Assembly: GCA_006384855.1 (NCBI GenBank)
Contig: VCJN01000783.1
Coordinates: forward strand, 54,070 to 118,069
DNA length: 64,000 nt
Reading direction: 5' to 3'
From: Tetraselmis striata
Lineage: Eukaryota > Chlorophyta > Chlorodendrophyceae > Chlorodendrales > Chlorodendraceae
Under the pieces are notes generated by a model. The model was given only the letters and a program-made list of their open reading frames with translations, was not told the DNA's origin and searched no databases. Of the stretch, positions 1-64,000 are shown piece by piece (position 1 is the stretch's first letter; each line of letters starts with the position of its first letter). Made by a program: the position numbers and the translations under genes.

Positions 1-1
1 C

Positions 2-454
2 AGCGCGCAGGTGCTGCGGGAGCGCATCGCGCGCAGCAACGGGCTGTTTGCCAAGGATGTGCGCCTTTACCTCTGGGTCACGCCAGGCCTGTTTGAGTAC
101 ATACCAGACGACGCCGACCTGAGCATGGTGCCGGAGCAAGGGTTTGTTGTATGGGCGCGCCCTGGCGCGGTAGTGCCTGTGCAGGGGCCTGTCCTGCCAC
201 CGGAGCTTGCAAAGCCTAGGCAGCAGATCGCGGCTGGAGAGCTGAGCTGCCTGCTGGGCGACCTGGCGGGCCTGCAGCTAGAGAGGGAGACGGAGGAGGC
301 GCTGGTGCGGCTGGCGCTGCGGGGTGATGAGAGCTTGGCGGCCGTGCATCGCGCGTATGGAACGGGTGGCGCCGTGCCGGATGCGGCGCGCCTGCGGGCT
401 TACGCGCTAGAGGTGCTGGCGATGCATGAGCAGCAGGGATGGGACAGCGGGTGA
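2..454 (+). CDS. C-terminal part of unknown protein sharing a C-terminal module with the gene at 5937-7119
   Basis: The reading frame is open from the left edge and ends at TGA 452-454, so only the last about 150 residues are seen. A GCGCAG just before position 11 could be a splice acceptor, so the exon may start at 11. I do not recognise the N-terminal part, which contains FAKDVRLYLWVTPGLFEYIP and looks globular. The last about 60 residues, from LLGDLAGLQLERETEEALVR to AYALEVLA, align without major gaps to the C-terminus of the gene at 5937-7119; both keep the pattern E-x-L-x-R-L-A-x-x-G-D-x-x-L-x-A-x-H, then an aromatic, G and a final tyrosine. The codon bias is strongly GC-rich and like that of its neighbours. 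No function is proposed. The coding call is firm; the gene limits are not. Confidence 0.7.
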   Translation, partial: SAQVLRERIARSNGLFAKDVRLYLWVTPGLFEYIPDDADLSMVPEQGFVVWARPGAVVPVQGPVLPPELAKPRQQIAAGELSCLLGDLAGLQLERETEEALVRLALRGDESLAAVHRAYGTGGAVPDAARLRAYALEVLAMHEQQGWDSG

Positions 455-3400
455 CGTCCTCATGCTGCCCGCCCCATCATGAACCTACGTCAGCAGGAAG
501 TGCCTTGTGGTATGTTTATATTCACGGCAAGTTGGCATTTATACCGGCAATTGTGTAGTGTTGTAACGATATGGAATTACGCATGCCAGAGGGATCCGGC
601 TCTGAGCGCATGCCACCAGGTTGATGCACCAGCCCTGAGCAACACTCCATCAAGGTGTGATTCTTGACATGAGCCGCATGCTCAAACCACACCTTGATGG
701 GATGCTGCTCAGGGAGTCGCGGACGACTCCAAAAGTCGCGGACGGGAGTGCGGAGCCAAAGTCCAACACTAGCACCCACAACCGTAGATGAGTATGATAG
801 TGGTGTCCACAGCTCTCTTGGTACGTGGCGAGATGCTGCTGGATGCGATCAAACAACGGCGCGGGCTCCCAAACGCCTTCCCTGCTGTCTCAATACCAAT
901 GTCAACCTCACGGCTGTCGCTGCAGCCACAGGCTAGGAAGCTGCCAGAGTACTTGAAGATGGCCAGCACAGGCGTTAAGAGTCCCGCTGGCATCTGGACA
1001 TCTCACACATCAGCCCCGCCAAATGTTGGTGGGTGGATGGATGCTGGCCTGCATGATATATCGCGCATATAAAAATGCCTAGGCGCATAGGACTGCCTCA
1101 TCAAGGCAGCGTCCCAAGATGATCCGCCTGCTGATGTTCCTTTGTGGCTTCCTGCTCCAAGGAGTTCTCTAGTTTTCCTACTAGAACAGGCACGGGGCAC
1201 GCTGGAATTGCCGCCACAGAGACTACTGTAGAGTTTTTGTGACGAATTCCAGCACAAAATTACATTTATTTACTGGTCGTGTTACGCGGTGCCATCGTTA
1301 GGTACCAATAACGGACCAAGGGAAGCCGTGCGAGAGGTGCCTGGTAGTTGACATGAAGTCACCTGTGGCGGTTCTCGAGCAGCAGGACGATGATGAATTT
1401 GATGAACCCGCAGCGCAGTAGCAGCGCAGGCCAGGCACAATTCTACAGCAGCCCACAAAATTCTCTGCATGCTTTATGGGAATGATTTGGGTTTGGTTGC
1501 TTCTAGTCAGCAAACCCACGCATAGCCTACGCCGTTGCACCGATTGCGAGGGTAACCATGAAAGAGCGTGCACATGGTGAGCTAGGGCCAATGCGACGGC
1601 GCGCGTGGCGCGCGCCGCGCCTGTTATGCGGCACTACCAGTGAAACAGACAAGAGCTGCACAGCCGGGCTGTGAACGGTTTGAGCGCATGGCACGCCGAC
1701 ATTTGGACATGCAGAACCGTGTGTTTCTCTCATAGTCGCCGAGTTACATGTGTTGGCCACCTACCCCAGGCCGCGCGGCGCATGGTTTGAAGTCCATGGT
1801 AAGCTAGCGGGCTGCATGCGAGATTCGCAAACTGGCTGTTCACCCTGCAAGAAGCAGTAATACTGCAATCACGTTTTACTTCATAACATTTCGAAGTTTT
1901 ATCAATCGGGTTGTAAATCGGTGCGATAAAAAGCCCGTGACTTGCGCTTTCTAACGCACTAATTTACAGCCTAATCCAATAAAACGTCGAAATGTTATTG
2001 CCTGTCAAAGTTACCCCCTGTTCTGGTATCAAGGCCAGCCCACTCACTGTGGGTGGGGGCGCATGATGGGGGCAGGTAATGTGCCCTTCCACGCAAGCTC
2101 CCAGGCGCGAGGACCCCTTGGATAGGTCTCTACATCGCGCGGACCCCGTAATCATTTTGCCCTTTCCCCTTGGATGATGGGTGACATGCGTTACAACATG
2201 CACGCAGACCAGTACAGCAGTGGCGACATTGTTGTCGAGGGGGACAGCCCGCGGTTAGCCTACGGTGCGGGCGATATAAGCATGCACCTATGGAATCGAA
2301 GGCACTTTATGTGTGCTACTTTCACCCAGCGAGGCGCGGCTGAACGACGCCTATCTTGCAGCTTGTAAAATGGTTGGATGATTGGCCCCACCACCACAAC
2401 GGCATTACTGGCGCGCTCTCATGCAAATGCCATGCATTGCATCGGTAGCGTGCATGGATTGGGCTCGAGCTCGGTCGCCTTACAGCGCATGCATACGTCC
2501 ACCCACCATCGGCAGCGCGCGGGCATATGTGACGGACGGTAGCTACGCCGCCAACAAGTCGCCCCCTATTCACCCGTTTTTTCTGTGGTTTTAGCATGTG
2601 TCAAACAATGCCATTGCCGAAAAACAATTATAAAAGCGCGATAACAGGGAGAAACGGCTGCCTCCTTGGCGTAGGAGGCTTGCATACACTGGAGTACAAG
2701 GCTCCATGGCCCCGTGGCCCCATGGCTTGGGCACCAAGGCGAGGATACACGCGGATTTCTATGTGCAAAGACTTATGTGGACTGGTGTACTTTCATCGTG
2801 AAAGGGTATGTATGTAGACCCAAACAGTAGTATTCAAGCATCCTCGTATAGACTGCTGGTATCCTACGCGTATAAGGATTATATAGCACGCGACGAAAAG
2901 GCTGACACTACAGACGCCGGCTGCGCCCTCGTACTGGTATTCCTAACCGGTAAGTACCGTAACAGTTTAATTAAAAGTTGGCCGCGGGACATTGGGTCCG
3001 GGGACAGCCCCAGCGCTTGACCTCTTGCGCCAACTGCAGTCGTAGGTCTGGCATAGCCCGTAGACCATTGCCTCCTACAATTCACTGGTGTCCACAATTG
3101 ACTGGTAAAAGTAAAGTAAAGTTCGCCCCGGGACATCGGCCGAAGCCGCCCCAGCACTTGACTGGTGTTCCGAACACCGAGCAGTACACATTCCATCCTC
3201 GCGCGCGCCCACATTCATATCGGCCGCTGCTGTTTGCCGCTACCGGTACCTATACCAACGCGTAGCTATACGGGTGACTATCGAACTACGGGGGTAATGT
3301 AAAAGGATAGCGACTATGTCCTTACCGTACGGGTACGTGTGAGCATTTTCGGAGACTTGATTGCGTCGTTGATCAGCAGCACCCGGTACACACGGGAACG

Positions 3401-3607
3401 GACAACCAACAAAATAGACACACGCCCGACCTGATGGGGCGGTAGTCGGCGGCCTTTGGGGTAAAGGTAACTATCCTACCGTGGGGTACAGGTAGCTATC
3501 CCACCTTTGGGGTACAGGTAGCTATCCGTGGGCGACCGGAGCAACCATATCCGTCTCAAGAAAACTGATCGGCCAGAAATATCATAACCTGTAGATCGGC
3601 CAGCAGA
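455..3607. other. Intergenic stretch, no supported gene
   Basis: No frame shows convincing coding bias or a recognisable motif. It contains the hairpin at 633-714 and a direct repeat of AGTCGCGGACG just after it (about 715 and 734). A 22-codon ORF at 1353-1421 (MKSPVAVLEQQDDDEFDEPA...) is acidic but too short to call. Near 3480-3530 the string GGGGTACAGGTAGCTATCC occurs twice in tandem within a tract rich in GGTAC and TATC words. Confidence 0.5.
633..714. repeat. Imperfect long hairpin (27-bp arms)
   Basis: The arms at 633-659 and 688-714 are reverse complements at 24 of 27 positions (CCCTGAGCAACACTCCATCA... against the complement of ...TGGGATGCTGCTCAGGG). The 28-nt loop has its own 5-bp stem (TGAGC/GCTCA at 670-684). 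The fold would suit a small-RNA precursor or the remains of a foldback element. Transcription is unknown. Confidence 0.55.
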
Positions 3608-4210
3608 ATGTCGCATGTGACGCCTCCAGAGCAGCAAGCCATGGCCAGGGTGGAAGTATTAACAGAGGAGCGGTGCCGCCAGGTGCTGCCGATCCAGAAC
3701 GAGTTCCTCGCCACCAAGCACTGCCTCTGCTGTGTTCCGCTCTCTGAGACCGCTGGGGAGTTCCGGAGCAGGTTCCAGACGTCGGACCGACGCGCGCTTG
3801 CGGCGGTGGCGCTCTCGGGCAGCGGTGACGGCCACACACCGATAGGTTACGTGACCATGACCATGCCCGGTGTTAAGCGCGATTTCTTTGAGTCGCTGTT
3901 CCACACGCTGCGGCCAGGGGAGGCCTACATCGAGACACTGGCTGTGCGGGAAGGGTTCAGAGGGCAGGGTGCAGGGCGTAAACTGCTGGAATGGAGTGAG
4001 CGTACGGCGCGGGAGCGCGGCGCGACAGTGCTCTCCCTGGGCGTCATAAATGGAAACCCCGCGCGCCGCCTGTACGAGCGCTTTGGGTTTGTGGAGAAGA
4101 GCTCAGGCGGGGCATGCACCTGCTGCTTGCTTTTGTGCTGTTTCGGGCAGCCATACGGATGGTGTCCGCCCCACTTTGGCGCGGCTGTGATGGAGAAGCC
4201 TCTGACCTAA
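3608..4210 (+). CDS. GNAT-family N-acetyltransferase
   Basis: This 200-residue single-exon protein has the GNAT fold signature. GNAT enzymes transfer an acetyl group from acetyl-CoA to an amine. Motif A is clear at residues 113-127, with REGFRGQGAGRKLL matching the R/Q-x-x-G-x-G/A acetyl-CoA pyrophosphate loop. It is preceded by the strand AYIETLAV and followed by motif B, NGNPARRLYERFGF (148-161). The substrate cannot be told; the IETLAVR strand and the N-P-A-x-x-L-Y-E-R-x-G-F end are seen in RimI/NAA50/NAA60-like enzymes. The tail after residue 164 is unusual, rich in Cys and Trp (CTCCLLLCCFGQPYGW), and might include unspliced or divergent sequence. The first ATG (3608) is used; the ATG at 3641 is an alternative. 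There is no clear transit peptide. Confidence 0.8.
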   Translation: MSHVTPPEQQAMARVEVLTEERCRQVLPIQNEFLATKHCLCCVPLSETAGEFRSRFQTSDRRALAAVALSGSGDGHTPIGYVTMTMPGVKRDFFESLFHTLRPGEAYIETLAVREGFRGQGAGRKLLEWSERTARERGATVLSLGVINGNPARRLYERFGFVEKSSGGACTCCLLLCCFGQPYGWCPPHFGAAVMEKPLT

Positions 4211-5936
4211 GATCCAGGCTGCTAGAACTGCTTAAATGAAATGTATTTTCGACAAAACATGACGATTTGTTAGCGTATGATGAAGCTCAAACATATGCAC
4301 AGAGCAAGAGATTGTCATTGTAATGGAGGAGACACAATTCGCAGTTTCATATTTCTCACTTGGGTTCGCAGTCCCATCTGTGCATGTACGAACATGCCGA
4401 TAACGCAGTTCTTGCTCTGCTGTAGTCCTTGGCAGCTGTAATGAATTTGCGTGGTTACTGCATTCCCGAGGAAATGAATTATACAGTGTTGGCTGCGTTC
4501 ATTAATGCCGAACCCTTTTCTCCGAGACCGCAATTGGAGATCCAATTTCAACACATGCTTGGCAAGACGGCAAGGAGTCAATATCTCTGCCAAGGGCCGG
4601 AAAATGGGATTGGGGCTTGAATCACAATAATGAAGAAATTGAAATGGAATTGAAACTTCAGATTTGCTGCTCTCCGCCCCCCAAGCGACCGTGTTGCTCT
4701 CAGGGCCCGCCCGCTAGCTGCCCATGCGAGGACATAGCATCAAGTTGCCGGGCAATGCTTGAATGCATCCTGGGGAAGCCTTAGGATGCCCACTGTCTGC
4801 CCCTCCGGACCATGACTGTGCGGCCGATTCTGTCTTTCACCACATCGGGGCAGTAGCAATCTAAAAGGCCGCCCCTAGGCAATCCGCTGGGATCTTCTTT
4901 CTTTCCCTCGCAGGTGCAGCTCGCTTTCAAATGGGTGTAAGGCCAGGGCAGCACCGCTTCCCACTCCTCATTCCTCCTATCCCCACACCAGTTGCTATCC
5001 AGAGCACTACGTCTTCCCAGGCTAAGGCAGCCGGGCGCCCCTTTCGGGCGCACAATCGGCACACGGCAGCGCAAGTGGCCCGGCCAGTGTTAGTTGGCTG
5101 CTTTCCTTTTGTCCTGATGATTACCTGTGATATTCGCAACACATAATTCAGAAACATATCCAGAATTGGCATTTTCCTTATCATCATCATGTGCATTTTG
5201 TCGTCGTCGTGTATAATTCTTCTTCTGCACTGTTTATTGGCGGATGTGTTTACCACGACTACTCCCAGCAGTAGCACAATAAGACAAATATATACCGCTG
5301 CCATCCCTAGATAATACTAAGGCTCATTGACGCTTAACAGCGCATCATGCTGCTGCTGCTATTGCTGCGGGGTATGTAATTTGATCGGGGGATACATGTT
5401 GACTTGGTTGAGATGCATTATGCGCTTACGCATGCTGGGTCGTAGTAATGTGTATATTAAAATAAATACTACTGGTGCGCGCGCTATACACGGGTACGAG
5501 CACAATAATGAGAAACAGCAACCCTAGCTATAATTATTTGCGCCTGCATGCTCGCGCGCTTTCAGCACAGGCGCTGTCGTGTCAGCAGCCACAACGACGC
5601 CACGCCACCGCCGTCTGCTGATCTCGGCGCCTGGTATCGGGGCGCGCCTTGCGTCGCGCCTCGGGTCGCCGCCGTATGCCGAGCGGGGCTCCGTATACTG
5701 GGAACAGCGTCGCCAGCTGGGCGGTTCCGCATGTGCTAAGAGAGCATTGGGGCAGCTGGCGGCGATTCAATAGCGGAAGAGTGGTGCTGGGCCTGCCGTC
5801 CCGGGGCTCCGAGAGGTCCCAGCAATATTTACGACACTGTGTTTTGAACACCGCGGCGGCCACCAACCACGGTACCGTCCGCCCCTGTTGACACAAACCC
5901 CCACAGCGGCGAATCCCGACAATTGAACGTGGGAAA
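4211..5936. other. Intergenic stretch, no supported gene
   Basis: This is the 3' flank of the acetyltransferase gene and the 5' flank of the BED-like gene. No ORF here has motif support. About 5550-5930 is GC-rich, directly upstream of the next start codon, and probably belongs to its promoter or 5' UTR. Confidence 0.4.
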
Positions 5937-7119
5937 ATGGACCCGGGGCTGCTTTTGGGCAGCCCCCAAGGCGGTGGCACCGGCAGCAACGGCGGCGGTG
6001 CAAGTAGCGGCAGCGGCGAGGCCTGGGCGACACACCTGGTGAAGGCGATCTACAGCGAGCGCGGCCGCGCGGCAACGGGCGCGGAAACTATGGTGAGTAA
6101 TGGAGCGTCTCCACGCGGGTACCGATGCCAGCCGTTTATGCGCCGGTTGGCGTGCGTGTGTTCACCCTTTACACGGCATACGGCCATAAAGCACGAGCAT
6201 AGCCGGAAGCATGCAAGCCGTGTATATACATGGGTTTTAATAGGCTACACAGTCGCTATAGCAGCAAAGGTAGCCTCTGTTTACCCGTATCTGTATTCGA
6301 GTCTGTCGATGTTTACATCCGTCCAGAAAGATTTCGCACATAGACATCATGCTCCCTATATGCCACTGTGCGCAGCACACTGTCCTCAGGAATGGGCAGT
6401 TGCAGTAGTATGGTGGCGTATTTTAATGGGCTGTTGGAAAGAGTTGCTCTTAAGCCTTCAGCAGCACCCCATCTCACCCCTCGCGCAACCCAACCCTGCC
6501 ACCACCTTAGGTCTGCAACCGCTGCAGCCACCTGCCCGAGAAGGATCGGGGGACCAAGTGGGCCGTCCCGCTCAACGGCTTCACCAAGGCCAAGGCCCAC
6601 CTAGCGCTCTTCTGCACCGGCCTGCAGCCGGACTCCAACGAGCAGGATGCACAGCTGCGGCAGACGCTGCTGTTAACCTTGAGCGACAGCCAACTCACCA
6701 CAAAGAAGGCCAAGAAGCACCGTGCGTCCTTGCGCGCTCGCATGCGCCGTCCCTCCCCTTGCTGTTCCTTGTGTGTGGGCTGGCAGACCTCGCTGCCGAT
6801 CGGGTATTATGCTGGACCTGGCGGTTCGGTCATGTAACGAGCTGTGGCTTGATATGCAGGGGAGGCGGCTCTGAAAAGGGTACCCGAGCCGGAAGGCACG
6901 CCCCAGCAGCCATCCAGTCAGAAGTTGCTGCTGCTAGACATAGCGCAGCTGGGGCTAGGCCAGGACGAGGAGATGGAGCTGGCGCGGCTGGCGATGCTGG
7001 GGGATACGAACCTGGTGGCCATACATTCCGCGTTTGGCTCCGGGGCTGACCCGCTGCGCTTCAAGCAGTACACCCTTAAGCTGCTGGCAGTCAGCAGAGA
7101 AGCAACTCCAGAGACGTAG
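5937..7119 (+). CDS. BED-type zinc-finger-like protein, three exons
   Basis: Exons 5937-6092, 6511-6721 and 6860-7119 join in frame (156+211+260 nt, 208 residues) with GTGAGT and GTGCGT donors and TTAG and GCAG acceptors. Residues 54-87 read C-x2-C-x24-H-x4-C (VCNRC ... KAKAHLALFC), the spacing of a BED or hAT-type DNA-binding zinc finger. It is followed by a basic stretch (TTKKAKKHREAALKR). BED fingers bind DNA and are common in domesticated hAT transposases; a nuclear role is inferred. The N-terminus is Gly/Ser-rich. The last about 55 residues (LLLLDIAQLGLGQDEEMELA ... FKQYTLKLLA) are homologous to the C-terminus of the gene at 2-454. No transposase catalytic domain is present. An uninterrupted frame of 370 codons over this locus reads through the introns and is not the protein. 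Confidence 0.7.
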
Positions 7120-8110
7120 CGCTAATAGACAGTGCGTACAGGAGGCACACCCGCACCTCCACACCGCGTGGAGCACAACTCCGCAAATACTCCTCGACAA
7201 GGAGTATGTATTGCACTTCTCCTCAAAGTAGTTGCTCTCTGGGAGGTGGTCCGATGAGCATGCCCGGGTTGGGGTGGCTGTGGGCAGGCTGGGAGCGACA
7301 AACGTTCGTCATCCTGGCCTGAATCCCTGATATGTGCGCCCGCCAATGCATATGGTGGGCATCTCCAAGTGGTGACGGTGCACGTTGTGTCTCTGGCGCT
7401 GATGCTAGCCCCCTCCCCTTCCCTTCCACCACCACCACCACCTGCAGCAGTCCGCCAAACTGGCCGCACGCTCCTTGCCTGGCTGTGACTCCTTCATTCA
7501 CAGCGGGTAAGATATCGCTGATGGTAACTGCCAACAGGGAACGCAGTTGCTGCAATGGAGACGATGTTTGCTACATTGCTTAAGAGGAAGCTTTATCCAC
7601 GTAATTATAAGTGTGGATATGCCTCGGAAGTTGCCGCACATGCTCAAGATTACTAAATGTGCGATCATGCTCAAGTTTACCGTACAGGCAGCAGAGGCGC
7701 GCTGGAACACTCCACGTGCCAGGAGTGCACCACCACGCCGCCCACCTCAGGGAGCTGATGCCATTTGCTTTCGAACCTGGCGTCATGTTTGCTCCCAGAT
7801 AATATCCTTTGCCGCCGGGCCAATTCTCCTCGCCGAGCGATTAAATATGCAGAACTATGGCACGTGTGAAATTCATGCCCATCAGGTGCCGTAGCGTCTG
7901 CCACATCCGCGGGCGCATGACAGCCTAATGGGCCCCCCATTGAGCTGGTGAGAGCGCCCAGCCCGGAAAGGCGAAGATGCGACGACACAGGGTGGCACAA
8001 CAGTGTGACAGCTTGATGCATGTTCATGACCTGCACGGACAACAGCGTTACCTGGATTTAAATATTAAGCCCGTATACGTACATATTTACATATATAAGT
8101 ATATACGTGA

Positions 8111-8111
<1 letters not shown>

Positions 8112-8141
<30 letters not shown>
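8112..8141. repeat. (TG)15 microsatellite
   Basis: Perfect alternating TG run of about 30 nt in an AT-rich spacer. Confidence 0.95.
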
Positions 8142-8144
<3 letters not shown>

Positions 8145-9064
8145 GCGACTAAAAGCATTGAGGATGCAAGTCAGAGTCCTGTTGGGGCAGGCGTGGTTCA
8201 CTTGCTACAGTATGCCATCGCGGTTCTAATGATGACAAGCTGTCTTCATTTTTTCTTCATGGGGTATTTTAGACGCTGTTGCCCGAGTCCTCTCACATAC
8301 AGGGACACTTTTAATACTTCTCACTCCTTGTATTTTATGTATAGATTATGATACGGTACATTTTTTCATTATGCAAATCGCCATAGTTGTGTAGCATGCC
8401 ACTGCGGTAAGGAAGCCGGCAATCAGGTATATATGTCTTGGGTTTGCCCCTGAGGGGTAATAATATGCTGTACATATATGATGTAGTTACGTCTTACCAT
8501 GCATACTTTGACTGAACTTTGTCCGCTCTGAAAGTATTTGCACTACGCTTCTGTGGGCGGCGACATTTGAGTACTGAGCCGGGTTTATCTAGTTGATGAT
8601 ATATGATTGACGACAATCCATCCACAATATAGTGCTGCCTCCTTGCAACCATTCTGCACTCAACCAATGAACAAACTTGCGCCATCCATAAAACGGGTGT
8701 CTTGTATTGATACGGTAAGGATACAGCCTGTAAACTGATGTCTGTGGTACGATATAAAAAGGAGAAATGGTGCTATACTCACAGTTAATGTGTGCCGTGC
8801 TGTACATGCGTTTCAATAACGAATCAAAGGATAGTTATTGTCATAGTAGACTAATGGATGAACCCCGCCCGTGCACAGTAGTCTGCAGGACGGCTTCCAA
8901 TGGCTGGCAGTGTGCTATACATATTCTCATATTATGAATTGCTTCCTGACGAATAAGCGTACATAATAAAATGCGAAACGGTTGAGATAAACGGTCAATG
9001 ATGTAACGGTTCCGATACATATGTATGTGAATAAATGCATCTATATATGTATGTATTTATAAAC

Positions 9065-9085
9065 GGGGGGGGGGGGGGGGGGGGG
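9065..9085. repeat. Poly-G tract, 21 nt
   Basis: Uninterrupted run of G in an AT-rich spacer. It is one of about ten G or C runs of 16-26 nt in the window. Confidence 0.95.
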
Positions 9086-9933
9086 TTAAAACAACACAAC
9101 GACGCGAGGTTATTAGTAGTTAGCGCAGCGCCCATTGGTAGCAATATAAATATGAACAAACCCTGAACCGACCCTACTAAACCGGTACATTGTTGTAGGA
9201 AATTGGATCAGCAGGCCACGAGCAGGAAAAGATCGGATGATTTTATGCAGACTGCGCTGCGCGCGCGGTATTCAACCGACAAATTCCACATAGTGGGACC
9301 GCTCTACCCGAGTTTCGGATACGACTGATGTCCGAACGCCCGCCGCCGGCGCGGCGGACGAGCCGGTGCACCTGTAAGGATTACTTACATACACTGGCAG
9401 TCGGTCTGACGGTTCGCCTTCCTGCTGAGGTGCGGATGAGAAGGGGGACTACGTGCACCAACTGTCTCTTATTGAGATATCTCGAGACTCTTCTCTTCGC
9501 CCAAAGAAGAGAACGCCGGGATAGTTACTGCCTGCTTACCACTTTCCTTGACTAGCGAGCACAAGTTCCTGTCAAATCTTCCTACAGTGGCTATCACCAC
9601 CGCCGACGACAGGGGGCTCCTGACCTACCACCGCTCCAGGTCGACACCGTTCACATCGTCGGTTTACCCGTCTACCGAATCCTCCCCCGCCGCCATGCCC
9701 AGTCAACCTGGATCTACTTTAGAGCTATCGGTACGGGCCACTCGCAGCACCTACAAGGATTCCTGATAACTACCTTTAATCTGTATGCACAACGCCGGCG
9801 CGCCTGTTGGGCGTTCCGTGCCATCCTCTCGCTGCTGCCAGCAGATGCCGTTAGTTACATAGTTTGCGGCAGAACCCTCTCGCCAGTCGCCACCTGACGC
9901 CTTTTCACCCTCCCCCAACTCACGGTGCTCCAG

Positions 9934-12900
9934 GTCGAAAACCTATGGTACCGCAAGCCGCAGACACAGCCAGTCACCTCCCTTGCAGTGGCAGCGGACG
10001 GCGCGCATGTGTACAGTGGCGCAGACCTGTCCGCGCCGGTGCCCGGCTTACGCGACACCGACACAGCCCGACAGCAGGCGGCCGTAACTGTCCTTTCTTG
10101 CAGCGATGGCTCGCTCGTCGGGTCCCTGCACTGCGAAGCAAGCACGGTCGTCTCTAGCGTACATGTGGACGCCGGGGCACAAGGTGGGGGGGGGGGGGGG
10201 GGGGGGGGGGGCGATGCTATTGATGAGCTCGCCGAATTACGCAATCCGCCGAATTAAGAAGCCAATTATGTCTGCGCGGGGTCAGACCGCCACAGCTGCC
10301 AGCTCGGTGTGTTTCGTCCTTGACTTGTCCCTCTGCTTGCCATGTGCATAATCAGGCAGTGGCACCAAGGTCTGGTGCATCGATGGCAATGGGTCTCTGT
10401 GGATGCTTCCTGCGCTGACAGCGGATGCCCCCAGCGGCCGAGAGCTGTACATGACTCCTCACAGCACGCACGATGGCAGTCAGCGCAAGTCGCATGCAGC
10501 GGCTTTGCCGTCAGGAAATCTGGCAGATACCTGTGCGCAAGGGCTGTCCGTCGACGACGCCAACAGCGTCCACTCGCGGCCTGCTGCCGAAAAAAATGAC
10601 CCTCAGCTCAGCGCAGACCAAACCATGGGCACCACAGATGCGCCTCAAGGCAAGAATGACAGCTCTGTCGTCGCCGAGCAACAACCTACAGAAGCCCCCA
10701 AACTTTCCCAGAACGAGGCACCCATGCCTACCCCCTCGACGTTTCAGAAAGCCCTAGGGTAAGCGCAATACTGTGAGGCTGTCCCGGGGGGATCGTGGGG
10801 TTTGGGTGCGTGCCTACGTAGCTTTGTAAATGCAGTTGTGCAGAAATGTCAGTCTTAGATGCATGCGATGTGGCCGCACAGGTATCGAGGCCCACGAGCT
10901 GGATTTGCGTACCGGAATGGTCCTTGGGGGAAGGGCTACTACGCAAAGGGGCTGATGTCTTCCGGGAGCGTCCACACCGTCCCCCCACACGAGGAGTACC
11001 CGCCCAACAGCGCTCAGGAGGACGAGCGCGCTGCCCCCGAGGCGCCCAGCCATGACGCAAAGTGCGGATCGGATGGCCCACAGAAGGAGGAACGCACCGA
11101 CATGTCTCCGCTCCCCGAGACCAAGTCCTTGCAAGGCGCGTCTCTGGTCCCCAAGGACGTCCAGGAGCGGCGCAGCCTCATCAAGCAGATGATGGCAAAG
11201 TCCACCGCGAGAATCAGGTGTTCTGTGATGACATCCGACAGGAAGCTCCTCGTGACAGGTGATACCCAGGCGGCCCTCTCCCGCGGTCCTGTCTATCATG
11301 CAGCAGCCCACCTTGACACCGCTTTGCCACGTGGATTCGCTTGAATACTCGAGCATTATCGCAGTGGACACAATCAACAGGTTTACGTCCATTACGGTTG
11401 ATGCGCTAATCGCAAGCACTGATGGTTTGTATCGATACATGTGCCGCATGCATCCAAACCCCTTGCTCAATGCCCAGTCGCTCTGAGCTCAGTCTCTCGC
11501 AGCAGACCTCCGGGGTTCCGTGATGCCCAGCTACTCATGTCAATCTCGGCTTCACACCAGCCCTCAACATCCACACACCAAAGCTCACGCATGCGCTGCA
11601 TTCAAACGTCAAAACCTCGCGACGCCAAATTCTGGAGGCTTAAAGTCATCGCTGTGATTGGCGGGCAAGAACCATCAAAATGTGTCGAATCGTCTACAAA
11701 TACGCGCGAGTGCCGTGGCGGTACGAGTAATACGAACACTGCAAACAAGACCCTCCTCTCCCTGCCAGAGGTCAAATTTAGACGAAGCTATAGCGACTGT
11801 TCTTTATAGGTTTCATGCAAGCCCAACGCGACGCATATATCAATAAGGGCTTACATAAATGCGCCGACACCCATTTCATGTGCAACCTATAAAGACCCCC
11901 CCTCCCCCGGAAAACACTCACACATATGTATGTATGTATAATATATATGAAGTAACTTGACAGTTGAATCAGCGATGCGTCGATTTTTCAGAAAATTTTA
12001 AAAGAACGGGTTCTATATCACTGGCCTACAGTTCCATGAATTGCATTGCCAGCGCTTTGAAGTACCAGCAGCGAGCGCTTGCATTGCCAGCGCTTTGCAG
12101 TACCTGGTTTTTTTTTCCATTAATACCAGGAGCGAGTAGCGAGTACCAGTACTCATAGCCTCCCAACCGTGAGATCGTAATCGGACGGCTGTGTAATTAA
12201 GGACCGTGGGTGGGCGGGCAGGCGGGCAGGCGGGCGGGCGGGTGGGTGGATTATAGTACTTAGTAGTACATGCCAGTAGATAAGCGCTTTAGAAATGCAC
12301 CTATAGGCCAGATCCGCTGCACTAGATCTGGCATCTAGATCTGTACGGGTAGGGGGGGTACCCGTACGGCAATAAAGCTCACCGCCGAAAAATCGACGCT
12401 TCGCTGGATAACTATATATATTACATCTGCATGACATTCTGCTGCGCGATTCTGAGTTGTCGCCCTCCATTCGCCACACAGGTTCCAACGCTCTCAACGA
12501 CTCCCGCGCGAGGGTATGGCGCGCCCAGGACATGTCCCTGCTCCACTCCCTGGTTGGTCACTCCAACAACGTCCTCGTGGCGGCACTCTCGGCGAGCGAG
12601 GAGACCCTGTTCACGGGCTCCTACGACGGCCTGATCAAGGAGTGGGACTTGCTGACGGGGGACTTCATACGGGACCTCAGGTGCAGACAAGGGCTGTTCG
12701 CCTTGAAGTACATTTACACACATTCATATTAGACGGATACGTATTCGCAATTCCGTATTCACTAGCTCGGGACGCTGAGTATCGATGCGAGTTAGCACGC
12801 ATGTATCCGGTGGCCGTAATGATCCTTTGCCGTGTTGAGATGGCGAGCAAAAATCCCTTGGTTCCGACGCTGCTTCGGGGTTTGTATGTGGCTTGTCCTC

Positions 12901-14625
12901 CTATGGGTGGCGGCGCGCTCATAAGAATCGCGTAATGAGACACTCTTTGGGGGGTAATGTGGGCAGTTTTATAGTTTTGTCACATATTTGTTTGATCTTA
13001 TGTTGGCAAAAGGCGGGCCCTTCCATACGAATGCTTTTTAGTAGGTATGTCGGCAGTGGACTGTACAAATCCGCAACAGCCGGACACGTGCAGTGAATAT
13101 GTCCTGTGGCACCACATGCCCGGATTCCAAACCTGCAGCACAACCCCTAAAATTGATCAGCATGCAATGTACATATATACATGCATATGTACATATATAA
13201 GTGCAATATGTATGTATATGTATACAATATGTATAGCTATGTATATGTATATGTATGTATATGTATATAGTATGTACAGGTAGTAATATTTATGTATGTA
13301 TGATGATATACATGTATATGTGTATTTCCAGAGCATGTTAGTATGCATGTAACATACATAATCATTGGTACTGTGTTACTAATCCGATATTGCCACAGTT
13401 TCCCACAGCGGCTGCAGACTGAAGGCTTTCCAATGCCCTTAAACCCCGACGCGCAACCCCAGGGGTCACCGCAGCGGCATCAGGGGGCTGGTGGCCAGCC
13501 CGGATGGCAAGGCGCTGTACTCCTGCGCGGCGGACAACAGCGTGCGCCACTGGGACCTGGCCAGCGGCCTGTGCCGCCGCTCCTTCCAGGGCCGCCACGA
13601 GGACAGCACCTGGCCCGTCTGCATCGGCATGTCCGCCGACGGACAGTTTGTGGCCACCGGCTCCAACGGCATGCTGAGCAAGAGCACCATCAAGGTCTTC
13701 CACGCCACCGGCAGCACGCACAGGTGAGGTCACCCCTGGCGCAGGATGAAGCACCCCTGGTCGGTAGCGCTCACCAAAGTACATTCCGCTGCATTGGCCG
13801 GCACCGAGCTACGGGCGGGCGGTGGCATTTCGGGCCATTTCCATCGCTTACATCGCTGTCTGACAATATCCGCTTCGCGCGATGTTTGCCCGATACCATT
13901 CCCAACAAGCACCCCCCCCCCCCCCCCCCCCCCCCCAATCCCTTCCCCATCGTTGAAGCATACGAAATCACGGGCTTTTCATCCTTGACCTGAAGCTTTT
14001 GATGTCGTTGTCGTGCATATAGGGGATATCACATGTTGTTAGGCTAGTATGGCTTTACATATCTGATAGATATATAGGCTTAGAATCCAAGACAGAACTA
14101 AACTCTTAAAGATCAACCCACAGTTCGCAGTTAATTAGTTTCGTGAATGTATGAAAAGTATAGAATCTATGAGGTCTCTGAATCCTTTCCTGGCGCCGAC
14201 ACCGGTGGTGCGAGCACTGGGAGTAGGAACCTTCCCTCCCCGCCAGAGGTCACCACCGACAATCATACCTCCGACACCATAGCGGAACTGCAGTGAGGCT
14301 TCCTGTAGCGTTTGCATGCAGGCCGCCCAATGTGAGGTATTGACGCTTGTAGGGGGCATCGTCAGCCGTAATATCGGGATGCGAGTCGCTGCAACTGACG
14401 TGACACCCCCGCTGCGGTGGACCGCCCGGGCGCAGGGATGCCGGGAAGTGCCTGGCGACGATCTCCCACTTTGGGGACTCCACCGGCAGCGTGTTCGCGC
14501 TGGCGTTCTCGCCCGACAGCAAGCTGCTCATCTCCGCCGGCACCGACGGCAGCGTGGCCGCGTGGCGGCTGTCGTGGCGGAGCAGGCGGCTCGGCGACAG
14601 CAAGCTCAAGACTGGGTTCCTCTGA
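9934..14625 (+). CDS. WD40-repeat protein, at least six exons (5' end unresolved)
   Basis: Exons 9934-10183, 10356-10758, 10882-11258, 12482-12680, 13463-13723 and 14436-14625 join with matching phases into 559 codons plus stop, and every junction falls inside a readable WD repeat. Repeat units include PVTSLAVAADGAHVYSGA, ASEETLFTGSYDGLIKEWDL, SPDGKALYSCAADNSVRHWD, MSADGQFVATGSNG and SPDSKLLISAGTDGSVAAWR; the D-x-x-W-x-x-G-type blade ends are clear. WD40 proteins are beta-propeller scaffolds. Between the second and fourth blades lies a long polar Ser/Gln/Pro-rich linker (exon 2), followed by the Gly/Tyr-rich motif YRGPRAGFAYRNGPWGKG in exon 3. The first listed exon starts at a phase-0 acceptor (CTCCAG), so at least one upstream exon is missing. 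The first intron opens with GT and then 26 G. The partner complex is unknown. Confidence 0.8.
10186..10211. repeat. Poly-G tract, 26 nt, at the 5' end of a WD40-gene intron
   Basis: It directly follows the GT donor at 10184-10185, so the transcript would carry 26 G inside the 5' splice site region. Confidence 0.9.
12343..12367. repeat. Hairpin GTACGGGTA / TACCCGTAC with G-rich loop
   Basis: Nine-bp perfect arms (12343-12351 and 12359-12367) around a G loop, inside the long intron upstream of exon 12482. A GGGC/GGGT-rich minisatellite lies at about 12207-12248 in the same intron. Confidence 0.6.
13160..13350. repeat. TATG/TATA-rich simple repeat in WD40-gene intron
   Basis: Degenerate runs of ATGTATATGTAT words fill this stretch of the intron between exons 12482-12680 and 13463-13723. 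Confidence 0.8.
13912..13936. repeat. Poly-C tract, 25 nt, in the last WD40-gene intron
   Basis: Uninterrupted C run between exons 13463-13723 and 14436-14625. A second run of 19 C lies at 14994-15012 in the 3' flank. Confidence 0.95.
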
Positions 14626-15593
14626 GGCGAGCAGCTGGCTATGTACACAATGGCCCCATCCAGCACGAAGACAGAACTGACCAGAGTAGCTCCTCACCCA
14701 TGCCGGAACGTTCGCTCCATGATGGTGGAGCCGATGCCCGAGCTAACATAGCTTTACCGACCGGAAACAACGTGTGTGTTGGTGGCGGAGGCGCCAACGC
14801 ATCGTGCGCAATGGCCTGTGTATAGCTGCCCCGCAATATTGTGAATGGTCGCATCTGCCTGATAGACACCTAGACGCCACTGCTTTATTCCACAACCCTG
14901 CCAAACTAAAACGAAAATGCCGATTCGTGCCTCAATGCTGCCCAGGTATCAACAACGATCTAAATAAGACTTTATTGGAATGTTGTATGACGACCCCCCC
15001 CCCCCCCCCCCCTCTTATTGCTGGCGCTCCCTATTTCACATCCCCGTGATTGTCGGTACCCGGGGATGCTGCCGCCCTTCAAAGAACGCCCTCTCTGCAT
15101 GGAGGTGCAACCAGTAGACACGAGTGCAAGCGGTACAGCGTCCAGGGTTGACCCGCGGCACGCCTCAGGTGCAGCGCCAAGTCTGCAGCTGCAGTTGAAC
15201 ATGTGAATTCAAGTCCCGATTGAGAGGCTGGGCTGGATCAGACAGCCAGGAGGCGCCGGAGGTGTCAACCATGCTCTTTGAAATTTGGTAGAATTCAATC
15301 ATGGGACTGCCCCATGCTAGCTGTCTCACGGCCCGGCTGCGTGAACCCGCATAGGGCCAGTGAGGCCCGTAGTTGCACGTCGCCCGTTGAGGGCCCATGA
15401 CCATGCTACCACAATCACATGATGGCAGATACAACGCAATTGCCAAAGGTGGCCATGTGGCGCAAATAGTCTTGACCGGCCATGGAGAGGAGCCACTCCA
15501 AAGAGGTCCGCATAGGGCGGCCGTAGCCCGCAGCATGCAGCCCTCTGAAGCATCAGCCCTAAGCCGACGCGCTGTGCATGATGCGTGGCCGCC
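14626..15593. other. Convergent intergenic space
   Basis: This lies between the stops of the WD40 gene (plus) and the CIMIP2-like gene (minus). It contains the 19-C run at 14994-15012. No ORF with motif support is seen. Confidence 0.5.
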
Positions 15594-18500
15594 TTAAAAG
15601 CTCGTCATGCTTCCGTACGTTCGGCCAAATGTGTGCTGCAAGCCCGGCAAGTGGCCCGTATACCCCGGGATCTTCCCGCCGCCCAGCCGAGACGAGTCCA
15701 TTGTGCTGGAGAAGGTCTGGTCGAAGCGCTGCGTGCCGCCGGCGGTGCTGTGGAAGCATCCAGTGGGGCGGTTGTCGCCCAGGCCGGGCATGCTGTCGGG
15801 AATGGTCCAGCTCGCAGGCTCAGATCTGTCCAGAATGGCGGTGTGCGCGGTGCCTGCGCTCACCATCTCCCTGTGAGGACACAGAGAGGGTAAAGTGCGG
15901 GAGTGAGGGACTCGGCGTTCATCCGGGTTGCGGCAGGCTGGCAATGTCGTCATGCGACTGCTAGGGGATTGCACGGGTTCCCCGGCTAGACTATGCAACT
16001 ACGGGTACTATCCAACTACAGGTACTACACGATAGGACACCGAGCGGTACGGGTACCTATCAAGACATGGATGGACCAGGAACAGACCCTACTAGTACGG
16101 GGTCTAACTTCCAGGTGGTAAGTATATATAGAGGAAAGGCATGCCTTGTAGCACACTCAGGTCGGAATACACGAATGTCGTGTCGGTAATCGCCATTCCG
16201 AATATTGAAACCGCCGCGGTTTGCGGAACACTTGCAGACGGTTTCGGAAGTCCCTGTTGGAGCTATTGTATTTTAATAGACGACTAGTGCGCCACTCCTA
16301 GAATCCTGTAGTAGTATCAAATCATAATTTCGGAGGTCATGTGACCGTCATGAGAAACAATGTGTGCATACTATGAATGCCCGCGATAAATAATGCTTAA
16401 ACCCAGTCGCGGTGCCAACAGATGATAGCTGCGCCGCAGTGAGTCGCGTCACGCCTGTTATGTACGCAAGCGCAATGCGCCATGCCAACAGCACGCAGGT
16501 GAGGCATCCTACCTTGAAAAGGTCTGAGCAATGACGTGGTTCCGCCTGGCAGGGATGAACCCCGTGTACCCAGCAGGCGGAGGCCCCTGTCCGCGGCCAA
16601 ACACCGCTCAGTTGCAAGCGGCGGCGACACGGCGCTGGCAGACGAGCAAACCGCTCCGGCATTGACATCCTGCGTGAAGCGCACTCACCTGCAGGTGCTC
16701 GTCTACCAGCGGCCTGTCGGCACCGAAGCCCTTGAAGTGCTCTGGCCTGCGGCATTCACCCAACGCGGCAGTCAAGACAATGGGATTCGCGCCAAGAGAC
16801 GCACATGCTTTGCGTGCCATGCCACTGCCCCGGGTTCTTTGCCATCGAATGGACCCCAACTTCATCCCTGTGAGCCTCCCCCCCCCTATCCTGTCTGTGG
16901 GTCTGTCTGTCGCACCTGGCGGTCACCTCCTCCGCATTGAGCTTCCGGGTGGTGTTGCCGTACGTCTGGGAGTAGATGTGCTGATTGGCTGCGACGTAGC
17001 CACTGCAAAGCCGCCGATAACCCACCCCTCAGTTCATCCATCAGCACCCAAACAGTGCCCCCAGCATCTGCGTTGGCACTCTCCTCAGGCTGTGTGTGTA
17101 TCACTGGCCGCAGATGAGTGCGCATCGAACGCCCCATCAAGATGAGACTGCGCAGCCATGAACCCAATCGCGGAAGGACGTACCCGTAGCCAGGTATATT
17201 CCCTGTTGTGTCCAGCGCAATCGGAGGCAACTCCTCCTGAGGGATCGCCAGCCCGGTGATTCACCATTCAGCACCGCTGCCCGGCCCCCTGATGCCAATA
17301 AGGACAAGGAATGGGTCTCCTGCATGCGGCGGCGCGGGCCGACCTTGAGCGGGACGCCCGTCACAAACTCCCTCGCCTTCTTCAGCGTCTGGGCCTCCTT
17401 CGTCCCGGCCCGCATCTCACTGGAGCGCAGCTTACCCGACCCCTGAGGTCAACATACGGCACATCATCATGACATTTGACGAAAGGAAGCGATGCACTCG
17501 GGACTCCGGGGCTGGGGGGGGGAGGGGGGAGGGCATGCACGGAGCCCGCCCCTAACCGTAACACTTGGTTTGCAGGTCCAGAAACTAATAAATAATTTGC
17601 AACATTGACATGGGGTATCGTACAATTGAATATGATCTGAGGGCCAAAAATGATATTGAATTGTTTTGAAGCTTCGCGTCGGAACATTTGTGATGTATCC
17701 GTGCTGCATTCCGATCTATTTTTTCTTTTTTTAATAGTTTGCTTTTCTTGGTGGGGGGTCAGAAATGTTACTTATCCGCAGACCGTTTGTTTGTATGGAC
17801 GGTATAAGTACTGTTTTTGCGGTACATTTTGGTAGATTTTGCGGACCAATATAGTTCTCCCGGGGCGAAAAAATAGTTTCCACTCTACGCCCTTCGGAGG
17901 GAGGGGAGACAAAGAGTTTTTTCACCTTATACCAGATATCGAGCCCAATGCGTGGCAGTTACGTGTGCTACCAGTAGTGTGAATGAAGCACTCACCGCGA
18001 CGATGAGGTGATGCGGTTTGGTGACCACTAGAGGCCGCTGGTCCACGCATTCCACCAGCTTTGTCGGGTTGTCGTCCCTCAGCAATGTTTGCTCGGCAAT
18101 GGCCTGGGTTGCAGGAATATATGGGCTCAGCGACAGGGGCCGGCTGCTGCTGCATTTGTCACCTTTCACTGCAGGCAGTGACCTGTCACCTGTCACTCAC
18201 CCCCTTGCGGCAGGATTCCGCGTACGTGCAGCCGTAGACGTGGTTCCTTGAGCCGGGCACAAAGCCTGTGTAGCCTGGGATACGAGCGGCAACCGGATTG
18301 GTACGGACAACACGCTCCTGCACCAGCGGCTTGGATGGTTTTCCGAATTCCGGGACGACGCCAGAGCGGATAACGCTCTTCATGTGATCCTGTCGTTCAA
18401 TGCCCCGCATCGCCCCCAACGACGTTATGAGCACTGTCAGCTTCGAGGCAGGGCACGGGGAAAAGCAGTTGAGCCGCCTGAGTTATGAGCATCCAGGGGG

Positions 18501-18678
18501 TGGGAGGGGGGAAGGCTGGTGGGAACTGCTATCGCTCGCTTACCGCTGCGTCAATGGCCGAGCCGAACGTTTTGCCCATGGTGTGCGTGCGCACCCCCGG
18601 CACATGCCCGCGGTAACCCGGCGGGAGCTTGCGCCCGGTGTTCGCCGCCTGCATTTTCCGGTACTCATCAATATCCAT
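15594..18678 (-). CDS. CIMIP2/FAM166-like (UPF0605, DUF2475) protein, nine exons
   Basis: Minus-strand exons 18678-18544, 18389-18190, 18143-17996, 17442-17275, 17236-17184, 17002-16916, 16746-16689, 16586-16513 and 15870-15594 close in frame to 1200 nt (399 residues). The protein repeats a signature five times: LPPGYRGHVPGVRTHTMGKT, RIPGYTGFVPGSRNHVYGCT, NIPGYGGYVAANQHIYSQTY, PPAGYTGFIPARRNHVIAQT and KIPGYTGHLPGLQHTFGRTY, that is, P-G-Y-x-G-[HFY]-[VIL]-P followed by a T-[YF] pair. This is the hallmark of UPF0605/FAM166 proteins, known as ciliary microtubule inner proteins. An axonemal or cytoskeletal role is inferred from the family. Two introns (38 and about 46 nt) are very short, so the junctions after exons 2 and 4 are less certain; the others are supported by phase and motif. 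The start is ATG 18678 (MDIDEYRKM). It is divergent from the NXD1-like gene. Confidence 0.8.
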
Positions 18679-19444
18679 GCTGGGCGAGATGAGCCGCCTC
18701 GCGAAAGGTTCCGAAAGTACTGGACTCGCTTTGCAGGCACGGAGGGTAGCGCAAGGACCGCCCCCGGCTGTCTACTGTCGGCTGTCGCGGCTCACAGCGT
18801 TTCTCTCGTGCAGCGACGTCCGGGGTTTATCTGTGAACACCAGCGAGCTGCGACAGGCCGACAATACACCAGCGACAAGCGGTGCTACGTGCAGCTATCA
18901 TGCCTTGCTTCCGTTTGGCTGTCCCCCGTCGCTTTGCCTGGCCGGCGTTCGGTTTCCTGTAGGTGCACCCGTTGGCGGAAATGGCTTACAGGTGCCCGCG
19001 CTCCTGCGTTGGAATGCGGCATGCCGTAGTAGTCGCTACAGGGTGTACGCCTCGCGTACACGAGCGAGCACAGCATCGGCGCATGCGCCGCATCAGAACA
19101 AAAAACAGTAAAACACTTCAAGTCGGCGTGCGCCGCTCGCGCATTCGAGATTGGCGCGCGCGACGCGCGATAATGAAATCGATGGTGCTGGTGCTGCCGA
19201 TTAAAATATTGGCGCGCGCTAACATAATCGCGTCGTCCAGCGTGGCATGCAGGGCGGCGAGACCCGCTCTTGCGTGGCAGACAGCTGTGCAGCGGCGCAA
19301 AAACACTACGAAGATTCTGCGCGAGATGTTGAACGGCGGGATGGAACAGGGGGCACTGCGTTCACACCAACAGTTCAGCAGGTTTGGGGCGTTCTGCGGT
19401 TTGCCGAGTGCCCTGACAGGCAGGACTGCGTAGTCGAGGGCAAG
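18679..19444. promoter_or_regulatory. Divergent promoter region
   Basis: About 770 bp separate the start codons of the CIMIP2-like gene (minus) and the NXD1-like gene (plus), so both promoters, and possibly an upstream NXD1 exon, must lie here. No TATA box was identified with confidence. The GCGCGCGACGCGCG palindromic stretch near 19155 is notable. Confidence 0.4.
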
Positions 19445-20460
19445 ATGGGCTACGGCGAGGCGCCGTGGAGGTTCACGGGCCAGGCGCTGTATCAGCTGCA
19501 GCTGGTCAAGGCCGAGGAGGCGAAGAAGTATGTGCCGCCGGGGCTGAAGCTGGTGCAGGCGTTCGGCTACACGCTGGGCGGCTTTTACCTGGCTCGCTAC
19601 AAGGACTCCCCCGTGGGGTCCTTTGACGAGCTGGTTGCGATGGGCGGTCTCGTCTGGAACCCGCCCACCTCGTGTGCATGGGCGGCGCGAGTGTACGTGA
19701 GCAATAAGCAGGCCCGCAACCACGGCATTGCCTCCGTCGGCCTGCCGTCGCGGTTCGCCTCCTTCAACGAGACCCCGCCAGCGGAAGCAGGGGGGCGCAC
19801 GAGGGGCCTGGGCTGGTGGAGGCAGCCAGAGCAGGCGGGGGTGTTGCGAGGAGGGGCGACGCCCTCGCAGGAGCCGGCGAACCACCCGGTGCAGCTGCGG
19901 AACCGCGAAAGCAGCCTGGGAAGGCGGTTCGGCAAGCGCAATGGCATGGCCGAGCCCGTGTGCTCCCTGCAACTGCCGGACGCGATACCTGCCGGGCGCT
20001 GGATGGGCCCACGCATCAGTGTCGCCCTTCCCAGCTTTAGCGGCAAGACGGAGTCGCATCCGGGGATGCTCAGGTATGAGAATCGCCACTACGCAGCGTA
20101 GCCTGTTAATTTGTATGCAATGCAAGCGCCTGCTTCTGCTCCTCTGCTTCACATGCCTGCCTGCATGTACTGCGTCCCCATTCACTTTAGCTTTTGTTGG
20201 GAGAATGATGGGATGAAACGCCGATGGTGAGACATGTGCTTGGTCTCGCTCTATTGTCCCGTGTGTGCAGGTATGCCTGTCAGCTTGCAACGAATGTCAG
20301 CCTAGCATCCCCCGCCCGGGTAGACCTCCCAAGCAAAGCCAAAGACAGCGACAAGGACCATCCCGAGTCCCTGAGGGGGATCCTGTCAGGCCGTCCACTG
20401 GTAGCAATAGCATTCAACAACATGATAATGGATGTAGACGAGCCTGTGAAAGTGGACTAG
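19445..20460 (+). CDS. NXD1: NEOXANTHIN-DEFICIENT 1-like protein (acetoacetate decarboxylase-like fold), two exons
   Basis: Exons 19445-20073 and 20271-20460 (GTATGA donor, GTGCAG acceptor, phase 2) encode 272 residues. The N-terminal half matches the plant NXD1 family almost motif for motif: YGEAPWRFTGQALYQLQLVK, LVQAFGYTLGGFYLARYKDS, FDELVAMGGLVWNPPTSCAW, then VYVSNKQARNHGIASVGLPS. The second exon continues with YACQLATNVSL and ends SGRPLVAIAFNNMIMDVDEP. In land plants NXD1 is needed to accumulate neoxanthin, but its reaction is unknown; a plastid role in xanthophyll metabolism is inferred by homology. ATG 19445 fits the conserved beginning, yet the frame stays open to 19247, so a longer N-terminus or an upstream exon with a transit peptide is possible. 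Residues about 120-175 form a Gly/Arg-rich stretch. Confidence 0.88.
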
Positions 20461-20652
20461 GATGGCGTGGGATTTGGTGCATGTGCGGGCGCAGCATCAG
20501 GCTGATACTCACCACTGATTTCTCGGTTGATATTGAATGTCTATGCGGACAAGAGCATATCCCATGTGCCACTCAAGTACGGCATGGCTATACTGGTTAC
20601 GCCTACACCATTTAGAGCCAGCGTTGGGCCTGCCGGTATTTAATCCACCAAA

Positions 20653-21942
20653 TCAAACGCTCCTCAGGGACTCCATCGCGCTGCGAAATTCCATCACCGA
20701 CGCTGCGGCTTGTTGCAGCAACTCGTTGTGACGATCACTGAAAGTGGATAGGAACTCCTCATCGAACACTTGCAGCAGCACCTCCTCTTCGGGGGGGCCA
20801 AATTCTGCCTTCATGGAACAAGTGGGAACCTCCAGTGATATGGGGCCGAGCCCGGCGAATCTGTACTTGGCATCCTCTATAGTATACTCCAAGCTGGGTA
20901 GCTCACAGTCGCCGAAGTCGAGCTCTTTCCACTCGACAGCCTGCGTCATGCGCCGCAGCGTCGTCACTACTGACTGTGGGGTGGGAGCAGGAGAGGAAAT
21001 TATTCAAACAGGAAATCACGCAGAGACCAGATTCAGTTTTTCACCTGCCAGCTCTTGAATGTGCACTCGCCCGTGTGAACTACCAGCTCAATGGACGGCC
21101 CTGTGAGGACGCCTTTGCATTCCCAGGACCATGCAGTACAAACCGGGGATCAGGGACAGGTAGCAGTTGCTGTGGACAATTATATGTTGATACTCTTTGG
21201 AGTCGAGATGCATGCGCAGCGGAGCACAACTTCAATGGAGGCGCGGCATGATAAACGAGTGGCCAACCTTTGCGAGCCACTTGATTTGTCAAGACGCCTT
21301 CCTCTGAAATACAAAGAATACACCTACAGTAAGTTGTGTTTTCGCTACTGTACATCCAGATTGTCTGGGTTAATTGTGCAGTGTCAGAATTGAAAGTGCA
21401 ATTCATCCGAGACAAGCTATGACCTCACCACAAAACTCGGGTTCCATTGACTGCATCGACTTGTACATCACCTGTCAGAAATAATCAACGCTTGTTAGCT
21501 GTAGTTAGAACGTAATGCAAGTATGCACCCCCCGCCCTTTAGGAAATCAATGTTAGCAATTGCGCTCGCTGGCCAACACCGATGGTGTCGTCAAGTGCCT
21601 TAGGATTGTGTTAATATAGCCCAAAGCACGAGGGATAACAGTCATTCAGTACTTGGCGATGGATCCGTTGTTAGCTCCAGTTTCTGTTTGTATACGGGTT
21701 TTTGGTTATAACTCGGGCTACTGGCGGCAGTGGGAAGTACCAACCTCCGAAAGGGTCTCCACTCGAAAACGAGTGGTGTCCATCAGACTCAGCACCTCGT
21801 CTACAAGTCGATAACGAGGAGTTGAGGAAGAATGAGCACTTTCCATGCCATTCGTGCCGTCGGAAGCGCCTGACACAACGCTGATTTGAGCAGCTAGTAG
21901 CAATATGGCCCAGCTTCCGACTGCCATCCGCGAGACCGCCAT
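20653..21942 (-). CDS. Secreted or lumenal protein of unknown function, five exons
   Basis: Exons 21942-21745, 21471-21429, 21303-21268, 21100-21045 and 20973-20653 join in frame to 654 nt (217 residues). Each has GT/AG borders and matching phase. The N-terminus is a textbook signal peptide (MAVSRMAVGSWAILLLAAQI..VVSG), with likely cleavage after VVSG. The mature part is acidic and rich in predicted helix at its end (FDEEFLSTFSDRHNELLQQA), with a beta-like middle (IELVVHTGECTFKSWQSVVT). Cysteines in PEFC, GEC, DCEL and PTCS could pair as two disulfides, consistent with secretion. I recognise no family. It converges on the NXD1-like gene, with only 192 bp between the stops. A 36-nt microexon (21303-21268) is predicted; the model would fail if transcripts skip it. 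Confidence 0.6.
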
Positions 21943-24594
21943 GGTCTGCGAACGACAATCAGCGGAGTTCCACGGGAGTACGCTGTATCTTAATTCACTA
22001 TGACGGCACAAAGCCGCAAACGCAGCCGGCCTCGTCGTGGATCTTGATTTGACCGAGTCTCGCGCTGGCAACTCGCTATGTAGTGTCAAAGGTCTGTCTC
22101 AGTTGAGCTGGGTTCTTTTCCCAGTTCGGGACTCCAATGCAACAAATTGGTAAGAACTGCATGTGCCGTATTAGTCCGGGCGGAGTGTACATACGCGGTT
22201 GAGAGTCGAGACTATGCTGTGTCTATGGTTCCAAGGGGCTGTTTCCAAAGACGCGCAAGAATCGTTGCTCTATTTGACACGCTCATTTGACACCTGCGCT
22301 TTCTGCCCGCATGCAACGGACTCATTTTTTAATGCGTTGGTTGTCTGTCGTCCCGTCTATGGACACTCGCAATAGGACGGATTCCAGAAGTGGACGATCG
22401 GTGCGCCGAAGCGGCACGAGTTTTGTTGGAGATATTTTTGCAAGCAGTGCAGCAAAAATCATCTCTGGCAAAATTGCGCAATACTACTGATACTCTAATC
22501 ACACTGGTCATGTTATAGATAGACGATGATGCCGCGAGGAAATCAATATAAATTTAGTCAGAAAAACATTCACCATTAATTACTACCCCGGTGTTTCAGA
22601 AATGATAACTGCTGAGCATTATCAGTGTATTGCTGGAGTATGCAGAATGCATGACTGAGCTAGCATGTCAAATCGGAGATGTCAGAGAGTCGAATGTTGG
22701 GATGTTTAGTCGCTATATAAGCAATTTTTACTAGCACAGTTGCATCACTCTAGATCAATGACGACATCATCGGCTAGGGGTGATGACTGCATGTTGTTGG
22801 GGGTGCTACACTATGCTATGCGAGCCTATCATCAACCTCGATGGCATATACCAAAGCAAATGCGTTATGAAGTCCCATAACATGTCGCGGTCATTATACT
22901 TTGCGATCCTTGTTCCCGCCTTGCGGCGGTCCCTTTGTAATCTGGGTTTACCCCCGTCGGCATGCCCCATGATCTTGCTTTTCCGGTTAGTATGGTGCTG
23001 CCCAAAAACTTTGCACTAAAATCCTATAGCCTCTGCAGCCTCGGTCAAATGTAATAAATTTCAGATTGGGTGCTCTCCGCAGTCCAGTGACAGGGTATGT
23101 GCAGGTATATTCCCGGAAAATTTTCTCCCGATGAAGCCAACGTCTGAATAGCCCCGTGCAATCCCTTTTTGCCGAACCCGGAGATGTCCATAATTCCGAA
23201 ATAAATACAATTTGTTTCCGATACTGCTCGCAATGCCTCGGTTGGCATAATTTATCTCGTCTGTTTAAATGATCTGAAATCCCGTACCTTGATTGTAGAC
23301 ATAATTTCCTCCGGCGCGCCATTGCGCACTCTGACAAGTCCCGAATTTTATTTATTTCATCATTCCGCATATGGTGGTGTTTCCACAAGGTTTCCGTCTT
23401 TATCATGTGGGAGCTGCATTTATTTATTTTGAATGCTGAGCTTGATCTTTTTTTGTCTCCCGACTTAGTTGGGGTTGTGTGATACCCTTCCTAACGTCAT
23501 CATAATTATCGTCCGGCCCTCAACATGTGGCAAATGTGAGGCAAATATTTGCCTCTTGTCCGCCTAGGCCACTACTACAGACGCCCCCCAGGGTATGGTG
23601 CAGTTATCAGGCACATTTTCTGTTCTTGATGACTGTTGTTGAGATACACATTGATTTTCAAGTCCGCCGAAATTTAGGCTTTTTAGCCCTGTCGGTGTGT
23701 ATTTCGGCATTATTTGATGCTATCTGCAGTGATCTCCAATATTCCCGGCCAATCGCATGCCTTGCCTTATTGTGGGTGGATTTGCCGGACAACATATGCA
23801 CGGAAGAGAACGTTGAAATTAAATTTTTTGGCTGACTGCCTGGTTGTCATTGCCGTTTTGTTTTCTTATCCTTGCCTTAACATGGCGGTAAAGACTGGGC
23901 GCATTCACTGCGAGGGATGCGCGACGCAACGCCTTTTTGGCGCCCTTGGGCGTGAGCAATTGGGGACGTGGCGCTGGCGGCAGTTCTCCGCTTTCCGTGG
24001 TGGCGGTTGCCCTTGTTCCCGTGCATCGCTATGCCCTTCGCTCGGTCGCTGCTATAGCTTCCGCCGCGCGGGGAGCTTCTCGTTGCGAAAGCCATGTGAC
24101 CACCCACCGCCGTCACGGGATCATGCGAGAGATCGACACATGGGGCGGCGAGCACCATGCCTCCGCCGTTGATTCCTACCCCGGAGACATGTACCGAGTG
24201 GGTCATGCTAATATTCTATGATGAATATTGGCATCACCATCTTCATGGGGGCAAGACGATGCGTGACGGGGGCCGACTTGCGTCGCCGGGATATCTATGG
24301 CATGCAGTGTTGCAACTGGCGACAATCATGCATGAATTGGGGGTGCCCAAGCACATCAATCCGGTGCATGTTCCTTGAGCGGTCCTAAGCGCGACCTGAT
24401 TGACCTGGGATGCGTGGAGAGCATAGCCGTGCCACTGGGCTACGCGATCCAAGCGGACATGGTCTAATTCATGGATGGGCTGATCACACGGGCCGCCATC
24501 GACTTGGTGACCATTGCCGCGGTGCATTGCGACGCTAACATCATGCTATAATTAGTTGTAAGCGACCGCCGCCCATGACTTTGAGGCTGGCATC
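21943..24594. other. AT-richer spacer, no supported gene
   Basis: About 22.1-23.5 kb has low GC and no intact ORF. A minus-strand fragment at 23045-23248 (NCIYFGIMDISGFGKKG) looks coding-like but has no recognisable family. From about 23.9 kb, words shared with the following degenerate repeats appear. This is best read as old mobile DNA. Confidence 0.4.
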
Positions 24595-25218
24595 ATGGAA
24601 TCGACAGATTTCCTGATGCGTGGTGTTGATATGCTATCGGCGTGGGATGCGATTGTTGCCGGTCGTTTAACCGCGGATGACCATGTTTTAACTGAGCCGC
24701 GCCATGTTAGCAAGGGGAATCTGGCCGCTCACAATGGCGTTAAGGAGCTCGAGCTATTGCCTTCCGACATTGAGTCACTTTGCCTGCTCCGTCGTTTGGG
24801 CCGTTATGCGACTGCCGTGGCTCACGCCGGGTGACCCTTGGTCGAATTTCTGTTCCATCCCCTGACAGCTAGGCGTCCCGTTAGGTTTCGGGCATATGGT
24901 AAGAGAAGTGCCGCTATGAACTTCCGATTAAAGGGACATTTGCGTGCCGCCGGATTGTATAGAGGCCACACCTTGCACGTTGTGAAACGCGGCCGTTTGC
25001 AGCATGATGTTGTAGTGGAAGGTGAGAGTGTTACACATGCCTCATGTGGGCGCCATCGCCATTTTAGAACGACATTGTGCTATGTGCACCTTGGCCGCCG
25101 ACATCGGAACGACATCGGGATAAGTAAGTGCACGAGCCAAATGGATGTGGGCTCGGATGATGCGGCCAACACTGATGCCGAGGATGAGTTTTGTAATTTG
25201 ACGCATTTGAGCCGCTAG
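24595..25218 (+). pseudogene. Degenerate tyrosine-recombinase-like fragment (tentative)
   Basis: Two adjacent plus-strand frames (24595-24834 and 24838-25218), separated by a stop, give a stretch resembling the catalytic end of tyrosine recombinases of DIRS/Crypton-type elements. The segment HLRAAGLYRGHTLHVVKRGR, followed by LQH, recalls the helix-loop that holds the H-x-x-R pair. No catalytic tyrosine could be placed with confidence, and the stops indicate decay. It could instead be an unrelated transposon ORF. Confidence 0.3.
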
Positions 25219-25369
25219 ACCGAGCCGCCCCGTGATGCTTAATGCGCATCGCGCCAAATTGTAATCAAGTCGCTATAGTCCCAAGTCATCAAGAGCGCCG
25301 AGGGGATTATCTAGTCCACCGTGAAGATATCTCTAGTACACTACTTCTCTAACTTTCCTCTAGCCGTTC

Positions 25370-25660
25370 CTATATTTTGTCCTGCTTGGACGGAATCTCT
25401 GCCCCCGACGGCTCAAAATTAGCATTTTTCAAGCCAATATACTTGTAATAGGCAGCCCTCAAGTCATATTTTGTCCATGCTTGGACGCAATTTATATCCC
25501 GACTTGGCACAATAAATGAACCAACCGCGGCATGGCCATTGGCTTTCAATCCCGTGGCTGAACCTAAACCCTAATTGAGCCCCGATCACAATGCACCACG
25601 TGTCTCGGTGCAAAATAGGTTACTTTATTGTTCCTCGCAATAACCTCATAATTTGGTTGG
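25370..25660 (+). repeat. Dispersed repeat, copy 1 (related copy at 46810-47140)
   Basis: It contains two TTTTGTCC..GCTTGGACG units and, further on, ACCCTAATTGAGCC, then ATGCACC-CGTG-TCGGTGCAAAATA. The same elements occur in the same order and orientation at 46810-47140, so both are probably ends of one transposon family. Confidence 0.6.
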
Positions 25661-27089
25661 GACCTCAATCCAGCCTCGCGCGCCTTGCGCGGAACCCGTG
25701 AGCCTGGCGCGAACATCATCTGATTTGCACCGGTAGTGTCATGCTTTGGCGACTTTAATGCGTCACGGACTGGGAGGGCGTTGAGCATTGCCCGCCATTC
25801 TGCCACCTAGTCGGGGACGATGAACACCACGTCTGCACGTTCGTCAATCATTTTTGGTTGACGCGCGCCATGAGGGAAAACGGCCCGTTGACCCAGCAAA
25901 GCGGCTTGGGGACCGCCGCCGTGAACCATGCATGCATGCGTGAACCCGTGACGCCGCACGTGCCGGGGCAGAATACTCGTCAGAAAACATGCTCAGACTT
26001 GGCGGATATCTCATTGCCGAACACGAACATCTAGAATCCGTTTTTTGCCGGAATGCGATGTTCGCCACCGCCCACCGTTGCATGATGAGTTCGGTGCGCC
26101 ATATGCGATGAGTGCCCATTGCGATGGATCCTCTTCCTTGGAATCATCGTTTGCACATTGCATGAGAGCGTGCTCGCGTGGCTGCCACTTGATCCGCAGA
26201 TCAATGCCGTGTATAAGAGACATACGAGCTTCCATATCTCCGGCATGCGCGTGCAGCAATCACACCCGCATTTTGTTCATGATTTGGCCCATAAATCATC
26301 GTCATCGACGTGTAGGGCTTGGCGCATGATATATGATATCCGATATCAAGATGTCCATCCCTGGTGGTAAGCCTTAAGCTTCCAGCGACGACAATAGAGT
26401 ATGGAGCACTCTTGGTCCGCCTCGCATGCGCCAGATGTCTGTCTTAGTATTCCGGGAATTTGTGAGCAAGCAGAGCACGGCGGGGTGGGGTAACAGCGCC
26501 GGCATCCAGATCAGTGCACTGTGAAGAATTGCCAATAGACAATCGATCTCCTGTTCGGTGCTGGAATAAAATTGACCCTCTGTGGCTTTCCGCAATGCCT
26601 CGGTGAACGCGGTTTGGGAGACCGGTGTGCCCCATTGTTTGAGCTGCTCGTCTGCTGGGACTGCCCACATGTCGGGGTCGCCCTCAAAATGTCCGTATGG
26701 GTTGACCACCCTTGCGCCGAAACCGAAGCGATGGCCGATGCATCCCCGCATACGACGAGTCCTTGCTAGCTTGCATGCCAAATGCGTTTGCCGTTATGCT
26801 CTGCGCCGTCATCATTGGCGAGGAACTGTAGATTATCCGATAGTTGGTGGTGGAGCGTTGACGGCATGTATGTCCCATGCCTTGGTCCCGCGCTGTCTCT
26901 TCACGTAGATCGCGGCACATCAGTGTCATGAGCGGGACAGCTTTTTGCATGCTGATGTATAACATTTCCGCCACTTCTGTCGGCTCTGGCGGTGTCGCAT
27001 GTGGACGTGCGCTGAGCTCCCACGTCAGACGGATCACGTGGGCAATTGTATCCTCCGGGATTTTCAGGAACGGCTCCTCCGCATCCTAG
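25564..27089 (-). pseudogene. Decayed transposon ORF region, family unknown
   Basis: Minus-strand frames at 26684-27037 and 26374-26781 overlap with a frame change and read like one broken protein (VIRLTWELSARPHATPPEPT ... PYGHFEGDPDMWAVPADEQL). Further pieces follow at 26011-26259 and 25844-26119. A gag-like origin is possible, but no zinc knuckle or catalytic motif is visible. The frameshifts and stops argue against function. Confidence 0.3.
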
Positions 27090-28449
27090 TGGATCTCATG
27101 CCCCACGGCGCACCCGCACGGTGCCGTAAATCGGCGATGTAAGTACAGCGCGCGTACGGTGTCTCGTGTACCCATGCAAGGACCACCCCATCCCGCCCTT
27201 GAATCGGCTACTAGCACTGCACACGACATGAACGAGAACCTCTAGGCCACCACCCATGGACCCTTAGGGGCTAGGGGTGGGATATGGGCCGAGTCATGTG
27301 AGATTTGGTGAGGCACGGCGGGTGAAGAATCGTGCGATTCAGCCCGTGTCTCACCTCCGCCCGACAACGGTGTTTCTTCTATATTTTAAGATCACCACAG
27401 CCACCCGTAACTCCATCGGCTCCCGGTGCACCTACAAGGCAGACGAATCGACCCATGTCGGTCTGTCGTTTGTGTATGGGTATAGTGGCCTTCGGTAGGC
27501 GTAGGTAGATGAGTGGCGCGTCGACCACTCGTAGTACGGATGGTGGTTATTCAGTTATTCTTATTCTTGGCCGGCCTCCATTCAGGCCGTTAACCTAATC
27601 TCGTCTCAAAAATACGGTGGGAGATGGGGCACAGCGCACCGACCACCTCATGGGCCACTCATGGGCTCTACCGCACCCCTAGGAGCTAGGCCATGGGACG
27701 GTACACGTGCGGCGGGCTAAATAGTACATTGCGGGTGGCAGGGGGTGCCTATGCGGGCGGGGTCGAGCGCGGAGAATCTGGGTCGGTCGGGCCTACCGGG
27801 CCGGCATCGACCGAGATTGAACGCAAACGGACCGCCAGCGGGCGTCACCCCTGCATATGGGCTCTACTAGTGCTCATACGATTGATGAGTAGAGAGCTGC
27901 CTCAGCTACTCCCGCGGGAGGGGTTGAGGCCATGGGTATAGTGTGTTTCCGAAAACGTGAGTTCCCTGAACGGAGGGTTTCTTGAATCGAGGGCACAAGG
28001 GGCACCGTCATTGTAGCCCCCGACCTCTAGCTCTATCAATAGCCAATCTCATCCCTATCAATAGGCTATACAACTGTCATATTTCCAGGGCAGGTGGTGC
28101 CCGCTCGGCTCGGGCATGAGGCCAGTAGCATGCCCCCCCGCCTCCGTGAGCGGAACGGGCATTGTCCGTCCGCAGTTGCGGCCGACTGTAGGAGGTTGTT
28201 TTAGTGCACTGCTACGCATCACACAAGTGGAATCTACCGGAAAATAAGCGATAATACGATGCACTATTCTGGAGTAGTAAATACCGCACTGCGAAGTCTA
28301 TTGTACGCTATTTCTCCGATTTGGCACTTACTAGGTTCGCCGTGCCCGTCCACGTCACCGTTTGTCGGCGGGGGGGGGGGGGGGGGGGGGGGGGGTGGGC
28401 GCACGCAACTTCTCGGTGGAAACTGCCCATCCAAGTGTTGCTTCCAAGG
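27090..28449. other. Repeat-derived spacer
   Basis: No ORF with motif support. It holds the 26-G run at 28370-28395 and GC-rich unique-looking DNA. Confidence 0.4.
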
Positions 28450-28914
28450 TTAATGACATAAGCGCATCTTGCATGAGTCCAGCCTGAGAAAGGCCCTTAT
28501 GAGGTGCTCGTCGATGTAGAGAGTCATGTAGACCCTCGCCATGCGCATGCGGTGGAACATCACTGCGGTAACCTCTGTGTGGACTTGCGGAGCACGCGCA
28601 TTGCCGAAATTCACGGTCGCGTGCTCATATACCTTGCCTTCAATTGCCACGCCGGTGTAGGTGCGTGACCGAGTTGCGGGCGAAACACAGGTGGGTGTAG
28701 CCGCCCTTGATGTCGTTGGCCTCATCTCCCCAATAGCCAATAAAATAATGGCGGCCCCGTTCTTGGCGTCTTCCAAGGAAAACATGCTGTAACGGTTGAA
28801 CAAGTTCATGCTGTATCCCGCATCGTGGATCAATCGGCATTTTCCTGAAATTGCCTTAACGTCCACCCCCAAGGGCAAGATGCACTGTGGGGTTGGTTGT
28901 CTGGCCACAACCAT
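28450..28914 (-). pseudogene. Reverse-transcriptase fragment, copy 2
   Basis: The minus frame shows SGKCRLIHDAG (RT motif 1/2-like) near 28845, VNFGNARAPQVHTEVTAVM (motif B region) near 28608-28555 and YIDE at 28518-28507 in the place of the YxDD box. Motif A (NDIKGGYTHLCF, about 28714-28680) lies in another frame, so at least two frameshifts are needed. Loss of the second Asp of YxDD and the frame changes make it inactive. The FG-x-x-RAPQ-x-H and Y-I-D-x context resembles DIRS/PAT-type RTs more than gypsy or copia. Confidence 0.55.
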
Positions 28915-30659
28915 TCGACGAGCCGGCCGTCCATGAGCATGGTATCGCGCTTGGCTAGCACGAAAGCCAGCCTAGCACCAGCTTGTCGTGGTACGAGGGG
29001 TAGGTTGGGCATATGGACTCGTCCTGGTGTGGTCCGATTGAGCAGTGGATTCACCTGTTCCGGTCCCATGGCCCTTGCTAGTGATCGGATAACACGACCG
29101 TTTTATATTGCGCTTGTAGCACAGATGCGAGCGCTGGGTGTCGTAGCGGATTTCACAAAGTCAAACGTTAGACCTCTCCGGAGAATGCGCATCATATGGT
29201 TGCTGATCTGCCGCTGGCAAGGATGCGATATACTTTCCCCATATGGGCAGGAACCGATGAAGACTTCCGGCAACGAAGACACCCATTATGGCGCAGATGA
29301 TAAATTTCGCGGAGATGTGCAACTGCTCCCCTCCGCAGACACCCGATGTTAAAACGATATCAAACAAAGGCGATGGTGGTGGCCTGCTGAGATAGTGGTG
29401 ATGTCAAAGCATCGGCTGTAAATCACCTGAATTCCGCTAAGGGCAGTGGCGGCTTCGGTGTCCGCATTGCTCGCTTAGCCACAACCCGTAGAAGCTCATG
29501 TACCCCCCCCCCCCCCCCCCCCCCCTCCTTGCGTGGGTTGTCCATGGTTTAGCCGGGTCTAGGGAGAGCCCGGTGCTGGCGGCCATGCTAATCGCCGATT
29601 GCTGCTACCCGCTCGCCCACTGCGCCGGGTTGATGCCCCAAGCCGCACACACAGTGTACGATGAAAGACCTCAGGCGGCCCACGGTGGTAGGCAAAAGCG
29701 ATACACCTGTCTGTTTGCAAAAAAACGATGGAAAAGCCACAAGGTCGCCTCGTAAGTCTCTTGGGCGGTGGATATTCGGCGGCGTTGGGTCTCGAAACCA
29801 TGTGCCCGCGCTGCAATCCTTGCCCATTCTGTGACAAGCTAGCATGCCACTGTGTGTGGTAGGCTGCATGCCGTGCATATGATCCAATCAAGCGCTCCGG
29901 TGTCTCTTCTGTGTGCGCATGGCGCACATAACGCATGATCCCACATGCGTTGCAACAGTAGTGAGTCCGCCCGGTGCTTGCCCACCAGACGTGGCAATGT
30001 GTCGCACGCGCGGGGCTGGATTCCGAAAGCACAAGGGGCAACTTGATCAGTGCGACGCCTCAGTTCGTGGTGTCACCGTGCACGCATCGTGCCGGCACTG
30101 GGTGCTCCTAGGAGGCTAGCCGTAGTCGTCAGGCCGGAAGAAAAGCTCCATGCCCTCACGGAAGTAGGCGACCACCGCCCTCGGGCCGGCGACAAGTTTA
30201 CACCACGTTGATGTGGTCCAAGCCAGGAGCACACACTTGCCTGGGGTGCTCGCCGGGCGCGTTCAAAATTCCTTGGGCGAGAATCTCAGTGATAAGCGCG
30301 AAAGGCGGGTTGCAATGTGTAAACGTGCCGAGACATGCGTGGGCGAGACAATTGTCGACCACCGACAAGAACACTTCGCAGTAGTAAGCGTTGTGGCCTA
30401 TTGGGTCGGCGCAAGCGTCGATGTCGAAGGGGCCAACCTATTCCGAGACACCGGGGGAAATTGCGGCTATGAGCTGCTAAAGCTGCGTGTCGCTGGTGCC
30501 TTTCAACCGAGATGAAAGTCCGTCCGACAACGGATTCAATTTTCCCGGGACGTGGCGCGACACGACGTGCATGCCGTGAAGCTGCTACTCGTCCGGTGTC
30601 GGTCGACTGCTAGCAGCCGATTCACTTTAGGGTGTGTGGAATATCCTTTGCTGTTTGCG
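28915..30659. other. Repeat-derived spacer
   Basis: It contains a 23-C run at 29503-29525. Several ORFs of 60-160 codons exist on both strands but none has a recognisable motif. Weak coding texture on the minus strand (about 29.6-29.8 kb) may belong to the surrounding retroelements. Confidence 0.4.
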
Positions 30660-30880
30660 CCGATCGACGCACTATTGCACATCCGGAACAACAATATACG
30701 CGAAAGCTTTCCCTTGATTTTCGGCCCAAGTGTCGCAATGCCGCCGAAATAATGTATAATTCTCTCAGGTTCGCGGAGCCCTCGAGTTCGGAAGCCGCCA
30801 ATTGTTGTGGTGTAAACCCGTAGTCAAGCCCTTCGTTTCGCCACCGCGCTCCGCCCGCGTAACTTGACGCGTCGGACATG
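30660..30880 (-). pseudogene. RNase H domain fragment of a retroelement
   Basis: Minus-strand residues SDASSYAGGARWRNEG, then GSANLRELYIISAALRHLG, then FRVYCCSGCAIV follow the layout of DIRS-type RNase H: a first Asp (SDAS), then N-x-RELY-x-x-x-x-AL, then the third-Asp strand. The final Asp of the usual D-N pair is replaced (CCSGCA), so it is probably dead. It lies about 0.5 kb downstream, on the minus strand, of the RT fragment at 31424-32300, the expected RT-RNase H order. Confidence 0.5.
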
Positions 30881-31423
30881 ATACCTTGAAGTAGTGCCCC
30901 GGTTGTATCACGCCTGGAACATTCGGCCCTCCCTGCAGCTCGTACCGTGCGGTTGCCATTTCGGCGTCGGACGAAAGTAGCGGTAACACCGACTTGCTTC
31001 GGAGCGTTGAGGGGGCCGCGTCGTCCCACAAGAACCGCTGCGCGAGGACGACATCCGTAGGGTGCACTTTGCGGTCATACGGCACCGCGCGTCCTCGGTA
31101 TATATAGCATATCGAGCCACCACCACATTTCTGCGATCGACAGATCGGTGACACGGCACAGTTCCTCCGGGTCCCACTCGTCGATGTGGGTAATAAACCA
31201 TGCTCACTCCCATGAGGTCGTCGCGCGTGGTACATGTGCGCGAGGTGTCCCATCGGTAACACGGTGCAGCACCACTAAAGGTTGCCGACCACTGACACTA
31301 GCTCTCCAAGGGGAACCGACCCTGTGGCCAGCGCGCGGTCGTACACCATGTGCAAGTAGGCTACCCACTTTCCTGCCCGTGACGCCGTGGCCGATGCCTT
31401 GCCGCGGATTATGGGGGTATGGG

Positions 31424-32300
31424 GGCACGTGTTTTACTCAGCTTCACCGGGAACCCGTACTCGTCAAAGATGAGTAGGACCGAGAAAACAATCTTTGGTT
31501 GCAGCCACATGGTGAACGATCGGCACAGCCGGACGCCGAAGTCGTCCAAGCAAGTACGTTCGTTTCGGGCAGCTTCAGCTTGAAATAATTCGCCCCGGGC
31601 TGCTGGGGCGATAATACTTGAGCCCCTCCGCCAATAAGATGATGTTTCGTATAACTTGGGTGCAACTTTGTTGTAGACTGGGTGGCGACGCGACCCCATC
31701 ATCGCTTACCACGAGGGCGTGAAGAATGCACTCGACACGGTGCGCGACAAAGCGACGGCGGCGAAGATCAGAGCGTCCGGCGGCGTGGGCGGGCCGGCCA
31801 AGGGACAACTCGCGGAGTTAGACCTCGCATGCCGCAAGGGAACCAGTCACGAGGATATCGTGCCCAAGGAGAAGCACATCATCACACTGAAGAATGAAGG
31901 TGCGCCGGCGCCGCAATATACGGCGGCCCTGCGCCCGCTTGCGTGCACATGCCGCCACCCCGTTGGTCCGGTGGCGGGAGAGCGCCGCTGCGTGGTCTAA
32001 CCCGTACTGCCTCGTTCATGTACCGTTGTGGTGTTTACCGGGAACTGGTCAGCGGATGCTGTAAGGCCATATAATCGGCGTCGCCGATGTACGTCGGCCA
32101 TGAGTCGAAATAAGCATCCGCGAGGTCGAACTTCGCGAGTCAGTCGCCCCGTTGAATTGCTAGCAGTGCGTCGTGGAGTAGGCCCATATCGCTTGCTTGG
32201 CGCGCGAGGTTTGGATTTACTTCAGGCCGAAGAAATTCGTACACGTCTTGAACCTTGTACGGGTCATGGTTCGTGGTCATGCATGCAATGGCGCTGACCG
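31424..32300 (-). pseudogene. Reverse-transcriptase fragment, copy 1
   Basis: On the minus strand, motif A is visible as LAKFDLADAYFDSW (about 32140-32098), preceded by LLHDALLAIQRGD and one TGA where a Trp is expected. The catalytic box follows as CLDDFG (31552-31535) and then YGFPVKLSKTR (about 31456-31424). The pieces are in different frames and motif B is not clear. With the RNase H fragment downstream and the gag-like ORF upstream it forms an ordered gag-RT-RNase H remnant. Confidence 0.55.
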
Positions 32301-33792
32301 TCCACGGGACGTATTGTAACGGGCCCTCGACGAAACTTTAGATGTATTGACTGTCGACTTCGTTTCCTGCCGCCGGGCCCCCGTCGTGGCACGACCGGGA
32401 ATAATGTTTTCGGAGTTTTGGCGGGCGCCCCGTCCATTCCTACGCGTATTTGTATTGCAACGCCTATTTCAGGTCGGCTAGTACGTGTTTTGACGCGAGT
32501 AACGCCGGTACGTTGACACGCAGACCGGGTTGGTGTACGTTATGGTGCAAATCGCACCGGCCGGGCTGCAAATCGAACCACGGGACCCACTCGGCCGATG
32601 CACGAGGTGGCACGTACAAAAGTTAGTATCGCCAGCACGTCCGGGCCCCGTACCCCTAGCTCGACGTAGTGCATGTGGGTGTTCCAGGTATGGCGCTTAG
32701 AGAAACGTCTCCGACATACATCGGAGGTTCGGATGAGCGTGTGCATGCCGGCTTGCATCACAACGGCATACAATGGTACTGGTTGGTTACGCAGTCCAAG
32801 CGTGCTAGCATGGTGCATCACCGTTGGCTTTAAGTAGGCCGGCCCCGGGGTCAAGCCCGGCAGACGAGTGTCTGGGCTTTCTAGAACTATGACGCGCCCG
32901 GCCCGGGTTGTGGCTGCCAAGACGCCGATAGTGATCAGAAAGCGGTATGGGTGCTCCGCCTACGGGTACCGGGCGACCACTGCCATAAACAACCGGGACG
33001 TTTGGGGCGACAGCGGCCCCGCACACTGTCACTTGTCGACGACCGTCACCTTGCGCTTCGGGTAGCTTGGCCGTGGTGGCACTGCGCAGGGGGTGCGTCG
33101 CGGCCAAAACTTAATGTGCAGCTTCTCGCATTGGTAGCACGGGATGGTGTTGAAATATCTAACTACATGTGCTTGCGCACTCCGTGCTCACTCGACCCGC
33201 ACAAGCCACATGTCTTTGGCGCCTGAGGCAGGGGCCAGGGTTGGCCTCTGCCTCCGTGCGGCCCATGGGGGCCGGGAGGGCCGCCACTCTGTGCCGCTGC
33301 TCGCAAGCCCTCAATCCAGTGCATCTCCAACGTACCCCGGAGTGGTAGTTTGTAGTTTCTCTACTCCTCCACCTAGTCATGTGGAAGCTCGGGCGGGTCC
33401 CGGCCTGGATCAGCCGCAGTTGCTCCTCCACCGTGTGTTAGCTGAACTGCGATCACGCGTTGTTTGCCACGCGGTCGAACATGGCGTCGTGCATCCTGAC
33501 GAGGTACTGATAGACGAGGTCTCATGGGGTCTTAGGGGAGCTCGGCGCCCGGTTGGCCGAGGCCCGACTCGATCGCGGTTCTCGCCCCGTAGAGCATACG
33601 CAGCCGAACCATGACTCGCGCCATGCCGTCGAGCATGGCCCGGCCCGACGCCGTGTCCTGATCGAACCAATTCTCTTCCACTACGTGGACCACTCAGATG
33701 CCAGTGGTACTCGAGAAGGCAGGTGCGCCATTAGAAGCCCAGCCGGTGCCTCTGGCTGCTCATCCGTAGCGCTCCGGACGTCCCGCAGCCCA

Positions 33793-34251
33793 TCAAATCC
33801 AGGAAGGCCTTGCCCGTGTCGTTACCCTTATCGGTGTAGCTCTCACCAGGTAATCCACCGCGGAATAGTACATCATATGCTTTGCAGTGATGGCGGGGCG
33901 AGCTCGGGGGGCGTCCGGCTGCGTCGGTGTTGGCCTTGGTGTCCAGAAATTCGATGGCGTAACTCGGCGCAGTGACTTGACGCTATGTTCTTGCCCGCTG
34001 GTCGTCATGCATGGTGGCGGGCGCACCTTCACGTTCCGGCGCCCGCGGCGGCTGCCCGACGCATCGTCGTTCCGCCCGGCCGGCATCTCGTTCCGGCTGT
34101 GCTTCGCGAGCGAGGGCGTCTCGTCGGGCGGGGATGCGGGGCGCTTGCCGGCGGTGACGGCTGCTAGCTGGACCTCCACTCGCTCGAAACGGTTGACCAA
34201 CATCCCGTTGAGCATCTCAAGGGCGGCGTTTATGGCCGTCGGGTCAAACAC
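33793..34251 (-). pseudogene. Gag-like ORF fragment of the same retroelement
   Basis: This 152-codon minus-strand frame begins with a helical, coiled-coil-like segment (AALEMLNGMLVNRFERVEVQ) followed by a basic, Ser/Pro-rich stretch (SLAKHSRNEMPAGRND, GSRRGRRN). The design is common in gag-like ORF1 of DIRS and other retroelements. The call rests mainly on position, 1.5 kb upstream of an RT fragment on the same strand. Confidence 0.35.
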
Positions 34252-34279
34252 CGGAGTCGTAGCCGTAGCGGTAGTCCTG

Positions 34280-34305
34280 CCCCCCCCCCCCCCCCCCCCC
34301 CCCCC
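34280..34305. repeat. Poly-C tract, 26 nt
   Basis: Uninterrupted C run directly upstream (minus strand) of the gag-like frame. Confidence 0.95.
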
Positions 34306-34336
34306 ACCCCCATCCCCCGCCCTCCCCCGGAGTGTA

Positions 34337-34675
34337 CTACGGGGTCTCGGGGAAGCTTGGTGGCGGCGACATGTGGGCCGGGATCTTGAACAACGTCTTG
34401 CGAACCGGCAGGGTCATCACGTTAGTTGGTGTCCACTGTCGGATTGTGGTCGTCGTCGAGAGAGTAGCCATGTAGGATCTTCCCGTCTCCACGCGCCAGT
34501 GATGACATGCCAAGCAGAGGTAGGTGGTGTCGCCGGTAATTTCGGCCGCCGAATTGAGGGCTATGACAAAGTTCCGAATTGCGCCAGTTGCGCAGTGGGC
34601 ACAGTTGATCACGTCGCTAGTGTCGTCGCACGACATGTGGTGGTCCATATCGTGCGAGCACATCGGAGAGACCAC
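34337..34675 (-). pseudogene. Small ORF with two CxxC pairs, unknown
   Basis: The 112-residue minus-strand frame contains INCAHC and, 28 residues on, LCLACHHW, a zinc-ribbon-like spacing. No family is recognised. It lies upstream of the gag-like frame and may be part of the same decayed element. Confidence 0.3.
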
Positions 34676-35952
34676 GAGCGGGCGATGGCCGGTGTTGCCG
34701 TTCTCGCTCGTCCCTCACGGTGATGTATGAACACGTGAAAGGGTGGTTGCCACAGCTCGGGAGACCGGGCAGCGGTGCGTGGGCGCACCGTTTGCCTTGT
34801 TTCTGCGCGGCATTGCAATACACAGGGATTTCTGGACGAATGGAATAACATCCGATTCTACAATGTACATCAGAGAGTAGACATGCCGGTTGTAAACAGG
34901 CCGGCTAGCGCCTCACGACGCCCGAGGGAGCGAGCCAAGTTAGGTAGCGACACATCGTCACCGAAAATCGTCGGTTGGTTAGCCGCGACCTCGTTCAATC
35001 ATCGCACCCGCTTCCGTTCAGCGGTGATTATTGGCCCTGCGGCCACTTTTCTCAAGTTGCGCGGATGATCATTGCCCTCCGGTGTGTACGCCACTGGAGT
35101 AAGCATGCATGGTGTCAGGAGGCAGGGAGCAGAATGTATATAGCCATGCATTAAGAGGCGAGACGGGAGTCTATTCGTTGTTTGAGCGATTAAGGAAACG
35201 GATGTACATTATTCTAATAGTTTTCCTTACTTGAAACTAATTAACTAATTTAGAATAACTAAGTGGTAGTAGGCCGATCGAGGCTCCTGGCGCCCCTTCC
35301 GCCCCCTACCCCCTTCTACCACTGCGTGATCTTCACACACTTCACTCCTCGACGCCCGTTTATGCTTGAGAGGATGACGTCGTGACGTGTCGACATGTGG
35401 ATGGGAACACACAAGGCTTTTGTTGCCAGGTGCATAGCCCTCTCGGTTGCGTTGTCTTGCACTGGTCCGGCTGGTGGTGTTTGTTTCAGCCAGGCCTCGG
35501 TGTGACTGGCTCACTTTATCCTGAGTTCATGTTCTGATTCCCAATTTCTATATACACACAGGCGCAGCTGCTCCCCGCCGGTCACTCGCGTTAGCGTGCG
35601 GCATGCGCCCGTTGTGACGACGAGGAATTTGTTCGCGCGCGCTGTATGCGCGCGGCCCGGCCGCCCTCGCCAAAAAACTCAGCCAAACCTGTATTTTCCG
35701 CTCCGGCCAGTAGAACTCAACTGACGCCCTGTCGCCCTGTTGGGCGGTAAAACAATCCGCCTTCCTGCTGATGCGCTCGTCGTCGATTGGCCCCGTCAGG
35801 GCTTTGCTGCACTTCTCCAGGCGCGACTTTGCCCTCCCTCCCCCCTTCTCTCCCCCCAACACCACCCCCACATTGGAAGACCTCATTCCCGGTGAAGGCT
35901 GCTGCGGCATACCAAAGGGCGCCTGTTGCGAGGTGTCCACCACCGGGGCGTC
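34676..35952. other. Spacer upstream of the JmjC gene
   Basis: No supported gene. An AT-rich stretch at 35160-35260 separates the transposon-rich area from the GC-rich promoter and 5' UTR of the next gene. Confidence 0.4.
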
Positions 35953-37787
35953 ATGACCGTCGGGAGTGTTTCCGCCAAGCGGTTCCTGCGGCACTCGTCA
36001 GTATCCAGCGGCGGGCTGACCCGTCCGGAGGGCCGCCAGTCGCGAGGAAGTGACGCGGCTCCACCAGAAAGGGGCGACGTGTATTGTATCGGCTTGCCTG
36101 CGACAGCGCCCATGCGCGGAGGGGGTGAGGCAGGGGCAGGCTCTTCGCTGCGAGGGGGGCGCCGGCAGCTGGGGCGGGAGGGCCTGCGGTGGAGGCGACT
36201 GCAACTCGCCGCGCAAACCGTGGCCGTAGCCCTCGTGGCCCTCGGCTACCACTGCATTTTCCTTTGGCTATGCAGATGTGGGGCGTGGCAAGCTCAGACT
36301 GGCATCTTGGGGGTCGCAAGGCCTCAGGCATGGGACAATGGGCCAGCATGCGTGGACGGCGACGGGGGCCTCAAGCCCGGGTGGGTCTGCTCACGTCGTG
36401 TGTCGCTCCAGCGACTGGGGGCCCCGTCGCCGGCGGCCTTCCTGGAGCACCACTTTCAGCCGGGCGTGCCTGCCGTACTGGACGGCTTGGGTGTCGAGGA
36501 GTGGGACGTATTTCGCAGTCAGGCGTGGAGCGTGGACAAGCTGCTGCACAGGTTATGGGCGGCAGCCCGCACGAGCGCACTGGAATTTTGCTGGGATTAA
36601 CGCCGCATTGATGGAATAATCTAGACGTCTGAATTTCGATTTGCGAGCACATGTGACCGTCCGCTGACCTCCTGGAGTGTGGAATACAGATACGGCCACC
36701 TGAGCGTGTATTTGCAAATGGGCCGGATCAAGGATCCGGAGTATATAAAGCACGGCAACCAGCTGGAGCTGCGCCTCCCCTTCCGCGAGTTCCTTCGCAT
36801 GCTGACGACGCACATGCGCGAGAGCAACGACTACTACCTCACCGCCAACAACTATCTCTTCAGGCAGGCCGGCTTCCAAAGCATGCTGCGCGACATCACG
36901 CCACTGTATGATGGCTTCATGGGCGCCGCGGATCCTGACGACCCTGCCGCGGGAGTGGACATCTGGATGGGCCCGAAGGGCACCGTGAGCCCGCTGCACC
37001 AGGTGGCCGCCCGTTACAATACACCCCCTCCGCTGCTTCATGACAGCGCCTCCAATAACGGAATGGTGTGAAGCAGCCCTCCTGTCCACAACATCCTTGC
37101 GCAGGATGCCACCTCCATCCTCTTCACTCAGGTGGCCGGCCGCAAGCTGTGGCGGCTAATCTCTCCAGACCAGCGCGATCTGCTTTACAGTAAAGGTGAG
37201 TGATGCCCTCTACGCTCCATTTACCTCCCCCATTCCACAGCAACCTCTCCTTCCCAGATATCCTTGGCACATCACGTGTTTCTGTGGTCGCATCTTTTCA
37301 GCTGACGGTGCCAACCGCTGGTTTGCCCCATGCGGCCAGATGGGCTTTCAGCGGTGAATCTAGAGAAGCCATGGGAGGAGGTCCTGCACGACTTTCCCAA
37401 GATGGAGCAGGTAATGCGAAAGCCTAGCTGAATGCCATCATGCCTCCCGCACTGCCTGTCTGCATGCTCCCGCAGACGGACCCCTCACCAGGGGCGTGCA
37501 TGGGCCGCAGGCGGTGATCATAAGCGTCACGCTCGAGCCAGGCGAGACGCTGTTCCTCCCCAACGGCTGGTGGCATCACGTGACGTCCCTGGACTCGCCG
37601 TGCATCTCCGTGTCGAGCACGCGCTGGCTGCCCATGTTCCACGAGGTGAGCCCAGCAACCCCACCTTCCGCGCGGACAAATAGCCGCGGAATATGCATGC
37701 TGAGAAGTGTCTGCCGCTCCCCAGGCTGAGCACAGGTTGCACACCAAGTGGAGCGAGTACCCCTGGGAGGTGCACCTTCAGGGCTGA
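35953..37787 (+). CDS. JmjC-domain (cupin_8-type) oxygenase with possible N-terminal membrane anchor, six exons
   Basis: Exons 35953-36551, 36690-37002, 37105-37195, 37352-37410, 37511-37645 and 37725-37787 join in phase to 1260 nt (419 residues). The domain begins SPAAFLEHHFQPGVPAVLDG, continues with IWMGPKGTVSPLHQ|D and FTQVAGRKLWRLISP, and ends with LEPGETLFLPNGWWHHVTSL. The Fe(II) ligands are visible: H303-x-D305, split by an intron, and a distal His (376 or 377). JmjC enzymes of this type are 2-oxoglutarate-dependent protein hydroxylases or demethylases; the substrate is unknown. Residues about 80-100 (LQLAAQTVAVALVALGYHCI) form a hydrophobic segment after an Arg-rich stretch, so the protein may be a type II membrane protein of the secretory pathway. 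The start codon is uncertain: ATG 35953 is used and ATG 36112 is an alternative. Confidence 0.82.
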
Positions 37788-38969
37788 GCCCGTGAAGTGC
37801 GCAATTGGTCCGAGGCAGCTCCAGATCCGCAGTACCTCGTAACCCGCCCAGGCTGGCACGCCATTGCCCGGCATGGCATGCACCAAGCCTCTCATGTTGG
37901 GCGCGCCATTGATGTACGGGCGCTTGCAGACCCCGTGGTTTCAATTTGTTATGTACTCCTTTGTTTGTAAATGTCTATTTGTATTCGAACGACACGGCGC
38001 TTGGGCAATGCGTGCTCATGTGTAGTCAGTAGCCATGACACACAGGCATTGCAAATGATCACTGGATCTTAGTGGTGCGCTTCACAGATTTGTCGCTGAG
38101 GCTAGTTTAGCGCAAGGAATTACTTGATAGTAACTTATGCTCTTAATATCCACATACATGGGCGCCGAATAATTAGATTAAGGTTTAAGGAATTACATGT
38201 AAACCCTAACCCCTAAAACCCTAAATAATTCTTCTTGCCGGCAGATATGTGATGGTGGTGGCTGCTCTTGGGCAGCATGCGCAGGAATTGCTGGAAGGTG
38301 AGGCACAGCTCCAACCTGGCGCCGATCTTTGTATGCTCTGGATCGGAGCTCCGGCCCATGGCGGCCAACCCCCGCTAAGGTTGTTCTGTACCTGACAGTC
38401 CCAGTCCAGCAGGTGAGTGGTCTAGGTGCTCGCGCATCATTGTTAGGACGATTTCAGTGCGCGCTGGTGCGGTCTTGTCATCCGCACCTGGGCAGCAGCT
38501 TGCACACGCTCCGTGCCAACGTCGCTACGCTGTCTCAGGCGCAGTCCCCTCTTTTGAAGCTGTGTCACTGCCTCGAGACTGGTGGCGCATTACGACAGGC
38601 GGTGTGCACCTCAATTCCTGCCACCTCTTGGCAGGCGAGAGCTCTGGCTGCCAGTACCTCCATTTCGTATGAGCCAGTATGGAGGGCTCTTGCAGCTGCT
38701 GTAACTTCGCAGGAGCCGCCCGCCGAAGTTACCATTGCCATCAATAGACGACTCAAGCTGACGATGGGCGTCGCCACTAGCACATCAGAGACGCCAATTG
38801 GCGGTGTGCAGCAGCTTCGGAGTCAATGTAGATCAAGTCTCCGCAGTGCTGAAGCTCTTGTAAGTGCGCCCCGTAGGCAGCTTGAGGGATCTCCGTCGAT
38901 TCTCGCGAAGCCGAGTCGGCGCTTGGCCGCCTGTAGGTCTGGCGCAGGCCGGGTAATTGTCTCTGCGCC
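37788..38969. other. Convergent intergenic space
   Basis: Between the stops of the JmjC gene (plus) and the UBE2H-like gene (minus). It holds the telomere-like tract at 38201-38226. A 228-codon plus-strand ORF at 38329-39015 overlaps the end of the E2 gene and has no motif support. Confidence 0.5.
38201..38226. repeat. Short interstitial telomere-like tract, (C)CCTAAA units
   Basis: AAACCCTAACCCCTAAAACC, then CTAAA, contains three degenerate CCCTAAA units, the plant-type telomere repeat also found in many green algae. It is too short and imperfect to be a chromosome end. Confidence 0.6.
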
Positions 38970-40203
38970 TCACGGATCGGAAGTGGCTGCCGCGTCCTCT
39001 TCGTCAGAGGAATAACCTCCCCTAGAGCTGGCGTCGCTGAGAGAAGACGCGTCATCATCACCAGCTGCTGGGCAAACGGCATCATCAGCTGCGGCATGGA
39101 TGTCTTCCGCCTTGGCGTACCGCTGGACGTACTCTGCACGTCACCGGATCGCGGAGCGTGCCAGCAACTCAGCCTTACATTCAGTCAGGGATCAGGGGGA
39201 GGGGAGTTGGGGGCGTAGCCTCACCCTGGACCTTCTTGTTGAACGCTGTTGGCTCATGCATGAGCATGGCAGCTGCCTCATCGTTCAGCCCATGAGCGGT
39301 GTTGGGGTAGAGCAGCAGCTGCGGCAGAAACACCTCGAAGACATTCACAAGATCTGCGAAACAGAATGGAGCTTCCTTAGAAGGGCAGCCAGGCACAGGC
39401 TGAGGAGGAGCGCTGCCAAGTACGCCTCCCTGTACATGATCTGAGGGGCCAGGATCTCTCACCGAACATGGGGCTCCAGTTTTCGTTGATCACATCCAGG
39501 CAGACATGTCCGGCGCTGCGCATGACACGGGCGCTGACGTGTAAGCAAAGGAAGTGGCCCTGTTCGCAGGACTGCAGGGTTCCACAGACAGCGCGGAGGG
39601 CTTACCTCTTGTGCACATTTGGATGGTAAATGCGGTTCACAAAGGTGATAGATGGCGACTCGTAGGGGTAGGCGTCCGACAACTCAACATGCAGCTTCCA
39701 GTGCCCCCCCTCATATGGACCTGCGTAGCCACCAGGGAGAGCTCGTCAGGGCAATGGATGGCAGTGCGCAAGCATGACATGCGGTTCATACATATCGGCC
39801 GGTAAATATGGTCCCGTATCATCGTGCAAGGGCTGCTACTAATTAATGCAGGGGTCCATTCTTTGCCAGTCACGGGACACGGCAGTGGCCTGAGCAGAGG
39901 CACGTACTGTCTTTAGGCCCCACAAACTCCACATGGAACTCGTTGATGCGATCGTTCACCATTTCCACCTTGTAGTCGTTCATCATGCTGAAGGGTGGGC
40001 GCGCACAGGGGTGTTGGTGTCAGCTCAGGGGGCAGCGGAATGTCACAGGATCTCTCAGTCCAAATGGCGGCGATGGAACGAAATCGCGGAGACAGACGTG
40101 CGCGTTGCAGCGCCGCAGATTTCTCCTATACAACATGTTGCTGCAGTCAGTGGGCTCACAGCTTCATGACATCCCTCTCTCGACGCTTGTTATCGGATCC
40201 CAT
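38970..40203 (-). CDS. UBE2H: Ubiquitin-conjugating enzyme E2, UBE2H/Ubc8 type, copy B
   Basis: Minus-strand exons 40203-40160, 39987-39908, 39720-39606, 39515-39463, 39353-39225 and 39133-38970 close in frame to 585 nt (194 residues). The first five exons have exactly the same lengths and phases as copy A at 56172-57457. E2 enzymes carry ubiquitin as a thioester; UBE2H/Ubc8 works with the GID/CTLH ligase in yeast and animals. Visible motifs are [40 protein letters not shown], the HPN box (74-76) and the active Cys85 in [10 protein letters not shown]. The acidic Ser/Asp-rich tail ([20 protein letters not shown]) is typical of the subfamily. Compared with copy A it has a longer tail insert (about 8 residues after EDIHAA) and the changes NVHKS for NVDEM next to the active site. 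Both copies look intact. Confidence 0.9.
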
Positions 40204-41957
40204 TTTGCCCTGTGGTCTGCCTGAACAATGCACACATACAGGGTGCGTGAGATGCGACTCAGAGCGACTCCCAGAGTACCAGCATAAGGGCCTAAAATGC
40301 AGCACCTCTGGGTGAGTGTGGCGGGCTGGCGGCATGCACCCTAACCGCGCTGCTGCCACCCGATCCCTCGTAAATCAGCGCCTGTACTCTCCCGCTCTCA
40401 CCTCATCATTTATAGCTGCCCGATCTTTTGCGCTGCAGCGGCCAGCGGTGGCCGAGAACACCAGGGGCGGCAGGGAAGAAACAGAAGCACAAATGCCAAG
40501 GCCAAGTACCGTCTAAGCAACTCCGTATGGCACAGTGGTGGTGACCCTTCTGCTCGCAACTTTCGGTGCGCGGCGTTTAGGCGCCCCGTCGAGGTGCTGT
40601 GGCCGCGCGGGCTGCTCTGCTCACGATCGGAACCGACACTGTGCCACCCGATACACTTATCCAGGGTCAGACGGTGCGCAGTAGCTTGAGCCTCCGCGGT
40701 CGGTGCCCGGCCGGTTTGCGGTTCTCGGGTGGGGAAACTGGGGCGAGGAACGGAGAATAAGGACGGGCTGCGCGCGCACCTTGACCAGCAATGCCGTAGC
40801 TGAGTATAACAGCGACTGAGCAGGTGACGCAACCGTCGATTATACGGCGTGAGGATCCCAAATTCCCGAACATGCAACTATTCACCTGCAAAAAGCTGTT
40901 CCTTGAGCCAGCTGTCCGTGGCCTTGCGATGGCCGGCAATCGTATTGGCGTACTCGTAGGCGTTTGAAGCGCGCACGGGCGCACCAGATTGGCTGCTGAG
41001 CGCTGGTGGGTTGCGCTGTTGTGTCCCTGACCTGCTGCACGTGCTTGCTGTGCTCAGCTTGACACATGCTCGCGGTGGGGAATATCTGCCGTAGTATTCA
41101 TGATGCGCTCAGTTGTCACAGTAATTCACACCAGCAGCGACTTTATTACCGCGGTGCAGGGTAATCCTTAGTAGCGCTACCCTGTAGTGCTGGTACTGCC
41201 GCGCGCGTTGCGGGCCCGTTTGTTTTTCCGCCCCCGGGACAGGACTGGCACCAGTGAAACCCTTGCAGCGTCTCTACGACGGCCGTTTGGGCAGCAATCC
41301 AGTTACGGAAAGCCCTGGGTAGGCGACGCTCCGTTATAGTCATCAAGCAAATTGCCGAAGCATTTCGCAAGACTAATTGGAGCCCAGTGACGGAACTTCC
41401 AACACTGTTGGATCACCGTCTAAAACACTGCCATCAAAATACCCGGCACTGACCACGAAAGGTCCGCCCTACCCGTTTGGGCGTCGGCCCATTCGAGTAA
41501 TGCGAGTTGGGGCAAGCCCAAACCCGCGGAGCAAAGCATTTCGGGAGTGCGATACATGTGCAACAAAAAAGGCAATGTGAGGGAGGGCCCGACGCCATAG
41601 CTGGAAAAATTTCCCATTCCCAGTAAAATCCAGGGCGCCGTGAATGCGGGCCCGTTGTCTAGAGCCATATCAACAAGGCAGCTATTAACTAAATTTACAC
41701 CGCAGAGTTCATTTTGCCCCGTAGGGTTTATTTATACCCTAGTTCCCGGGGCTACGTTCAGTACTTAAGACTCAAGGGTGGTGGAACTTAGGTTTGTAGA
41801 TCTAGGGTGCAGGGCGGCATTCATCAACGTGCACACCAGCCGCGACGCATATCTAATGCTGGTTTTGGGGCATTTTGCCCAAAATGGGACAAAGTGGAGG
41901 CAAATCAATATTTACTATTATGATTAAATCCATCGCCTAGCCTACGTTACTAACAGT
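40204..41957. other. Spacer; proximal part duplicated near 55.6 kb
   Basis: About 40660-40850 is homologous, inverted, to about 55600-55790, upstream of UBE2H copy A, so the inverted duplication includes promoter DNA. No gene is supported in 40.9-41.9 kb; a minus-strand frame at 41420-41668 has no motif. Confidence 0.5.
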
Positions 41958-43936
41958 TTAATCGTTGAGCATGCCCAACGCAAGCAAGTCCTTCTTCGTG
42001 GCTGCGTTAAACTTGACGACATTGCCGGGTTTGCGTTGCGCTCGGGTGATTGACATGACGTGGACGCAATTGTTTCGTGGTTGATTTATGATTTGCCACC
42101 TAGTTTCATGCGTGTATGTCTTCACAACTTGGACGCTTTTATCGTACCGCCACGTCTTTCTGACCATGGTGCCGTCCTCATTCAGCGCCTCGCGACTTCC
42201 CGACACGTCGTGGATGGCCTTCGTCGCGTACGACAGAGGAATGGCTTCATCAACAAGCTTCCAAGGAAGCATTAGGCACTTCTCCCAGCTTGTGTCAACG
42301 GCTTCTTCCCTCCTTTTTGTCTGCGCGTACCACCATAGCGGCATGATATGTTTGCCCTTTGCATCGGCATGGAAGGGCTCGTAAACGGCCACGGTCAACG
42401 TGGCCACGGTCAACGTGTCAACGGAAAGCTTGCGCGATTTCACAAGCCCGATGACGAGTCTCGACTCCCAATCACCAAGAGTTTCATGACGCTTGTCCTC
42501 CTCATGCACCTAACGATGGCCAAGACCGCAAGCCAAGTCAGTCCCGAGCGAGATTCCATACCATTTTTGTTCGAGCTGGGACAAAAAAACAATCAAGGTA
42601 GATGCCCCAAATTGTTTTGTCCCGTAAAGGACAAAAATGACAAACAATGGTACTCACATCGGAGACGTCGATGACAACGAGGTTCGTGCCCTTCGCATCG
42701 CTGGACGATGTGAAATCATGAAGCCTCTCCTTGGCACCGGCGTGAACTCCCTGGAAGGCGTTGTCATCTTGAAGCACTTGAGCTCGAACCTCGGCTTCAA
42801 CGCGAGCGGCTTTGTCATTGTTGAGGTCTGTGTTGGTAGCCATTGTGTGACAAGCCTCAACAAGCGCGGTCTGCCCGTACTCGCGCAAGAAGTCGTCAAT
42901 TCCCTCTATTTTCCGTTGCAGTTAGAACCCGCAGAAAGCTGCCGAAGGAGCAATATGCATCTCATCCATGCGCAATTCGTCGAGCATGTTCTTCCAGCTC
43001 TCCCGCTCGACTGGGGAGAAGTGCCACTGAACCGTCAGGTCCGTGATGTACGACCTGGTCTTCTAGAAGTCATCCACGTACCTCTTGATTTTCTGCGCGT
43101 TGGGCTTCTTCTTGTCGCAGAGATGAGCGTACAAAAGGGGCCGGCCCGCACGAATCTCGGGCGTCCCAGTTGGCGCGCTCGTCAAGATTTGCACGGGCTC
43201 GGAAAGCGGTGTGTTGGACCACAAGGCTGTGCGCAACGAGCCGCCACACGCGGCGGCGTCATCACGCTTGAACTCAAATTTGTGCGGCTTGCTGATGTCC
43301 TGGATGCGGGCTTGGAATTGGGCCCCTAACCACTCCAAGAAATCAAGGGAGAATGAGAGCTTTGCAATCTCCGGAGTGGGCGAGAATGTCTTCGCAACCA
43401 AGTCAAGAAAGGCCTCGATTATGTAGGCGGAGCTGCGAGATAGCGCAAGACTGATGCGGTTGAAGATCTGGTCAACCCGTTCGTGAGTTTGCCCGACATG
43501 CAGGAAGACCAAATAAATGACGTCGCAGATGCCAATAGACACAAGCCAATCGCAGAGGGCCGCCACATTGCTGCTCTTGTTCTCCCTGGCGGTGTTGTCC
43601 ATCTAGATTTTAATGTACGGAATCGTTTTGCCACGGAGTTCAATTTCCTGCATCGCCTGTCCGATTCCATCAGTCCACAGCTACTGGACAACTACGGCAA
43701 ATCAGTCGGGAGCAGGACAACAACGAGCTCACCTTCATGATCGTGATTCATATTAGAGTGCAAGTCGTGGATGAATCATGGGGGGTGGTGTTGGTGTAGT
43801 AGTAGATGTCCTCCGGGCGGTAGCCATCGTACTTCACACAAGTGAGGTGATACATGAGAAGCATGTAGGGCTTCACAATGTTTGGGGGTGCGAACCCAGT
43901 GAAGCAGCAAGGTTTTCGCGGACTCCATGCTATCAA
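41958..43936 (-). pseudogene. Decayed DUF7869-like transposon protein
   Basis: Minus-strand frames at 43748-43936, 43063-43602, 42538-42888 and 41958-42509 read as one protein broken by frameshifts and stops. The key segment is DNTARENKSSNVAALCDWLV followed by VFLHVGQTHERVDQIFNRIS (about 43510-43455). That pattern, D-N-x-x-x-EN-K ... F-L-x-V-G-x-THE-x-x-D-x-x-F, is the core of the DUF7869 family found in repetitive genes of algae, fungi and protists, thought to be DDE-type transposase-like. Later pieces are charged and helical (NNDKAARVEAEVRAQVLQDD). The family name is given from memory. It is not functional as it stands. Confidence 0.5.
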
Positions 43937-43969
43937 CTTCGATGAAGAAGAATAAGTTTCCCCAGCTGT

Positions 43970-44370
43970 TGGCTATACTCGTACCGATACTCGGTTGCCC
44001 GATATCGATACGAGTACAGCGCGATATACCGGGACTCGGCTGCTCGCGTACCGGTATATGGCTATATATGCGGCTGCCCACTGGTATCTAACATGCTCGG
44101 ATCTTTTGAATTGCTTTGAGTTGGTTTCTCGCAGCCTTGACTCCGATCTAGGAGGTCACGGGTCCTATCACCCGGAAATCGGATTTGGCGTCCATGGATG
44201 GGACAAGATGGCGTGTTAGCTATACTCGTACCGATACTCGGCTGCTCGATACCGATACGAGTACAACGCGATATACTGGTACTCGGCTGCCCGTGTACCG
44301 GCTATTTGGCTATAATGCTATTTCTGCGGCTGCCCGCTAGTATATGACATGCTCGGATCTTTTGAATTGC
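43970..44370 (+). repeat. Two tandem direct-repeat units, 246-bp offset
   Basis: GCTATACTCGTACCGATACT begins at about 43972 and again at about 44218. Both units run through CGATACGAGTACA-CGCGATATAC to CATGCTCGGATCTTTTGAAT at their ends. Each unit also contains internal palindromic CGATA/TATCG words. Confidence 0.7.
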
Positions 44371-44879
44371 TTTCACTAGCCGAGGCGCGATTGGAAGACG
44401 ACGTTGTTCAGATACCTTCGTTCATGGCGCACTCTCTCGAGGTGGACTTCTGCTCGGCTCTGACTTGACGCCTCACAAGCTGCTAAATGATGTTGACGGT
44501 GCACTTGACATCCCTCTCGCGTCGTGTCCTTTGTGCAAATCTTGCGAGCTTGGTCTTTGAGCGCTTTGCCCACCGCGCAAATGGGACAATGGCTTAATCC
44601 GGGATCTCTTCCTTCTAAGTCCGGCGGAAAGTGTCGAACGACGCGAGCTTCACTTCGCTCTCGGCACCCAAATCTATAAAGCGACAGGTAGGTTCGAAGG
44701 ATTTGTTAGCGACATGTTCTGTCGAAAAAACATCGGGATATAATTGTCGTAAGCCCAAACCGATAATACATGATGGTCGGAGTAAAACGTGGAGAGGTCG
44801 GTGTCAGGCGGACAATCGATACTAATTCGAATGTTGTGAGCTATCAACATGGGATCATTTTTCGGTTGGCGGAATGGGT
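44371..44879. other. Spacer, no supported gene
   Basis: No motif-bearing ORF is seen. This probably continues the same decayed mobile DNA. Confidence 0.4.
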
Positions 44880-45562
44880 GACTATCGGACTGTCAACAGC
44901 GGGACAAGTAGTTAAGTCATAAGCGGGGTAGATAAGTTCGGTCTACAACGGGACAAAGTGACTCTCCTAATCGGCGAGACAAAATAGTTCAGTCTACAGT
45001 GGGGCGGAATAATTTTGAGGGCGAGAAAGTAGTTCGGTCTTAAGGGGGTACATGATGCGTCTGACATCAACGGATAAAAAATCGGTCCAACATGACGAAA
45101 TGATTATATCATTAGCGGGACAAAAGATGTTCGCTTGAGATGGACTAAAAGAATTAGTATATCGGTAGTTGGATGAGATAGTTATGTTTTATGTGGGACA
45201 AATCGTTGTGTCATATCAGCGAGACGAAATAGTTCGGTAATCGGCGTGACGAAATAGTTATTCTATCAGCGGGACATAATGGTTCGGTCTACAACGAGAA
45301 GAACTCGATTTATCATCAGCGGGACGAAATTGTTCTATCACCAACGGGACAAAAAATGATGTCATCATCATTGGGACGAAATAGTTATATAATCAGCGAG
45401 ACGAAATAGGTATGTCACCAGCGCGACGAAATCGTGATGTCATCAGTGGGACGAAATCATGATGTCATCGGTGGGACGGAATAGTTCAGTCACCAACGGG
45501 ACGAAATCGTTTTGTCATCAGCGGGACGAAATAGATATGTCATTAGCGGGGCGAGAAATTTG
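44880..45562 (+). repeat. 25-bp minisatellite, about 27 degenerate units
   Basis: Units follow the consensus GTCATCAGCGGGACGAAATA plus about five variable bases. Five consecutive units between about 45410 and 45540 keep an exact 25-nt period; older units to the left are more diverged. It is AT-rich outside the GCGGGACGA core. Confidence 0.75.
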
Positions 45563-46809
45563 ATGACGGAATCATATTCTTGCATAGTAGGTCCAAGTTC
45601 CACGCGGACCTCAAAACCTACAGAGAAAGCAAGAGAGATTGACGCGCTCGAATCGCTGGTTGGGAGAAGACATAAGGCGGCATCTTCTACCTATCCCCGA
45701 GAAGCCGGCGGCGAAGAAGAGCCGTGCAGCCCTAGCTTCCTCCGCTAGACCGGGCGCAGAAGCGTAAGGTTCTCTTGGAAACCGAGCCTTTTAAGAGGTA
45801 GAGTGCCGCCTTACGGCGTCCCCTCGCAAGGAAAAAGATCTTGAGCCGCTCTCCTGATGAGGGCACAAATCATGAGCGGCCAAGTCCTCTCAAATTCTCA
45901 AATGCAGATAGCGCTAAATTAAGTTGATCGATTACGAGAAACTCATGCAAGCTTACTATCAATTGATTGCGGGATGAGGATGGTAGGGCAGTTCTCTGCG
46001 TAGTCATGACGCTTAGTACTACCTCTACGGAAGAAAGCTCCCGCCAAGCATCATAGCTGACATCATCCGTTCCGATGACCCCCGAAGGCGAGAGTTGATT
46101 GGTGGGAAGCAGCCGGTTTGTTTTTATCATCACTTGTTGAGCCGGTTGTGCCTTCCCAAGTTCTCTACATCCATTATTATGCTCGTTCACTTCAAAGACT
46201 ACACCGCGAAGTTGAAGGACGATAACATACAGACCGTGAACAAGTAGTACCAAAAGCTCATCGCTCTCTTCTCCAAGCACTTGAAGATGGCGGCAACATA
46301 CGGGACAACAATCGTCGCCGTCACAGCCGGAACCAAAACCGCGGTGCGTGAGGGTGCAACCCGGGTGAGTGACATAACAATAATGCGATCAACATTAGAA
46401 ACCAACGCCCCGTGTGGTTTGCTACGTACGCCTTCAAAGCGCTGCGGCCTTTTGTGTGTGGTGGGATTGGATGCATCCGACCTACTCATTCACACACACG
46501 AACTTGAAGACGGCTCTCATTGACAACCATCAAAAGACGCAAATCGATGGGATGAAAGCCATGATAGATGACCTCATGGTTCAAAGAGAAGCCATGGGAC
46601 GAGACTCGGGGACTGCGTCCATATATATGACTTCGCGAACGAAGTGGGCGGGTCTTTCCCTTCCAATGACCGAGGGAGAGGAGCGGCAAGAGCGTGTAGC
46701 GGCGGAGAAGAAGAGACTCGAGGCAAAAGAGCGTCGAGGGATTACATGCTACTCGACGATGACATCATGTAGTATACTTTTCCACAAAATTCGCTTTCTT
46801 GAGCCGATC
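45563..46809. other. Spacer with weak coding fragment
   Basis: A plus-strand frame at 46414-46815 ends with a charged helix (GEERQERVAAEKKRLEAKER) that looks like the tail of a transposon protein, but no family is recognised and there is no clear start. Confidence 0.35.
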
Positions 46810-47140
46810 GTATGATTTGTCCCAGCTTAGACGGAATTTTAGCCCCCGGCCGCACAAACTACTTGTAACCATTACGTTCACCTTGCCCTGATGTTTTGTC
46901 CCAGCTTGGACGGAGTTTCAGCCCCCGACGGCACAAACTACTTGTAGTCATCATCTTCCCTTCGTCACCCTTGTGTTGCGTCCCTGCCAATTGAATAGCG
47001 GGATTTGTTTCCCGTCTTGAAACAAATGCACCAATACCTATCAACCCCACTGCTGACCCTAAGCCCTAATTAAGACCAAGCCATTATGCACCGCGTGCAT
47101 CGGTGCAAAATATATTGCTTAGGTTATTGTTTCCGCCATC
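46810..47140 (+). repeat. Dispersed repeat, copy 2 (related to 25370-25660), with internal duplication
   Basis: A segment beginning TTTGTCCCAGCTT-GACGGA and ending ACAAACTACTTGTA occurs twice in tandem (about 46817 and 46894). It is followed by CCTAAGCCCTAATTAAGACC and GTGCATCGGTGCAAAATATA, as in the copy at 25.4-25.66 kb. Confidence 0.6.
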
Positions 47141-47647
47141 CCTTTGCTGAATTTGCATAGCGCGTCCGTGAATCACCCTCTCACACATGTGCACGCGTGG
47201 CCCGGACTCTGAGCTGTGAGCGCATCACTCATCCATCCCGCCTCGTTCGGGATGCGGGCCGCTTTTCGGCGGGTTTTGTGGTGTAGATCTTTTATTATGC
47301 TTTTCGTGGTGGATTTGTTACTGGCCTTTTCGTAATTCACACTAGTATTCAAAATACATTTTTTCCGGTACGGGCTGTATCGTACTTGAGGGCGACGTAG
47401 TGCGGCACTGAGAAAGTCGTCAGAATAAAGATGATAGAAACTGCGTCGTCGTCCGGGAAAACGACGACTTTATTCGGGCACAAGCTCACTTTCTCTTATT
47501 TCGTTATCACATCGTGATACATCCTTTGAACTGAGGACGACATTTTCTGTGTGGTGAATTCCTTTCTTGGTTAGTCGCTAACACTGGCACTGCTGCTACA
47601 TTTCAAATACACCATATCGCCCCATATTATAAATATATTAGTTTATT

Positions 47648-47826
47648 ATTACGTCAGGGCTTTCACAAATGCGAACTACGAACAGAGCCAACAGCAACTA
47701 TGAAAGGTAGCCAGCAAAAGAGAGACAATTTTAAAATATAGCACCAGCATTAGCGATATATAGGGGGATGCACTGGCTGTTAGTTCTTTTTGTAGTGCGC
47801 ATTTGTGAAAGCGCCCAGATGTAATG
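47648..47826. mobile_element. MITE-like element with about 30-bp terminal inverted repeats
   Basis: The left end TTACGTCAGGGCTTTCACAA (then ATGCGAACTAC) and the reverse complement of the right end, TTACATCTGGGCGCTTTCAC (then AAATGCGCACTAC), match with few changes. The internal part, about 115 bp, is AT-rich with no ORF. The Ty1/copia element is inserted at its right border. A related right end occurs at about 60309-60356. Confidence 0.55.
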
Positions 47827-48308
47827 TGTCGGAGGGGATTGTCGAAGTGATGGCTGAGTGGCACTGTCACTGATGGGGGGAGAGTCGGCGAGAGTCGGCG
47901 TGCACGCGTCGAATCAAGTCGAGTGCCAGTAAGCAAGGTGCGAGCTGGAAAGGCAAAGGGCTGCTATGAGCCGTGAGCGATGGACGATAGGTAGTCGCTG
48001 TCGCCGTGGTGATGGCTGAGTGGCACTGTCACGAGAGAGAAAGGGTGAGTCGGAATATTTCTGGAAAAGTAGTTGACTGAATTACAAGGAGCCGAGGCTG
48101 GCAATTTATACCAGCCGGCTAGGTGTCAATTAGGACGGACACCTCTCCGTCTAAGAAGGCCAACTGGCAAAGATGCCTAGGTGCCATGCTTTGGTGCCGT
48201 ACTGCTGCCATAAGGTCCAAATTAGGCACAGGTACGGCAGCCAGAAAAATGCGGATTTCACAGAGAGAAAAAGCGGATTCAGGGTACCGGGGTACCCTGG
48301 GTCCAACA
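47827..48308 (-). repeat. 3' LTR of the Ty1/copia element (482 bp)
   Basis: Near-identical to 54671-55167 apart from the missing 15-bp CGCCGTCACC-type unit near 47990. A GGTATAAATTG box lies at about 48103-48113 (minus). Confidence 0.95.
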
Positions 48309-48315
48309 CCCCTCC

Positions 48316-49527
48316 TCATCCTGTGGAATCCCGCGGGCGCAAGACTGATGGCGGCAGAGGCGCAACACGGGGCTCCTCGGATGACCCCATCAGGAAAGCG
48401 CGGAAACGAAGAAAGGTAGTCAGCGGCAGCGCCTTAGTGAAGAAATCGGCGAGCTGGTCTGCGGTAGGCGTGTAGTGCATGTCGATGACGCCATCTTGGC
48501 AGAGTTGGGCTGCATACTGAAACTTGAGGTCAATGTGGCGTTGCGCGCTTGTAATCATACCATGTTTCACCTGAACGATGCACGCTTGATTGTCCTCGCA
48601 TACCCGCACTGGGTCAGTGGTGGGGTGGTGGAGCTGGCGCAGAAGAACGCGAATAAACGCCAGACATTTGCATGCCATGCAGAGCGCCACGAACTCCGCC
48701 TCGGCAGTAGACATGGCCACGCTCTTCTGAACTTGCGCGCGGTAGGCGACTGGGGTGCCATGCACCAGGGCAAGATAGCCGGTAGTGGAGCGGCGTTTGG
48801 GCACGAAGGTTGCCCAGTCAGCGTCCACAAAAAAGAGGAAGTCAGGTGCCTCGTTGTCCAGTTGCTTCCGGAAAATGAGGCCATGGTTGGGGGTGCCCTT
48901 GAGGTAGCGCAGCACTGATACGGCGATCTGCCAGTGACGCTCGGTGGGGGACGCCATGTAGGCGCACAGGCGGCCGACCACGAACGCAATGTCCGGGCGT
49001 GATGCCACAGCCAGCCAGATAAGGCTACCAACAAGATTGGGATAGGGAAAGAGTTTGGTGTCGAGGGGCGTGCCTGTAGGGTCATGAAAATCGGTATCCG
49101 GTGTGCAGGGTAGGCGGCGAGGCGCGCATGCCGCCATGTTGAAGGTAGTCAAGATGTCGTTGATGTACTTCTCCTGATGGAGGTGGAGCACGCCTCCCGG
49201 CTTGCGATCAATGGCCATGCCAAGAAGCCAGGTGCATAGGCCGTCAGTAGTTGCATCAAACGTAGAGAAGAGAGAAGTCTGAAAACGCTCCCGGATGTCG
49301 GACGACGGGGAGGCAGCCAGCATGATGTCATCGACGTAGACGCATAGGATGGCCAGCAGCGATTTATCGACTGCGAGCAGCGTCCATACGCCTGGATCGC
49401 ACTCGGAGCTGACGAAGCCGAAGTCACGGAGAAAAGGAGAAAAGCGCAGAAACCATGCCTTGGGTGCCTGCGGCAGGCCATAGAGTGCCTTAACGAGTTT
49501 CCAAGCCTGATCCTTGCGGCCGTAGCC
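48316..49527 (-). CDS. pol: Pol, 3' part: reverse transcriptase C-terminal half and RNase H (frame-shifted from 49490-53497)
   Basis: After the G17 tract the minus-strand frame continues GYGRKDQAWKLVKALYGLPQ, the conserved copia RT region, then YVDDIMLA (49338-49315), the catalytic box. It ends with a full RNase H of copia type: FVDADWA, then STTGYL, AMSTAEAEFVAL, CEDNQACIVQ, RHIDLKF and ADFFTKAL. The TGA stop (48318-48316) is only 7 nt from the 3' LTR. Copia elements encode this in one frame with integrase. Here the frame is offset by one base at the homopolymer, so the region needs one C fewer (or two more) on the coding strand to be continuous. This could be a sequencing-length error, a real mutation or a slippage site. 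Confidence 0.88.
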   Translation of the reverse strand, partial: GYGRKDQAWKLVKALYGLPQAPKAWFLRFSPFLRDFGFVSSECDPGVWTLLAVDKSLLAILCVYVDDIMLAASPSSDIRERFQTSLFSTFDATTDGLCTWLLGMAIDRKPGGVLHLHQEKYINDILTTFNMAACAPRRLPCTPDTDFHDPTGTPLDTKLFPYPNLVGSLIWLAVASRPDIAFVVGRLCAYMASPTERHWQIAVSVLRYLKGTPNHGLIFRKQLDNEAPDFLFFVDADWATFVPKRRSTTGYLALVHGTPVAYRAQVQKSVAMSTAEAEFVALCMACKCLAFIRVLLRQLHHPTTDPVRVCEDNQACIVQVKHGMITSAQRHIDLKFQYAAQLCQDGVIDMHYTPTADQLADFFTKALPLTTFLRFRAFLMGSSEEPRVAPLPPSVLRPRDSTG

Positions 49528-52500
49528 GGGGGGGGGGGGGGGGGAAGACGTAGACATCTTCATCGAGGTTAGCGTTGAGGAAAGCACAGGTGACGTCGAA
49601 CTGGTACATCTCCCAGTCAAGTTGAACTGCGAGAGCAATAGTGGTGCGCAAGGCGATGAAGCTGACGACTGGGGCATAGGTCTTAGTGTCATCATAGTTC
49701 TCGCCGGCAGTAAGTTGATCGCCGCGGACAACCACTCTGGCCTTGCGCTTGATGAGGTTGCCATCCTTGTCTTGTTTCTCCGCAAAGGCCCACGCCGTCT
49801 GTATGATGATTGTTGATGGGTTGTCACGGCGAAGGTCAGGAATGCTGATCCAAACAAAAGTCTCCATCTTGGTGATAGAGGCGATCTCTCGGTCCATGGA
49901 CTGTTTCCAGTCATCGGGGTGATTGCTGGAGATGGCCTCCTTGTAGTTGCGCGGCGCCTTGGACACGCGGACAGTGGGTGCTGGCAGGGCGAGGGCGGCC
50001 ATCTGCGCCGGGTAGGAGCGCACAACCTCCGCGATGGCGGATGCTACCAGCTTGGGGTGGTAGTCGCTAAGGTCGACATAAGGAGAAGATATGTGCGCTG
50101 ATCCACTGGAGTGAGGAGTTGGCAGTGCTGTGGCGTCCCCCTCCTGATGACGCGGAAGATACGTCCCTTCTGGCTGCGGAGGTGGGGCCCCCTCCTGCGC
50201 GGAGGCAAGCGCCGCTGACGGCGGCATGGGTGGCGGCATGGGAGGTGGCGCGTGGGGCCCCTCCTGCTGGTCCAAGGGTTGCGGCTCATCCATCATGTGG
50301 TCATCGTCGGGGAGCTGGAAGACTGGCATAGAGAGTGCCGGTGTGCTGGAGAAGGGTTGTGTCACCTCATCAAAGATGACATCGCGTGTAACCGTTTCGC
50401 GCCTGGTAGCCGGGTTGTATATGCGGTAGCCGGCGGAGTCCTCATGGTGGCCAACGTAGATGCCCGGCCAGGATTTAGGTGTCATTTTTCCCTTGGCTGC
50501 CCGCATAGTCACATGTATGTTGACCCAGGCCACACAGCCGAAAACATGCAGGTTGGCGAGGTCGGGCTTGCGACCGGTCATCAGCGTGTAAGGTATGGCG
50601 TTGACGGACGAGCTCCACTGGCGGTTGCAGAGATAGACGGCGTGAAGATACGCCCAGTCCCAGAAGGTGCGGTCGAGGCCGGCGTGGAGAAGCATGGCTT
50701 GGGCACACTCACCGATAGTGCGGAAAGAGCGCTCCGCCAGGCCTGCCTGATGATGAGAGTGGGATGCGGTAAACTCCAGCGCGATGTTGAGGTCTGCACA
50801 TGCTTGACGAAACGGAGAGCCGGTATAAACCGCGCTGCGATCGGCACGTATGCGTTGAACGGTGTGACCCATGCCGAGAACCGCCGCATGAAGTTGATGG
50901 ACGGCGCGGACGGCCTCGTCCTTGGTGCGCATGGTGATCGCTACCTTTACTCCAGTGTAGGAATCCACCGCGCCGAAAACATGCTGCGCGCCAGTGACCG
51001 ACGGACAAGGTCCCTTCCAGTCGTCGATGACCACGAGCATGTATGGTGCCTCCGCGCGTGGGGAGGGCTGACGGTTGACTGACTGCTGGTGGGATTTGGC
51101 CTGAATGCACGCCGGGCATATGGCCTCCGGGGCAGATCCGAGTTTCGGGATGCCGATGGCATGTTGTTGGGTGAGCTCCATGTGGCGCGCGCAGCGATGA
51201 CCAAGTCGAAGATGCCACAGGGAGTAGGAGGCCGTTGGAGATGGCAGTGCCATGACCCCATGAGACGGATCGCGGATGGGAAGGAGCTTGATGCCGTACA
51301 TGCCTGTGGTGCCGGGGTAGGGCTGAAGGTGGATGACTGCACCATCTGGGGTGATCATGCTGTTGAGGAGGCGGCTGAAGTAGAAAGAGTAGCCCTGCTT
51401 GCTGAGTTGATGGGTGCTGAGGAGGCGGCTGATGTTGGTGAGACCGACACTGGAGGTGATGTCAGGAGTATGGTAACAGTCTCGTGCCACAATGGTATGT
51501 GGCCTGCCTGTGATGTCTAGTGTTGGCGCCAGCGTGGTGCCGATGCCGACTGCCGGTTGCCCGAAACCGCCCACCAGGAATTGCTCCGCCGCAGGAATGT
51601 CCATGTAGTAGATGTAGTCGGTGCGGTGGGCATTGACGTGAGAGGATGCTCCCGAGTCGATGAGTACCCATGCTTCGCCATCGCTGGTGATGAGGGTGCC
51701 GTATGACGTGTGGCAGACAGTGATGACGGCTGGGGAAGGGGCGGCGCCCGAGACAGCCTTGATGTAGTTGCGCATGACGTTGAGATCGATGACCCCGCCG
51801 AGAAGTTTGCGCAGTGTCGCCTCAGAAAGGTGAGATGTGGGCAGATCATCCAAGGTGAAGCCCCTGGCGCGAGCGCGTAGAGCTGCAGGGGGCTCGCACC
51901 ATCTGCCGTTGTCTGCCCATGACCAGGGGCCATCATGTTCGTAGACCATGCCGGTGCCCGGCTGACCGTTGGTGTGCATGCGAAAAGCGTATGAGCCGGG
52001 GCGGGCGACGAACTTCGGAAAGTAGTCAGTTGTCACCACTGGAGTAAAGTGGGGGAATTCGGATATACAGAGGTCCCACGCGCAGGGGCCGGGGTCGGTG
52101 AGCTCGATGGCGTTGATGTTGTTGATGTCGTCCTGAACGTCGGTTTGCGAAGCGATATTGGTCCACAGGAGGGTGTCGCGGTGAGCCGCCGAGCCGCAGG
52201 CGGTCGCACGCATGATGTTGCCGGTGCCAAGTGAGGAGAGTATCTCAGGGAAGTCCAGCGCGCCTGGAACATTCTCCACAATGTAGCGCACCGGTGTGGG
52301 CTGTGTAGTCAGGTAGAAACGGATGAAACTGATGACGGAAGCAAAGGCCCGAGAGCGATGGTCCTGCCAGCCAAGGCGTGAGCCAGCGCGCGACCATGGT
52401 TGACACGGTGGGCCTGACACGATGAGGGTGACCGGACGCAGGGTCTCCAGCTCCGCGATAGTGATGTTGTTGACGTCCATGGGGGTCCTGGCATGACAGT

Positions 52501-53497
52501 CCTGAAATGCTGAAGGGGGCAGACGGTCCGGGTACTTGTTGCTGATGACATGTAGGCGATGCATCCACATAGTACGAGCCTCGGGCGACGGGTCGGCGCC
52601 GGTGATCTTGTGGATGGTGAAGCCGTATTCTACCAGAGCCTCTACTTCAGATGCCGATGGGCCATGGCATGGCGAAAAGAGATGGTCGATGACCAGAGAG
52701 GTTGGCAGCGGGAGGATTGGCGCAGCGGTGAGGAGCGGTAGTGTTGGTGGCGGGTCGCCACGCATGGCGCCTTGCTCCGTATGAAGAATGTGGGATGCCA
52801 ACGCCGCCGAGGCGGGGAATGTGGGTGAAGTGAGGCATAGGGGTTGGGCTGGGGTGGGGACGGGGTGGGGACGTTGCCAGTTGATGTCGAATAGGTGGAT
52901 GGGGGGATCGAGGGAGTAGGGATGGGAGTAAACGTTCCAGCGGGGGGGGGTGTCGGGGGCATCGAAGATTGGGAAGGCGTCGGGGTGAGGGCGGGAGCGG
53001 TGAACATGCCATGAGTGTGAGAACGGGGACTCGAAGTCGGCATAAGAGTCGGAGTAGGGGACGTGCCATGGGTCATGTAAGTCATCCTCCGCGCTGTCCT
53101 CGCCCTCCCCCTCCTGTGCTCCGGTGTCCGCCCCTCTTGGGGCGGTAGTGTTGCAGGTGAGCATGATAGGCAGGCTGCTGTGGTGTTGTGCTGATGGGGA
53201 CACTCCCACGAACGGGTAGGCCTCCTGGTGTCCCGTCGGCCGCTGGGTGAAGGTGTCGCTGGCCTGCTGATGACCCGGGTGCTGATGTCCAGCCGGGGAG
53301 ACGAAGCCGACCGGCTGCTGACGACGCTGCATGCCGTCGTTGCCGCCCTGGTTTGTCCAATGCTGCTGCCGCTGGGGCCTGTCCTGATTGTTGCGGTTGT
53401 CGTTGTAGAAAGGCTGGCCTGGCGGCGCCCGATGGCGGTAGTTGTCGCGCGGGTGGTGGCCATAGTTGGTGTTGACGCGACGCTCCGCAGGCGCGCG
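49490..53497 (-). CDS. pol: Pol, 5' part: DNA methyltransferase - protease - integrase - RT N-terminus
   Basis: This minus-strand frame follows directly after the gag TAG; numbering here starts at the first Met (53332, 1280 residues). Residues about 213-530 form a C5-MTase: a motif I-like segment (LFSPCHGPSASEVEALVEYG), motif IV with the catalytic Cys310 (VSGPPCQPWSRAG, 52414-52382), motif VI ENVP (353-356), motif VIII-like HRDTLLWTN (384-392) and a motif X-like end (LRKLLGGVIDLNVMRNYI). Next come a retropepsin box DSGASSHV (559-566), an HHCC zinc region (LWHLRLGH ... CPACIQAKSH, 705-747), and an integrase core with D770/D771, D831 (IRADRSAVYTG) and E867 (HHQAGLAERSFR). The RT start is NYKEAISSNHPDDWKQSMDR. 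The MTase looks DNMT3-like in its order of motifs. A Pro-rich linker precedes RT. All catalytic residues seem intact. Confidence 0.92.
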   Translation of the reverse strand, partial: RAPAERRVNTNYGHHPRDNYRHRAPPGQPFYNDNRNNQDRPQRQQHWTNQGGNDGMQRRQQPVGFVSPAGHQHPGHQQASDTFTQRPTGHQEAYPFVGVSPSAQHHSSLPIMLTCNTTAPRGADTGAQEGEGEDSAEDDLHDPWHVPYSDSYADFESPFSHSWHVHRSRPHPDAFPIFDAPDTPPRWNVYSHPYSLDPPIHLFDINWQRPHPVPTPAQPLCLTSPTFPASAALASHILHTEQGAMRGDPPPTLPLLTAAPILPLPTSLVIDHLFSPCHGPSASEVEALVEYGFTIHKITGADPSPEARTMWMHRLHVISNKYPDRLPPSAFQDCHARTPMDVNNITIAELETLRPVTLIVSGPPCQPWSRAGSRLGWQDHRSRAFASVISFIRFYLTTQPTPVRYIVENVPGALDFPEILSSLGTGNIMRATACGSAAHRDTLLWTNIASQTDVQDDINNINAIELTDPGPCAWDLCISEFPHFTPVVTTDYFPKFVARPGSYAFRMHTNGQPGTGMVYEHDGPWSWADNGRWCEPPAALRARARGFTLDDLPTSHLSEATLRKLLGGVIDLNVMRNYIKAVSGAAPSPAVITVCHTSYGTLITSDGEAWVLIDSGASSHVNAHRTDYIYYMDIPAAEQFLVGGFGQPAVGIGTTLAPTLDITGRPHTIVARDCYHTPDITSSVGLTNISRLLSTHQLSKQGYSFYFSRLLNSMITPDGAVIHLQPYPGTTGMYGIKLLPIRDPSHGVMALPSPTASYSLWHLRLGHRCARHMELTQQHAIGIPKLGSAPEAICPACIQAKSHQQSVNRQPSPRAEAPYMLVVIDDWKGPCPSVTGAQHVFGAVDSYTGVKVAITMRTKDEAVRAVHQLHAAVLGMGHTVQRIRADRSAVYTGSPFRQACADLNIALEFTASHSHHQAGLAERSFRTIGECAQAMLLHAGLDRTFWDWAYLHAVYLCNRQWSSSVNAIPYTLMTGRKPDLANLHVFGCVAWVNIHVTMRAAKGKMTPKSWPGIYVGHHEDSAGYRIYNPATRRETVTRDVIFDEVTQPFSSTPALSMPVFQLPDDDHMMDEPQPLDQQEGPHAPPPMPPPMPPSAALASAQEGAPPPQPEGTYLPRHQEGDATALPTPHSSGSAHISSPYVDLSDYHPKLVASAIAEVVRSYPAQMAALALPAPTVRVSKAPRNYKEAISSNHPDDWKQSMDREIASITKMETFVWISIPDLRRDNPSTIIIQTAWAFAEKQDKDGNLIKRKARVVVRGDQLTAGENYDDTKTYAPVVSFIALRTTIALAVQLDWEMYQFDVTCAFLNANLDEDVYVFPPPPPRLRPQGSGLETR
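49528..49544. repeat. G17 homopolymer inside pol, site of the frame change
   Basis: On the coding strand this is a run of C encoding Pro codons after DEDVYVF. The upstream frame runs on for only about 18 codons past it to a stop at 49490, while the conserved RT continues in another frame. Confidence 0.9.
51743..52696 (-). other. Cytosine-5 DNA methyltransferase domain inside Pol
   Basis: About 318 residues in frame with gag-pol and with no stop. C5-MTases methylate cytosine using S-adenosylmethionine; the PCQ cysteine attacks C6 and the Glu of ENV protonates N3. Both are present (Cys310; Glu353). The sequence between motif VIII and X (about 393-505) is Trp-, His- and Pro-rich (EHDGPWSWADNGRWCEPPAA) and is the likely target-recognition region. 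No PWWP, ADD, BAH or chromodomain is visible. The position between gag and protease is unusual for copia. Confidence 0.85.
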
Positions 53498-54481
53498 CTA
53501 ATGGCGGTCATAGCGAGGGTTGGTCATGGTGCTGGTCGGCGCGGTGTCATCCAGGATACGCAGGCCATTGGCATGGCGCCTGGCCACACACTGCTGCTGG
53601 GTATGGCCCGGACGGTCACACCGTCTGCAGACAACGCTGGGCCCGGTGGTGTGCTGCGGGTCCCTGGGGCTGTAGGAATTGATGAGGTTTGGCGGGCACG
53701 CGCGGACGCGCTGCTGACGCTGACGCTTGCGCGCCTCCATGTTCTGTCCGGCGCTGATGATGGTCGCCAGCTTCTCGTTGACAGTGGCCGCCGAGGTGGT
53801 GGTGTCGACGATATGATCGTAGTCTGGGTGAAGGCCTGGGATGAGGTAGTTGGCAGCCACGTACTCGAAGGTCCACTGGCCATGTGCCTTGTTCAGCAGA
53901 TTCCAGAGGTTCTGGTAGCGACGAACATACACCTGAACCGGCTCATTCGGGAGCTGGCCCGCTGTGATCTCCTCCTCCAAGCGCTTACGCTCCTCCATGG
54001 CTGAGCCCTGGAGCTCAGTAAGAAGAGCCTTCCATGCGGTGTATCCACACTTCCTGGAATCCATGCTGATGCTGTTGACGATGGCCAGTGCCATGGGATA
54101 ATGGGCTGTTGCGTGGCGTAGGGCGGCCAGAAGGATCATTTGCTCATGACGGGTGCCTTTGCCCTTGGTGGTGTCCAAGTAGCCAGCGCTGCCGAGAGCG
54201 ATCTTGATGGCTTGAGCGTTGTCTCGTGTAGAGATGGCGTTGTCCCAGACGGGGACGTTCTTGAGGTCGAGTGTCGGCTTCACCGCAGCTGGCTTGATAT
54301 GCTGGACGACCTCGGAGTCATCGTCTGACGCCCCGTCCATGCTGAAGGCGTCGTCAGAACTGGTATCATCACGGAAGTCAGGAGGTGGTGGGGCGTGGCC
54401 AGGGTCGGTCTTGATCGCACTCTGCCGAGCCAGATTGGCCAGGAGGGTGTTCATCATGCCGGTGTTGATGCTGGTAGACAT
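53498..54481 (-). CDS. gag: Gag with CCHC zinc knuckle, ending at an in-frame TAG before pol
   Basis: It starts at ATG 54481 (MSTSINTGMMNTLLANLARQ), 190 nt inside the 5' LTR, and has 327 residues. The middle is the helical copia gag core (AIVNSISMDSRKCGYTAWKA ... EPVQVYVRRYQNLWNLLNKA). A nucleic-acid-binding zinc knuckle follows near the end (CRRCDRPGHTQQQC, spacing C-x2-C-x4-H-x4-C). Gag forms the particle that houses reverse transcription. The stop TAG (53500-53498) is followed in the same frame by an open stretch leading into pol, with no frame change. The frame is open upstream of ATG 54481 to about 54631, but that part is non-gag-like. Confidence 0.88.
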   Translation of the reverse strand: MSTSINTGMMNTLLANLARQSAIKTDPGHAPPPPDFRDDTSSDDAFSMDGASDDDSEVVQHIKPAAVKPTLDLKNVPVWDNAISTRDNAQAIKIALGSAGYLDTTKGKGTRHEQMILLAALRHATAHYPMALAIVNSISMDSRKCGYTAWKALLTELQGSAMEERKRLEEEITAGQLPNEPVQVYVRRYQNLWNLLNKAHGQWTFEYVAANYLIPGLHPDYDHIVDTTTSAATVNEKLATIISAGQNMEARKRQRQQRVRACPPNLINSYSPRDPQHTTGPSVVCRRCDRPGHTQQQCVARRHANGLRILDDTAPTSTMTNPRYDRH

Positions 54482-54670
54482 TGCGAAGGGATGGCGCACT
54501 TGTGCTTGAGGATGTATAACTGTAGGGGTGGGCGGGTGGGAAGAAAACTCGTCGCACGGCGCCGTCGACCGTCGAAAGTTGTCGAGGGTCGAGATACACG
54601 CAGGTTGAAGCCTCTGGCAGGCGTCGAGCACGGGGCAAGACGTCGAACCAAAGGAGAGGGCCCAAAAACC

Positions 54671-55167
54671 TGTCGGAGGGGATTGTCGAAGTGATGGCTG
54701 AGTGGCACTGTCACTGATGGGGGGAGAGTCGGCGAGAGTCGGCGTGCACGCGTCGAATCAAGTCGAGTGCCAGCAAGCAAGGTGCGAGCTGGAAAGGCAA
54801 AGGGCTGCTATGAGCCGTGAGCGATGGACGATAGGTAGTCACCGTCGCCGTCACCACTGTCGCCGTGGTGATGGCTGAGTGGCACTGTCACGAGAGAGAA
54901 AGGGTGAGTCGGAATATTTCTGGAAAAGTAGTTGACTGAATTACAAGGAGCCGAGGCTGGCAATTTATACCAGCCGGCTAGGTGTCAATTAGGACGGACA
55001 CCTCTCCGTCTAAGAAGGCCAACTGGCAAAGATGCCTAGGTGCCATGCTTTGGTGCCGTACTGCTGCCATAAGGTCCAAATTAGGCACAGGTACGGCAGC
55101 CAGAAAAATGCGGATTTCACAGAGAGAAAAAGCGGATTCAGGGTACCGGGGTACCCTGGGTCCAACA
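54671..55167 (-). repeat. 5' LTR of the Ty1/copia element (497 bp), promoter
   Basis: A TATAAATTG box on the minus strand lies at about 54961-54969 and should set the transcript start inside the LTR. The phrase GGCTGAGTGGCACTGTCAC occurs twice within the LTR. Confidence 0.93.
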
Positions 55168-55172
55168 TAATG

Positions 55173-56171
55173 AATATGGGGATGCACTGGCAGGGGTACA
55201 GTGCGGCAGTGCCGCGCGCCCGAGCGGCACCCGGCGTATTGAACTTTTTGGTTACAGGGAGAGCGTCCGGAGAATGCACGCAAAGTACTGGGGGAGGAAA
55301 TTCGACGGTGAGCGCGGGGGGCTGCTAGAGCAGCTGGCGTGCTCGCGCCTTGTAGGCAAGGATTAAGTACGGTAGTGCAGGACAGAGTGCACAGAAGCAG
55401 AGTGTGCAGGTCTGACAGGGACAGCAGACGAGCACCAGACCCGCCCGTGGCCTGTGCGAGCCCCACACGTCTGCGTCGACACACTCGCCAACCACCACCG
55501 AGTCAATTAGCTCCAAGGAAAGCAATTGTGCAGGTGAGAGTTTTGTTGGGCCGTTGGGCCGAGTGCTGCTGCTGGATAGCGCTGTTGGCGTGGAGTCCCC
55601 GACAGCACGGCACGGCAGCAGCACGGCAGTACATAGTAACTATATTGCTACTGGACAGGATGCGCGAACAGCCCCCTCTTTCTCCGTTCCCCACCCCAAT
55701 TTACCCACCCGTGCGCCACAAACCGGCTGGGAACCGGACGGGGAGGCAAAGCTGCTGCGCACCGTGAATATGAAAGCGTAGCAGGCGGCAAGGTATGGGT
55801 TTGAGCGCGAGAGCCGTCGCAAGGAGAGCAGCTCGTGCGGCGACAGCATCGACAAGCCATATGAGCGAGCAAAGGGGGCGGGGGGGGGGGGGGGGCACCG
55901 GCGGCACGGCTTGGCTTCGTCGATACTCCGCGTTGATACTTTACTGCTTTTGTTGCAGTGCGCCTGCGTTTGGCCAGTGGCCACCACGAGCTGCTTCAGG
56001 GGGAAATGCCAGGCCAGGAAGGGTGGGGCAGGAAAGGGGCACTGCTATAGCTTGAGTGCCAGCGGCGAGTTTAGGGCATGTGTCGGTGGGTCATTTCTGC
56101 GGAAGTGAAACTTCCATCCGACATACCATGCCTGTGTGCATTTTCCAGGCAGGTGAAGGCGGTCAGGAAGA
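55173..56171. other. Spacer and promoter region upstream of UBE2H copy A
   Basis: The part around 55600-55790 matches, inverted, 40660-40850 upstream of copy B. A 16-G run lies at 55880-55895. No other gene is supported. Confidence 0.5.
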
Positions 56172-57457
56172 ATGAGCTCCCCTAGCAAGCGGCGCGAGAT
56201 GGACGTCATGAAGCTGTGAGCCCCCGCCGGACTGCGATTCCAGCTTATGTGTGTTGCGCTGCTGCACTGCGATTCGTGCCTGCCTCAGCAATGCCTGCCT
56301 CAGCTCCTTTCCCATCGAATCCGCCCGGGTTTACGTTCAGAGAATCTGCCAAACCTGCTTGCCGTGAGCTGACACCAACATCCCTGTGTGCACTCGTCCT
56401 TCAGCATGATGAGTGACTACAAGGTGGACATGGTGAACGATAGCATTAACGAGTTCTATGTGGAGTTTGTGGGGCCAAAAGACAGTACGTTCCCCGTTTA
56501 CCACCACTGCCACTCCCTCTTCGTGGAAAATTGACCCCCCTGCACCAGTATTTGCGTGCTCCATCATGGCCACCAGACTTCACAGACTAGGGGCCGCGGA
56601 GCGCCCATTCCTCCGTGACAGTCCATTGGGCTGATGAGCCCTCCGTGCTGGCTCCACAGGTCCATATGAGGGGGGGCACTGGAAGCTGCATGTAGAGCTG
56701 CCGGACGCTTATCCATACAAGTCGCCATCCATTGGCTTCGTGAACCGCATTTACCATCCAAATGTGGACGAGATGTAAGCCCTATGTGCTGGGAGTGAAA
56801 ACCTAGGGTGCTGCCAAGGAGCCAATAAAGTTATCACCGTGATGATTCGCTGAAAAACTCCTCTACATGTGAATCACAGGGCGGGGTCTGTGTGCCTGGA
56901 CGTGATCAACCAGAAATGGAGCCCCATGTTTGGTGAGACCTCCCAAGCCCTGCGTTCCTCGCATGCCATCCGTGCCGGAGATTGGGCAATCGTTGCCCCG
57001 CGACTGGGTACCTGCCTGTCTCAGCGGTCGTTTCCCCACCCTGCAGATTTGATCAACGTCTTCGAGGTGTTCCTGCCTCAGCTTCTGCTCTATCCCAACC
57101 CCACTGATCCACTCAACGGTGAGGCGGCTGCCATGCTTATGCGCGAGCCAGAAGCATACAAGAAGAAGGTTCAAGGTGAGCCGCCCCCCTCCCCTTCTCC
57201 CCCACCTTCACACTGGTCTCCATCGCCATCGCTGGCTTTGTGCCTTGCGGTGCCCAAGAGCACTGACACAATGCCATGCTGACATACCCCACGATGTCAT
57301 GAATTCGTCTTGCGCAGAGTACGTCCAGCGGTACGCCAAGGCTGAGGACATAGGGGGGGCAGAAGCAGAAGATGATGCGTCATCCCTCAGCGATGCCAGC
57401 TCTGGGGGAGGCTTTTCCTCTGACGAAGAGGACGCGGCTGCAACAGCAGATCCGTGA
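56172..57457 (+). CDS. UBE2H: Ubiquitin-conjugating enzyme E2, UBE2H/Ubc8 type, copy A
   Basis: Exons 56172-56215, 56405-56484, 56660-56774, 56880-56932, 57047-57175 and 57318-57457 join exactly in phase to 561 nt (186 residues; human UBE2H has 183). The order is [15 protein letters not shown], then [40 protein letters not shown], the HPN box at 74-76 and active Cys85 in [37 protein letters not shown] and an acidic tail ([20 protein letters not shown]) complete it. The function is ubiquitin transfer, in other eukaryotes with the GID/CTLH E3 ligase. Splice sites and all key residues are intact. It is a paralogue of copy B on the opposite strand. It converges on the LHC gene. Confidence 0.95.
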
Positions 57458-59111
57458 GCGGCAGCAATAAGGAGAAGGTTTGCTCTGGGCGGCCAATAAT
57501 CTGCTAACTAGGGCATGGCACCGCATGAAGCAGTGGAGATGAGACACTATCAACCACCAGCGAAGGGGTGCAGCTGAATCTACCATGATTCAGTACTGCT
57601 ACCTCTCCCTGATGGTTTTGCTGCATTCGCTACTTGTCCTAATTCAGCATCACCTACCATCGCGCCAGCAACAGATGACAGCCTGCCTCCCAACAATTAT
57701 GGACCCCTCCCCCTTGAGCATGCCAAGCTCATATGAACTCTTGAGCCGCGCAGGGTGTACCTATGTACAAGTAATGCACGTGGCTGTGCAATGTAACGCC
57801 TCCTAACTATCATCTGTTGTGGCCAGCTTTCATAGCAGACGGAGTCGCCAAGTGGGCTGTGCGCGATGCTGCTGCATGAGTCGGTCCACCCATACTTTTC
57901 AGATGACAGTTTCCCACATGGTGATTAGGACTGGCGAGTGTCGATACAAAGCATACAGGCGTCCAAACACATTATCCAAGCGCATACACAGATGTGACCG
58001 CCTGATCCATTCTGCATGATGATTGACATGTTGCACTGCAGAATGGAGGGATTCCACCAGTGTCATTGTGAGTATAGTTGCAAGTATTTATTGCATATAT
58101 CTGACAGCCTGTTGAATGCAAGCATAACACAAGGGGCGGCATCAGCGACTGGGCATGCTATGTCAAAACGATTGAGTGGAAAAAATACGCGCTAATTCCT
58201 GTGATAGGTCGAAAAGAAACGTGCATAGACGAGGGTTTGCTCATTGGCCGCGGTATGTCTTCTTGTCATGTATACCGTGTATTAAGTGTATCACCGTACA
58301 TGAAATTGCCCTAGAACAAGTGCAGAACTCCAACATGTTGATGGCTGCAAATGAATCGTGGGCTTATCATGTTGATCTTTCTATACAATCATCCTTGTGC
58401 AGACAATGCTGCTAATTAGTTGCACCTACATCATGCCGTACATGTGCGAGTTTGGACGAACCTGATTCTGACTACGTGCCAGAGGACAAGTTTACTGCTA
58501 TGCACTGCGCGCTATGGGCATATGCACTAAGATGTCTCAGCATTCGATTGTGAGTAGAAGGTTAAATAGTCATGGATACTCATGCAAAAACACAGGAAAT
58601 AGAGCACTTGTTCAGGCGGAGAGGGTGCAGCACTTGCATATCAGCATCATGGATGGCATATAGTGCGCAAAATATCCATATATACTCTATAATTTCGACG
58701 GAGAAATGATACTCTGCTCGGTACATGCTGCGCGCATTTATGGGTATTCAGATTCAGATTACCTGGTTGGAAAGCCATTGAGATGGGACAGTTGAGATAC
58801 AAGTAGCCTGCGCATATAATCTATCCCCCGTCTCCACAGTAGAAGTATAGCGTGCTCAATGTGGTGCTTGGAAATGTTTGGGACGGACCGGGGGGGGGGG
58901 GGGGGGGTGAAAGGGGGTAGTGATGGTCATGATGACCAGGTGAAAGGAAATGATGGCTAGAGTTTGAAGACGTGCATCTGCCGCGACTGAGCGAACAAAG
59001 GAATGATGTTGCAGCAGCGCATCGGCGCAACATGGAGCATACCAGATATGAATTAATAATTTACAATGAGTCTACGCTGCACTATTATTCAGAGCAATCA
59101 CGGAGGGTAAT
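57458..59111. other. Convergent intergenic space
   Basis: This contains the 3' UTRs of UBE2H copy A and the LHC gene and an 18-G run at 58890-58907. No ORF has motif support. Confidence 0.5.
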
Positions 59112-59864
59112 TTAGTTGCCGGGCACAAACTTGGTGGCCATGGCGAAGCCGTTGGCGCCGCTGGGGTCCGCCAGGTGAGCGTCCAGGTTCTCGATGGGGC
59201 CCTTGCCGGTCACGATCGCCTGCACGAAGAAGCCGAACATGGAGAACATCGCCAGCCGACCATTCTTGATCTCCTTCACCTTCAGCTCCGCGAAGGTGTC
59301 GGGGTCGTCAGCCAGGCCCAGGGGGTCGAACGACTCGCCGGGGTACAGCGGGTCCAGGCCCTCGCCGGCAGGCCCGCCGTTCACGCGGTATCCCTCAATA
59401 AGGCCCATCAGCAGCACCTGCGTGAACACGATGGCCAGGATGGACTGCGCATGGATCAGGCTGGAGTTGCCCAGGTAGTCAAGGCCGCCCTCGGAGAAGA
59501 TCTGCGCGCCGGCCTTGAACCACACCGCCTCGCCGAAGTTGGTGCCGTTCTTAGCCAGCAGCTCGGGGGTGACGCAGCCCAGAGCGCCCAGCATAGCCCA
59601 GCGGGCGTGGATCAGCTCCAGCTCGCGGTAGCGGCGGAAGGTCTCGGGGTCGGACGACAGCCCGGCGGTGTCCCAGCCGTAGTCGCCGGGGAACTCGCCG
59701 GTCAGGTAGGAGGGGGTGCTGCCGGAGTAGGGGCCCAGCCACTTGGCGCGGTCGGGGCCGTAGAACTCGACAGCAGCGCGGGTGACCTGCTTGCGGCCGC
59801 GGGTGGCGACCGAGGTCTGGCCAGCCACAGTGGCGGCGAAGGAGCGGGCAGCGATGGCAGCCAT
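59112..59864 (-). CDS. LHCBM: Major light-harvesting chlorophyll a/b protein (LHCII, LhcbM-like)
   Basis: Intronless, 250 residues, full family length. It binds chlorophylls a and b and xanthophylls in thylakoid LHCII trimers of photosystem II. Residues 1 to about 31 are a chloroplast transit peptide ([20 protein letters not shown]). Next is FYGPDR (34-39), the trimerisation motif with Phe for the usual Trp. Helix B carries [16 protein letters not shown] (81-96) with the Glu-Arg chlorophyll ligands. The amphipathic stretch [20 protein letters not shown] precedes helix C ([16 protein letters not shown]). Helix A is [20 protein letters not shown] (194-213). The C-terminus [18 protein letters not shown] is typical. 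A second, damaged copy lies 3.4 kb away on the same strand. The long plus-strand ORF over this gene is a shadow. Confidence 0.97.
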
Positions 59865-59948
59865 GGTGATGAAAGGGAAGGTTGCAGAGGATGGAACGGG
59901 ATAACGGGGGGTAGATGAGTGATGGTGGGGAGGACGGTTGCCTCGAAG

Positions 59949-59956
59949 CTTATATG
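59949..59956 (-). promoter_or_regulatory. TATA-like box of the LHC gene
   Basis: The minus strand reads GCATATAAGC about 85-90 bp before the ATG at 59864, a plausible core promoter for a highly expressed gene. Confidence 0.5.
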
Positions 59957-60969
59957 CATCAGACGAGGCCTGTTCATAGTCGCTATCTCGTGAGGCGCGC
60001 CACCGGCCCGCGCACGCAGTAGCGCGTGCCCAGCAGGCCAGAAGAAATATAGGATATTTGCAAGTTTGCGGATGTTTCGGATATTTTCGACGCTAGCCGC
60101 CGAGTGACACGTGAGGATCCTGCCACGCTGGCACCAGGAAGGCAAAGATTGCATGCAGATTCGGGAGAGATCGAACCAATGGCGCCTATCTGGAGCACAC
60201 ATGGGACACAGTCACGCCCAGTTTTTCCGACGCATTCGCGTACCTGAATGTCGTGGTCAGTAGGGCGCAATGACTACGATTATGAAACGATTAATTAACG
60301 ATGTAATTGTTAGTTCTGTTTATTGTGCGCATTTGTTAAAGCCCTGATGTAATAATGATTAATTAACGATGCACTTTAGCGACAATGACCAATAACTATG
60401 AGGGAACGAACCGTCGTCGATGAAACGACGATGCTGGACACATACGCAAGTTGAAACTGTGATGGTTTACTAAGGATTTATATTGGCGGTTTTCCAGAAA
60501 TAAAATTCGCGACGCCTCATCAGCACTTGGATTGCGAGCGCACCACGTTCGCCGTCTCAGACACACAGCAGCATATAGACGTCCAAGACGGCTGATCACA
60601 CACGGCCGCGGGCCCAGACGGGGAGGGAGCGTAACACGGAACAAGTACACGCACCTGTTTGGCGCTGGTTGTATGTGTGAGCAGCTGCCGGTTTGCTGTG
60701 GATTCCAAGGGTGTCCCACCCAGGCCGCACCGTCTGTCCGTCGGTCGTTTCACCTCTTGTCGTCTTTTGGGGATTAGAACACAAATTGTGAGCTCTGTAC
60801 ATTCCTACTATCACCCGCACGGGAAATCTCAGGGGCGTGGCAGGGAGAAAATACCTGCAAGTAGGGCTATGCGGCGCTCAAACCCTGCTGGGCTTTTTTG
60901 AAGATAACACATGAAGAGGAGCGCATTCTCACTAAGAAAAATAACCCTCGTAGAAATACCAAGCACGGC
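59957..60969. other. Upstream flank of the LHC gene, no supported ORF
   Basis: GATTAATTAACGATG occurs at about 60288 and again at about 60357, flanking 54 bp that match the right end of the MITE at 47648-47826. This may be a target duplication around a MITE remnant. The rest has no gene support. Confidence 0.4.
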
Positions 60970-62990
60970 TTAAGCTGGTGATACAGCATCAGGAGGTACA
61001 ACTGGCAATGCCTCAGCTGTCATGCACATGCGATACTCGTACATTATAAAACAAAAGCAAAAGCATCGTCCCAAGAAGAGCGACCAAGCACAGCAAAGCA
61101 GTGCTGCCGAAATACATGTAAGTATACATACCGCGGAAGCTTGTGTTGATTGATTGCGCCTGTGTTGATTACTTGGGAGGGGCGGACACCTATGTAATAC
61201 CCCCAAAGCAAGCGCATCTATGGTCGCCATGCTCTTAATATTGCGAATCATGTCAGTCTGGCACCATACTGCGCCTTAATTCCGCCATATTTATGCTGAA
61301 AAAGCAAAATGTGTCTTGCTGTTTTATTGTATGGCCAACATTGATGGCCCATCTGTTCATCCACCTTTTAGGATAGTCTTTCCGCGGCCGGGTGCTCGGG
61401 GTGTCCATCGCATCACATCCAGACGCATCCCCAAGCCCCATTCGCTTGCACCGTGGGGACCAGTTTGGCCCTTTCCCTTCCCTCTGGCGGGCATCTCAAT
61501 CCAGCAGTCGTATTACTCTGGCATATTCATGGCATGATGTAGCTTGCTACCGTGCACGGCTGTTTAAACCGCTCTCTGGTTGCATTTCTCCTTCTTTCCT
61601 TCTTACTTCTGCAGCATGCTCTGCTGTTGCTTCACTCGGCATGCAATGCGCACCTGCAGTTATTCAGTTCTATGTGAACTATCCGCCCTGAAAGCTGCCG
61701 TGGGATCAGTTGGGTGTACCGCAGGTAGGATGACATACAACAGCGAGCAACCAGCAGGGCGCGCTGCGCAATATGCCATATCAATTGTCATCGTCATATG
61801 CCGTCATTGTAATATTGCTATGTAATAACTCGTCAGTAACCCTTGCATGTGCATGAACTTCAGCGCCACATCGCCGTTACGTTTTTCCTCCCTTTGCTAG
61901 AATCAGGACTACGGGTGCCATGGCAGGGAATAATAACATTGCAAATCAGCACCTGCCCTGCCTGCCACAGGTCCAGATGCATGCCTTGGTGATACAGCAT
62001 CAGGAGGTACAACTGGCAATGCCCTCAGCTGTCATGCACATGCGATACTCGTACATTTTAAAACAAAAAGCAAGGGCATTGTCCGAAGAAGAGCGACCAA
62101 GCACAGCAAAGCAGTGCTGCGGAAACACATCTAAGTATACATATTACATGCCGCGGATGATATTCATTGTGCATGGTGTTGATTGATTGCGCCTGTGTTG
62201 ATTACTTGGGAGGGGCGGACACCTATGTCTATGGTACATACCCCAAAGTAACCGCACAGAGGATAAGGTTGCCATAGCTATTCATACTGCGAATCATGTC
62301 AGTGACGGCAGCATACTGCGCCTTAATTTCGCCATAATTGTGCTGTAAAAGCAAGATGTCGCTTTTTCCAACATTGATGGCCATCTACTCATCTACATAT
62401 AGGATGCTCTTTCCGCGGCCGAGTACTCGGCTGGGCATCACTCACATCCCAGACGCATCCCCACACCCCATTTGCTCACACCGTGGGGATCGGTTCGGCC
62501 CTTTTCCTTCCCTCTGGTGGGCATCTCAATCGAGCAGTCGTCATTACTCTGGCACATTCATGGCATTTAGCTTGCTGCCGTGCACGGCTGTTTAAACCGC
62601 TCTCTGGTTGCATTTCTCCTTCTTTCCCTTCTTACTTCTGCAGCATGCTCTGCTGTTGCTTCACTCGGCATGCAATGCGCACCTGCAGTTATTCAGTTCT
62701 ATGTGAACTATCCGCCCTGAAAGCTGATTTGGAATCAGTTGGGTGTACCGCAGGTAGGATGACACAACAGCGCGCTGCGCAATATGCCATATCAATTGTC
62801 ATCGTCATATGACATCAGTGTAATGTCGATATGTAATAACTCGTCAGTAACCCTGCATGTGCATGAACTTGAGCTACTCATTGCCCGTTGCGTGTTACTC
62901 CCTTTGCCAGATTCGGGACTGGTGCCGTGGCAGGAATAATAAAAGAACACTGCAAACCAGCACATGCCCTGCCCTGCTAGAGGTCAGATG
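60970..62990. repeat. Tandem duplication, two units of about 1010 bp
   Basis: TGATACAGCATCAGGAGGTA at 60979 recurs at 61989. Both units pass through AAGAGCGACCAAGCACAGCA, CGTGGGGA and CTGTTTAAACCGCTCTCTGG, then CATGCTCTGCTGTTGCTTCA, and end with CAGATGC. The units differ by scattered substitutions and small indels. No ORF is conserved between them with coding-like change, so the unit is probably non-coding flank amplified with the LHC gene. Confidence 0.85.
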
Positions 62991-63311
62991 CTGAAATCAA
63001 GATCAGACAAAAGGAAAAGGAGTTATAGTGAATGTTCTGAATGGTTTTTACAAGAAAGATCAGTTATTATGAAGGTCCTTATGGATGCGTTTGCAGCATG
63101 GCACCCATACCCATACACGACAACCATCATAGTTCGAAACTGCATCACCTGAATCTCGATATGATACTATTAAGCCCATTGCTAATGAGGATGACGAAGG
63201 AGCTGCATCGACCAGAGGAAGGTAGTGTTAACGCCAGTATATGAGGCATTGATTAAAAAGGGCATTTATATGCTACTTACAGTGATATGTTCTAGAATCT
63301 ATACGGGATAT
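62991..63311. other. Short 3' flank of the second LHC copy
   Basis: AT-rich, no ORF with support. Confidence 0.5.
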
Positions 63312-64000
63312 TTAGTTGCCGGGCACAAACTTGGTGGCCATGGCGAAGCCGTTGGCACCGCTGGGGTCCGCCAGGTGAGCGTCCAGGTTCTCGATGGGGC
63401 CCTTGCCGGTCACAATCGCCTGCACGAAGAAACCAAACATGGAGAACATCGCCAGCCGGCCGTTCTTGATCTCCTTCACCTTCAGCTCCGCGAAGGTGTC
63501 GGGGTCGTCAGCCAGGCCCAGGGGTCGAACGACTCGCCGGGGTACAGCGGGTCCAGGCCCTCGCCGGCAGGCCCGCCGTTCACGCGGTATCCCTCAATCA
63601 GGCCCATCAGCAGCACCTGCGTGAACACGATGGCCAGGATGGACTGCGCATGGATCAGGCTGGAGTTGCCCAGGTAGTCCAGGCCTCCCTCGGAGAAGAT
63701 CTGCGCGCCGGCCTTGAACCACACCGCCTCGCCGAAGTTGGTGCCGTTCTTGGCCAGCAGCTCGGGGGTGACACAGCCCAGAGCGCCAGCAAGCCCAGCG
63801 GGCGTGGATCAGCTCCAGCTCGCGGTAGCGGCGGAAGGTCTCGGGGTCGGACGACAGCCCGGCGGTGTCCAGCCGTAGTCGCCGGGGAACTCGCCGGTCA
63901 GTAGGAGGGGGTGCTGCCGGAGTAGGGGCCCAGCCACTTGGCGCGGTTCGGGGCCGTAGAACTCGACGGCGGCGCGGGTGACCTGCTTGCGGCGCGGGTG
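63312..64000 (-). pseudogene. Second LHCII gene copy, frame-broken and cut by the window edge
   Basis: The nucleotide sequence is near-identical to the intact LHC gene, from the shared stop (63314-63312) up to the window end. It carries several one- or few-base losses: one G in the GGGGG near 63523, bases in the AGCGCCCAGCATAGCCC stretch near 63783, one C near 63870 and one G near 63900. One extra T lies near 63946. Each breaks the reading frame. Helix A and the C-terminus are intact. Because most changes are single-base losses in runs, sequencing or assembly error at low quality is as likely as a true pseudogene. If corrected it would be a normal LHCII. Confidence 0.8.

Follow-up and report, generated by a model that had tools for sequence, protein, structure and literature searches.

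The alga Tetraselmis striata carries a family of Ty1/copia retrotransposons with a DNMT3-like cytosine-5 DNA methyltransferase (C5-MTase) domain between Gag and the protease of their single Gag-Pol polyprotein. The domain is kept by selection, and we predict that it methylates the element's own new DNA before or as it integrates, a reading that we put at a probability of roughly 0.55. At the level of sequence, we establish that the domain exists, where it lies, that it is almost always present, that it is under constraint and that it is akin to other retroelement MTases. Cytosine methylation is usually directed at transposons. With a copia element whose many young copies conserve an MTase, one can test in a culturable alga why a parasite would methylate DNA. 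The host is a chlorophyte according to its database label, as the initial annotation had proposed from the letters.

A copia element with a methyltransferase in its polyprotein

The element occupies positions 47827-55167 of the window (the whole 64,000-nucleotide stretch analysed) and, like all of its parts given below, is on the minus strand. It is bounded by a 5' LTR of 497 bp (54671-55167) and a 3' LTR of 482 bp (47827-48308). The 5' LTR is 15 bp longer, and the aligned pair differs at 1 of 482 positions and by one 15-bp indel, in keeping with the young age first ascribed to the element. The 5-bp target-site duplication TAATG is found on both sides (47822-47826 and 55168-55172). Gag, with a CCHC knuckle (53501-54481, Pfam matches weak and all below the cut-offs), is separated from Pol by an in-frame TAG read from the sequence (53498-53500). 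Downstream of the TAG, an open frame of 1335 codons runs from 53497 to 49490.

The MTase domain (51743-52696, 318 amino acids, catalytic residues Cys98 and Glu141) lies in this frame between Gag and the protease. It is followed by a retropepsin region with the motif DSGASSH, which starts the PR-INT block (51284-51697, assigned by motif reading, with a weak Pol_BBD match below the cut-off), and by the GAG-pre-integrase (HHCC) domain PF13976 (GPI, 51092-51283, above the Pfam cut-off). The integrase core rve (50756-51049) scores 29.5 bits (cut-off 32.6), and after it comes an SH3_retrovirus match of 79 bits, above the Pfam cut-off. The reverse transcriptase RVT_2 (49105-49807, also above the Pfam cut-off) contains a frameshift, located at a homopolymer (near 49533-49546), and the RNase H-containing C-terminal part (48316-49104) is assigned by motif reading, with no separate Pfam match. 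The order is that of copia elements, with integrase before reverse transcriptase and with the GPI, SH3 and RVT_2 domains, rve being just below its cut-off. A Pfam search of the window element found no chromatin reader domain.

The window copy itself is broken by the stop codon and the frameshift. The early description of the domain as free of stops holds for the MTase frame but not for the whole element, in which the TAG that follows Gag is one interruption and the frameshift in the reverse transcriptase another. In sister copies (for example L036 and L037), the Gag-Pol junction is crossed by a frame without the TAG stop, and uninterrupted copies elsewhere in the genome have open frames of 2130 and 2162 codons.

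The 1335-codon frame matches the Pfam family PF00145 (DNA_methylase) with 37.5 bits (cut-off 22). The span 51743-52696 alone matches with 40.4 bits and an E value of 3.3e-10, covering profile positions 45-116 of 324 only. The profile search thus supports the claim of a C5-MTase within a copia polyprotein. Human DNMT3A/3B ranked first both in the profile search and by the predicted fold (pLDDT 88), so by these two measures the domain appears closest to DNMT3. The resemblance is distant: identity is 17-20%, the window element is without the companion domains, and motifs I and VIII differ. Motifs IV (GPPCQ), VI (ENV), VIII-like (AHRDTLLWTN) and X-like (LLGGVIDLN) are present as initially listed, but motif I, listed with them, is degenerate in the window family (HLFSPCHGP) rather than canonical, whereas relatives read ELCGG-LG or similar. 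The predicted model has a strand, a loop and a helix at this stretch. Among the 30 best of 128 matches, the motif I residues Phe7 and Gly12 are found in 29 and 30, respectively, in a pattern that departs from FxGxG. The same 30 keep the catalytic Cys (30), Glu (30), Asn (29) and Val (30). In motif VIII of the window family, Thr takes the place of the second Arg and, together with the form of motif I, this makes SAM binding and activity uncertain.

Copies and selection

Of the genomic PR-INT matches, 48 extend to the MTase junction, and 46 of these have the MTase directly upstream, a genome-wide count that agrees with the domain being a regular part of the element. The 5-bp target duplication is perfect in 14 of 15 two-LTR copies. 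Comparing the young group with only two old lineages (L047 and L048), we obtained a dN/dS of 0.27 for the MTase domain and 0.27 for the reverse transcriptase, indicating like constraint. For the variants shared among 22 copies with no stop, the MTase ratio is 0.12. These substitution ratios indicate that purifying selection keeps the domain, as had been surmised. At least three diverged copia families in the T. striata genome have it in the same place, and in the four copia families read the MTase is Gag-proximal, on the other side of the protease from the integrase. A further group, Family D, has MTases that are 34-36% identical, in frames of 2164 and 2152 codons.

A proposed role in the particle and its alternatives

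Because the MTase is upstream of the protease in one uninterrupted frame, we infer that the particle would receive one MTase with each Gag-Pol molecule. The particle is the site where reverse transcription makes the cDNA, and there the protease would free the MTase. Methylation of the cDNA could allow the new copy to pass as host DNA, could shield it from nucleases or editing, or could hold it silent up to the following round. As a sign of self-methylation, we looked for the mutations that CpG methylation leaves behind, and rejected it. We saw neither CpG depletion (observed/expected 0.90 in the element versus 0.94 in the rest of the window) nor an excess of C-to-T changes when coding pieces from 15 young copies were compared (singleton transitions at 15 of 740 CG sites versus 56 of 2078 other C sites, p 0.41).

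The missing footprint, the degenerate motif I and the Thr in motif VIII would fit an MTase that no longer methylates and is retained as a structural or binding part of the Gag-Pol particle, either as a partner of the DNMT3L kind or as a nucleic-acid binder. We regard this as unlikely, if worth serious consideration, and the truncated derivatives of the element bear on it from both sides. They keep Gag and an MTase remnant in which the catalytic motifs IV and VI of full copies are not conserved, and in those read the motif VI Glu is replaced by Gln. That the remnant persists favours a structural role: the Glu-to-Gln change is seen in 13 of the 34 Tetstr1 proteins with motif VI visible, and open frames of 1203-1237 codons hold 10 of 39 short genomic matches. 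Measured against copy L047, the derivative ratios are alike for gag (0.52-0.64) and remnant (0.52-0.59), which also suits a structural role and leaves relaxation of the remnant not clear-cut. Measured against L031 and L037, however, the remnant evolves faster (0.52-0.58) than gag (0.27-0.35). This argues against a purely structural or binding role, as do the Cys98 and Glu141 retained in the 30 best copies and the low ratio among copies with no stop. Intact long frames are also found in copia families of the same genome without a nearby MTase among the matches listed. Since such families keep intact frames and the truncated derivatives have multiplied, mobility does not require the domain in cis, which counts against the proposed role. 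The derivatives with the altered catalytic Glu provide a natural experiment on the need for activity in cis.

It is improbable that the MTase acts on host DNA at or around insertion sites, rather than on the cDNA, and so steers integration or the silencing of neighbouring genes. MTase and integrase do share one polyprotein, and 19 of 24 gypsy-relative proteins have a PHD finger, but in the copia families the protease separates the two enzymes and the window element has no chromatin reader detectable by Pfam. Methylation of the element's RNA (m5C) in the particle appears still less probable. The Gag-proximal site would place the MTase near the packaged RNA, and RNA methylation was raised as an option for SymbioLINE (de Mendoza et al. 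2018, PMC5890265), but both profile and fold place DNA enzymes (DNMT3), and not the tRNA enzyme DNMT2, nearest among solved structures. Finally, an accidental and functionless passenger of a recent capture, which the stop and frameshift elsewhere in the window copy might suggest, is hardly credible given the purifying selection, the near-constant presence and the diverged copia families with the domain in the same place.

Relatives and origin of the methyltransferase

The nearest MTase relatives found belong to other retroelements: in the same genome, to a LINE and two further copia families, and elsewhere to Ty3/gypsy polyproteins. The MTases of the latter (P0019, P0024-P0029 and others) are homologous and 33-36% identical to that of the window, target-recognition part included. 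The domain order is unlike that of the window element in P0019, P0024 and P0028 (RT-RH-MTase-PHD-H2C2-INT), and in P0023 the PHD finger comes after the integrase. In contrast, the copia polyprotein P0030 (ENA contig) has the order of the window element (Gag-CCHC-MTase-PR-GPI-INT), with an MTase 33% identical to it, PPCT as motif IV and a PF00145 match below the cut-off. Outside the retroelements, the MTase trees covered a single DNMT3A row, assembled from joined stretches and on a long branch, and four rows of bacterial type; a single clade of copia MTases gave an AU p of 0.38 in one analysis and support of 80/40 in another. The independent capture of a host gene initially suggested is not supported, since relatives of this kind agree better with exchange among retroelements or with one old source common to them. 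The domain probably came from another retroelement, or from a source common with one, rather than through a private capture of a Tetraselmis gene.

The search for standalone relatives scored 7998 candidates, only those with shared exact words, and found no donor gene among them; 248 proteins passed and the best 120 of these were listed. Beyond Tetstr1 pieces, the strong standalone relatives among the matches listed are P0047 and P0063, which by reading have gypsy-type RNase H tails, and P0049 and P0065, which have no element domain of their own. The next best among these matches (E 4e-14) looks bacterial. No protein named as Klebsormidium nitens is among the relatives listed.

DNMT-bearing LINE, DIRS and gypsy elements have already been published. 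Like the window element, KnitGypsy-Dnmt3 of the charophyte K. nitens is an LTR retrotransposon whose Pol polyprotein contains a DNMT3-type domain under purifying selection (PMC5890265); compared by description rather than by sequence, it differs in being Ty3/gypsy. The C5-MTases of Symbiodinium are also carried by retroelements, but SymbioDIRS are tyrosine-recombinase elements and SymbioLINE is a LINE with the DNMT in ORF1, unlike the window copia element, and the Symbiodinium Copia elements are without any DNMT domain (PMC5890265). SymbioDIRS-Dnmt3, of DNMT3 type, acted on CG when tested in yeast, where the domains of KnitGypsy and SymbioLINE showed no activity, an outcome that the authors regarded as inconclusive (PMC5890265). 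In the passages of a review consulted, gypsy and DIRS elements with adenine or cytosine methylases are noted from green algae and other groups, and copia, the class of the window element, is not mentioned there (PMC6338049).

Within the literature searched, the copia setting and a DNMT3-like module common to three retroelement classes look new. A module so distributed bears on whether such enzymes originate from hosts or circulate among parasites. We tentatively suggest, at a little under even odds, that one DNMT3-like MTase lineage is a mobile retrotransposon module in green algae, that Ty3/gypsy, Ty1/copia and LINE elements of chlorophytes and streptophytes have passed it to one another, and that selection keeps it as a marker of the elements' own DNA. 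If so, some of what has been published as 'independent captures' in such hosts would reflect parasites exchanging the enzyme and not thefts from the host.

A viral origin was considered and set aside, with one weak locus among IMG/VR contigs; most of the viral structure models matched bore the name of an ordinary cytosine methyltransferase or no name at all. Candidate standalone C5-MTase frames are also present in the T. striata genome, for example one of 325 codons on C776.

Layout and genomic copies of the element

The window and our genome-wide searches derive from the same 224-Mb assembly, and 21 of the 23 matches in a protein search carry the label jgi/Tetstr1, read here as the chlorophyte Tetraselmis striata. 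In the Ty1/copia element (55167-47827, minus strand), the two LTRs align with one mismatch over 482 positions and a 15-bp indel. The element is flanked by a TAATG duplication and encodes in order Gag, methyltransferase (MTase), protease, GAG-pre-integrase, integrase, reverse transcriptase (RT) and RNase H. The initial annotation placed a cytosine-5 MTase at 51743-52696, and this span does match PF00145 (E 3.3e-10, 40.4 bits versus a cut-off of 22), though only over profile positions 45-116 of 324; more sensitive tests were therefore applied to it. The window copy is broken twice, by a TAG following Gag and by a frameshift in a long homopolymer within the RT (49533-49546, C on the coding strand). 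The long frame of two sister copies (L032 and L040) likewise stops at about this position, which suggests slippage or an assembly error.

Searching the genome with the MTase domain gave at least 128 matches. By table reading, 34 cover residues 1-3 to 318 (21 of them stop-free) and 39 cover approximately residues 1-206 only, with 59-72% identity. The domain, originally noticed in a single copy, proves to lie directly upstream of nearly every protease-integrase block (PR-INT) whose junction could be judged, namely the 48 of 105 matches that start within the first five residues of the query: an MTase match ends at most about 265 bases upstream in 46 of them (lists compared by eye), and the exceptions without a listed upstream MTase are C707:27070-28449 and C2782:4570-5685.

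Twenty further copies, each about 8 kb long, were retrieved from among the strongest MTase matches, making 21 with the window copy. Two LTRs are present in 15, of which 14 have a perfect 5-bp duplication and 14 have five or fewer LTR mismatches (none in four copies; 17 in L047). Single uninterrupted frames, of 2130 and 2162 codons, are found in two copies. Three two-LTR copies (L033, L034, and L038) are around 310-350 bp short (6995-6997 bp versus 7308-7341 bp in other young copies); as the LTRs of L033 are identical, trans mobilisation of a deleted form may occur.

Selection on the methyltransferase and its remnants

The proposal that the domain has been kept by selection agrees with dN/dS between copies (17 of the 21; L039, L046, L049, and L050 each miss a piece and were left out). 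Across 31 divergent pairs, which depend on two old lineages, the MTase ratio is 0.27, the same as for RT (0.27), with gag at 0.28, the linker at 0.32 and PR-INT at 0.14. Among the 30 best-scoring MTase matches, a set in which decayed copies are under-represented, the ratio is 0.28 for shared variants and 0.66 for singletons. For the 22 MTases with stop-free mapped codons, these values are 0.12 (14 nonsynonymous and 37 synonymous variants; p 7e-13, with the 720:234 sites in the set of 30 as reference) and 0.54. Cys98, Glu141, Val143, Asp35, Gly12, Gly300, and Asp304 are invariant in all 30 MTases, Gln99, Asn142, and Phe7 are conserved in 29, and Arg173 and Asp74 in 28.

Three of the 39 short matches (L052-L054) were examined at the DNA level. 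Their remnant stops after motif VIII, Leu replaces the motif IV Cys, and the ENV of motif VI has become QNC. The 34 Tetstr1 proteins showing motif VI have Glu (21) or Gln (13), and the alignments of the Gln proteins end at residue 204 in eleven cases, 219 in one and 318 in P0017. Truncation and Gln coincide imperfectly, as the alignments of two Glu proteins also end early (P0010 at 208 and P0064 at 211). Motif IV is visible in 11 of the Gln proteins; 7 retain its Cys and 4 carry Leu, which suggests that Glu changed before Cys. In P0012 and P0016, Gag is present and the remnant joins sequence located beyond the integrase in the full element; such derivatives are probably non-autonomous elements moved in trans. 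With the autonomous L031 and L037 as reference, the dN/dS of L052-L054 is higher in the remnant than in gag (0.52-0.58 versus 0.27-0.35), but with L047 the two are alike (0.52-0.59 versus 0.52-0.64), so relaxed constraint on the remnant is no more than suggested.

Some observations speak against the idea that the element methylates its own copies. CpG depletion of the element relative to its surroundings was not seen (CpG o/e 0.90 versus 0.94), and singleton transitions in coding sequence from 15 young copies are no more frequent at CG (15/740) than at CHG (21/605) or CHH (35/1473) sites. In addition, 16, 7, and 6 of 150 scored GAG-pre-integrase matches lie in frames of 1561, 1627, and 1703 codons, respectively, with no MTase nearby among the matches listed (by eye); the host thus appears to sustain flourishing copia families that lack this MTase.

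Related methyltransferases in other retroelements

A search with the MTase region of protein P0019 returned 24 proteins, P0019 included, of which 19 have a gypsy-type RVT_1 and 19 a PHD finger (precomputed domains). P0040 is labelled Closterium sp. NIES-54, and the polyprotein P0030 is of copia type, its domains arranged as in the window element. Searching the genome with PF00145 revealed additional long frames with an MTase. A second copia family (L055-L057, frames up to 2299 codons) has an MTase 29% identical to that of the window, and Pfam detects MTase, Pol_BBD, and GAG-pre-integrase in L055 and L057. A third copia family is L060, read as an MTase with a DTGATSH protease downstream of it; seven of its matches among those listed lie in 2147-codon frames. 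L058 (1-2701) and L059 (1-2501), from C2687:16650-21850, are parts of one 3505-codon frame encoding an RVT_1 reverse transcriptase, PCIF1_WW, C5-MTase, and RNase H, in that order. This element reads as LINE type, and its C5-MTase (34% identical to the window MTase) occurs at four or more loci. The PCIF1_WW family is that of an mRNA adenine methyltransferase, and the frame combines two kinds of methyltransferase-related domain within one retroelement. A further MTase set (C193, C1860, and other contigs) is 34-36% identical, in frames up to 2164 codons. Six contigs (C1993, C776, C1647, C2337, C355, and C1455) carry near-equal 325-codon frames that encode a standalone C5-MTase and score strongly against PF00145.

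The 39 rows of the MTase tree include DNMT3A, a long branch, and four bacterial-type rows, and no algal host DNMT. These five rows fall on one side and the retroelement MTases on the other (support 99/98). Seven copia and seven gypsy rows form, together with the one LINE row, a clade (100/99) separate from 17 other gypsy and two Gag-PR rows. A single clade of all gypsy rows, 24 by label including P0047 (labelled from its RNase H tail, by reading) and P0049 (without its own element domain), is rejected (p 5e-5; p 9e-10 before L060 was added), and so is a clade that unites the gypsy and Gag-PR rows (p 0.002). For the copia rows, monophyly is neither established nor rejected. Because of the long DNMT3A branch and the choice of rows, a host DNMT gene may be nested among the retroelement MTases.

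According to de Mendoza et al. 2018 (PMC5890265), DNMTs are carried by LINE and DIRS elements of Symbiodinium and by a gypsy element of K. nitens, the DIRS enzymes are active on CG in yeast, and Symbiodinium Copia has no DNMT. One sentence in PMC12344493, which also names a ChloroDNMT class, cites that study for DNMT3 in 'LTR Copia and DIRS'. Other sources report DNMT5a and DNMT6 in Tetraselmis species (PMC9998398), gypsy and DIRS elements that encode a methylase in green algae as well as other groups (PMC6338049), and orchid gypsy elements with an RNA-demethylase domain (PMC9289625); the passages searched in PMC12695648 contain nothing relevant to retroelement-borne DNMT. The literature searches, which covered mainly open-access papers, turned up no copia DNMT from Tetraselmis or another chlorophyte.

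Other features of the window

An open frame at 59112-60092 (minus strand) matches the chlorophyll a/b-binding family PF00504 (E 9e-53), which fits an algal host. The window also contains a tandem array of about 14 copies of a 25-bp unit (45195-45554) and two 68-bp direct repeats that are 84% alike and 79 bp apart, start to start (46812-46958).
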